Shown here: piece after piece, positions 1 through 33,062 of the stretch
Position numbering within the stretch: the stretch's first letter is position 1
How the letters are laid out: each line of letters opens with the position of its first letter
Assembly: GCA_013044385.1 (NCBI GenBank)
Contig: JABEUN010000082.1
Span: 1 to 33,062, forward strand
Origin: Acidimicrobiaceae bacterium
Lineage (GTDB): Bacteria; Actinomycetota; Acidimicrobiia; Acidimicrobiales; Acidimicrobiaceae
DNA length: 33,062 nucleotides
Reading direction: 5' to 3'
Made by a program: the position numbers and the translations under genes
Notes under the pieces: model-generated
What the model was told of the DNA's origin: nothing
What the model saw: only the letters and a program-made list of their open reading frames with translations
Database searches by the model: none

Positions 1-410
1 AGGTAGGTCGCATCACCAAAGGTGAAGATTCCACCATCAGATGCTACGAGCCAGTAGCCCTTGCCATCGGGTGTTGCAGCCATGCCGACGATGGGAGCGT
101 TCAAAACTTTGCCCGCCAGAGAGCCGTATAGTCCTGCATCGCCGGATGCATAGACCGAGCCATCGGGTCCAGCTATCCAGTAACCCTTGCCGTCTGGGGT
201 GGGTACCATGGCGACTATCGGACTACCGCCGGAGGCCTTGACGTTGTAGCCATCGGTGAGCGAACCGAGAGTTCTGTTCGAATTATGACTCAAATTCGCT
301 GCAGCAGTTCCGTTGTATCCGACGAAAATCAGCCCAAACGCGACACCGGTGACAGCGGCGCTTCTTGCCAAGCCGCCCCTTCTTCGGTAACCTCTGGCCC
401 TCCAGGTCAT
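1..410 (-). CDS. Secreted repeat protein with PDGKGYWL-type repeats (3' end outside window)
   Basis: The frame is open from an ATG at 408-410 to the window edge, giving 136 residues. An AGAGGTG ribosome-binding site lies upstream of the start. The N-terminus ([13 protein letters not shown]...) is basic and is followed by a hydrophobic stretch ([19 protein letters not shown]) with a likely cleavage site near residue 38, so a Sec signal peptide is likely. The mature part begins a repeat array: two units are visible, with [20 protein letters not shown] and [20 protein letters not shown] at a period of about 40 residues. Repeats of this kind are common in large secreted or surface proteins of Acidimicrobiia and probably fold as beta-propeller blades. 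The enzymatic or adhesive role cannot be told because the remainder is missing. Confidence 0.8.
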
Positions 411-832
411 CTCAAAGCACCTCTACCACTAGACACAAAACCACCTTGTTTTGTATCGGCACAGGGGGAGAGGACTTTAGGTGAACAACTACGGAGAGTG
501 AGAAATAACGGCCCTAAGTGTTGAAAACATGCGCCAGCTGTGTCACTCTTGGAATTGAAGACGACCGGGCGTAGGCAATGGACCAGCATCCATCACGGTG
601 CTCTTACGTTACTTAGATGAACTGCGCTCCGGTTCTAAAGGTGCGTTCGGCTAGATTCGGGTCGAATCTGCTATGCGAAGGAAGACGCTAATGTCGGCGA
701 CTGGAGCTTGAACATGAGAAAGGGGCCCAATGAGGGCCCCTTTCTCATGTTCGTGGCGTGGTCACCCGCCTTGTCCGCCTAGGCGGCCCAGCCTGTTCTA
801 CCGCTGAGACTGGATTGGTTGCTGAGTTTGAG
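411..832. other. Intergenic region upstream of the secreted repeat protein
   Basis: This stretch holds the promoter region of the minus-strand secreted protein and a strong hairpin at 710-752. No convincing coding frame was found on either strand. Short open frames here lack ribosome-binding sites and recognisable motifs. Confidence 0.5.
710..752. terminator. 19-bp perfect hairpin, probable terminator downstream of the stress-protein genes
   Basis: Bases 710-728 (GAACATGAGAAAGGGGCCC) are exactly complementary to 734-752 across a 5-base loop. The hairpin lies about 80 bases downstream of the stop of the minus-strand universal stress gene. No T-run follows on either strand, so it is not a textbook intrinsic terminator; it could act as a factor-assisted terminator or an mRNA-stabilising stem. 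Confidence 0.55.
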
Positions 833-1306
833 TTAGCTCTGGTCGACTTCGGGTCGTACTAAAAGCACAGGGACTGGTGAATGGTGTAGCACGTATGAAC
901 TGACCGAACCTAGTAGGAGACTCGTGAAGCTTCCATGGCCACGTGTACCGATCACCACGACCTCGGCCTCTTTCTCTGCAATCTCGCAGAGCCTCACTCC
1001 GGGGGTTCCCTCGAGCAACCTACCCTCTATGGCCAAGTCTGGGTATTCGGCCTTGGCTTGAGTGAGGATCTTGTCCAAGATCTCCTTCGCTGCGTTCTCG
1101 ATATCTGTGACAGGAGCGACGTAGGCCGATCCGTATCCGAAGTTAGGGATGAACCAGCTGTGTGCCACCATTAGCTTGGCACCTCTGGCCTTTGCCTCGT
1201 CCGCTGCGAAAGCTACTGCTCTAGCTGCGCCATCGGAACCATCTGTTCCCACCAGTACTACCCCGGTGTGCGGAACCTTAAAATCTGTGAACTTGACGTC
1301 TGTCAT
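833..1306 (-). CDS. Universal stress protein (UspA family)
   Basis: This is a single UspA domain of 157 residues. The N-terminal beta strand GVVLVGTDGSDGAARAV carries the conserved D-G-S, and the C-terminal ATP-binding signature G-x2-G-x9-G-S is intact in GTRGHGSFTSLLLGS, followed by SPVPVLLVRP. Proteins with this signature normally bind ATP and act in the cytoplasm during stress, hypoxia or stasis. The ATG at 1304-1306 is chosen because AGGAGGTG sits 4 bases upstream; a start seven codons earlier has no such site. The gene lies 96 bases downstream of a second stress-protein gene on the same strand and near a DosR-like regulator, whose regulon in mycobacteria is rich in such proteins. Confidence 0.92.
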   Translation of the reverse strand: MTDVKFTDFKVPHTGVVLVGTDGSDGAARAVAFAADEAKARGAKLMVAHSWFIPNFGYGSAYVAPVTDIENAAKEILDKILTQAKAEYPDLAIEGRLLEGTPGVRLCEIAEKEAEVVVIGTRGHGSFTSLLLGSVSSYVLHHSPVPVLLVRPEVDQS

Positions 1307-1402
1307 GCTGCACCTCCTGTATTGCATTATGCACTTAGGTTTACACCAGTGCTAGGGGCAATTGCTGGACGATATTTGGCATTATCCCCTAATTTGGTGT
1401 TT

Positions 1403-1840
1403 CTAAGTATCGCTTCCCACGGTAGGGGGTGGAAGCACCACTACAGGTATCGAGGACAGCTCTATCACCTTGTGGGCGGTGCTGCCGATCGACTTCTCCC
1501 CGATACCGTGCCCGCGTGTCCCGATCACGACCAGGTCCGCTCCGGCCTCCTGACAGCTCGACAACAGACCGCTTAGCGGTGTTCCTTCGACGACAACGCA
1601 GTCAAAGTTGACTCCCATCTCGTCGATCTGGTTGCACCAATCCGATCTCATTCGCTCCGATATGACGCTTCGAGCCTCATCCACTGCGAGGATGCGTCCG
1701 TCCTGTTCAATTGGGAGAAGTCCCATCGAATGAATTGCGATCACTCTGCATCCCAGCTGGAGCGCCAACTCTCCAGCCCAATGCAGCGCCGCCAGTGAGG
1801 CTTCGGAGCCGTCCACTCCCACGACAATTGTTCGTATCAC
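1403..1840 (-). CDS. Universal stress protein (UspA family), second copy
   Basis: This single-domain 145-residue UspA protein begins IRTIVVGVDGSEASLAALHW and ends SSIPVVVLPPP. The nucleotide-binding signature is present as GTRGHGIGEKSIGS, with eight rather than the usual nine residues between the second Gly and the final Gly-Ser, so ATP binding is likely but not assured. It starts at a GTG (1838-1840) preceded by AAGGAG. It is codirectional with the stress-protein gene at 833-1306 and diverges from the DosR-like regulator at 2032; the 191-base divergent region probably contains both promoters. Confidence 0.9.
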   Translation of the reverse strand: MIRTIVVGVDGSEASLAALHWAGELALQLGCRVIAIHSMGLLPIEQDGRILAVDEARSVISERMRSDWCNQIDEMGVNFDCVVVEGTPLSGLLSSCQEAGADLVVIGTRGHGIGEKSIGSTAHKVIELSSIPVVVLPPPTVGSDT

Positions 1841-1946
1841 TTAGGAACTCCTTGACGGTTCTAGGGCCATGTGACAACTCTCCTAGTCTCTCCTATGTTT
1901 ATTGTCTATCCGAATCCAGCTTTGGAACCGCCCTATGGAGTCGAAC

Positions 1947-1966
1947 TCTGGGACCTTTGGCGGGGA
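1947..1966. promoter_or_regulatory. Weak candidate DosR-type operator in the usp/devR divergent region
   Basis: The sequence TCTGGGACCTTTGGCGGGGA contains a good GGGAC half-site and agrees with the mycobacterial DosR palindrome (TTSGGGACTWWAGTCCCSAA) at about 12 of 20 positions. The second half-site is poor. It lies about 65 bases upstream of the regulator start. Assignment rests only on this partial match and on the neighbouring genes. Confidence 0.25.
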
Positions 1967-2031
1967 TATATTGCTGTTCGACCCTGTATTAGACCTCATC
2001 ACTGCCCTTTGCGGTGCACTAGGTTGATGAT

Positions 2032-2691
2032 ATGACAATAAGGGTCTTTATTGTGGATGACCACGAGGTCGTTCGGTGGGGCATATCCAGCCTCATCGAT
2101 GCTGAAGAGGATCTAGAGGTTACCGGCGAAGCGGGATCTGTTGAAGAGGCCCTAGCACGGATCTCGAGTGCAAGGCCGGACGTGGCTCTGCTTGACGTTC
2201 GACTTCCAGACGGGGATGGTATCCAGCTGTGCAGAGAGATCCGGTCGAGTTACCCAGATGTCTACTGTCTCATGCTTACTTCCCACTCAGATGATGAAGC
2301 GTTATTCTCTGCAATTCTTGCAGGAGCATCTGGTTACCTGCTCAAGCAGATCAAACTCACCGATTTAGTAGGTGGCATTAGAAGGGTGGCAGCAGGGGAG
2401 AGCTTGCTTGATCCAGCGGTCACCGCCAAAGTTTTGGCCCGGCTCCGGTCACCCAAAGATGAAGAGGATCCGCTAGCGAAACTTTCAGCGCAGGAACGCA
2501 GAATTCTCGAATTAGTAACTGATGGTAAGACTAACAAACAGATAGCAGGCGAGATGTTTCTTGCAGAAAAGACCGTCAAGAACTATGTTTCTAACCTGCT
2601 GGCAAAGCTTGGAATGAGTCACCGCTCTCAGGTGGCAGCTTTAGGAGCCAGGCTCGCAGAGCGAAAGCGCCAGGGCTCCGAAGGCAGCTGA
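2032..2691 (+). CDS. DosR/DevR-like NarL-family response regulator
   Basis: The protein has 219 residues. The N-terminal receiver domain (1-120) shows the acidic pair D9-D10, phospho-acceptor D55 in ALLDVRLPDGDG, the switch Thr in LMLTSHS and Lys in GYLLKQIK. The C-terminal LuxR-type helix-turn-helix (about 150-210) reads LSAQERRILELVTDGKTNKQ...FLAEKTVKNYVSNLLAKLGM. Similarity to Mycobacterium DosR is high along the whole length, including the GEAGSVEEA, ILAGASGY and MFLAEKTVKNYVS segments. DosR controls the hypoxia/NO dormancy response, and the adjacent divergent stress-protein genes fit such a regulon. No cognate DosS/DosT histidine kinase is in the window. A TAGGTT hexamer ends 6 bases before the ATG and could be a -10 box of a leaderless transcript; no clear ribosome-binding site is seen. 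Confidence 0.9.
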   Translation: MTIRVFIVDDHEVVRWGISSLIDAEEDLEVTGEAGSVEEALARISSARPDVALLDVRLPDGDGIQLCREIRSSYPDVYCLMLTSHSDDEALFSAILAGASGYLLKQIKLTDLVGGIRRVAAGESLLDPAVTAKVLARLRSPKDEEDPLAKLSAQERRILELVTDGKTNKQIAGEMFLAEKTVKNYVSNLLAKLGMSHRSQVAALGARLAERKRQGSEGS

Positions 2692-3334
2692 TCAGGAGCG
2701 AGTTTCCCGACTCTGTGCCGGAGGATTTGAACCTCGTGCGATGAATACAGCTAGGAAGCGTTGATCTGATTGCTTTATTGGCGTGGGTCAGGTTCTATTG
2801 CGGTCCCATAGACCGACAGGCGACTTCGATTGAAGATTCTCCGAAGCTAACTTTGTTTGATTTATGGATTCAATTCGGCAGTAGTAGACCTAGCGTTGCG
2901 ATTACAGAAGGAACGGAACTTCATCGACTCCGCCCTTCGACGGGTCTACTTCGACGGGTTTGATCCCTCAATCAACTGGGCCAAGAACAGTTTCATAGCT
3001 AGCTATTGCCCACCACTTGACAGAGGTACCGTTGGCTGACCTCTTGCACCGACAGGGACTGCGCGGAACTCGGGGGTATAGGTAGTTGATTATAAAGAGA
3101 CCAGAACAACGTCGATCTTTTCAAATCCATATTTATCCAAGCCGACTATGTTCGCTTTCGACACCGGTACCTCTATCCGAAGCTATGTGAGACGTTGCAG
3201 TTCTCAACTGTGCAGATCCTGATCAAGTCGGGTATCGGATCTCTCTAGTAAGTCGGTGTGCGTTCCAGTTTCCGGGTATTTCGGTTACTGTTGGGTTCCG
3301 AGCTTGCGTTGGAATTGCCGAACAAGGGGGTGCC
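2692..3334. other. Long intergenic region without a supported gene
   Basis: There are 643 bases between the DosR-like gene and the SRPBCC gene. A 60-codon frame at 2857-3039 has a protein-like composition (KERNFIDSALRRVYFDGFD) but no ribosome-binding site and no family I recognise; it may be a gene remnant. An 11-base direct repeat CTTCGACGGGT occurs at 2935-2945 and 2949-2959. The promoter for the downstream pair presumably lies in the last 200 bases, but no clear hexamers were assigned. Confidence 0.4.
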
Positions 3335-3829
3335 GTGGTGGCCGAGGACACAACTCACCAGCACTCATCGCCGACCGAATCCTCTGATAGCAATCGAGCC
3401 GAACCGGTGGAAGATGGCGGATTCTTCGTCAACGTGAGCCGTGGGTCGCTGCGCGAACAGATTCTGATAAACAAGCCGGCGTCAGATGTCTGGAAACTGG
3501 TTGGGGCTCCGGAACGTCTGTCCGAGTGGTTTCCCGGCATTGTTGAGTCACATGTAGAGGGCGACGTCAGAACTATCACCACCGACGCCGGAAACAAGCT
3601 GCCAGAGCAGATCCTTACCATCGATCCAGTAGCTATGAGATTTCAGTACAGGATTACGGCTCCAATCGTGAAGGAGCATCTTGGAACCGTGGATGTAGTT
3701 GCACTTGGAGACGACTCCTGCTTAGTTCTGTACAGCACAGACGCCGATCCCAGGACGTTCGCTCTGATGATCTCCGGCGCTTCAGGGACTGCTCTTGAGG
3801 AGCTCAAGCGGATCGTGGAGGGGCTGTGA
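3335..3829 (+). CDS. SRPBCC (polyketide cyclase/START-like) family protein
   Basis: The protein has 164 residues. After a hydrophilic, probably disordered N-terminus of about 35 residues comes an SRPBCC fold: LREQILINKPASDVWKLVGA, then PERLSEWFPGIVESHVEG and a series of beta strands, ending in a long C-terminal helix (GTALEELKRIVEGL). Such helix-grip proteins bind hydrophobic ligands in a deep cavity. The start is a GTG (3335-3337) behind AAGGGGG. The gene ends 23 bases before the sulfatase gene on the same strand, so the two are probably cotranscribed. The ligand is unknown; the pairing suggests it may bind a substrate or product handled by the sulfatase. Confidence 0.8.
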   Translation: MVAEDTTHQHSSPTESSDSNRAEPVEDGGFFVNVSRGSLREQILINKPASDVWKLVGAPERLSEWFPGIVESHVEGDVRTITTDAGNKLPEQILTIDPVAMRFQYRITAPIVKEHLGTVDVVALGDDSCLVLYSTDADPRTFALMISGASGTALEELKRIVEGL

Positions 3830-3852
3830 CTGAAAGTTATAAGGGGGTCTAG

Positions 3853-5397
3853 GTGACAAGGCGGATACTGCTAATTACGACCGATCAGCAGCGGTTCGAT
3901 ACGTTGGGCTGCAATGGCGGAAAGATCGCTAGGACTCCTGTGGTCGATCGACTGGCCGCAGAAGGGGTCAGATACGACAGGGCCCATCCACAGTCAGTAG
4001 TGTGCATGCCGTCTCGCTCGACGATCCTTACTGGGCAGCACCCGACTACGCACGGTGTGTGGATGAATGGTGTCCCACTGCCGACCGACGCTCCTTCTGT
4101 TGCCGAGGAGCTCAGAGGTGCCGGCTTCAAGACGGCCCTGATCGGAAAGGCCCACTTCGAGCCATTTCTGGATCCGTTCCTTAGATTTGTTGAAAACAAA
4201 AACAGCCGTACCGATGGTACGCCCATTTCAGGGTCGATAAGGGGTTTTGAATACCTGCTTTCGGCGACCCATGGCCCGATCGGCCCCTTTCACTACGCCC
4301 GATGGCTGTCGACTCATCACCCCGAGTTCGTATCGGGCTTCTTCCCGGTACTTGACGCTTCGTTGCAAGTCAGCGGAGCAGGCGGCGGCGATAGCGGTGG
4401 TCCGCAGATCAAGGTGAATCCCATCCCGAAGGAGTATTACCACACCGACTGGATTGCCTCACGAACCATCGACTGGATTTCCAGCATGCAAGAGCAGAAC
4501 GACTGGTTCTGTTGGATGAGTTTTCCCGATCCACACCACCCGTGGGACCCGCCGCAGTCGGAGGTGTCTCGCATCGATTGGCGCCAGGTTCCACTGCCGG
4601 ATGTTTACCCCGAAAAAAGGTCGGACCGCGAGGCGATATTGGCTGATAAACCCAGACACTGGCGACTGTGGTACGAGGGGAAGCTTGTGTCTAACTACGA
4701 GGCGCCGCTGTCGTGGGTACCAGCTACGCTCACGACGGACCAGGTCAGAGAGATCAACGCCAGAAATGCGGTCGAGTGCGAACTGATCGACGAGGCGATC
4801 GGAAGGGTGCTATCCGAATTATCTCAAAAAGGTTGGCTCGATGAGGTTGACATCTTCTTTACAACAGATCACGGTGAGCTGGGAGGTGATTTCGGACTGA
4901 TGTTCAAGGGTCCCTACCACGTGGATGGCCTCATGCGCCTACCGCTTGTATGGAGGCCAGCAAAATCTGCCGGAGTTACCCCGGCGTCGGTGACCAAACC
5001 CGTGGGACTGATCGATTTGGCTCCGACGTTCCTCTCGATCGCCGGACTGAGTCCGCGAAACTGGATGGAGGGCAAACCGCTTCCAGTCTCGGATCATGAC
5101 GCGATGGACCGAGGTTTCGAAAAGGTTTTGACCGAGTGGGACTCGGTACTTTTTGGCGTCAACGTGCACGTCCGAACTATCTTCAGGGACGGCTACGTAT
5201 GCACTTCATACCTTCCAGGTACGTGCCATGATGGAACAGAGGGTGAACTGTACGACCTCGCCGATGATCCATTTCAGCAAAGCAACCGCTGGGATGATCC
5301 CGCTATGCGGTCCCTTAGAGACGACCTGCTTAGCGACCTCTGGCAGAGCCAGCCAGTAGGCAGGAACAAGAACCTCAGGGTCCAAGCACCGGTCTAG
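3853..5397 (+). CDS. Type I sulfatase (alkaline phosphatase superfamily)
   Basis: The protein has 514 residues. The N-terminus (ILLITTDQQRFDTLGCNGG) provides the first metal-ligand Asp. The catalytic signature is SVVCMPSRSTILTGQHP with C51 in a C-x-P-x-R motif, the Cys that formylglycine-generating enzyme converts to formylglycine. Further metal and active-site regions are GKAHFEPF, WMSFPDPHHPWDPP and TTDHGELGGDFGLMFKGPYH. It should hydrolyse a sulfate ester, or less likely a phosphonate monoester, since the superfamily is promiscuous. No signal peptide is visible, implying a cytoplasmic enzyme and an intracellular maturation enzyme, which is not in this window. The start is a GTG (3853-3855) behind AAGGGGG; it follows the SRPBCC gene by 23 bases. 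Confidence 0.9.
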   Translation: MTRRILLITTDQQRFDTLGCNGGKIARTPVVDRLAAEGVRYDRAHPQSVVCMPSRSTILTGQHPTTHGVWMNGVPLPTDAPSVAEELRGAGFKTALIGKAHFEPFLDPFLRFVENKNSRTDGTPISGSIRGFEYLLSATHGPIGPFHYARWLSTHHPEFVSGFFPVLDASLQVSGAGGGDSGGPQIKVNPIPKEYYHTDWIASRTIDWISSMQEQNDWFCWMSFPDPHHPWDPPQSEVSRIDWRQVPLPDVYPEKRSDREAILADKPRHWRLWYEGKLVSNYEAPLSWVPATLTTDQVREINARNAVECELIDEAIGRVLSELSQKGWLDEVDIFFTTDHGELGGDFGLMFKGPYHVDGLMRLPLVWRPAKSAGVTPASVTKPVGLIDLAPTFLSIAGLSPRNWMEGKPLPVSDHDAMDRGFEKVLTEWDSVLFGVNVHVRTIFRDGYVCTSYLPGTCHDGTEGELYDLADDPFQQSNRWDDPAMRSLRDDLLSDLWQSQPVGRNKNLRVQAPV

Positions 5398-5423
5398 TTG
5401 CCTTTCCTTTCAGTTGGCAGGAC

Positions 5424-5505
5424 AATGGTCGGTCGATTAGGTCCTTGTACCCTTAGATGCCCGTTCCGAGGTTGACCTAAAAGCTCCGAAACCCTACCGA
5501 CCATT
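5424..5505. repeat. 10-bp inverted repeat in the sulfatase/lipoprotein convergent gap
   Basis: AATGGTCGGT (5424-5433) and its complement ACCGACCATT (5496-5505) are separated by 62 bases in the 295-base region between the convergent sulfatase and lipoprotein genes. The wide spacing makes a terminator unlikely. Nothing else was recognised in this gap. Confidence 0.25.
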
Positions 5506-5692
5506 AGTGACGCTATCGCCCGTTTTCTCGGCGGACTAGATGGAATGGCTTTGTCAGAGTCTGTTCATGCTCCGGCGACTGGATCTCTGCTTGAGTGGGT
5601 TGCATCGGCGCTGTTGCTGAGGGACTCCGTTCATGGCTGAACTAGAGCCATTTGCTTTCTGTTCCACCTCTGTTGCATTTATCAAAATGCGT

Positions 5693-6808
5693 TCAGCTGA
5701 GGTTGCAGTACCCGGTACTGATTAGGAATTTCTTTAGTGCGGTGACGAATGCGGCTCCGCTTGGTAAGCCCATCCCAGGTGCCGAACTGATCAAGTGTCC
5801 TGCTTTTAGCTGGGAGTTTATATAAGCTCCCGCTTCGGCACTGCGGCCCAAAACGCACTCGTCTGCGGCCCAGCCCGCTAGTAGGCCAAGGCCAGAGTAC
5901 TGCTCGGAGAGACCGCGCTGATATTGAACCAAAAAGAAGTGAGCCTCTTTGGAAACTATGGCTGGGAACTGCTTTGTAATGTCAGTCCACCCCGAACCGG
6001 TAGAACCCAGAGTTACTGGACTGGAGGTCAGTGTGTGGTTCTGAGGCGAACTGAGCCTGTAGATGCGTATCGGCATCGCTGAACCTGCATAGTTGTCGAA
6101 GACGTAAGCGAACCGGTTGTCTTCGCCGATGAGAACGGACTGTCCGTCCAGGGTAGTCAAGTAACCGTAGCCATTTCCTACCAATGCGCTTGAGTAGGCT
6201 ATGTACTTGCCCCCGGTGACCGCCCACGTATCAACGACAGAACAGCAGTGAGCACCCCCTGTGTCGACCTCCAGCAGGATGGAATACGAAGTCATCGGGC
6301 CGTGAGTGGCGACGATGCAAAGAGGGTATTGCGTCGGCGGTTGCGCGTTGTTGTAGACGGGAAGTCCCGATCCTCCGTTTTTGAAGTTGGTCAGCGAACC
6401 CAAGCTGACAGGATAGGAGTTCAATGATCCCGTCGGGACCGGAGGCGGACCTACATCCGGCTGGACCAGTGCGCTTTTAAATAGCGTGGCGGAGCCACCT
6501 GCTATGGTAAGTACGCCTCCGCTGATGTCGTTATAGCCGCTCGCTTCGGTACCTTTCAAGGTCACCCGCAGTGGACCACTGGACGAGGTGATCGATATTG
6601 GCGCACCTTGTGACGCAGGGACGTAGGAACCACAGGAAATTGTCGAAACACCGCCACTACGGGCTGTTGTTGGGGATATAGGGGCGTTGACTCGGGTCGT
6701 CGGAGTGGTCGAGGCCGTTTCACTTGCTGGTTGTGAAGTGCATCCGAAAAGTAGCAACGTCGACATAGCCGTGGCAAATGCCCACAAATGATTTGACCGG
6801 AGCTGCAC
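5693..6808 (-). CDS. Putative secreted lipoprotein of unknown function
   Basis: The protein has 371 residues. It starts with a lipoprotein signal peptide (QLRSNHLWAFATAMSTLLLF) ending in a lipobox LLFGC; the Cys would be lipidated and anchor the protein outside the membrane. A Thr/Ser/Pro-rich linker follows (about residues 30-55). The remainder is Gly/Ser/Thr-rich, predicted mostly beta, with several Cys (STISCGS, PLCIVA, AHCCSV, DECVLG, TGYCN) that could form disulfides. No enzymatic motif or named domain was recognised. The GTG at 6806-6808 is preferred because GAAGGAG lies about 9 bases upstream; an ATG ten codons earlier lacks a ribosome-binding site. It faces the sulfatase gene convergently, so no operon link is implied. 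Confidence 0.75.
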   Translation of the reverse strand: MQLRSNHLWAFATAMSTLLLFGCTSQPASETASTTPTTRVNAPISPTTARSGGVSTISCGSYVPASQGAPISITSSSGPLRVTLKGTEASGYNDISGGVLTIAGGSATLFKSALVQPDVGPPPVPTGSLNSYPVSLGSLTNFKNGGSGLPVYNNAQPPTQYPLCIVATHGPMTSYSILLEVDTGGAHCCSVVDTWAVTGGKYIAYSSALVGNGYGYLTTLDGQSVLIGEDNRFAYVFDNYAGSAMPIRIYRLSSPQNHTLTSSPVTLGSTGSGWTDITKQFPAIVSKEAHFFLVQYQRGLSEQYSGLGLLAGWAADECVLGRSAEAGAYINSQLKAGHLISSAPGMGLPSGAAFVTALKKFLISTGYCNLS

Positions 6809-7337
6809 GTGGAGTATCTCCTTCTTCGTGATGATCATTGGAGCAGTCTTTTGATAATAGCGGTGGGAGGTTCACTCGCCGAGGCGGGTATTAGTCATCA
6901 GATTGGTAAAGTCGGTACTTCCCGTCGTACCCCTTGACGCTATGGAGTGACCGTGATCGTGAGGGATATTCTTGGCTTCGAATCAATTGCGTGGGGCGAC
7001 TGACTGAAGATCAATCGTCATAGCTCGATTGGTGGCGACAAGGTTCAACCTGCGGTTTTCGACGCTGTCAGACTAGAAACGGCCCTGGCGCCACCTTTGG
7101 AAGTCGCACGCAACCCGAAAGTGGCCAAAATCGTACCAAGTTCGCCAAAGCACATCAGCTGGCCGATTCGGTGCGTAAAGCTGTGGATGAAGGCTGCTCG
7201 AAGGTGACCAACGGCCGGCGTGTGGAGTTCTTCTTTGCTGTGGTTGCATCAGAGTGAGATACCAATTTGCCGGCTTTGGCGCTGGAAGGCTAGCTATGCG
7301 AGGCTTTTAGAGGTTTCCCCGGGATGGTCGATCCACC
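6809..7337. other. Intergenic region with a possible gene remnant
   Basis: There are 529 bases between the lipoprotein start and the PhoU stop. The left part should contain the lipoprotein promoter (a TATTAT on the minus strand is a weak -10 candidate). The right part contains the plus-strand frame described separately at 7024-7257. No RNA gene was recognised. Confidence 0.4.
7024..7257 (+). pseudogene. Possible C-terminal gene remnant without start codon
   Basis: The frame is open from just after a TAG at 7021-7023 to a TGA at 7255-7257 and contains no ATG. Its second half is protein-like (KFAKAHQLADSVRKAVDEG, then SKVTNGRRVEFFFAVVASE), unlike the first half. It may be the tail of a decayed gene or a chance open frame. 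No family was recognised. Confidence 0.2.
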
Positions 7338-7943
7338 CTACGGTCCTGATAGTGACCTTACCGACCGCGACAGATTAACTGCGTGGTCGCCGAATCTCTC
7401 GTAAAAGCGTGCGACGAGTGCGAGCTCCATGGCAACTGCAACGTTTTGCATGCAACCAACGAGTTCTGATGCGAAGGCGACATGTAGGTCATCAAGTTCA
7501 TCATCCAAAGCCTCAACGACAGAGATGAGTTTGGAGTCCCTGTCGGCAAAGGTGTCGGTCGCCTTCCTCCACATCGTGACACCTACATCTCCCATCTGGT
7601 CGATTATTCCACGACATCTCGGAGTGAGCTCCTCGCTGATGCCTAGAAGTGCTCGTCGGGCGATGTGCTCTGCCAGGTCTCCGGATCTTTCGAGCTCGGA
7701 TATCATCCTTAGGACGACTATCAGGTATCGCCGATACTCTGGTGAATGGTCAGACTCGATGATGTCAGCTGTCACCGACGTCTCAATTTCGCGATAGAGG
7801 TGGTCCACCTCGAGATCCCTGCTGACAATGGACCGTGCCGAGACCTTGTCTCCACTCAGAAGTGCTTCAGTGGCTCCGGCGAAGCTATCACCGACCATTG
7901 CAAATAGCTCTATGACTCCCTTGTCAAGTTCCTCTCGGTCCAT
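7338..7943 (-). CDS. phoU: PhoU-domain phosphate-signalling protein
   Basis: The protein has about 201 residues with two PhoU three-helix bundles. The metal-binding E/D-x3-D signatures are seen in MISELERSGDLAEHIARRA (first half) and FYERFGDHAVNLSRSV (second half). PhoU is a cytoplasmic negative modulator linking the Pst phosphate transporter with the PhoR kinase. No pst, phoR or phoB gene is adjacent, so this may be a solitary paralogue. Two starts are possible: ATG at 7941-7943, preceded by GTGAGGT at good spacing, and GTG at 7953-7955 behind a G-run; the ATG is preferred. The length is slightly below that of typical PhoU proteins. Confidence 0.88.
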   Translation of the reverse strand: MDREELDKGVIELFAMVGDSFAGATEALLSGDKVSARSIVSRDLEVDHLYREIETSVTADIIESDHSPEYRRYLIVVLRMISELERSGDLAEHIARRALLGISEELTPRCRGIIDQMGDVGVTMWRKATDTFADRDSKLISVVEALDDELDDLHVAFASELVGCMQNVAVAMELALVARFYERFGDHAVNLSRSVRSLSGP

Positions 7944-8050
7944 AGCCGACCTCACCGCCCCCCTAGTCCCTACCAGAAGAAGCTAGTTGAAGCGCACGCG
8001 AAAAGGTGGAGGATTCCTTTGCGCGGATATGAAGTTTGCCCCCAGATGGG

Positions 8051-8091
8051 CACCGAGGCCCGAGAACTACTTTTGTGATCGGGCCTCGGTG
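8051..8091. terminator. Hairpin terminator downstream of the SDR gene
   Basis: A perfect 13-bp stem (CACCGAGGCCCGA, 8051-8063, with 8079-8091) encloses a 15-base loop. It lies just beyond the stop of the minus-strand SDR gene and upstream of phoU. On the plus strand it is followed by TTTA only. It probably ends SDR transcription before phoU. Confidence 0.6.
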
Positions 8092-8110
8092 TTTAGATCG
8101 GTGGCGAGGG

Positions 8111-9025
8111 TCAGTCGGGTATTTGACCGGACATATCGGCGTTCTTCTTTGCCTTCGATACCAGATCGGGAATGATCTTTCCGAGCGACTCCACAGACCA
8201 GCGATCGGTGATGTCTACACCAGGTCCAGCGTGCCAACCCTCTGCGACGTCGATATGGCCGCCGTAGACATCGAACACCCTGCCGGTGATCGCCGCCGAT
8301 TCGGATGAGCCGAGCCAGACAACTAGTGGGGAGATGTTCTCTGGTGCATACGGGTCGAAAGCGGCCGGGTCGTCTGGGTGGCTGAAGACACCGAGATTCT
8401 CAGTCATCCTCGTCAGGGCCACTGGGGCTATCGCATTTACGGTCACTCCGTAACGCCCCAGCTCCTGGGCGGCGATAACGGTGAACGATGCAATACCTGC
8501 TTTGGCCGCTCCGTAGTTCGACTGACCAACGTTTCCATAGATGCCCGAGGAGGAGGATGTGTTGATGACTCGTGCGTCTACGGCCTCTCCAGCCTTGGCC
8601 TGCTCCCTCCAGTAGGTCGCAGCCCAGCGGGTCATTGCGAAGGTGGATCGGAGGTGGACCCTGATGACCGAGTCCCACTCGGCGTCAGTCATGTTGATCA
8701 GCATCCTGTCCCTCAGGATCCCAGCATTGTTCACCACAACGTCGAGGCGGCCGAACGATTCGATCGCGGCATTGATTAGGTTCTGAGCACCTTCCCAGTC
8801 AGAGACGTCGTCGCCGTTGCCGACTGCCTTGCCACCCATCGCACGGATCTCTTCGACCACTTCGCCGGCGGGGCCGGTGGTCGCTCCGGAGCCGTCAACC
8901 TCCGCACCGAGATCGTTGACCACGACAGAGGCACCCTGTCTGGCGAACTCCAGTGCATGGGCACGGCCTATTCCACGTCCCGAGCCGGTGACGATGACGA
9001 CGCGTCCCTCGCAAACTCCACTCAT
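8111..9025 (-). CDS. Short-chain dehydrogenase/reductase, 3-hydroxyacyl-CoA or hydroxysteroid type
   Basis: The protein has 304 residues and is a classical SDR. The cofactor motif is TGSGRGIG near residue 14, followed by VVVNDLGAEVDGSG. The structural NNAG motif (VVVNNAGILRDRM) and the catalytic Ser-Tyr-Lys (INTSSSSGIYGNVGQSNYGAAKAG) are intact. The NDLG element and the length of about 300 resemble the dehydrogenase domain of peroxisomal multifunctional enzyme 2 and actinobacterial fatty-acid or steroid beta-oxidation SDRs, so an NAD-dependent 3-hydroxyacyl-CoA or 17-hydroxysteroid oxidation is likely; the substrate cannot be fixed from sequence. The start ATG has GGAGGA about 9 bases upstream. 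A LysR regulator is encoded directly upstream on the same strand, 95 bases away. Confidence 0.88.
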   Translation of the reverse strand: MSGVCEGRVVIVTGSGRGIGRAHALEFARQGASVVVNDLGAEVDGSGATTGPAGEVVEEIRAMGGKAVGNGDDVSDWEGAQNLINAAIESFGRLDVVVNNAGILRDRMLINMTDAEWDSVIRVHLRSTFAMTRWAATYWREQAKAGEAVDARVINTSSSSGIYGNVGQSNYGAAKAGIASFTVIAAQELGRYGVTVNAIAPVALTRMTENLGVFSHPDDPAAFDPYAPENISPLVVWLGSSESAAITGRVFDVYGGHIDVAEGWHAGPGVDITDRWSVESLGKIIPDLVSKAKKNADMSGQIPD

Positions 9026-9120
9026 ATGGATAAATCCTCCAAATCTGGTTACTGGTTGGTAGTATTCGTGATGCTATCTGACGGTGATCGGATGACGGCT
9101 GCAGTTTAGGAAATTGAATC

Positions 9121-10044
9121 TCACCGCCTGGATCTGGTCAGTACGATTCCGTTAGGTATGGCGGTATCTGTATCGGCAAGGATATCGTCCAGCATCTGTA
9201 TCGTCGCTTTGGCGGTCGAGGAGTCGAGGGCTTTTGTCCGCCTAGCGACTCCTATCTGTCTCGGTGCCAGATCGGAGATAGCAATGGCAGAGATCTTGTC
9301 CTGCAGGTAGTGCGGAATGGCAGAGCTGGGCAGGATTGCTGGTCCGAATCCATCTAGTGCCAGAGCGGCAATCAATCTAAGTCCATCTACCTCGGCCTTG
9401 GGTGTGATCCTGACCCCGCAGGTGGCAGCGACTGCGTCGAGTTCATCCCGAAAGCCCGTTCCTTTTGGCGGGACAAGCAGTTCGATTCCGGCTAGGTCTC
9501 TGATTGATACTGAATGAGCCGTTGCCAGTCTGTGGTTCCGTTTGACGAGCAGAACGAGTGCTTCGGTGAACAGTGGGCTGAAGTCCACTTCGTCCATTCC
9601 AATCGGACGGTTGATCAGGGCCAAATCTACCCTGCCAACAGAAACCCATGACTGAAGCACCGATGAGGTGCCTTCTGAGATCTCGAGACCCAAGTTCGGG
9701 TGTACCCGTTGAGCCCGGGTTACCAAAAGTGGAATAAGCCAGCGGGCCGTTGTTCCGATCATGCCGACTCTGACACGGCCCCTCAGGTCTCCCCGAGCCG
9801 CCGAGATGTCCGACTTGATCGCCTCGAGTTCGCTCAGCAGTCGACGTGATCTTGCGGCAACAATAAGCCCCTCTGCGGTTGGATTGCCAGTTCGTCTGTC
9901 GAAAAGGACTGACCCGACCTCAGCCTCGAGTTTTGAAACATGGGTTGAGACGTTGGATTGAACGGTGCCCAGAGCCGCCGCCGCTGCAGAAAAGCCGCCA
10001 TAATCGAGGACTGCTACCAGAGACTTGAGCTGTCTGATGTCCAT
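9121..10044 (-). CDS. LysR-family transcriptional regulator
   Basis: The protein has 307 residues. The N-terminal winged helix-turn-helix (about 1-60) reads MDIRQLKSLVAVLDYGGFSA, then AAALGTVQSNVSTHVSKLEA and VLFDRRTGNPTAEG, all typical of LysR. The remainder is a type 2 periplasmic-binding-like effector domain (LRGRVRVGMIGTTARWLIP, VDLALINRP, LVLLVKRNHRLA). It probably binds a small metabolite and regulates itself or the SDR gene directly downstream on the same strand. AGGA lies 7 bases before the ATG. A palindrome with LysR features lies immediately upstream at 10053-10071. Confidence 0.9.
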   Translation of the reverse strand: MDIRQLKSLVAVLDYGGFSAAAAALGTVQSNVSTHVSKLEAEVGSVLFDRRTGNPTAEGLIVAARSRRLLSELEAIKSDISAARGDLRGRVRVGMIGTTARWLIPLLVTRAQRVHPNLGLEISEGTSSVLQSWVSVGRVDLALINRPIGMDEVDFSPLFTEALVLLVKRNHRLATAHSVSIRDLAGIELLVPPKGTGFRDELDAVAATCGVRITPKAEVDGLRLIAALALDGFGPAILPSSAIPHYLQDKISAIAISDLAPRQIGVARRTKALDSSTAKATIQMLDDILADTDTAIPNGIVLTRSRR

Positions 10045-10052
10045 GCTGATTC

Positions 10053-10071
10053 CTATCTTTATAACAGATAG
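10053..10071. promoter_or_regulatory. Candidate LysR operator, ATC-N9-GAT palindrome
   Basis: CTATCT-N7-AGATAG is a perfect 6-bp inverted repeat 9-27 bases upstream of the LysR start. It contains the T-N11-A arrangement typical of LysR boxes. Its position over the putative promoter or leader suggests negative autoregulation. Confidence 0.45.
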
Positions 10072-10161
10072 AGAATATCGTGTCAGCTATAGAAATAAAT
10101 ATGGCCGATTAGGCGATATTGTATATGTCAGGTTGAGATCCCCCCTCCCAGCCTGAAAGTT

Positions 10162-10195
10162 CGAAGGAGTCGGCATCCCCCCGCCGGCTCCTTCG
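10162..10195. terminator. Hairpin in the LysR/murT divergent region
   Basis: CGAAGGAGTCGGC (10162-10174) pairs with GCCGGCTCCTTCG (10183-10195) with one G-U wobble across an 8-base C-rich loop. It is followed by CATTTA on the plus strand. It could be an attenuator in the murT leader, as no gene ends here in either direction. Confidence 0.4.
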
Positions 10196-10366
10196 CATTT
10201 AATCAACTGTCCCGCCGATTCTGGGCCAAGTTGGCTCGGTGCCGTCATCCTGTAGGCTTGGACCGCTGGACCTAGTTCTCTTGTTGGAGCTAGTTGCTCG
10301 GCCAATCGAACCGAACCGGCCCCACCACGAGGTGAGACAGAGATCGCAAATTTTGGAGAGTACGAA

Positions 10367-11704
10367 ATCAGGACTCGGCTTGCCGTCTGGTCGGCAACGC
10401 TAATTGCGCGGCTCACAAGGGCGTTGGGACTAGGCGACGGTCAGTCGCTTCCGGGCAGGGTGGCTCTTAGGCTCGACCCCTCGCTGATAACCAGACTCAC
10501 TTCCAACATGATTGTCGTTTTGGTTTCGGGTACCAACGGCAAGACCACTACGACCGCCTTGGTGGCCGCTGGCCTGCGTGAGGCTGGAGGAACCATCACC
10601 AACAGCGGAGGGGCGAACATGACCGGGGGACTTGCGTCATCTCTCGCCGAGGCAACACCCGACATCGCCGAGACAAGATTCGCAGCGCTCGAGGTCGACG
10701 AGATCTACCTGACTGCAGTTGCCGAGATGGTGGCTCCGGCGGTGTTTGTGCTCATGAACCTCTCCCGTGATCAGCTGGACCGAACCTCTGAGGTGCGAAG
10801 GATCGCAGAGAGGTGGAGGCTTCTTGTAGATGAGATGCCCTTGACCAAGGTTGTGGCCAACTGTGATGATCCACTTGTCTGCTATGCGGCGTCTGCTTCA
10901 GAGTCGGTAATTTGGGTCGCTGCTGGGATCTCATGGACTGACGATGCGATCGGCTGTCCAGTTTGTGGAGGCGAGATCGTCTTTTCCTCTGGTTCATGGG
11001 CGTGTGGCTGTGGTTTTTGCCGACCAGAGCCAAGTTGGAAACTTGGAGCGGATCAGACCATTGAATTCCCTGATGGCCGGATCAAGGTCAACCCGAGACT
11101 TCCCGGCTCCTTCAATCTCCGGAATTCACTTACCGCGTTGGCTTCATGCTCTGCGGCCGGTGTTCCGCCTTCTACGGCGGTTACTGGGGTGGAGGCAGTG
11201 TCGGCAGTTAGCGGTCGATTCGCCAGATATCAGATCGGATCCGGAACAGATGCAGAGGTGATGTTATCGCTGGCCAAGAACCCCGCCGGTTGGTCCGAAC
11301 TTGTCGGAATGGTTGACTTGATAGCTACTGACTCTGCCTTGGTGATCGGCCTGAATGCAAAGATCGCCGACGGGAGGGATCCGTCTTGGATTTGGGATGT
11401 CCCGTTCGATGTCTTCTCGGGTAGAAGTGTGATCGTAACAGGGGAGAGGTGTTTAGACCTTGCTGTCAGGCTCAAATACGCTGGTGTAGGTCCTCTAGTT
11501 GTCCAAGATGTCTACTCGGCTTTAGTGGTGGCATCGAAATGGTCCAAGCAGGTGGTACTTCTTGCGAACTACACGTGCTTCCAGGAGGCCCGAAAGGCGC
11601 TCGAATCCCCCTTGGCCGCACGTCACGATGGATCTGCCAGAATAGTTCACCTCGTCGGGGAGTTGCGGCGGTGGCGGAATTTGAGCAGGACGAACGGTTC
11701 GTGA
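10367..11704 (+). CDS. murT: MurT, Mur-ligase-like subunit of lipid II isoglutaminyl synthase
   Basis: MurT with GatD amidates the alpha-carboxyl of D-Glu in lipid II using glutamine-derived ammonia and ATP. The Mur-ligase P-loop is VSGTNGKTTTTALVAAG. A four-Cys zinc ribbon typical of MurT (CPVCGGEIVF...WACGCGFCRPEP) is inserted in the central domain, and the C-terminal DUF1727-type domain carries the DPSWIWDVPFD signature. The first canonical start is TTG at 10424, with a poor ribosome-binding site; it would remove conserved N-terminal residues RTRLAVWSATLIARLTRALG. These are encoded in frame just upstream and begin at ATC (10367-10369), which has GGAGAG six bases before it. I therefore use the ATC, giving 445 residues. 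gatD follows after 12 bases. Confidence 0.9.
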   Translation: MRTRLAVWSATLIARLTRALGLGDGQSLPGRVALRLDPSLITRLTSNMIVVLVSGTNGKTTTTALVAAGLREAGGTITNSGGANMTGGLASSLAEATPDIAETRFAALEVDEIYLTAVAEMVAPAVFVLMNLSRDQLDRTSEVRRIAERWRLLVDEMPLTKVVANCDDPLVCYAASASESVIWVAAGISWTDDAIGCPVCGGEIVFSSGSWACGCGFCRPEPSWKLGADQTIEFPDGRIKVNPRLPGSFNLRNSLTALASCSAAGVPPSTAVTGVEAVSAVSGRFARYQIGSGTDAEVMLSLAKNPAGWSELVGMVDLIATDSALVIGLNAKIADGRDPSWIWDVPFDVFSGRSVIVTGERCLDLAVRLKYAGVGPLVVQDVYSALVVASKWSKQVVLLANYTCFQEARKALESPLAARHDGSARIVHLVGELRRWRNLSRTNGS

Positions 11705-11716
11705 GGAGGCAAGGTT

Positions 11717-12496
11717 ATGCCAGTTGACTCCGAAGTGACGATAGTAACTGTCTACCCGGACCTTCTTGGGACATATGGAGATGGCGGAAATGGGTCGGTA
11801 CTCAGGGGTCGACTAGTCGCCCGAGGTATGCGAGCGAGCCTCTTGGAGATCAGGAGTTCGACTCCCGTGCCTGAGACGGCGGACATTTATCTTCTAGGTG
11901 GCGGAGAGGACGCTCCCCAGATAGAGGCTGCGCGTAGGCTTCGTGCCTCGGGAGCACTGTCGAAGGCGGTGGCGAACGGAGGGGTCGTCTTTGCAGTATG
12001 TGCGGGTTTGCAGATCATCGGTGAGAGCTTCGTAGACGGAGATGATAAGCCGATTGACGGACTCGGCCTGCTAGATCTCAGGACTACCAAGATGGGCGGC
12101 CCGAGAGCAGTTGGCGAGATTCTGCTGGAGTCGTCTCTTCCTGGATACTCAGGGAGAATATCCGGTTACGAGAATCACTCGGGAGGGACACAGCTAGGCA
12201 CCGGAGTAAAGGCTATGGGCCGCGTCTTGGTCGGTACGGGCAATGACCGACATAGCAGATGTGACGGCGCGTTCAGCGGGAAGGTAGTGGCCACCTACCT
12301 GCACGGGCCAGTGTTGGCAAGAAATCCAAAGTTGGCGGATTACTTGCTGAAATTAATAGTCGGGGAGATGCCCGCAATCCAGGACCGGACGCTAGTTCAG
12401 CTAGGAAAGCAGCTCCATGGCGACCGAGTCGCTGCGGCCTATAGGAGCGAGTCCAAGAGGGGAGTGCTGTCCGCTTGGAGGTCCCTCAGGGGCTGA
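11717..12496 (+). CDS. gatD: GatD, glutamine amidotransferase subunit of lipid II isoglutaminyl synthase
   Basis: The protein has 259 residues with a CobB/CobQ-like class I glutamine amidotransferase domain. The nucleophile is C95 in GGVVFAVCAGLQIIGES, and the catalytic His is H196 in ATYLHGPVLARNP. R130 in KMGGPRAVGE corresponds to the conserved Arg of the family. The N-terminal VYPDLLGTYGDGGNGSVL is diagnostic of GatD. The enzyme hydrolyses glutamine and passes ammonia to MurT, encoded immediately upstream. The ATG has GAGGAGG seven bases before it. Together the pair produces D-isoglutamine in the peptidoglycan stem, as in other Gram-positive bacteria. Confidence 0.95.
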   Translation: MPVDSEVTIVTVYPDLLGTYGDGGNGSVLRGRLVARGMRASLLEIRSSTPVPETADIYLLGGGEDAPQIEAARRLRASGALSKAVANGGVVFAVCAGLQIIGESFVDGDDKPIDGLGLLDLRTTKMGGPRAVGEILLESSLPGYSGRISGYENHSGGTQLGTGVKAMGRVLVGTGNDRHSRCDGAFSGKVVATYLHGPVLARNPKLADYLLKLIVGEMPAIQDRTLVQLGKQLHGDRVAAAYRSESKRGVLSAWRSLRG

Positions 12497-12545
12497 CGCC
12501 CGAGAGGGGTCCAAGCTTCGGTGAATCTCTCGACCACGCAGTCGG

Positions 12546-14810
12546 TCAGGCCTGCAGCCGCTGCCTGATTACGTTCAGTGCGCCACCCGCCTTGAACCAC
12601 TCGATGTGCTCTTCGGACATAGTGTGCGTTGCTTGAAAGTGGTCCTGGCTACCGTCTGGGTGGGTCAGCACACATTCGACGGGACGTCCGGGCTCGAGTT
12701 CTGAAAGTCCTACCACGCTGAACTTGTCGTCTCTTTCGATCAGGTCGTAGCTCGCAGGGTCCGAGAAGGTCAGCGGAAGAATACCCTGCTTTTTCAGATT
12801 CGTCTCGTGAATCCTTGCAAACGATCTTGCGATGATCGCCTTGGCGCCCGCATAGCGGGGTTCCATCGCCGCATGTTCCCTCGAGGATCCCTCGCCGTAG
12901 TTCTCATCTCCAACTGCAATCCACGCGACGCCAGCTACTCGGTAGTGCTCCGCGATGTCAGGCAGTGACTCTTCCTGGTTGTGAATCTGGCAGTAACCCG
13001 TACCCGGCTTGGAGCCGAAGGCGTTGATGACGCCCAGGAAGAGGTTCTTGGAGATGTTCCGGAGGTGGCCACGGTACTTGAGCCATGGTCCAGCTGCTGA
13101 GATGTGATCGGTGGTGCACTTTCCGACCGCCTTCATAAGCACAGTCAGATCGATGAAATCCTTCCCATCCCATGTGCTGAATGGTTCTAGTAGGTGAAGT
13201 CTTTCAGATGCGGGGTCCACCTCGATGACGACCGACGAGCCGTCTGCAGGTGGAAGCTGGAAGCCGGACTCTCCGGACTCGAAGCCTTGATTAGGAAGCT
13301 CCTCGCCAATCGGTGCGTCGAGTTTTACTCCATCGATGGAATCCGTGAGTGGATTGAAGTCCAACGTGCCAGCCAAAGCGTATGCTACGACGATCTCTGG
13401 TGACCCGATGAAGGAGAGTGTGGCGGCGTTGCCGTCATTTCGCTTTGGGAAGTTGCGGTTGTAGGAGCTGAGGATGGAGTTCGACTGACCGTCTTGGATG
13501 TCGTTTCTCTTCCACTGACCGATACATGGCCCACATGCGTTGGCTAGAACCGTTGCCCCGATCGCCTCAAGATCCTGCAGAAGGCCGTCCCGCTCGATAG
13601 TTGCCCTGACTCTCTCAGAACCGGGAGTAACCAGAAGCGGAACCTTGGCGACGAGCCCCTTTGCCTTTGCCTGTCGAGCGATGTGTGCAGCCCTAGTGAT
13701 GTCTTCATAGGAGGAGTTGGTGCAGGAACCGACCAGACACGACGAAAGCACTAGTGGCCAGGCGTTATCTTTGGCATCGGCACCCATATTCGACACCGGC
13801 CTCGAACGATCGGGAGTGTGTGGGCCTACGATGTGTGGCTCTAGGTTATCCAGGTCGATCTCGATCACCCTGTCGAAGTACGAAGACGGATCTGCCTCCA
13901 CCTCAGCATCGGCCTGCAGGTGGTGTAGATTCGCCATGGCCAGATCTGCGAGAGCCTCCCGGCCCGTCGATTTCAGGTATGCCGCCCCATGATCATCGAA
14001 GGGGAAGATGGAGCAGGTGGCACCTATCTCAGCACCCATGTTGCAGATAGTGGCCTTACCGGTTGCAGAGATGGCACGTGCGCCTGATCCGAAGTACTCG
14101 ACTATCGCGCCGGTTCCTCCCTTTACGGTTAGGATCTCGGCCACCTTCAGAATGATGTCCTTTGGCGCCGTCCAACCCTTGAGGGTTCCCTTCAGATGCA
14201 CACCGATAACTTTGGGATACCTCACGCCGAACGTGGATCCAACCATGACGTCGACGGCATCGGCGCCGCCTACACCAATTGCGGCCATTCCCAGTCCACC
14301 AGCGTTTGGCGTGTGGCTGTCGGTGCCGATCATCAGCCCACCGGGGAATGCGTACTGCTCAAGAACTACTTGGTGGATGATGCCCGAACCCGGCTTCCAG
14401 AATCCGATCCCGTACTTGGCCGAAACCGTCCTAAGGAAGTCGTAGACCTCCTTGTTTGTGACCTCAGCCGACTCGAGGTCTGTGTCAGCGCCGAACTGTG
14501 CCTGAATCAGGTGGTCACAGTGCACGGTGGAGGGAACCGCGACGCTTTTCAGGCCCGCAGTCATGAACTGAAGAAGTGCCATCTGGGCAGTGGCATCCTG
14601 CATGGCTACCCGATCTGGATAGAGTTCGGCGTAGGCGACTCCACGTTCGAGGTCCTGGTTCTCGGGGTCCGCAAGATGGGAGATCAGGATCTTCTCGGCG
14701 AGAGTCAGGGGACGACCTAGTCTCTTTCGGCCGATCGGGACGGCTCTGTCGAATTTGGAGTACACACCTTGTACCAACTCAAGTGGGGTTCCGGCACTGC
14801 TGGTTTCCAT
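12546..14810 (-). CDS. acn: Aconitate hydratase, mitochondrial type
   Basis: The protein has 754 residues, the usual length for the mitochondrial-type subfamily. It isomerises citrate to isocitrate in the TCA cycle. The [4Fe-4S] ligands C363 (LVGSCTNSSYED), C426 and C429 (ANACGPCIGQW) correspond to C358, C421 and C424 of the mammalian enzyme. Other signatures are GTDSHTPNAGGLG near residue 172 and, in the swivel domain, GDENYGEGSSREHAAMEPR and RSFARIHETNLKKQG. The ATG at 14808-14810 is chosen because the conserved domain begins soon after and GAAGGGA lies upstream; an earlier ATG at 14960 would add 50 residues unlike the family. It diverges from a GntR regulator, a possible controller. Confidence 0.95.
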   Translation of the reverse strand: METSSAGTPLELVQGVYSKFDRAVPIGRKRLGRPLTLAEKILISHLADPENQDLERGVAYAELYPDRVAMQDATAQMALLQFMTAGLKSVAVPSTVHCDHLIQAQFGADTDLESAEVTNKEVYDFLRTVSAKYGIGFWKPGSGIIHQVVLEQYAFPGGLMIGTDSHTPNAGGLGMAAIGVGGADAVDVMVGSTFGVRYPKVIGVHLKGTLKGWTAPKDIILKVAEILTVKGGTGAIVEYFGSGARAISATGKATICNMGAEIGATCSIFPFDDHGAAYLKSTGREALADLAMANLHHLQADAEVEADPSSYFDRVIEIDLDNLEPHIVGPHTPDRSRPVSNMGADAKDNAWPLVLSSCLVGSCTNSSYEDITRAAHIARQAKAKGLVAKVPLLVTPGSERVRATIERDGLLQDLEAIGATVLANACGPCIGQWKRNDIQDGQSNSILSSYNRNFPKRNDGNAATLSFIGSPEIVVAYALAGTLDFNPLTDSIDGVKLDAPIGEELPNQGFESGESGFQLPPADGSSVVIEVDPASERLHLLEPFSTWDGKDFIDLTVLMKAVGKCTTDHISAAGPWLKYRGHLRNISKNLFLGVINAFGSKPGTGYCQIHNQEESLPDIAEHYRVAGVAWIAVGDENYGEGSSREHAAMEPRYAGAKAIIARSFARIHETNLKKQGILPLTFSDPASYDLIERDDKFSVVGLSELEPGRPVECVLTHPDGSQDHFQATHTMSEEHIEWFKAGGALNVIRQRLQA

Positions 14811-14890
14811 ATACTGATTCCCTTCAGACTCTCGCTCGGCGGGCCGGGCGCTCAACTCATACTCTGTTAGTAAAACTTCCTTTGGCCCAA

Positions 14891-14920
14891 TTGTAACTAG
14901 GCATCTTCTAAAGATATAAT
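14891..14920 (+). promoter_or_regulatory. Sigma-70-type promoter of the GntR gene, probably leaderless
   Basis: TTGTAA (14891-14896) is separated by 18 bases from a perfect TATAAT (14915-14920). Transcription should start about 7 bases later, at or next to the ATA at 14927-14929, which is the inferred first codon of the GntR gene. The box overlaps the leader region of the divergent aconitase gene, so the regulator may control both. Confidence 0.6.
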
Positions 14921-14926
14921 ACAAGT

Positions 14927-15685
14927 ATAAGACAGGTTCGGGACCCAAGATACATTTCAATAGCTAGTGAGCTTCGGCGCCAGATCTCTGAAGGGAGATT
15001 GGGGGCCGGTGAACTTCTCCCGTCCGAATCCACCCTTTCGAGGACCTACGAGGCCAGTCGGATAACTGTCCGGAAGGCTTTGGAGCTGTTACGCAAGGAC
15101 GGGATTGTCGAGTCCAGACAGGGGTTCGGCTGGTTCGTTGTCTTCAAGCCGGTAGAGCAGTCACTCGGCAGGTTTTCGACGATCGAGGATCAGCTCGGTG
15201 AGATCGGAGTCGTCCCGCGCCGACAGATCCTGAATTCGAAGAAGGTAAAAGCCGAAGGTCGAATCCTCGAAGTACTTGGTGGAGGTGAGATCCTGGAGGT
15301 TACTCGACTTAATCTGGCCGACGGTGTTCCTTTTGCGAGGGTCACCGTGTGGATCCCGGCGTTTCTGGCAGACACATTTTCGATACGGGACTTCGAGGAG
15401 AGGTCCTTTTATCAGCTGCTATCCGAAAGCGACAGCTTGAGGCGCCCATTGTCACATGCGACACAGACAATAGCGGCCGTCGCCATGCCCGAGGTCGATG
15501 CAAAGTTGTTGGGAGTCCCTGCAGGTTCGCCCGCACTGGAGTGCGAGAGGATAACTTTCGATGACTCCGACTATCCGATTCTCCTGTCGGCCTCGATCTT
15601 TCCGGGCAACAAGACCCTCTTTGTAACCGAACTGACATCCCAGGTCGGCTCGATCGCCCCGACCGGTCTCAGGCTGGTCGAGTAG
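14927..15685 (+). CDS. GntR-family (HutC subfamily) transcriptional regulator
   Basis: The N-terminal winged helix-turn-helix reads ...YISIASELRRQISEGRL, GAGELLPSESTLSRTYEASR, ITVRKALELLRKDGIVESRQ and GFGWFV. It is followed by a UTRA effector domain of about 150 residues (EVLGGGEILEVTRLNLADGV, ECERITFDDSDYPI). The first canonical start in frame is TTG at 14999, which would delete helix 1 of the DNA-binding domain. The missing residues (RQVRDPRYISIASELRRQ) are encoded in frame upstream, and the frame can begin at ATA (14927-14929), six bases after TATAAT. I therefore propose an ATA start on a leaderless mRNA, giving 252 residues. It diverges from aconitase; ligand unknown. Confidence 0.88.
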   Translation: MRQVRDPRYISIASELRRQISEGRLGAGELLPSESTLSRTYEASRITVRKALELLRKDGIVESRQGFGWFVVFKPVEQSLGRFSTIEDQLGEIGVVPRRQILNSKKVKAEGRILEVLGGGEILEVTRLNLADGVPFARVTVWIPAFLADTFSIRDFEERSFYQLLSESDSLRRPLSHATQTIAAVAMPEVDAKLLGVPAGSPALECERITFDDSDYPILLSASIFPGNKTLFVTELTSQVGSIAPTGLRLVE

Positions 15686-15739
15686 AAGCTTGATCTAGGT
15701 CTTATCTGAATCGACAGGTCGGTCCATTCAGGATGCGAA

Positions 15740-16660
15740 TCAGCGTTGGATCAACCTCTGGGGCCACCCCGTCCGTTTGGAGTCTCTGGATACCGAGAGT
15801 CCCGATCTGTCCCACAGCTCTATCCAGCCGCGCCGACTCGGTTGGAGGCTCGGAGTACCGCCAGAGTGTGCATTTCGTGCAGCTTGAAGAAAATCGGTAT
15901 GAAACTCGTCTGCTAGGCGATCGACCGCCCGCTGCAGTTCTATTGTGACCTCTCTGGGATCGCGTCCATCGTTGGCAGAGATTGGTGAGCCATAGCTGGC
16001 CATGACAGTACCGGGCTTGAATCTCTTGTCGTTCTTGTTCAGAATGTCATAAGTTCCCTCTAGATAGATTGGAACTATCGGTGCTCCGGTTTTCTGGGCA
16101 AGAAGGGCCACGCCACCCCTGAACTCCTGTCCTAAGCCGTCCGGACTGCGACCGCCTTCTGGAAAGATCAACAAGCTCCATCCGTCCCGAATTAGGCCGC
16201 TTGCCAAGTCCGCTGACCTTCGGCCAGCCCTGTTTCGTTCAATCGGGATTGCAGACAGAAGTCCCGACCAGAGCGCAGCCTTCCACCGTTTGTCGAAGAA
16301 GTAGTCAGCTCCTGCGCCGACGACGCAACGGTGGCGGAAGCGGTCGGGCAGGATTGAGAGCATGACTGCGGTGTCTATGTGGCTGGAGTGGTTTACAGCG
16401 AAGATCACAGGACCACTCAGTCCATCAATCCTGTCGACGTTCCTCGTGTCAGGCTTGGCTACAAGTTGGATGGCTGGCCTGACGACGCTATCGATGACCA
16501 TTGCCCGGATCAGCCTTACTGGATACTTCCTTGACCACGCTGTGTCATAGTTCGAACCGAGCTTGGACTTGATCCGCTCGTCGGGGAGTGTCGTTGGCCG
16601 TGTGGGCCTGTTTGTCAAGAAGGAAAGCGTTCTGCTTTTGGGTATCTTCATCTGGGTCAC
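15740..16660 (-). CDS. PlsC-like lysophospholipid (1-acylglycerol-3-phosphate) acyltransferase
   Basis: The protein has 306 residues with the PlsC/LPLAT fold. Motif I is FAVNHSSHIDTAVML (H-x4-D) near residue 90. An Arg-containing motif II is seen in SAIPIERNRAG, motif III in LLIFPEGGRSPDG and motif IV in APIVPIYLEGT. It should transfer an acyl group from acyl-CoA or acyl-ACP to a lysophospholipid or related alcohol at the membrane. It is the last gene of a minus-strand operon, starting 3 bases after the stop of the LarA-like gene at a GTG (16658-16660); an ATG three codons later is an alternative. The context suggests it esterifies a product of the upstream reductase and dehydrogenase. Confidence 0.88.
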   Translation of the reverse strand: MTQMKIPKSRTLSFLTNRPTRPTTLPDERIKSKLGSNYDTAWSRKYPVRLIRAMVIDSVVRPAIQLVAKPDTRNVDRIDGLSGPVIFAVNHSSHIDTAVMLSILPDRFRHRCVVGAGADYFFDKRWKAALWSGLLSAIPIERNRAGRRSADLASGLIRDGWSLLIFPEGGRSPDGLGQEFRGGVALLAQKTGAPIVPIYLEGTYDILNKNDKRFKPGTVMASYGSPISANDGRDPREVTIELQRAVDRLADEFHTDFLQAARNAHSGGTPSLQPSRRGWIELWDRSGLSVSRDSKRTGWPQRLIQR

Positions 16661-16663
16661 CGA

Positions 16664-18253
16664 TCAGTGGACGTTTGCCATCAAGAGGGGAGGCGAGTGG
16701 AGATGGGTCAACGTGGGGTCACGGCCGACGATCGACTTCGCCATCTCTATTGCATCTGCCATCGTGGATGCTGGCGTATATCCGAGCCTTCTCGTCGTCT
16801 TGGGGTCTCCGCCAAGTATGATCACTCCGCCTAGGTGGTCGAGTGCATGGGCGCCCCAGTACCACATGTAAAACGGGTGCACTCCGTGGTAGGCGTGTCC
16901 CTTGCGATAGAGGTGTATATACCACGGGTCAGTGGCATATCGTTCCTCGTACTTTGCCTCTATCTTGAGCGGGTCTGTGGTGTCTGCGAGAACCTCATCG
17001 AAGAAGTCGATGTAGCTGGGGTGGAAAGTAGGGTCGAACTCGGGTCTGGTCGGGTGTGAAAGGATGACCACCCCGCCTTTGCGCACCAGCGGTTGACCTC
17101 GGTACATGTTGAAGAAGTATCCGAGGCCGAGGCAGTGGACGAGAATCGGATTCATGACCGAGTTCACGTTGTATGGTCCGATGAACGGAAGGCCGATGGT
17201 GAGTATGTCGGTCTGTCCCTCGACGTCCACAGACTGCTGCCGATAGACATTCTCCAACGTTCTTTTGTGGACGGCCTCCACCTCTCCGGCCTGGACGCTG
17301 GTCAATTTGTACGGAGACCTAACTGAGTGGAAGATCTTTCTTGCCGCCCAAGGTGGCGTTCGCTTGAGGGACTCAGACGCCCCAACGAACGACGCCCGGT
17401 CCTTTAGTCCCCACTCCCACTCCCGCTTCTGGAGGAATTCGAAGGCCGGTGGGAAGGTGTCGGTATTAAGTGTGGTCTCAATCTGGAATATCTTGATGCC
17501 GGAGTCGCGTAGGAGCTTTCCCATGCGCCAGTTCGAGGAGTGGAGTTCTGAATTTTTGTGGTCCATGAAGGATTTCGAGTGCACCATCGTCTTGACATTG
17601 TGGTGGTGCTTGAGTGAGCGATAGCTCGATAGACCGGTGGCAACCGATTTGTGGCCGCCATCCATCGATACGAGATTGATATTCACGTAGATGATCAGAT
17701 CGGCCGTTGCTGCGTACTTGTTGATCTCGACGGTTTCGCCCATATCGGTCTCACCGATCAACATCAGATTGTCTGGATCCTCTGCGTCGTGCTGGGTCAG
17801 AATCCCCGCCGTGGAGGTGGCGTCGTAGACCCTGTTGCCAAGTGCGTGTCTCAGCTCGGAGTTAGTCATCCTCCGGTGCAGCGCAAGTGCGGCGATTAGC
17901 TTAACATCCTCTACGCCGGCGCGTGCTACCCGCTCGAGGACCTCCTCGATGATCATCTGCCGAATATCTGGTGCCTGCATCTGGGGGAGCGGAAGCGACA
18001 CATCGTCGAAGCACACCGCTACACGCAGTCCTGGCCGCAGAAGCGAATCAAGTGGTTCCGAGTCGCCAAGTGGAGCGTCAAGAGCAGCCGCGATGGCAGC
18101 CCTTGGGTCCTTGATCCCGTCCATCGGCTCTGGTGGATAGATGATTCGTGAGCCAGTCGGAAGCCTCTCAAGCCGGAAGTTTTCGCCGTGCCAGAAGAGG
18201 GTCGGCGGAGTCGACTTATCGACCTCCAGTACGAAGCCCGGTCTTGGGCTCAT
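16664..18253 (-). CDS. LarA-like (lactate racemase/DUF2088 domain) protein
   Basis: The protein has 529 residues. The N-terminal half contains LarA-family signatures: VAVCFDDVSLPLPQ, ALALHRRMTNSELRHALGNR (the active-site His region of lactate racemase), and VSMDGGHKSVATGLSSYRS, whose Lys matches the position that carries the nickel-pincer nucleotide in LarA; HHHN follows. The C-terminal half is longer than in lactate racemase and unassigned. Known members are nickel-pincer racemases or epimerases of 2-hydroxy acids. No larB, larC or larE maturation gene is in the window, so cofactor use is inference. The start overlaps the dehydrogenase stop by 4 bases (ATGA), indicating translational coupling in the operon. 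Confidence 0.75.
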   Translation of the reverse strand: MSPRPGFVLEVDKSTPPTLFWHGENFRLERLPTGSRIIYPPEPMDGIKDPRAAIAAALDAPLGDSEPLDSLLRPGLRVAVCFDDVSLPLPQMQAPDIRQMIIEEVLERVARAGVEDVKLIAALALHRRMTNSELRHALGNRVYDATSTAGILTQHDAEDPDNLMLIGETDMGETVEINKYAATADLIIYVNINLVSMDGGHKSVATGLSSYRSLKHHHNVKTMVHSKSFMDHKNSELHSSNWRMGKLLRDSGIKIFQIETTLNTDTFPPAFEFLQKREWEWGLKDRASFVGASESLKRTPPWAARKIFHSVRSPYKLTSVQAGEVEAVHKRTLENVYRQQSVDVEGQTDILTIGLPFIGPYNVNSVMNPILVHCLGLGYFFNMYRGQPLVRKGGVVILSHPTRPEFDPTFHPSYIDFFDEVLADTTDPLKIEAKYEERYATDPWYIHLYRKGHAYHGVHPFYMWYWGAHALDHLGGVIILGGDPKTTRRLGYTPASTMADAIEMAKSIVGRDPTLTHLHSPPLLMANVH

Positions 18254-19503
18254 CTGCGATTCTCCTGTTCTCTCGCCCGTCTTGGGCGCGGATCGAATGC
18301 GATTTTGATGGCGCCCCTCTGTCCAGCTTCAGCGGCCAATCGGATCGCCTCCTCGTAGTTTTCGAGGCCATACCTATGGGTGACCAAGGCTCCGAGCTTC
18401 AGTCGCTGTGCCATGGAGATAGCCAGATCGAACGTCCGTATTCCATTTTCTGTGACGATCGAGCCAGTTTGGGCCTCTGCTGAGATATACCCGCTGGTTG
18501 ATTCGGTTTGCTCTTCAGTGCCGTATGCGTAACTTCCGACCAGCTTGATCTCTCTATGCCATAGCGGTGCAAGATCGATGCTCATATTAGATGGCATCCC
18601 CGAGACCACCACAGTTCCGCCAGGTGTTGTAGATGCGATGGCTTCTGTGACAGAGGACTCAGAGCCAACGCAGTCGAAGACGGCATCGAATCCTTGGGAC
18701 TGCCAGTTCCCGACCGACATGGCAGATGTGCTGCTTCTTGCGGTCCTGACAAGCTGTTTGGGCTCGACGACCAAGTCGGCCCCGAGCCTCATTGCCATCG
18801 AGCGCTGATGGGAGTATTTGGCAGCGCAGGTGATCCTTATGCCCGGATGTAGCTGTCTTAGCGCAGCGACGGTCAAAAGACCGATGGTTCCAGCTCCTAG
18901 AACTGCGACCGAATGGACGTTATTCGAATCGAGTCGCAAAACACTGTGGATAGCGCAGGCGAGTGGTTCTATCATGACGGCATCCTCGTCGGAAAGGCCA
19001 TCAGGAACTAGGTGGAGTTGAGACCGGTGGGCCGAAAACTCCTCCGACCAACCGCCACCGACCGACGTGCAGTAGCCGGTCTGGATTCCAGGCTCGATGC
19101 TGCCATCGAGGATCCGCTCACACCTCTGGGTCTGGCCCAGCCTGCACCATCTGCAGGCAGGTAGGCCCCTTATTCTGCAGTGAAGAGCCGGTTCGATCAC
19201 GACCCGAGATGAGACACCATCAATGATGGCATCGGCGACGACTTCATGTCCCGGAGTAAATGGGAAGCTCGTCAGAGGTTCGAAGTATCGCGAACTTCTA
19301 CCCAAAACAGCAGACACGTCTGAGCCACAGATTCCAGACAGGCGCGGCCGGACCGAAATCCACTCTTCGTTGGGGAGCGGAAGCGGATCATGTTCGTCCA
19401 GTTTCAAAGGACCGAACATGATGGCCTTCTGCTTTGACGCAGCCGAAAGCACCTTTGCGGCTGCAAATCTCCTTAACTTCTCCTCGACTACTAGAGCCTT
19501 CAT
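18250..19503 (-). CDS. Zinc-dependent medium-chain alcohol dehydrogenase
   Basis: The protein has 417 residues. The catalytic zinc region is LSGICGSDVSAVL and PFTPGHEVVADA. The structural-zinc lobe holds Cys in ALHCRIRGLPACRWCRLGQT followed by QRCE. The Rossmann motif is VAVLGAGTIGLLTVAA, and VFDCVGSESSVTEAI and GGTVVVSGMP follow as in other NAD(P)-dependent MDR enzymes. An N-terminal extension of about 25 residues before KAIMFGPLKL is unusual. It should interconvert an alcohol and an aldehyde or ketone. The start codon overlaps the stop of the reductase-HAD gene by 4 bases and its own stop overlaps the LarA-like start by 4, so it sits inside a coupled operon. Confidence 0.88.
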   Translation of the reverse strand: MKALVVEEKLRRFAAAKVLSAASKQKAIMFGPLKLDEHDPLPLPNEEWISVRPRLSGICGSDVSAVLGRSSRYFEPLTSFPFTPGHEVVADAIIDGVSSRVVIEPALHCRIRGLPACRWCRLGQTQRCERILDGSIEPGIQTGYCTSVGGGWSEEFSAHRSQLHLVPDGLSDEDAVMIEPLACAIHSVLRLDSNNVHSVAVLGAGTIGLLTVAALRQLHPGIRITCAAKYSHQRSMAMRLGADLVVEPKQLVRTARSSTSAMSVGNWQSQGFDAVFDCVGSESSVTEAIASTTPGGTVVVSGMPSNMSIDLAPLWHREIKLVGSYAYGTEEQTESTSGYISAEAQTGSIVTENGIRTFDLAISMAQRLKLGALVTHRYGLENYEEAIRLAAEAGQRGAIKIAFDPRPRRAREQENRR

Positions 19504-21824
19504 CTGCCGCTCCCGATGGGCAGGTGGAGTGGGTAGCCGCCTTTTGCCCGTTCCCAGTTCTCAGTATGCCAACCCCGTCGATTGGCAATCTGGAGCAGCT
19601 TGGTCTCTGGATTCACACACACCGCCTGACCGGCCGCCTCGAGCATGGGTAGATCAGAGGTGGAGTCTGCGTAGGCGATCGTATCGGACCTGTCGATCCC
19701 GAACTCTTCGGCGAGTTCGAGCATTACAGCTGCACGGTTCTCGCCTATAGGAGGTGCACCGAGAAGTTGTCCCGTCAGTCGACCTTTGGAGTCCACTTCC
19801 ATCTCGCATGCGACTACCTTGTCGAACATTGGCGCGAGCGGTGCGACAACGAACTCCAAGGCGCCAGTGATCAGTACTGTCTTGTGACCCGCTCGCCGGT
19901 GATTCCTCACCCGCTGTAGACCCTGTGGGAAGGACCTCTTCAGTAGGTACTCGTCGAACAGATCGAATGCGATCTTCTCGAGTTCGGCCCGATCGGCCCC
20001 TTTGTATCTGCGGTAGAAGTGTCGGAGAAAATCTGTCCTGTCCCGCCTGTCGAGTGCCAACAGGCGAGGTGCTTCAGCTAGTAGACCCGCAGCGAGGGTC
20101 GCCTTCTCCATCTTTTCGATCTGGGAGGTCGCTAACCAGGTGAATGAGTCGACGACATTTGCAGCAAGCAGTGTGTTCTCGAGGTCGAAGGCTGCCATCT
20201 TGTTCCCTGGCGCCAGCAGTCCCGCAAGTGTCCGCTCCCTCTTGGTGGTGCCGGTCTTTTTGGCCGTTGTCGTCTTCACTCTTGAGTGTTCCACGATGGA
20301 GGGTAGGTGGACGTTTGAGACGAAACGGTCCCAATCGATCTGGATGGGATCGAAGTCGAACTCTTCGAGGTCTTTTTGATCCAAAGTGCTGCGCAGATCG
20401 GCCAACCTACCTACCTGATAGATGGCCTCGGTCTCTGCGTATGCGCCGTAAAGTTCCACGTACCCAAGTGCACGCTTTGCGATCTCCCGCTTTTCGGAGA
20501 TGTCCGATGCAAGGTTGTTCTGCCTAGAGCGGATCGGCAGTCTGGACATTACGGCTTCGGATGCGGCCAACACCTGATTCGCCCTGCGGAGCTGGCCTTG
20601 GACTTTGCCCCGACCGGGGAAGTTCCAAGCTGGAACGTTTATCGGCTGCCCCTTAGTGTCGATCAGGGGGTTCTCGCCGAAGTATGTCCGGACCAGATTG
20701 ACCAGCTGTCCATACTTAAGTGGGTTGGATGATCCCGATGCGACGTGGTAGAAGGTCATCTCGTTGGGTGGTGGCTGTGCGGCAGCTGCGATAATCGCAG
20801 AGACGACGAGGTCGACCGGAATCACATCGACCGTGCCTTCAGGCACGCCTGGAAACTCCTTGAGCAGTCCCCGTGCGAACGAAATGATGATCGGCTCTGC
20901 CATTCTGAATCCCCTGATCCAGCCGGGGTAGGGGTGGCTAAGTGCGGATTCGATGATGGAGGGTCTGACCACTGATACGGGCAGGTCTCCCCGATTTTCT
21001 TCGAGGGCAATCTCGCCCAGAGCCTTGGAGTAGGCATAAGCATCGGCCCAACCGAGGCTGGTTGCACGTGCCTGACCGAGCTCTACCATCTGAGCCTTCA
21101 CCCAGTCGTTTCTTCTTTTTTCGGTCTCGTCGGCCATGATCGCCACACCGGCCGCACCGAACTCTCGGTGTGCTTCACTCTGAAATCCGGCGAGCCGCTC
21201 TTTGGTCCTGCTCTGAAGCTCGACATCTTTACGTAGGCTTCTGCCAGCGTCGACCTCCTTCTCCCATGCGATTTCGGGATACAGGTCGGACTGCTTCAAG
21301 GACTCTTCGAACGCTTTTCCGCGTCGGGAGCCAGCTACGTAGGCTGTAGACACCGTGACGAGGTGGCCGGACCTGCCAGCGGCGACCAGGGCGGACCGAT
21401 AAGCAGTGGCAACCCTGCTCGGGCCCAGCAGGTTTACTTCTATGGCTGAATCGAGCGGAGCGTCGAAACTGACGGTGGCTGCTGAGTGGATCGCTACGTC
21501 GCAGCTGCCGAGGAGTTTTGTCGATTCGGCATCCAGTCCGAGGCCATCTCTGCCTACGTCTCCTGGGACCGCTGTAATTCTTCTGCTGACCATCTCCTCG
21601 AACTGCTCGCGGCCGAGGGATTCCCGAAGGCTGTCGAAGCAGTTGTTGCGGAGGATCTCCTTTTTTACCCGCTCGGTGGCGGTAGTTCTACGCCCGGGCC
21701 TTACAAGCAGCACCAGTTCGGTGTCTGGAAGTGAGTGAAGTATCCGCTCGATCAGCGCCGTACCTACGAAACCGGTGCCTCCAGTGAGGAATATGCGCTT
21801 CCCAGACAGAAAATCTCTTATCAA
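19500..21824 (-). CDS. Fusion of a fatty acyl-CoA reductase-like SDR and a HAD-IB phosphatase
   Basis: The protein has 774 residues in two parts. Residues 1-510 are an extended SDR of the male-sterility/thioester-reductase type, with GGTGFVG at 15-21, IHSAATVSF, S159 in VTVSTAYVAG and a YAYSK active site (Y263, K267); such domains reduce acyl-CoA or acyl-carrier thioesters to aldehydes or alcohols with NADPH. Residues 540-774 are a SerB-like HAD-IB hydrolase: motif I FDLENTLL (D547, with Glu549 in place of the usual second Asp), motif II LITGA, motif IV YADSTSDLPML. The start is a TTG (21822-21824) behind GAGGG. It heads the operon with the dehydrogenase, LarA-like and acyltransferase genes, suggesting lipid or fatty-alcohol synthesis. 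Confidence 0.85.
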   Translation of the reverse strand: MIRDFLSGKRIFLTGGTGFVGTALIERILHSLPDTELVLLVRPGRRTTATERVKKEILRNNCFDSLRESLGREQFEEMVSRRITAVPGDVGRDGLGLDAESTKLLGSCDVAIHSAATVSFDAPLDSAIEVNLLGPSRVATAYRSALVAAGRSGHLVTVSTAYVAGSRRGKAFEESLKQSDLYPEIAWEKEVDAGRSLRKDVELQSRTKERLAGFQSEAHREFGAAGVAIMADETEKRRNDWVKAQMVELGQARATSLGWADAYAYSKALGEIALEENRGDLPVSVVRPSIIESALSHPYPGWIRGFRMAEPIIISFARGLLKEFPGVPEGTVDVIPVDLVVSAIIAAAAQPPPNEMTFYHVASGSSNPLKYGQLVNLVRTYFGENPLIDTKGQPINVPAWNFPGRGKVQGQLRRANQVLAASEAVMSRLPIRSRQNNLASDISEKREIAKRALGYVELYGAYAETEAIYQVGRLADLRSTLDQKDLEEFDFDPIQIDWDRFVSNVHLPSIVEHSRVKTTTAKKTGTTKRERTLAGLLAPGNKMAAFDLENTLLAANVVDSFTWLATSQIEKMEKATLAAGLLAEAPRLLALDRRDRTDFLRHFYRRYKGADRAELEKIAFDLFDEYLLKRSFPQGLQRVRNHRRAGHKTVLITGALEFVVAPLAPMFDKVVACEMEVDSKGRLTGQLLGAPPIGENRAAVMLELAEEFGIDRSDTIAYADSTSDLPMLEAAGQAVCVNPETKLLQIANRRGWHTENWERAKGGYPLHLPIGSGR

Positions 21825-21899
21825 GCCCGCACCCTCTCTTAGCTCGGCAGTGCTTCAGACTATCCGAGTGGATCCCCAGTCTGGCTCAAGCGTAGTCGC

Positions 21900-22385
21900 C
21901 TACTTGGATTTGCTCCGGGACTTGACGTTGATGGCATTAGCTGGCGGAGTGTAGCGCTTCGAAGGTTTGGGCACACTCTTTCCTCCGGGCGTCGTAGTCG
22001 GTTGGTACTTGCCCTGACTGCGGAGTTCACGCTTATGTGCGACAGCCTCCCGACGGGCCTTGATGGCGGCAGGATCCTTCTTGAAGAGTACGAAAGAGCC
22101 GTAGGCGAGCACCGGAAGGGGGAGCACTACGTACTTGCCCCAAGGTCCGAATGCGACCAGAATCATAAGTACTGCGGTGAGTATCCTGTTCTTCCGGAGT
22201 ATCCCGAAGCCGGCTATCAGGATCAGGGCGAGACCCTCTGCGAGGTAGAGTTTGGGATTCGAGTGGTTCTTCTTTGCCGCCGCTGAACTTATCTGCGGGA
22301 CCCAGAGGATCGCGATCGCTATCGCAGAGTACAGAAGGATCGCTAAGCCGACCCTCTGCTCCTTCGTTGAGAGTGGAGTCTTCAC
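21900..22385 (-). CDS. Small membrane protein with basic C-terminal tail, unknown function
   Basis: The protein has 161 residues. About four hydrophobic segments are visible: GLAILLYSAIAIAILWVP, LYLAEGLALILIAGFGIL, ILTAVLMILVAFGPWG and VVLPLPVLAYGSFVLF. They are followed by a cytoplasmic-looking, strongly basic tail rich in Lys, Arg, Pro and Ser (KARREAVAHKRELRSQGKY ... NVKSRSKSK). No enzymatic motif was recognised; similar short proteins with Lys/Arg tails occur in actinobacteria as uncharacterised membrane proteins. The start is a GTG with no clear ribosome-binding site. It lies between the lipid operon and the GGDEF gene on the same strand, with 75 bases to the former. Confidence 0.7.
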   Translation of the reverse strand: MKTPLSTKEQRVGLAILLYSAIAIAILWVPQISSAAAKKNHSNPKLYLAEGLALILIAGFGILRKNRILTAVLMILVAFGPWGKYVVLPLPVLAYGSFVLFKKDPAAIKARREAVAHKRELRSQGKYQPTTTPGGKSVPKPSKRYTPPANAINVKSRSKSK

Positions 22386-22500
22386 CGAAGAGAGTCTAGG
22401 TGAAAAGCGACCAGCTGTCGACTTCTATCGCGATCAACAAGTTTGGTAATTCCGGCCCGCAACTTGGGTTGCTGCCTTGTACTTGATGCGGCGGACTCGC

Positions 22501-25029
22501 TCAGGAGTAGGTGAATGTGAGTTTGAGGGACCTTCCTATGATGCCGACGGTGTCCACGAGGGTTCGGTTGGACATCTGGCTGCCTCGGAGATGTAGAAAC
22601 TCGGGCCTCATATCCAATAGCCAAGTGAGGTTCAAGAGATCTTCTGTATCTCCGCCGACCATGATCTTGGTCCCTGTTGTCAATCTTAGGCTGCGTAGAG
22701 CCTTGTTGGCCGAGTCGCTGGCATTGGTTAGGTCACCTGCATCGAAGGAGAGAACCATGTTGGAGGGTGTGACCCCGCTTGTCTTCGATATGTCTGAGAT
22801 AACTTTTGCGGTGAGCACCGTCCCGAATAGGTCCTCAGTGATCATCGGTATTACGAGTCTGGTGGGTTGTTCGCAGTCGGTCGAAGATGCGGAGACCGTC
22901 TCGTTCTCGTCAACTGGTGGCGGGGGTCGTAGTCCACTGTCTTTCCCTAGTTGTGTACACGCGTACCCCCAGAGCTGGTGTCTCAACGAAGAGGTCCAGG
23001 TCCTTTTATGGTCGGCAAGAATGTTCTGATCGACCTGTCCACCCGGATCTGTCACGTATAGGGTCCTGAAGCTCTGCTTTTTGGTCCCGGAAAGTTCGAA
23101 AAGCGTTGGGGTGCCATCTACGATCGACACCTGCAACGTGGACAGTTTGAGTTCGATGGAGCTGTCCTGAGGTTCCACGTCGTGACTTACCGACTTCCGA
23201 TACAGCTCGATGGTGGTGGATCGGTTGACCTTCGCACGATACATCGCTGTGTCTGCGTGGTTGAGAAGCTGATCTATTGCAGCCTCGGGCTCTGCGTCGA
23301 GTGATGAGTCCGATAGCGCTAGTCCTATTGAGGCCGTTAGGTCGAGTGACAGGTCGCCGATCTCGACAGTTCTGGACATCGATGATAGAACTCGCTGGCA
23401 GACCGCTTGGGCGTGGTTCTCACTCTCGATGTCGATGAGCAGAGCCGCGAACTCGTCGCCGCTGAGCCTCGCTGCAGTGTCTACCGACCGGAAGGCCTCG
23501 GAAAATCTCCGAGCGACTTCCACAAGGAGCTTGTCCCCGACTTCATGTCCATATAGATCGTTCACGAGTTTGAAGTTGTTTACGTCGAGGAAGGCAATTG
23601 CAATTCGGCTTCCGGCTCGTCGGGACTGAATCAGTGCTTGCTTGGCTCTGTCTAAGAAGACTTCCCGGTTAGGGAGGTGGGTCAAGCGGTCCGTGGTCGC
23701 TTTGAGCTCAAGCTCACTGAGGATGCTGCTCTGACGAATCGTGCTCGCTCGTTCCTTGATGACCAATTCGACCGTCGCTGCAATCTCATCGAGCTGCTCC
23801 CGTTCGAACTCGGACCAGTGGAAGCGGTTGGGTGACAGTCCAAAGTTGATGAAGCACTTGAGGGCCTGATCCGAAGTGATGTTGAAGTCGGCGGTTGTAA
23901 CTGCCTGAATCGAGTTGAACGACGGATCTACCAGCTCTGAAGGTCCTGAGTTGTGGCTTGCATCGACGAATCGTGCTCCGGCTGTAGGAACACTTGAGTC
24001 AGCCAGTTGCCTTTTGAGTCTCAGCTCGAAGTAGGAGGAGTCAAGGGGATCTCCGGCTACTGAGATCGCCGTGCCAACGAGGGACTGGGCGGCCACGTCG
24101 CCACCTCTGTCGATAATGGCTACGTAGCAGTATGAACTTGACACCACGTTGTGGAACGAGCTAGCGATCTCGGCCGCCAGTTCGTGAACGTCGACGGCAT
24201 CTTTCGATGCCTTCATAAGACGCTTAAGTGAGACGTACAGTCGCTCGGAGACTTTTGACCGGTAACTGAGCCTGATCCGGCTCGATGCCACTTCGAGCGG
24301 GCGTTCAAGTGCATCTAGGAATCCGTCGTTTAGTTGCGTTCTGCTGTCAGTCGCAACGATGAACGCGAGTCCCTCTTTGCGGGATCGGTCGTAGGTGAGA
24401 TAGACGCGGGCCTGCTCAAGCCAAGGGTTCGCCCTCCACCATCCGTCGAAGTCCGCTTCCTGGCTGGTCTGGTCCGCCGTCCTATAGAGGTTCCTGAACG
24501 TAGATGGCGGACTTTGCCGCTCCGCACAACTGATCAAACCACTTACAACCGCAAGCGGGATCACCGAAGTCTTGAAGTATTTGACCTCAGCCCTGCTGAG
24601 CCTTCCGTCGTAGGTGGCCCACGCGACCGGAATGGCTCCATTTTGACTGAATGAGAGGACCACAACGTTCGATAGTTCGCTCACGTGAAGGATCTGTCGG
24701 CACAGTTCTTCGATGGCGACCTCTTCGAAACCTTCGACGTTTGACTCCATGAGTGCAACACTCAATGCCCGGAGATGCTGGTCCTGGGAGAGGAAGCTGA
24801 CCTCATCGGTGGGATCAGATATGGTCTCCAACCCATCGATTGGTCTCTGGTGAAGCAGAGAAGGCGAGCCGATGATGATGGGTGGCTTTAGGTTGGAACT
24901 GTTAGGCGGTGTCGAGTTAGAGCGTTCGCCTACGTCTTCGCTGGATCCTGAAGGCTTGAATCGGCGTGTAGCGGCCCTGACCGTCTCAGGGTCTGTGATC
25001 TCCGGCTTGAGTGGGAGTGTGTCGGACAT
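22501..25029 (-). CDS. GAF-GGDEF signalling protein with degenerate EAL-like C-terminus
   Basis: The protein has 842 residues. A disordered N-terminus of about 60 residues precedes two probable GAF-type sensory regions (about 100-260 and 270-430). The GGDEF domain (about 445-605) begins TTDRLTHLPNREVFLDRA; its active-site loop is SGDEF (523-527), and an inhibitory I-site R514-x2-D517 lies five residues upstream. The first Gly replaced by Ser is tolerated in several active diguanylate cyclases, so c-di-GMP synthesis with product inhibition is plausible. Residues about 630-842 resemble an EAL domain in placement and end (ITEDLFGTV..., PEFLHLRGSQMSNRTLVDTV), but the EAL motif and metal ligands are missing, suggesting a non-catalytic binding domain. 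No transmembrane segment is seen. Confidence 0.85.
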   Translation of the reverse strand: MSDTLPLKPEITDPETVRAATRRFKPSGSSEDVGERSNSTPPNSSNLKPPIIIGSPSLLHQRPIDGLETISDPTDEVSFLSQDQHLRALSVALMESNVEGFEEVAIEELCRQILHVSELSNVVVLSFSQNGAIPVAWATYDGRLSRAEVKYFKTSVIPLAVVSGLISCAERQSPPSTFRNLYRTADQTSQEADFDGWWRANPWLEQARVYLTYDRSRKEGLAFIVATDSRTQLNDGFLDALERPLEVASSRIRLSYRSKVSERLYVSLKRLMKASKDAVDVHELAAEIASSFHNVVSSSYCYVAIIDRGGDVAAQSLVGTAISVAGDPLDSSYFELRLKRQLADSSVPTAGARFVDASHNSGPSELVDPSFNSIQAVTTADFNITSDQALKCFINFGLSPNRFHWSEFEREQLDEIAATVELVIKERASTIRQSSILSELELKATTDRLTHLPNREVFLDRAKQALIQSRRAGSRIAIAFLDVNNFKLVNDLYGHEVGDKLLVEVARRFSEAFRSVDTAARLSGDEFAALLIDIESENHAQAVCQRVLSSMSRTVEIGDLSLDLTASIGLALSDSSLDAEPEAAIDQLLNHADTAMYRAKVNRSTTIELYRKSVSHDVEPQDSSIELKLSTLQVSIVDGTPTLFELSGTKKQSFRTLYVTDPGGQVDQNILADHKRTWTSSLRHQLWGYACTQLGKDSGLRPPPPVDENETVSASSTDCEQPTRLVIPMITEDLFGTVLTAKVISDISKTSGVTPSNMVLSFDAGDLTNASDSANKALRSLRLTTGTKIMVGGDTEDLLNLTWLLDMRPEFLHLRGSQMSNRTLVDTVGIIGRSLKLTFTYS

Positions 25030-25231
25030 GACCGCCGCCTATTTGAATAGTTCCTACTTCCCTTCCGTGGGAATACTAAGATTCGATCCGTGAAAAACCA
25101 TTATAAGTGTAAACATGAGCACTCTATGTGAAATTCATGAGCGTATTGCTACAACAATCAGTGCTAGTTGCCCAATGCTGCTCACAATGGTGTCGGCAGG
25201 GAGTCGGCGCTGCTAAATTTATTTATCTTTG

Positions 25232-25305
25232 GGGCGCTTAGCTCAGCTGGTTAGAGCGCAGCCTTCACACGGCTGAGGTCGGGGGTTCGAGTCCCTTAGC
25301 GCCCA
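25232..25305 (+). tRNA. tRNA-Val (anticodon CAC)
   Basis: The 74-base cloverleaf has acceptor stem GGGCGCT (25232-25238) pairing with AGCGCCC (25298-25304) and discriminator A at 25305. The D arm contains AGCTCAGCTGGTTAGAGC. The anticodon stem CAGCC/GGCTG encloses loop TTCACAC with anticodon CAC, reading GTG (Val). The T loop is TTCGAGT; the T stem GGGGG/CCCTT relies on two G-U pairs. No CCA is encoded. The bases immediately downstream match the dispersed repeats found from 27.3 kb on. Confidence 0.93.
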
Positions 25306-25325
25306 CTCGTTGTCAAATTTACAAC
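25303..25325 (+). repeat. tRNA-Val 3' end/downstream segment shared with the dispersed repeats
   Basis: The 23 bases spanning the last three bases of the tRNA and the following 20 (CCACTCGTTGTC...ACAAC) match 27350-27372 at 21 positions, and the flanks of the same sequence recur at 28577-28602. GTTGT and ACAAC can pair as a small hairpin. A tRNA 3' end with copies further along one side is the usual layout of integration into a tRNA gene. Confidence 0.6.
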
Positions 25326-25500
25326 TGTGAAAGTTCGGGACCTCTGTCGCTCTTTGGCCTCGGGACATGTGTCTCACTTTCCGGCTCGGCTTCGGTTCAT
25401 CTATCCCGGTGGCTCCGGCACCTCTGTCGCACCGCTCCCACCTTTTTGACACGCTGTCATTCGAGTTCCGGACGTGCGTCCGGTGATCGAGGAGGTGGCA

Positions 25501-25895
25501 ATGTTGAACGAGTTATCCATGGTTGAGCAGCGCTATCTGGCGGTGCGCGAAGCACCCGACTCCGGCGCGACAATCGTCCAGGTCGCCGCGCACTAGGGGT
25601 TGATAGACGGACACTGCACCGCTGGCTCACCCGCTATGCCAATGGCGGACTCGAGGCGCTGGCCGATCGTTGCTCTCGACCCGACACCAGTCCGACCCAG
25701 ATGGACCCAAAGATCGAAGCGCGACTCGTTCTGATTCGACGACAGCACTCGGACTGGGGACCGCGCACACTGCGCACGAAGTTAGTGAACGAATTTGGGA
25801 CACGTGCCCCGAGTCGCTCGGCGATCTATCGCGCTCTCGGCACGATGACACCAATCGAATTTGAAGCGCTTGACCTGGCGTTGAAAGCCGCCTAA
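25501..25895 (+). pseudogene. IS481-type transposase remnant, frameshifted and truncated
   Basis: The ATG at 25501 has GAGGAGGTGG upstream. The first 32 codons (NELSMVEQRYLAVREAPDSG) match the start of IS481-family transposases, then a TAG interrupts at 25594-25596. A one-base deletion in CACTA(C)GGGGTT restores the family's helix-turn-helix sequence in the next frame (GVDRRTLHRWLTRYANGGLE, ALADRCSRPDTSPTQM, RRQHSDWGPRTLRTKLVNEF, APSRSAIYRAL). The frame then ends within 18 residues (MTPIEFEALDLALKAA), with the whole DDE catalytic domain missing. It cannot encode an active transposase. The short tail may come from another element. No confident terminal inverted repeats were found. Confidence 0.75.
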
Positions 25896-25981
25896 ACCTA
25901 TAGACCCAAAGCGTCAGGAGCCCCATGCTTCATTGCGCCGGTGCCCAAATTGTGCAGAATTTAGCGCCAAGTGCACGCAAC

Positions 25982-26793
25982 CTATTTCCAAACAAACGTG
26001 CGAACTGGTGTAGTGCGAAGGTCCGCAATGAGTCGCCATCCGAAAATTGCGCCTAAGGCCAGCATCGCCGGTGCGGTGCCCAGTCCTCGCCCGGCGCCTC
26101 GACCCGCACTGACAACAAGAGAATCAACGCCCATTCCTGCGAGCCAAACTCCGATACCTGCGAATGCCACGAAGGCAACTGCATCGACTGAGTGACGTGG
26201 CAGATTGAACGGAAGTTGCTTGGCCGATGAGCGACGGCGAAGCCCGAGGTAGGCCAAGAGCATCTGAATTCCAGTAACACCGGCTGCGATACGGTACGCC
26301 ACCGCTTCAAACGACCAATCCTGGAGTGCCGCCTGGTAGCAACTGTGAGTGGAGTGATTTTGAGAGAGCCAGCGGGCACAATCCGATGGGGAGAGGTAAG
26401 TGCTGTGCGAGATGTTCACGATGAAAGTCGATCCGCCGAGGTACCCCATGATTGCCGTGATCAATCCGCTGATGCCTGCGGCGACGCCGGTCAAACCTCC
26501 AAGGAGTAAAGCAGTCCCGAATGTCGGACGAAGCAGGGCTCCCAAGGGGATGACCCGTCCTGCAGCCTCATCTTCGACCAATGCTTCAATCGAACCAATT
26601 CGGGCTATAGCCATTCTCTTTGCTTCGACTTGTGTTCCACCTGCCCTCACTTCTTCACTGGCGATGTCACGAAGATGGGCTTCAGTTTCCGCTAACAGAT
26701 GTCGGAGGGCGCGGGCCCGATGCCAGCGGAGGTGACGAGAACCCCGTCCAAGAAATCTTCGATTGGGCTGTTGTCGGAGTTGTCCTCGTTCAT
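25982..26793 (-). pseudogene. PadR-partner membrane protein, apparently frameshifted near its start
   Basis: An ATG at 26791-26793 overlaps the PadR stop (ATGA) and gives NEDNSDNSPIEDFLDG, but that frame stops at a TAG after 33 codons. The next frame, from GSRHLRWHRARALRHLLAET onwards, continues to 25982 and has the expected structure. First comes a HAAS/DUF1700-like N-terminal helical segment (LLAETEAHLRDIASEEVRAG), then four hydrophobic segments (FGTALLLGGLTGVAAGISGL, MLLAYLGLR, DAVAFVAFAGIGVWLAGM, TAPAMLALGAIFGWRL). One extra G in the G4 run at about 26740 would join the frames. This is either a real inactivation or a homopolymer sequencing error. Such proteins usually act as membrane partners of PadR regulators; function unknown. 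Confidence 0.65.
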
Positions 26794-27125
26794 GCTGACC
26801 CCAGGGTCGCCGGAGCCAGTACGGATTCAACGGCTGCAACGAATTCGGCCCAGCGGTTTCGCTCCTTGACTAGAGCGGCCGCTCCAGAATTAGTCAGTCG
26901 GTATAGTTTGCGGCGGCGACCGTTAACCAGTTCCCAATCACTATCTAGAAAACGTGCTTCCTCAAGTCGGTGAAGAGCGGGGTAAATCGTCCCTTCGGGC
27001 AAGTCGAACGTCCCTCCTGAGCGTTGGCGAAGAGCACCGACGACGGAGTAGCCATGCGCGGGCCCATCCTTCAGTACCTGAAGCAGAAGTACATCGAGAT
27101 GCCCTTTGACTTTGTCTGTTCCCAT
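26790..27125 (-). CDS. PadR-family transcriptional regulator
   Basis: The protein has 111 residues. A PadR-type winged helix is clear: LDVLLLQVLKDGPAHGYSVV, then GGTFDLPEGTIYPALHRLEE, and the wing SDWELVNGRRRKLYRLTNSG followed by a dimerisation helix. PadR proteins are usually repressors of the adjacent membrane protein or transporter gene. The stop overlaps the start of the membrane protein gene by 4 bases. No strong ribosome-binding site is seen before the ATG. A perfect GTATC-TT-GATAC palindrome lies 16-27 bases upstream and is the likely operator. Confidence 0.9.
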   Translation of the reverse strand: MGTDKVKGHLDVLLLQVLKDGPAHGYSVVGALRQRSGGTFDLPEGTIYPALHRLEEARFLDSDWELVNGRRRKLYRLTNSGAAALVKERNRWAEFVAAVESVLAPATLGSA

Positions 27126-27140
27126 ACATAGAAACTCTAG

Positions 27141-27152
27141 GTATCTTGATAC
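27141..27152. promoter_or_regulatory. Candidate PadR operator GTATC-TT-GATAC
   Basis: This is a perfect 12-base palindrome 16-27 bases upstream of the PadR start, where it would overlap the transcription start region. Position and symmetry suggest autoregulation. The second PadR operon has a related GTATATAC palindrome in the equivalent place. Confidence 0.45.
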
Positions 27153-27300
27153 TTGAAGTCAACAGCGTTGCTCGTCCCGATATTGGAGTGAAAAAATCGA
27201 GGGGGTTTCGTGAGTGTCGGCGACGCAAGAAAACTGGAGAGCTCTAGAAAGGCGAATTTGACGTCGTGCGACAAGGATTGCGGTTCGTGGCTCGGTGCAT

Positions 27301-27456
27301 CACCTGATCAACAAGGGTGTAAGGGGGTTCGAACATAGTCGCGCTACCTCCACTCGTTGTCAAAATCACAACGTCGATCGTGGTCAACACGCATTATTGA
27401 TTCCCGATCAATCGAACAGCCTGAGACGCTTGTTCGAACCCGAGGCGGCTGAGACA
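27301..27456 (+). repeat. Dispersed tRNA-3'-like palindromic repeat, copy A
   Basis: This copy lies in the 491-base gene-free stretch before the DUF1801 gene, where no other feature was found. Order of elements: CACCTGATCAACAAGGGTG; GGGTTCGAAC (27325-27334); ATAGTCGCGCTACCTCCACT; TCGTTGTC with paired ACAAC; a variable AT-richer centre; then inverted GTTCGAACCC (27432-27441). The 117-base core is closed by the inverted ends. Removal of five bases (CATAG) after TTCGAA leaves a tRNA-like T loop and acceptor 3' strand. Confidence 0.7.
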
Positions 27457-27643
27457 GATACAGTTTCAAATCGCGTTAACCAGATCCGAGGTAGACCCGA
27501 TGGTGAGCTGCTCTCCAAAGCCGTGAAGAGCCTACGTGATTCTCGCAAGTCAAGCAAGAACCTAGAACCAAGAACCAAGAAGTTAGCCGCTTCGAAGCTC
27601 CATAGGATTTGAGTATGAGAACAGATCAGATGAACGGGGAATC

Positions 27644-28054
27644 ATGAGCGACACCTTCAGCAAAGAGGAAAAGGCAGCCATGAGGGCGGCGTTAGCCGAA
27701 GCGAAGGCCACCAAGGTGGGCGCCGATCTGGAGGCTGCATGTCTTGCCGCGATTTCCGAGATGTCCGGTTCGGACAAGGAATTGGCGGAAACGTTGCACG
27801 CGCTGGTCAAAAAGCACACCACGTTGGGAGCAAAGACGTGGTACGGCATGCCCGCGTACACGAACCCCGACGGCAAGGTGGTGTTGTTCTTCCAGAGCGC
27901 CGCCAAGTTTAAGGTCCGCTATGCCACCATCGGCTTTCAAGAGTCCGCGAATATCGACGAGGGAAATTTCTGGCCGACGTCGTACGCAGTCCTCAAACTG
28001 ACCGCCGCCGACAAGGAGCGGTTAGTGGAGCTGCTGAAGAGGGCCGTCAGTTAG
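27644..28054 (+). CDS. DUF1801-family protein (YdhG-like)
   Basis: The protein has 136 residues. The DUF1801 core is seen in GAKTWYGMPAYTNPDGKVVL, FFQSAAKFKVRYATIGFQ and LKLTAADKERLVELLKRAV. The extra N-terminal region (FSKEEKAAMRAALAEAKATK) is charged and helical. The family includes small cytoplasmic frataxin-like fold proteins with proposed iron-binding roles, but biochemical function is mostly unknown. The ATG follows ACGGGGAATC, a weak ribosome-binding site. It stands alone, flanked on both sides by copies of the dispersed repeat, like a cassette. Confidence 0.85.
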   Translation: MSDTFSKEEKAAMRAALAEAKATKVGADLEAACLAAISEMSGSDKELAETLHALVKKHTTLGAKTWYGMPAYTNPDGKVVLFFQSAAKFKVRYATIGFQESANIDEGNFWPTSYAVLKLTAADKERLVELLKRAVS

Positions 28055-28255
28055 TCATCGCTCCTCGCTCCCCGGTATTCTGGAAGCGCGTTCGCACCCG
28101 ACTCGGCGCTACGGATGACCCCGTGGAGAGGCGCGTGCTATTGAGCATCGTATCCGATCGTCGCTTCGGTGCGTTTTCGCATAAGCAGGTCTCGGTCGGT
28201 GCTCACCGTCGCAATTGCTGAATTCGCTCGTCTCAGAAATGTTGGTACAGGGAAA

Positions 28256-28373
28256 CCCGAGGAGTTAAGCGTCGCTGCGCCCTCCTCTCGTTGTCACAAC
28301 GTCAATCCTGGTCGATACGCATCATTGGGTTCCGATCGCTCGAACCGACTTAGAGGCTTGTAGGAACCCCGGG
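28256..28373 (+). repeat. Dispersed tRNA-3'-like palindromic repeat, copy B (degenerate)
   Basis: This copy lies in the 761-base gene-free region 28055-28815. The central block (TCTCGTTGTC, ACAACGTCAATCCTGGTCGA, TACGCATCATT, CCGATCGCTCGAAC) aligns well with copies A and C. The outer arms are eroded: GAGGAGTTAAG replaces the left GGGTTCGAAC, and TAGGAACCCC replaces the right GTTCGAACCCC. An exact CGTTGT/ACAACG hairpin with no A-rich loop is at 28289-28301. Confidence 0.55.
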
Positions 28374-28529
28374 CCGTCGAACCAGTTGCAGTCTGAGGTC
28401 ATTCTCATTAGCGAGGAGTACATAGAAAATGGGAGTTTCCCTAACTGCACAGGGTTCGATCAAACCGTGCCCAGGGCGACACTTAGGCTTCCGGGTGTCT
28501 CAATTGGGCCGTACGGTTGACACGACTTG

Positions 28530-28675
28530 CCTGATGAATAGGGGCGCACAAGGGTTCGAACATAGTCTCGTTACCTCCACTCGTTGTAGTCACATTTACA
28601 ACGTCAATCCTGATCACAACAATATTCCTCCTTCCAATCGCTCGACGACGGGGAGACTCTTGTTCGAACCCCTGA
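28530..28675 (+). repeat. Dispersed tRNA-3'-like palindromic repeat, copy C
   Basis: This is the best-preserved copy. CCTGATGAATAGGGGCGCAC leads into GGGTTCGAAC (28552-28561), then ATAGTCTCGTTACCTCCACT, CGTTGT...ACAACGTCAATCC, and finally GAGACTCTTGTTCGAACCCC. The outer arms pair over about 17 bases: GGTTCGAACA(T)AGTCTC on the left with GAGACTCTTGTTCGAACC on the right, with one or two unpaired bases. Core span 28552-28671. No gene was recognised between this copy and the stop of the winged-helix gene at 28816. Confidence 0.7.
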
Positions 28676-28815
28676 AGCTCAGCGGCCGTCTCTGACGAAC
28701 TGTGTCAACCCAACGTGGGGGCAATGCCACTCTCCGAGGTCAGGATGTCAACTGGAGGTGCGGCAGTTACAGCGAGTTTTGGCAAGAGTCAGACCTGCGG
28801 GCGTGAACGATTTCT

Positions 28816-29115
28816 TTATGGACCCTCAAGTAACTCACTTAGTACTGCGGTGTAGGCGTTAAATGCCTTGAGACCCTGCGGGGTGAGCGTGACCGTGGTA
28901 CGTGACGAAGCACCTATGCCTGTCTTTTTAGTTTCGAGGTACCCGGCGTCCTCCAACTTGCGCAAGTGAGTGATGAGGTTTCCGGGCGTCAACGCGATCT
29001 GGGTTTGTAGGCGAGTGAATGAGAGCGCATCGCCGTCTGGGAGGGCCGCGAGCGTGGCCATGATGCGCAGCCGTGCAGGGACGTGAATCAGAGGATCAAG
29101 CTCCTTCGTCGTCAC
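28816..29115 (-). CDS. Winged-helix transcriptional regulator (HTH_34/MarR-like)
   Basis: The protein has 99 residues. It is composed almost entirely of a winged helix: HVPARLRIMATLAALPDGDA, LSFTRLQTQIALTPGNLITH, LRKLEDAGYLETKKTGIGAS, SRTTVTLTPQGLKAFNAY. This matches small actinobacterial regulators with the HTH_34 domain. The start is a GTG (29113-29115), 10 bases after the stop of the membrane-protein reading frame; longer versions starting upstream would run through that gene. Such regulators usually control the membrane protein encoded with them. Two palindromes at 29786-29827, upstream of the membrane gene, are the likely binding sites. Confidence 0.85.
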   Translation of the reverse strand: MTTKELDPLIHVPARLRIMATLAALPDGDALSFTRLQTQIALTPGNLITHLRKLEDAGYLETKKTGIGASSRTTVTLTPQGLKAFNAYTAVLSELLEGP

Positions 29116-29125
29116 GAGTGCGCCG

Positions 29126-29806
29126 TTACGCCCGGTACCGCGATAATCGGATGGCGGCAAAGACGACGAGTGCGACGGAAAGTGCGATGCCGGAGACCAG
29201 CCATGCTGTGACCGGTCCAGCGTACGCGCCACCAGTGCCGACGGCGAACAAAGCGATGCCGAGGGCCATGGTGGCGCGCTCTACACGCAGCACCCCCATG
29301 GTCACAAAGATCGCGCCGGCGAAGAAGAAGGGCGCGCTGGCCGGGTAGATGCCGTAGACGATGGCGTGGCTCGCGCCGGCGTGATACAGAGCTCCTTGCA
29401 ATACGAAGTCAGCAATCAGGATGATTTCAAAACCGGCGTTGTACCTGCGCTGCCGCTGAGAAGGGCCACCGCTGACGCCCCTGAGTGCGCGGCGAACGAC
29501 CGCACTTACCACAATGATCCACACCCCGATGCACCCGTAGAAGATTGCTAGAGCCCCGCCGCTCGGACCAACGTACGGAGACTGAACGCGCACTGATCAC
29601 CAGAGCGTGCCATACGCGAACAAGAAGACCACTGCTCCGATTAGCAGGAGAAACGGGGGCCAGACGTCGAACAGTCGTTGAGCTCGCCTTTTGGTTGCCC
29701 TGAGAATCGCCGTCGCCTGTTCGAGGTCGCCACCTTCGTCGGTGAACGAGATTTCTCCGATGTGAGGTTCTTCGTTCTTTTCGCTACTTTGTGAAGCAAA
29801 CTTAAT
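29126..29806 (-). pseudogene. Membrane protein gene interrupted by an in-frame TGA
   Basis: The downstream part (29593 to 29126, from GTG) encodes 155 residues with four hydrophobic segments. The same frame continues upstream across a single TGA at 29597-29599 into about 69 codons (EEPHIGEISFTDEGGDLEQA, TAILRATKRRAQRLFDVWPP, FLLLIGAVVFLFAYGTLW). This upstream part has the amphipathic segment and first membrane helix expected for these regulator-linked membrane proteins, and SVRVQSPYVGPSGGAL continues naturally after the stop. No ATG, GTG or TTG precedes the upstream part; ATT at 29804-29806 marks the feature boundary. Most likely it is inactivated by nonsense mutation; readthrough or reinitiation at the GTG is possible. 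The winged-helix gene follows after 10 bases. Confidence 0.65.
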
Positions 29807-29827
29807 CGACTTTGTGGTGCAAAGTCG
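29786..29827. promoter_or_regulatory. Tandem operator-like palindromes, ACTTTG-N5-CAAAGT
   Basis: Site 1 (29807-29827) is CGACTTTG-N5-CAAAGTCG, perfect over 8 bp. Site 2 (29786-29802) is ACTTTG-N5-CAAACT, with one mismatch. The two are offset by exactly 23 bases, about two helical turns, so dimers would bind the same face. They lie upstream of the membrane-protein and winged-helix genes. Confidence 0.6.
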
Positions 29828-30015
29828 ATAGCGATATGGAGGATCTTTCGAGAATACTTAGTTCCCGCAAGAGCACCACTTGAGAGTGATGTGAATCAAG
29901 TTGAAGACAGGAACGCATTTCTGGTACTGCCGTCGTGAGTCGGCCCGAGCGCGGCATCGCTCCTCTACGCCTCGAGCGAGGATGCTGGCGCTCGTGGAAG
30001 CTACCAGCCTCGTGA

Positions 30016-30357
30016 TTACAGAGTTGGGTGATCCGGGGCTAGCGGACTCGTGTTGAGCGCCGCGACGAGTCCCGATTGGTCCTCGGCGCTCACGATGAGC
30101 CGACGAATCGGGGCTCGGAGTGGTCCCAGCCACACCCACTTCTGTCGATCCAACGTGATCTCGACCAGTCCGGTACCGGCGCCATTGACAAGAGCGGTTC
30201 GTGGCCAGTAATTCACTCCGCGGAGAACGCTAATTCTAAAGGCACCACGCAGTTCATCTCTGTTCAGTGGCCTCGCAGAAGTCACCACCTCACGAGGGAT
30301 CGTCGCGTGAAATGCCCACCCCAGGCGAACGTCGACCGTTGAAGCACTCATCGTCAC
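30016..30357 (-). CDS. Hypothetical protein with PH-like fold signature
   Basis: The protein has 113 residues, and starts at a GTG that overlaps the stop of the upstream gene by 4 bases. The sequence pattern WAFHATIPREVVTSARPL, GVNYWPRTALVNGAGTGLVE and LRAPIRRLIVSAEDQSGLVA resembles a family of small actinobacterial proteins with alternating beta strands similar to bacterial PH domains. No catalytic residues are recognisable. It is the third gene of an overlapping minus-strand set headed by a PadR regulator, so it is probably a target of that regulator. Function unknown. Confidence 0.65.
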   Translation of the reverse strand: MTMSASTVDVRLGWAFHATIPREVVTSARPLNRDELRGAFRISVLRGVNYWPRTALVNGAGTGLVEITLDRQKWVWLGPLRAPIRRLIVSAEDQSGLVAALNTSPLAPDHPTL

Positions 30358-30653
30358 CCGCGGGCTTTTCGACCCGCGCCGAACGCTGTCATGATGGTGC
30401 GACTAGGTGGGTCGACGCTGATCGGGAACGTCCTCTCGTTAATCATGATCCCTCCTCGAGATAGCCCCAGACGCATCCAGAGCGCGTGCTTAATCAAATT
30501 GACGGCCTCTCCCAGTCGGGGCCGTTGCTGACTCTCGTCGGCGCCGGCCATCAGCACCGCGAGGATCTCCTGTTCGTGCTCGCGCAGGAACGCACGCGGG
30601 TAGCAGGCCAACAGCCGCCCGTAGCGTCGCTCGAGGCCCGCGGAGCCTGTCAT
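30354..30653 (-). CDS. Hypothetical PadR-associated protein, possibly truncated
   Basis: The protein has 99 residues. The N-terminal part (LERRYGRLLACYPRAFLREH, EQEILAVLMAGADESQQRPR, LGEAVNLIKHALWMRLGL) is typical of actinobacterial proteins encoded next to PadR regulators, which normally continue into several transmembrane helices. Here the reading frame ends after another 30 polar residues with no membrane segment, so it may be a truncated or domain-only version. Start and stop overlap the neighbouring genes by 4 bases each (ATGA and GTGA), indicating coupled translation. Confidence 0.7.
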   Translation of the reverse strand: MTGSAGLERRYGRLLACYPRAFLREHEQEILAVLMAGADESQQRPRLGEAVNLIKHALWMRLGLSRGGIMINERTFPISVDPPSRTIMTAFGAGRKARG

Positions 30654-30985
30654 GTGAGCAGCCCTACCACCGGCTTCAAGCGCGATATCGCGACGTGAGC
30701 GTTGGACTGCAACCGGATGGCCTCGATGGCGAGCAATGCTCCGCCTGAAGGCGTCAGCCGGTAGTAACGGCGCAGCCGGCTATCCACAATCTCCTCCCGG
30801 TCAACCTCGATCAGCTTGTCCGCGCGCAGACGCTCAAGCGCCGCGTACAAGGTGCCGGCCTTCAGCTGAACTCGGCCAGCTGAGATCGCCTTTACGTCGG
30901 TGATGATCCCGTAGCCGTGCTGGCTGCCTGCAGCCAGAGCCGTCAGGATCATGAATGTCGCCTCTTGCATCGGCCGCTTCGCCAT
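30650..30985 (-). CDS. PadR-family transcriptional regulator, second
   Basis: The protein has 111 residues. The PadR winged helix is intact: QEATFMILTALAAGSQHGYG, IITDVKAISAGRVQLKAGTL, YAALERLRADKLIEVDREEI and the wing SRLRRYYRLTPSGGALL. It heads a three-gene overlapping operon with two small uncharacterised proteins, which it probably represses. The ATG is at 30983-30985 with no strong ribosome-binding site. A GTATATAC palindrome lies 9-16 bases upstream and could be its operator. Confidence 0.9.
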   Translation of the reverse strand: MAKRPMQEATFMILTALAAGSQHGYGIITDVKAISAGRVQLKAGTLYAALERLRADKLIEVDREEIVDSRLRRYYRLTPSGGALLAIEAIRLQSNAHVAISRLKPVVGLLT

Positions 30986-30993
30986 GCTGGGCA

Positions 30994-31001
30994 GTATATA
31001 C
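30994..31001. promoter_or_regulatory. Candidate PadR operator GTATATAC
   Basis: This 8-base palindrome lies 9-16 bases upstream of the second PadR gene. Its half-sites resemble GTATC/GATAC in front of the first PadR gene. On the minus strand it also contains a TATAC that could be part of a -10 box. Confidence 0.35.
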
Positions 31002-31220
31002 AGTTGAACTACCTACATTCAAGCCACCCGTCACGTCGCGAGGTGCCAGCCCGCTCGACCGGATCGACATAGTCCACGCTAGAGGCAGAACTCGGCTCGT
31101 TTCTGCTCGCAACTGAACTGGGAGAATCACTCCGGATTACACCTGCCTCTTTTGAGAGTGAGGGCCAATTGAATTGATCTTCAGGTGATGGGGGTGGAGG
31201 CTGTTCCAACTGAGGCAGCA

Positions 31221-31276
31221 TCTCACCTGATGAACAGGGCCGCAAGGGGTTCGAACATAGGCATCCTGTCGATGCC
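31221..31276 (+). repeat. Dispersed tRNA-3'-like repeat, copy D (left half) plus hairpin
   Basis: TCACCTGATGAACAGGGCCG followed by CAAGGGGTTCGAACATAG (to 31260) matches the left part of copies A and C, then the similarity stops abruptly. It is replaced by a 6-bp hairpin GGCATC-CTGTC-GATGCC (31260-31276), directly upstream of the antitoxin promoter. This marks the left border of the toxin-antitoxin unit. Confidence 0.6.
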
Positions 31277-31295
31277 ATTGTGCAACGCAAAATGC

Positions 31296-31301
31296 TATAC
31301 T
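31296..31301 (+). promoter_or_regulatory. -10 box of the antitoxin gene (leaderless arrangement)
   Basis: TATACT ends exactly 6 bases before the ATG at 31308, so transcription should start at or next to the start codon. No ribosome-binding site is present. An imperfect inverted repeat (ATGC...GCAT) surrounds the box and could be the autoregulatory operator. Confidence 0.5.
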
Positions 31302-31307
31302 TATTGC

Positions 31308-31556
31308 ATGGCACAATTGGTTACTCGCATTGACGAACGACTCGCAAGCGATGTCGACGATCTCGTGAGAGACGGCGTCGTCACCAGTCGCTCCGAAGCG
31401 GTGCGCATGGGGCTCGAACAGCTCATCGACCGCCACCGAAGGCAACGGGTTGGAGAGCAAATCACCGAAGCCTACCGACGTTCACCTCAGACTGTTCATG
31501 AGACGACCGGCCTCGACGAGGCGACGAGGGCGCTCGTCGAAGAGGAGCCGTGGTGA
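31308..31556 (+). CDS. Ribbon-helix-helix antitoxin of a MazEF-type module
   Basis: The protein has 82 residues. The N-terminal half is a ribbon-helix-helix domain (AQLVTRIDERLASDVDDLVR, DGVVTSRSEAVRMGLEQLID); the C-terminal half (AYRRSPQTVHETTGLDEATRALVEEEPW) is acidic and would wrap the toxin. Antitoxins of this build pair with MazF toxins in actinobacteria and repress their own operon. The ATG at 31308 is chosen because the domain begins there and TATACT lies 6 bases upstream; an upstream ATG would add 41 unrelated residues. Its stop overlaps the toxin start. The module lies between copies D and E of the dispersed repeat. Confidence 0.85.
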   Translation: MAQLVTRIDERLASDVDDLVRDGVVTSRSEAVRMGLEQLIDRHRRQRVGEQITEAYRRSPQTVHETTGLDEATRALVEEEPW

Positions 31557-31864
31557 CCACACCCCGACAAGGCGAGATTTGGTGGGCTGAGGTCGAGGCT
31601 GCTCGTCGGCCCGTCCTCGTCGTGACCCGATCGGAGGCCGTAGAAGTTCTCTCCGGGATCGTCGTCGCGCCCGTCACTCGAACCATCCGCCAAATACCAA
31701 CCGAAATCCCACTCGGTGAACCAGAAGGGCTTCGAGAAGATTGCGTCGCTTCGTTCGACAACCTCCAAAGGATCCGTCGAAGCGCGTTGACCGAAAAGGC
31801 TGGCGACCTCGGCCTGCGGAGAGACGAGATCTGTCTAGCGGTTAAAGCGATGACTAATTGCTGA
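31553..31864 (+). CDS. MazF-type toxin (PemK-like endoribonuclease)
   Basis: The protein has about 103 residues. The MazF/PemK fold is recognisable from RQGEIWWAEVEAARRPVLVV, VVAPVTRTIRQIPTEIPLGE, EDCVASFDNLQRIRRSALTE and ICLAVKAMTNC. MazF toxins cleave mRNA at short sequences and stop translation; the antitoxin encoded just upstream neutralises it. Two adjacent GTG codons (31550, 31553) are possible; the second has AGGAG at better spacing. The start overlaps the antitoxin stop by 4 bases, giving translational coupling that keeps antitoxin ahead of toxin. The conserved catalytic Arg (PVTRT) and the SFDNLQ segment are present, so it looks intact. Confidence 0.88.
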   Translation: MTTPRQGEIWWAEVEAARRPVLVVTRSEAVEVLSGIVVAPVTRTIRQIPTEIPLGEPEGLREDCVASFDNLQRIRRSALTEKAGDLGLRRDEICLAVKAMTNC

Positions 31865-31949
31865 GCAGTTCAGCGCTGTCGCTCCGAAAAGAACCATCCG
31901 GCGCGACCGTCACATGCTCTGATGGACATACCGATTCAAGGTGCCCTGA

Positions 31950-32069
31950 TTCGAGAGGCCGGGAGAGGAAGAGGGTTTGAACAAAGTCCCGTTACTTTCA
32001 CTCACGTCGCAAGAGTCACAACGTCATACCTGGACGAAGTAGGTCTCACGTAAGTTGTCGCAAACACCC
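31950..32069 (+). repeat. Dispersed tRNA-3'-like repeat, copy E
   Basis: GGGTTTGAAC (31973-31982), AAAGTCCCGTTACTTTCACT, a degenerate CGTCGC...ACAACGTCATACCTGG and an eroded right end TTGTCGCAAACACCC align with copies A and C over about 100 bases. It begins about 110 bases after the toxin stop and ends directly at the -35 box of the DinB-like gene. Confidence 0.55.
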
Positions 32070-32098
32070 TTGAAATCCTCTCGCTGCCTGCGTATTGT
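32070..32098 (+). promoter_or_regulatory. Promoter of the DinB-like gene, near-leaderless
   Basis: TTGAAA (32070-32075) and TATTGT (32093-32098) are separated by 17 bases. The ATG follows the -10 box by 8 bases, so the transcript would have little or no leader. No ribosome-binding site is present. Confidence 0.5.
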
Positions 32099-32106
32099 GT
32101 ATCAGC

Positions 32107-32673
32107 ATGAAGAAGATCTTGCACGGCTACCTGCAGACCGCCCGCGCCGCCGCCGTCTGGAAGTTGGACGGCCTCTCGGAGTACGACATACGTCGCCCTC
32201 TCGTTGCGAGCGGGACCAACCTCCTCGGAATCGTCAAGCACTTGACGTGCGTCGAGCTTGGCTACTTCGGTCCCGTCTTTGGTCGAACCATGGGCCAGCC
32301 CAATCTTTGGTTCGAGGACGGCGTTGAGGACAACGCTGACTTCTTCGCTCGAGCGAACGAAGCGAGGGATGACATTGTCGAGAGCTATCGCAAAGCGTGC
32401 GAGACTTCGGACGCAACTATCGATGCGCTGGACCTCGAAACGGCGGGCTCTGTGCCGTGGTGGGGCGATCATCCCGTCACGCTCCATCACGTACTCGTTC
32501 ACGTCATCGCCGAGACCTTCCGGCACGCCGGGCACTCTGATCTTGGGCGAGAACTCATTGATGGTTCCATCGGCTACGCCGCGGACGACAGCAACGTCGC
32601 TGAACATGATAGCGCTTGGTGGCGCGCGTACCACGACCGGGTTGAACTCGAAGCTCGTCAAGCGTCGAGTTGA
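32107..32673 (+). CDS. DinB/DUF664-family protein
   Basis: The protein has 188 residues. The DinB four-helix bundle is recognisable: LLGIVKHLTCVELGYFGPVF carries the first metal-binding His, and TLHHVLVHVIAETFRHAGHS followed by DLGRELIDG carries the conserved His cluster typical of DUF664. Members of this superfamily are metal-binding; some are thiol-dependent transferases (for mycothiol or bacillithiol), but most are uncharacterised. The ATG at 32107 is chosen from the domain start and the promoter 8 bases upstream; a GTG and an ATG just upstream in frame are less likely. It is flanked by repeat copies E and F, again cassette-like. Confidence 0.85.
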   Translation: MKKILHGYLQTARAAAVWKLDGLSEYDIRRPLVASGTNLLGIVKHLTCVELGYFGPVFGRTMGQPNLWFEDGVEDNADFFARANEARDDIVESYRKACETSDATIDALDLETAGSVPWWGDHPVTLHHVLVHVIAETFRHAGHSDLGRELIDGSIGYAADDSNVAEHDSAWWRAYHDRVELEARQASS

Positions 32674-32791
32674 GCTTGAATCTTCTGCCCAGGTTCAAAG
32701 ATTGGGTTCGAGTTATGGCACTTTGACACCTTTCTATTACCTGGGCGTCTATTATCTGGGCTGCCCAGCGCGGCAAAGGCGACGCTGCGTT

Positions 32792-33062
32792 TTACCTTAT
32801 GAACGCGGGTGCATGGGGGTTCGAAACTAGTCCCGCTACCTCCACCAAAGTATCCGTATGAGAACCCTGCACCTTGTCGGTGTCGGTCAACGTGTCGCTC
32901 AATCCGCCTATCGGGATGTGCCTGAGGGCGGTTTTTTCTATGTCAAGAGAGTGGTGGACCCTTGCTGGAATGAGGCGTGAAAGCAAGCTGTCGAAGGGCT
33001 CGTTGTAGTCAACTCGGACGGTTTGTTCTCGTGTCTCATCATCTTCGTCAATGTAGATCTTG
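32792..33062 (-). CDS. Partial protein of unknown function at window edge
   Basis: A minus-strand frame is open from the window edge to a TAA at 32792-32794 (about 89 codons; start outside the window). The visible sequence (KIYIDEDDETREQTVRVDYN, EPFDSLLSRLIPARVHHSLD, IEKTALRHIPIGGLSDTLTD) has protein-like composition, but I do not recognise a family. The last 25 codons are the antisense of repeat copy F (VEVAGLVSNPHAP), so the original C-terminus was probably replaced when the repeat arrived. A plus-strand terminator-like stem (CCGCC 32904-32908, GGCGG 32927-32931, then T6) lies inside it. Confidence 0.4.
   Translation of the reverse strand, partial: KIYIDEDDETREQTVRVDYNEPFDSLLSRLIPARVHHSLDIEKTALRHIPIGGLSDTLTDTDKVQGSHTDTLVEVAGLVSNPHAPAFIR
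32799..32850 (+). repeat. Dispersed tRNA-3'-like repeat, copy F (left half, with CCA)
   Basis: TGAACGCGGGTGCAT and GGGGGTTCGAAACTAGTCCC lead into GCTACCTCCACCA. This is the only copy ending in a tRNA-like CCA. It lacks the downstream TCGTTGTC hairpin and the right arm. The rest of 32674-32791, between the DinB-like gene and this repeat, shows nothing recognisable. Confidence 0.55.
32904..32937 (+). terminator. Possible intrinsic terminator (plus strand)
   Basis: CCGCC (32904-32908) and GGCGG (32927-32931) form a 5-bp stem followed by six T. It would end plus-strand transcription coming from the DinB-like gene. The stem is short with an 18-base loop and lies opposite a possible minus-strand gene, so it may be incidental. 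Confidence 0.35.

What the first reader, a model, noticed from the sequence alone, without database searches (positions are those of the whole stretch)
15740..21824. Coupled operon: acyl reductase-HAD fusion, alcohol dehydrogenase, LarA-like protein, PlsC-like acyltransferase
Seen: four genes with 4-base overlaps or a 3-base gap on the minus strand. Known: the domains act on acyl thioesters, alcohols, 2-hydroxy acids (LarA) and acyl transfer. Inference: an uncharacterised pathway making a fatty alcohol, hydroxy-lipid or ether-type lipid, in which the HAD domain removes a phosphate and PlsC acylates the product. The presence of a LarA-family protein in a lipid operon is unexpected and would place nickel-pincer-type chemistry in lipid metabolism.
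Basis: partly seen in the sequence, partly recalled or inferred. Interest (0 to 1): 0.62.

Follow-up and report, generated by a model that had tools for sequence, protein, structure and literature searches.

The report
Nickel-cofactor enzyme in lipid operon
A four-gene operon shared by many actinobacteria joins lipid-making enzymes to a protein built to hold a rare nickel cofactor, and it may help to make unusual ether-linked membrane lipids, a role not known for that cofactor.

Summary
In detail: four minus-strand genes at 15740-21824, two 4-base overlaps and one 3-base gap. The block is not local: 70 of 80 related loci show all four genes, the other 10 being cut by contig ends. In 396 Actinomycetota genomes this LarA type and the FAR-HAD fusion occur together in 82, one alone in 13, neither in 301. 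The LarA keeps the nickel-pincer (NPN) residues D84, H126, K202, H218, but Leu replaces the carboxylate-binding Arg and the second catalytic His is gone. It is the only LarA found in its genome, which has larB, larC and larE. Partners: alcohol-forming acyl-CoA reductase, ketose-reductase-like ADH, PlsC. An alkyl-DHAP synthase homologue lies upstream of the block in 9 of 46 genomes of the order holding both. Rubrobacter, cited as rich in ether lipids, has the block core, with no AGPS or PF09989 protein found. Best reading: an ether-lipid-type operon in which an NPN enzyme handles a backbone hydroxyl. Cofactor use is well supported; product and LarA substrate are inferred, untested.

The parts
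19500..21824 (-). Fusion of alcohol-forming fatty acyl-CoA reductase (residues 2-515) and HAD-IB hydrolase (about residues 544-742), first gene of the operon
   Evidence: PF07993 2.1e-55, PF12710 7.5e-30; best solved relative 7eoz fatty acyl-CoA reductase, query 2-515, E 1e-65; Y263 and K267 in 87 of 87 rows; HAD D547, R697, D720, D724 in 87 of 87, motif I DxE 77, DxD 10
20280..21821 (-). Acyl-CoA reductase part of the fusion
   Evidence: phmmer match to 7eoz over residues 2-515
19599..20195 (-). HAD-IB part of the fusion
   Evidence: TIGR01490 residues 544-742, 109 bits, cut-off 98.3
18250..19503 (-). Zinc-type MDR dehydrogenase, closest solved relative an NADP(H)-dependent ketose reductase
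   Evidence: PF00107, PF08240; only PDB match at E 1e-20 or better is 1e3j, E 8.5e-22; C59, H86, E87, E179 and C109, C117, C120, C128 in at least 93 of 94 rows (that these are the zinc ligands is recalled)
16664..18253 (-). LarA-like protein of the LarAH14/15/16 family, single-His class
   Evidence: NF052592 872.7 bits, cut-off 740; model pLDDT 91.2; best structural match 9q3k, Z 39.7, rmsd 2.5 over 454 residues
17648..17650 (-). Codon of K202, the expected covalent attachment site of the NPN cofactor
   Evidence: aligns with Lys195 of 9q2u and the GGxK Lys of LarA; 102 of 102 rows
17600..17602 (-). Codon of H218, the expected nickel ligand
   Evidence: aligns with His211 of 9q2u; 102 of 102 rows
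17876..17878 (-). Codon of H126, the one catalytic His kept
   Evidence: aligns with His115 of 9q2u; 102 of 102 rows
15740..16660 (-). PlsC-like acyltransferase, last gene of the operon
   Evidence: PF01553 5.8e-20; H91, D96 and P167, E168, G169 in at least 77 of 78 rows
21900..22385 (-). Small protein of unknown family just upstream, found next to the block in some relatives only; doubtful member
   Evidence: no Pfam or NCBIfam match at 0.01; homologues beside the block in part of the 80 loci

Best explanation
The block is a conserved actinobacterial lipid operon that most likely makes an O-alkyl (ether-type) glycerolipid or its alkylglycerol precursor. The FAR domain reduces a fatty acyl thioester to a fatty alcohol; PlsC (PlsY in the Rubrobacter family) acylates a glycerol-phosphate-type backbone; the ketose-reductase-like ADH reduces or oxidises a glycerone-type ketone at C2; the HAD domain may remove a phosphate. 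LarA carries the nickel-pincer nucleotide on K202 with H218 as nickel ligand and performs a hydride-transfer reaction with one acid/base (H126) on a hydroxyl group of the backbone, working with the ADH. Shown by computation: gene content, conservation, cofactor residues, cofactor genes, co-occurrence, AGPS linkage in a subset. Inferred: the product, every substrate, and the direction of each step.
For: All four genes in 70 of 80 loci, 10 cut by contig ends. FAR-HAD and LarA both/LarA only/FAR-HAD only/neither: 82/4/9/301 of 396 genomes; of the 82, 76 have both on one contig and 69 have FAR-HAD upstream on the same strand within 2.5 kb. Only LarA found in its genome, with larB, larC, larE; larB, larC and larE lie within a few kb behind PlsC in 4 of 127 loci scanned, many of them short. 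larC in 122 of 133 LarA-positive and 5 of 15 LarA-negative genomes of the order. K202, H218, H126, D84 in 102 of 102 rows. AGPS homologue in the own genome (225 bits to 2uuu) and 4 to 14 kb upstream of LarA on the same strand in 9 of 46 genomes of the order holding both, in 7 families; also in L038 and 4.4 kb upstream of FAR-HAD in G274. A Streptomyces replicon has FAR-HAD, PlsC and AGPS (386 bits to 2uuu) within 7.2 kb without LarA. ADH closest to a ketose reductase. One locus has ADH and LarA in a single 1014-codon frame (L027). Rubrobacterales, cited as having about 46% ether-linked core lipids (PMC10821996, passage seen), have the block core, while 0 of 30 genomes of that family with LarA over the cut-off are in the AGPS list at E 1e-50 and PF09989 (PlsA/Ger-type, recalled) is absent from 16 of 16 genomes searched, 8 of them of that family.
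Against: AGPS presence does not follow the block: 46 of 133 LarA-positive against 4 of 15 LarA-negative genomes of the order. Of the 46, three have AGPS on the LarA contig but far off (28 kb on the other strand, about 256 kb, about 3.8 Mb) and 34 on another contig. In the own genome AGPS is on another contig, and none of its neighbours recurs in 11 AGPS-bearing loci compared. 11 of 133 LarA-positive genomes of the order show no larC, several of them over 95% complete. No lipid data for Acidimicrobiia were found (one search). In the Rubrobacter family PlsC was not found at the block, and in 7 of its genomes FAR-HAD and LarA are 2.7 to 7.8 kb apart. Motif I of the HAD is DxE in 77 of 87. The family name at NCBI is a hydroxyacid isomerase. 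Frankia LarAH14 showed none of seven hydroxyacid activities (PMC7583248), which fits but does not prove another substrate. LarA relatives at 23-41% identity lie outside any such block (10 loci).
Confidence: 0.45

Rival explanations
1. The operon makes 2-hydroxy fatty acid or long-chain 1,2-diol lipids: LarA inverts a 2-hydroxy fatty acyl group, FAR reduces it to a 1,2-diol and PlsC acylates the diol.
For: The LarA reactions in the papers seen are on 2-hydroxy acids (PMC7583248); FAR and PlsC would fit a diol backbone (inference).
Against: The carboxylate-binding Arg is Leu in 98 of 102 rows and the second catalytic His is missing; the AGPS linkage is unexplained. No lipid data decide it.
Confidence: 0.2
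2. The operon makes plain fatty alcohols or wax-type esters for storage or surface; LarA is an auxiliary enzyme of the same regulon without a step in the pathway.
For: FAR matches a fatty acyl-CoA reductase over its full length.
Against: LarA is more conserved than its partners and sits between them, with coupled junctions in the window; it co-occurs with FAR-HAD in 82 genomes with 13 exceptions; an ADH-LarA single frame exists.
Confidence: 0.15
3. LarA does not use the NPN cofactor and has been recruited for another job.
For: Desguin 2020 (PMC7583248, section 8) excludes groups 12, 13 and 16 as lacking NPN residues; NF052592 lumps 14, 15 and 16. 11 of 133 LarA-positive genomes show no larC.
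Against: 102 of 102 block-linked rows keep Lys, Ni-His, catalytic His and Asp; the best structural match is an NPN-loaded holo enzyme; larBCE present with no other LarA found to serve and close by in 4 loci.
Confidence: 0.07
4. The association is a chance neighbourhood or assembly artefact.
For: Most genomes are metagenome assemblies.
Against: Isolates carry it too (Ferrithrix, Acidithrix; Rubrobacter); genomes in one contig carry it.
Confidence: 0.01

Closest known systems
NCBIfam NF052592, NPN-dependent hydroxyacid isomerase LarAH14/15/16
   Same: The window protein scores 872.7 bits, cut-off 740, over residues 7-528
   Different: No substrate is known for this family in the papers seen; Frankia LarAH14 was negative for seven activities (PMC7583248)
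Single-His LarA proteins of Streptococcus plurextorum and Blautia wexlerae (PDB 9q2u/9q3k, 9q3j; PMC12611868)
   Same: Closest solved relatives by profile (163.6 and 127.8 bits) and fold (Z 39.7 and 36.3); shared Lys, Ni-His, one catalytic His, Tyr307/Y361, His401/H459; no second catalytic His
   Different: Lys76 is L87 and His306 is P360 here; the loop that holds their Asn is shorter here, so its partner is uncertain; their gene context is sugar metabolism, here lipid
Eukaryotic-type ether lipid route (FAR1, GNPAT, AGPS)
   Same: FAR, an acyltransferase and, in some genomes, AGPS upstream; a ketone reductase
   Different: AGPS is not near the block in most genomes; the HAD fusion and LarA have no counterpart there
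elb cluster of Myxococcus xanthus (ElbB HAD, ElbD FAR-ACS-ACP-AGPAT, ElbE NAD-dependent; PMC9131029 passages)
   Same: FAR, HAD and AGPAT-type acyltransferase functions in one operon
   Different: No ACS or ACP domain here, FAR fused to HAD instead, plus ADH and LarA; sequences could not be compared directly

Membership tests
LarAH14/15/16 (NF052592) | Score over the curated cut-off of 740 bits | tested here: met
   872.7 bits
NPN-dependent LarA superfamily | Lys for covalent NPN, His as nickel ligand, Asp at the ribose, first catalytic His | tested here: met
   K202, H218, D84, H126 in 102 of 102 block-linked rows
Two-His 2-hydroxyacid racemase (LarA type) | Second catalytic His (His174) | tested here: not met
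   No consensus His at positions 188-200; in the two LarA alignments shown N193 stands there beside a one-residue gap, in the Mar2 and single-His alignments the position falls in an insertion
Two-His 2-hydroxyacid racemase (LarA type) | Arg75-type residue for carboxylate and NPN phosphate | tested here: not met
   L87; Leu 98, Ile 2, Cys 2 of 102
NPN-dependent LarA superfamily | Bound NPN and a turnover reaction | not testable with these tools
   needs expression with LarB/C/E
NPN pathway in the genome | larB, larC, larE | tested here: met
   each over its cut-off
Alcohol-forming fatty acyl-CoA reductase | NAD_binding_4 domain, SDR Tyr-Lys pair, full-length similarity to a solved FAR | tested here: met
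   PF07993 2.1e-55, Y263/K267 87 of 87, 7eoz residues 2-515 E 1e-65; the Sterile domain scores 27.7 bits, under its cut-off of 35.4
HAD-IB phosphatase | Motif I DxD with all four motifs | tested here: inconclusive
   D547, R697, D720, D724 in 87 of 87, but DxE in 77 of 87
FAR1/GNPAT/AGPS ether lipid pathway | AGPS homologue in the genome | tested here: met
   on another contig; linked to the block in 9 of 46 genomes of the order with both
FAR1/GNPAT/AGPS ether lipid pathway | AGPS wherever the block occurs | tested here: not met
   87 of 133 LarA-positive genomes of the order have no hit at 1e-60
elb ether lipid cluster | FAR-ACS-ACP-AGPAT multidomain protein | tested here: not met
   no ACS or ACP domain in the four proteins
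Any ether lipid pathway | Ether lipids in the organism | not testable with these tools
   no lipid data found for Acidimicrobiia; Rubrobacterales cited at about 46% ether-linked

The most novel reading that the evidence does not exclude
LarA here is the first nickel-pincer enzyme acting on a lipid and not on a 2-hydroxy carboxylic acid: it transiently oxidises the C2 hydroxyl of an acyl- or alkyl-glycerol(phosphate), either to invert the glycerol stereocentre or to open an AGPS-independent route to the ether bond, and so underlies ether lipids in Rubrobacter and in Acidimicrobiia.
Probability: 0.2. Interest if true: 0.9.

Novelty: new variant of a known kind. Interest (0 to 1): 0.64.

Why it matters
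The reactions of NPN enzymes described in the papers seen are inversions of 2-hydroxy acids. A LarA fixed inside a lipid operon, with the carboxylate-binding Arg and one catalytic His lost, gives a concrete lead to a new substrate class and reaction for this cofactor, and it offers a candidate gene set for the ether lipids of Rubrobacter, where neither an AGPS nor a PF09989 protein was found here. It also makes the orphan family LarAH14/15/16 testable with a short list of substrates.

Tried and rejected
A fifth constant gene: over 47 loci of up to 20 kb plus the window only the four block genes recur on the same strand in more than 30 loci; the next same-strand or divergent families reach 11 or fewer (shadow frames on the opposite strand left aside). 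AGPS as a fixed partner: rejected by presence counts. AGPS in Rubrobacter: of the 8 PF02913 proteins of G041, G011 and G053, 7 were compared with two AGPS proteins and score at GlcD level, 91 bits or less against 325 or more for AGPS-type ones; the eighth was not fetched. PlsA/Ger-type ether formation: PF09989 in 0 of 16 genomes; that PF09989 marks these enzymes is recalled. Block on plasmids: two LarA matches among 72,556 records, both at 25% identity or less. The gene finding by stop-to-stop frames is rough in GC-rich loci, so gene borders in relatives are approximate. Rows dropped: the LarA counts use 102 rows at 50% identity or more; the 10 rows below are told apart; hits covering under 85% of a query were left out; a few rows may be near-duplicates. 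Papers: PMC12611868, parts 1-3 of 5; PMC7583248, parts 1-2 of 6, section 8 and passages; PMC11770544, PMC11796402, PMC9131029, PMC11868695, PMC10821996, PMC11150832, PMC11129491 and PMC9426513, passages only. The Rubrobacterales lipid paper (10.1016/j.syapm.2023.126404) is not held; I saw it only as a reference and in one citing sentence, and I recall vaguely that it proposes ether lipid genes, which must be checked. Table S1 of Desguin 2020 may already list the neighbours of groups 14-16; supplements could not be opened. That no paper links LarA to a lipid operon rests on the listed rows in an open-access library; those lists were capped.
Full report
The four genes are as described. On the minus strand of the window lie, in order of transcription, an acyl reductase-HAD fusion (19500-21824), a zinc-type dehydrogenase (18250-19503), a LarA-like protein (16664-18253) and a PlsC-like acyltransferase (15740-16660). 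The first two junctions are 4-base ATGA overlaps, the third is a gap of 3 bases.

The block is a conserved unit. Their record titles are actinobacterial except two titled Acidobacteria or Acidobacteriota (L044, L084). 70 of these 80 show recognisable parts of all four genes and the other 10 end at a contig edge inside the block. In 396 genomes drawn from the phylum, 170 have a match to NF052592 at E 1e-3 and 86 pass its cut-off. A separate search with the FAR-HAD protein found 91 of the same 396 at E 1e-60. Both are present in 82, only LarA in 4, only FAR-HAD in 9, neither in 301; of the 82, 76 have both on one contig and 69 have FAR-HAD upstream on the same strand less than 2.5 kb away; the 7 others on one contig, 2.7 to 7.8 kb apart, are all of the Rubrobacter family. 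The genomes share descent, so the Fisher value overstates the evidence. Of the exceptions, four FAR-HAD-only genomes have a LarA cut short (G095, G141, G287, G309); G259, G040 and G216, 90 to 100% complete, are not so explained.

In 21 longer loci from the phylum and the order, 14 hold the four genes, one is cut before PlsC, five of the Rubrobacter family hold FAR-HAD, ADH and LarA without a PlsC hit, and one has LarA alone, its FAR-HAD being on another contig. In those five an ORF family of about 210 aa lies upstream; the two members scanned are PlsY, PF02660. Ten loci with LarA relatives at 23-41% identity (L137-L146) have no block. One locus, L027, has ADH and LarA in a single open frame of 1014 codons; it is one assembly, so it could be an error.

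The LarA protein is fit for the nickel-pincer cofactor. In 102 block-linked sequences D84, H126, K202 and H218 never vary. By the profile alignment to solved LarA proteins these are the ribose Asp, the first catalytic His, the Lys that binds NPN and the nickel ligand. Two features of ordinary LarA racemases are gone: L87 stands where Arg75 (Lys in the single-His proteins) would be, with Leu in 98 of 102, and the loop of His174 is shorter and holds no consensus His. In the two LarA alignments shown N193 (Asn in 101 of 102) stands opposite His174; in the Mar2 and single-His alignments that position falls in an insertion, so the exact replacement is uncertain. The closest solved proteins are the single-His LarA enzymes published in 2025 (163.6 and 127.8 bits against 35-57 for the others), and the AlphaFold model (pLDDT 91.2) matches the holo form 9q3k with Z 39.7 over 454 residues, against 31.0 or less for classical LarA proteins. 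That paper (PMC12611868, parts 1-3 read) assigns Arg73 of LarA-Ip to the NPN phosphate and the lactate carboxylate, so its loss argues against a simple hydroxy acid. Desguin 2020 (PMC7583248, section 8) already suggested that groups lacking His174 might do another hydride-mediated reaction, and reports that LarAH14 of Frankia showed none of seven activities.

The cofactor pathway is present and seems dedicated. The genome (2.8 Mb, 95% complete) has one LarA found, one larC and one larB side by side on contig 60 and a larE over its cut-off. In 148 genomes of the order, larC is in 122 of 133 with LarA and in 5 of 15 without; those five are 74-92% complete. Against this, 11 LarA-positive genomes show no larC, several over 95% complete. 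In L117, L119, L120 and L134 larE, larB and larC lie within a few kb behind PlsC, larE on the other strand in L117.

The partners point to ether-type lipids. The FAR part matches a fatty acyl-CoA reductase over its full length. The ADH has as its only PDB match at 1e-20 an NADP(H)-dependent ketose reductase, which is what a reduction of alkyl-DHAP or acyl-DHAP would need (inference). The own genome has a homologue of alkyl-DHAP synthase, AGPS (225 bits to 2uuu), unlinked to the block. In the order 50 of 148 genomes have it at 1e-60. Of the 46 that also have LarA, 9 (G404, G473, G434, G522, G503, G400, G382, G425, G399; 7 families) carry it on the same contig and strand, 4 to 14 kb upstream of LarA; 3 have it on the same contig but far away; 34 on another contig. 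By simple arithmetic about 0.4 would be expected within 15 kb for a random place. L038 and G274, where AGPS lies 4.4 kb upstream of a FAR-HAD on a contig other than that of LarA, add two. In some of the linked loci an MFS gene (L038, L198, L199) or a ddl gene (L200, L201) lies between. In Streptomyces sp. NBC_01450 a FAR-HAD homologue (38%) lies within 7.2 kb of a PlsC and an AGPS of 386 bits, with no LarA in the stretch. Against this, AGPS is no more common with the block than without it, 46 of 133 versus 4 of 15.

Rubrobacter is the best natural test. [quoted passage not shown] the cited paper is not held. None of the 30 genomes of that family with LarA over the cut-off appears in the AGPS list at E 1e-50, 7 of the 8 PF02913 proteins of three of them are GlcD-like, and PF09989 is absent from the 8 searched. 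So the block core is a candidate for ether formation there without AGPS. This is an inference from absence and rests on the thresholds used.

How it may work. Shown: the parts, their conservation, the cofactor residues. Inferred: FAR gives a fatty alcohol; PlsC or PlsY acylates a glycerol phosphate; the ADH acts at a C2 ketone; LarA moves a hydride at a secondary hydroxyl with H126 as its one acid/base; the HAD part may cleave a phosphate, although its second motif I Asp is Glu in 77 of 87. The elb cluster of Myxococcus, where FAR, HAD and AGPAT functions meet in an ether lipid operon of unknown chemistry (PMC9131029 passages), is the nearest analogue, but it lacks LarA and has ACS and ACP domains that are missing here. 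The LarA reactions in the papers seen are on 2-hydroxy acids, so a lipid substrate would be new. I rate the NPN use as very likely, the ether-type product as about even, and the exact LarA reaction as open.

Noticed in passing
L124:8280-8282 (-), L126:7167-7169 (-), L127:8094-8096 (-), L128:14684-14686 (+); L219 (NZ_CP090580.1): An ABC solute-binding protein gene (PF00496) near LarA in four genomes of the Rubrobacter family has an in-frame TGA at the same place (EGHW*-IDxPGPWG); an unannotated homologue in Methylobacterium radiotolerans has TGA at the same site and lies just before selB, so a selenocysteine codon is likely.
   Followed up: partly
L216 (NZ_CP109481.1:1061610-1091832): A 2.35 Mb Streptomyces replicon has FAR-HAD, PlsC and a strong AGPS homologue between transposase genes, without LarA.
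   Followed up: partly
L027:3959-7000 (+): ADH and LarA in one open frame of 1014 codons, a possible natural fusion.
   Followed up: no
L137, L139, L140, L146: A second LarA type at about 40% identity, outside the block; L137 scores 527 bits, under the NF052592 cut-off, and its loop reads N-x-N-W. In the 10 rows under 50% identity the NPN residues are kept in most.
   Followed up: no
window 12546-15685: A gene that looks like a GntR-type regulator (named by eye, not scanned) is divergent from an aconitase-like gene and convergent with the operon; this pair is kept beside the block in part of the relatives.
   Followed up: no
window 22501-25029: A GGDEF protein of 842 aa upstream of the operon; similar genes lie upstream of the block in several relatives.
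   Followed up: no
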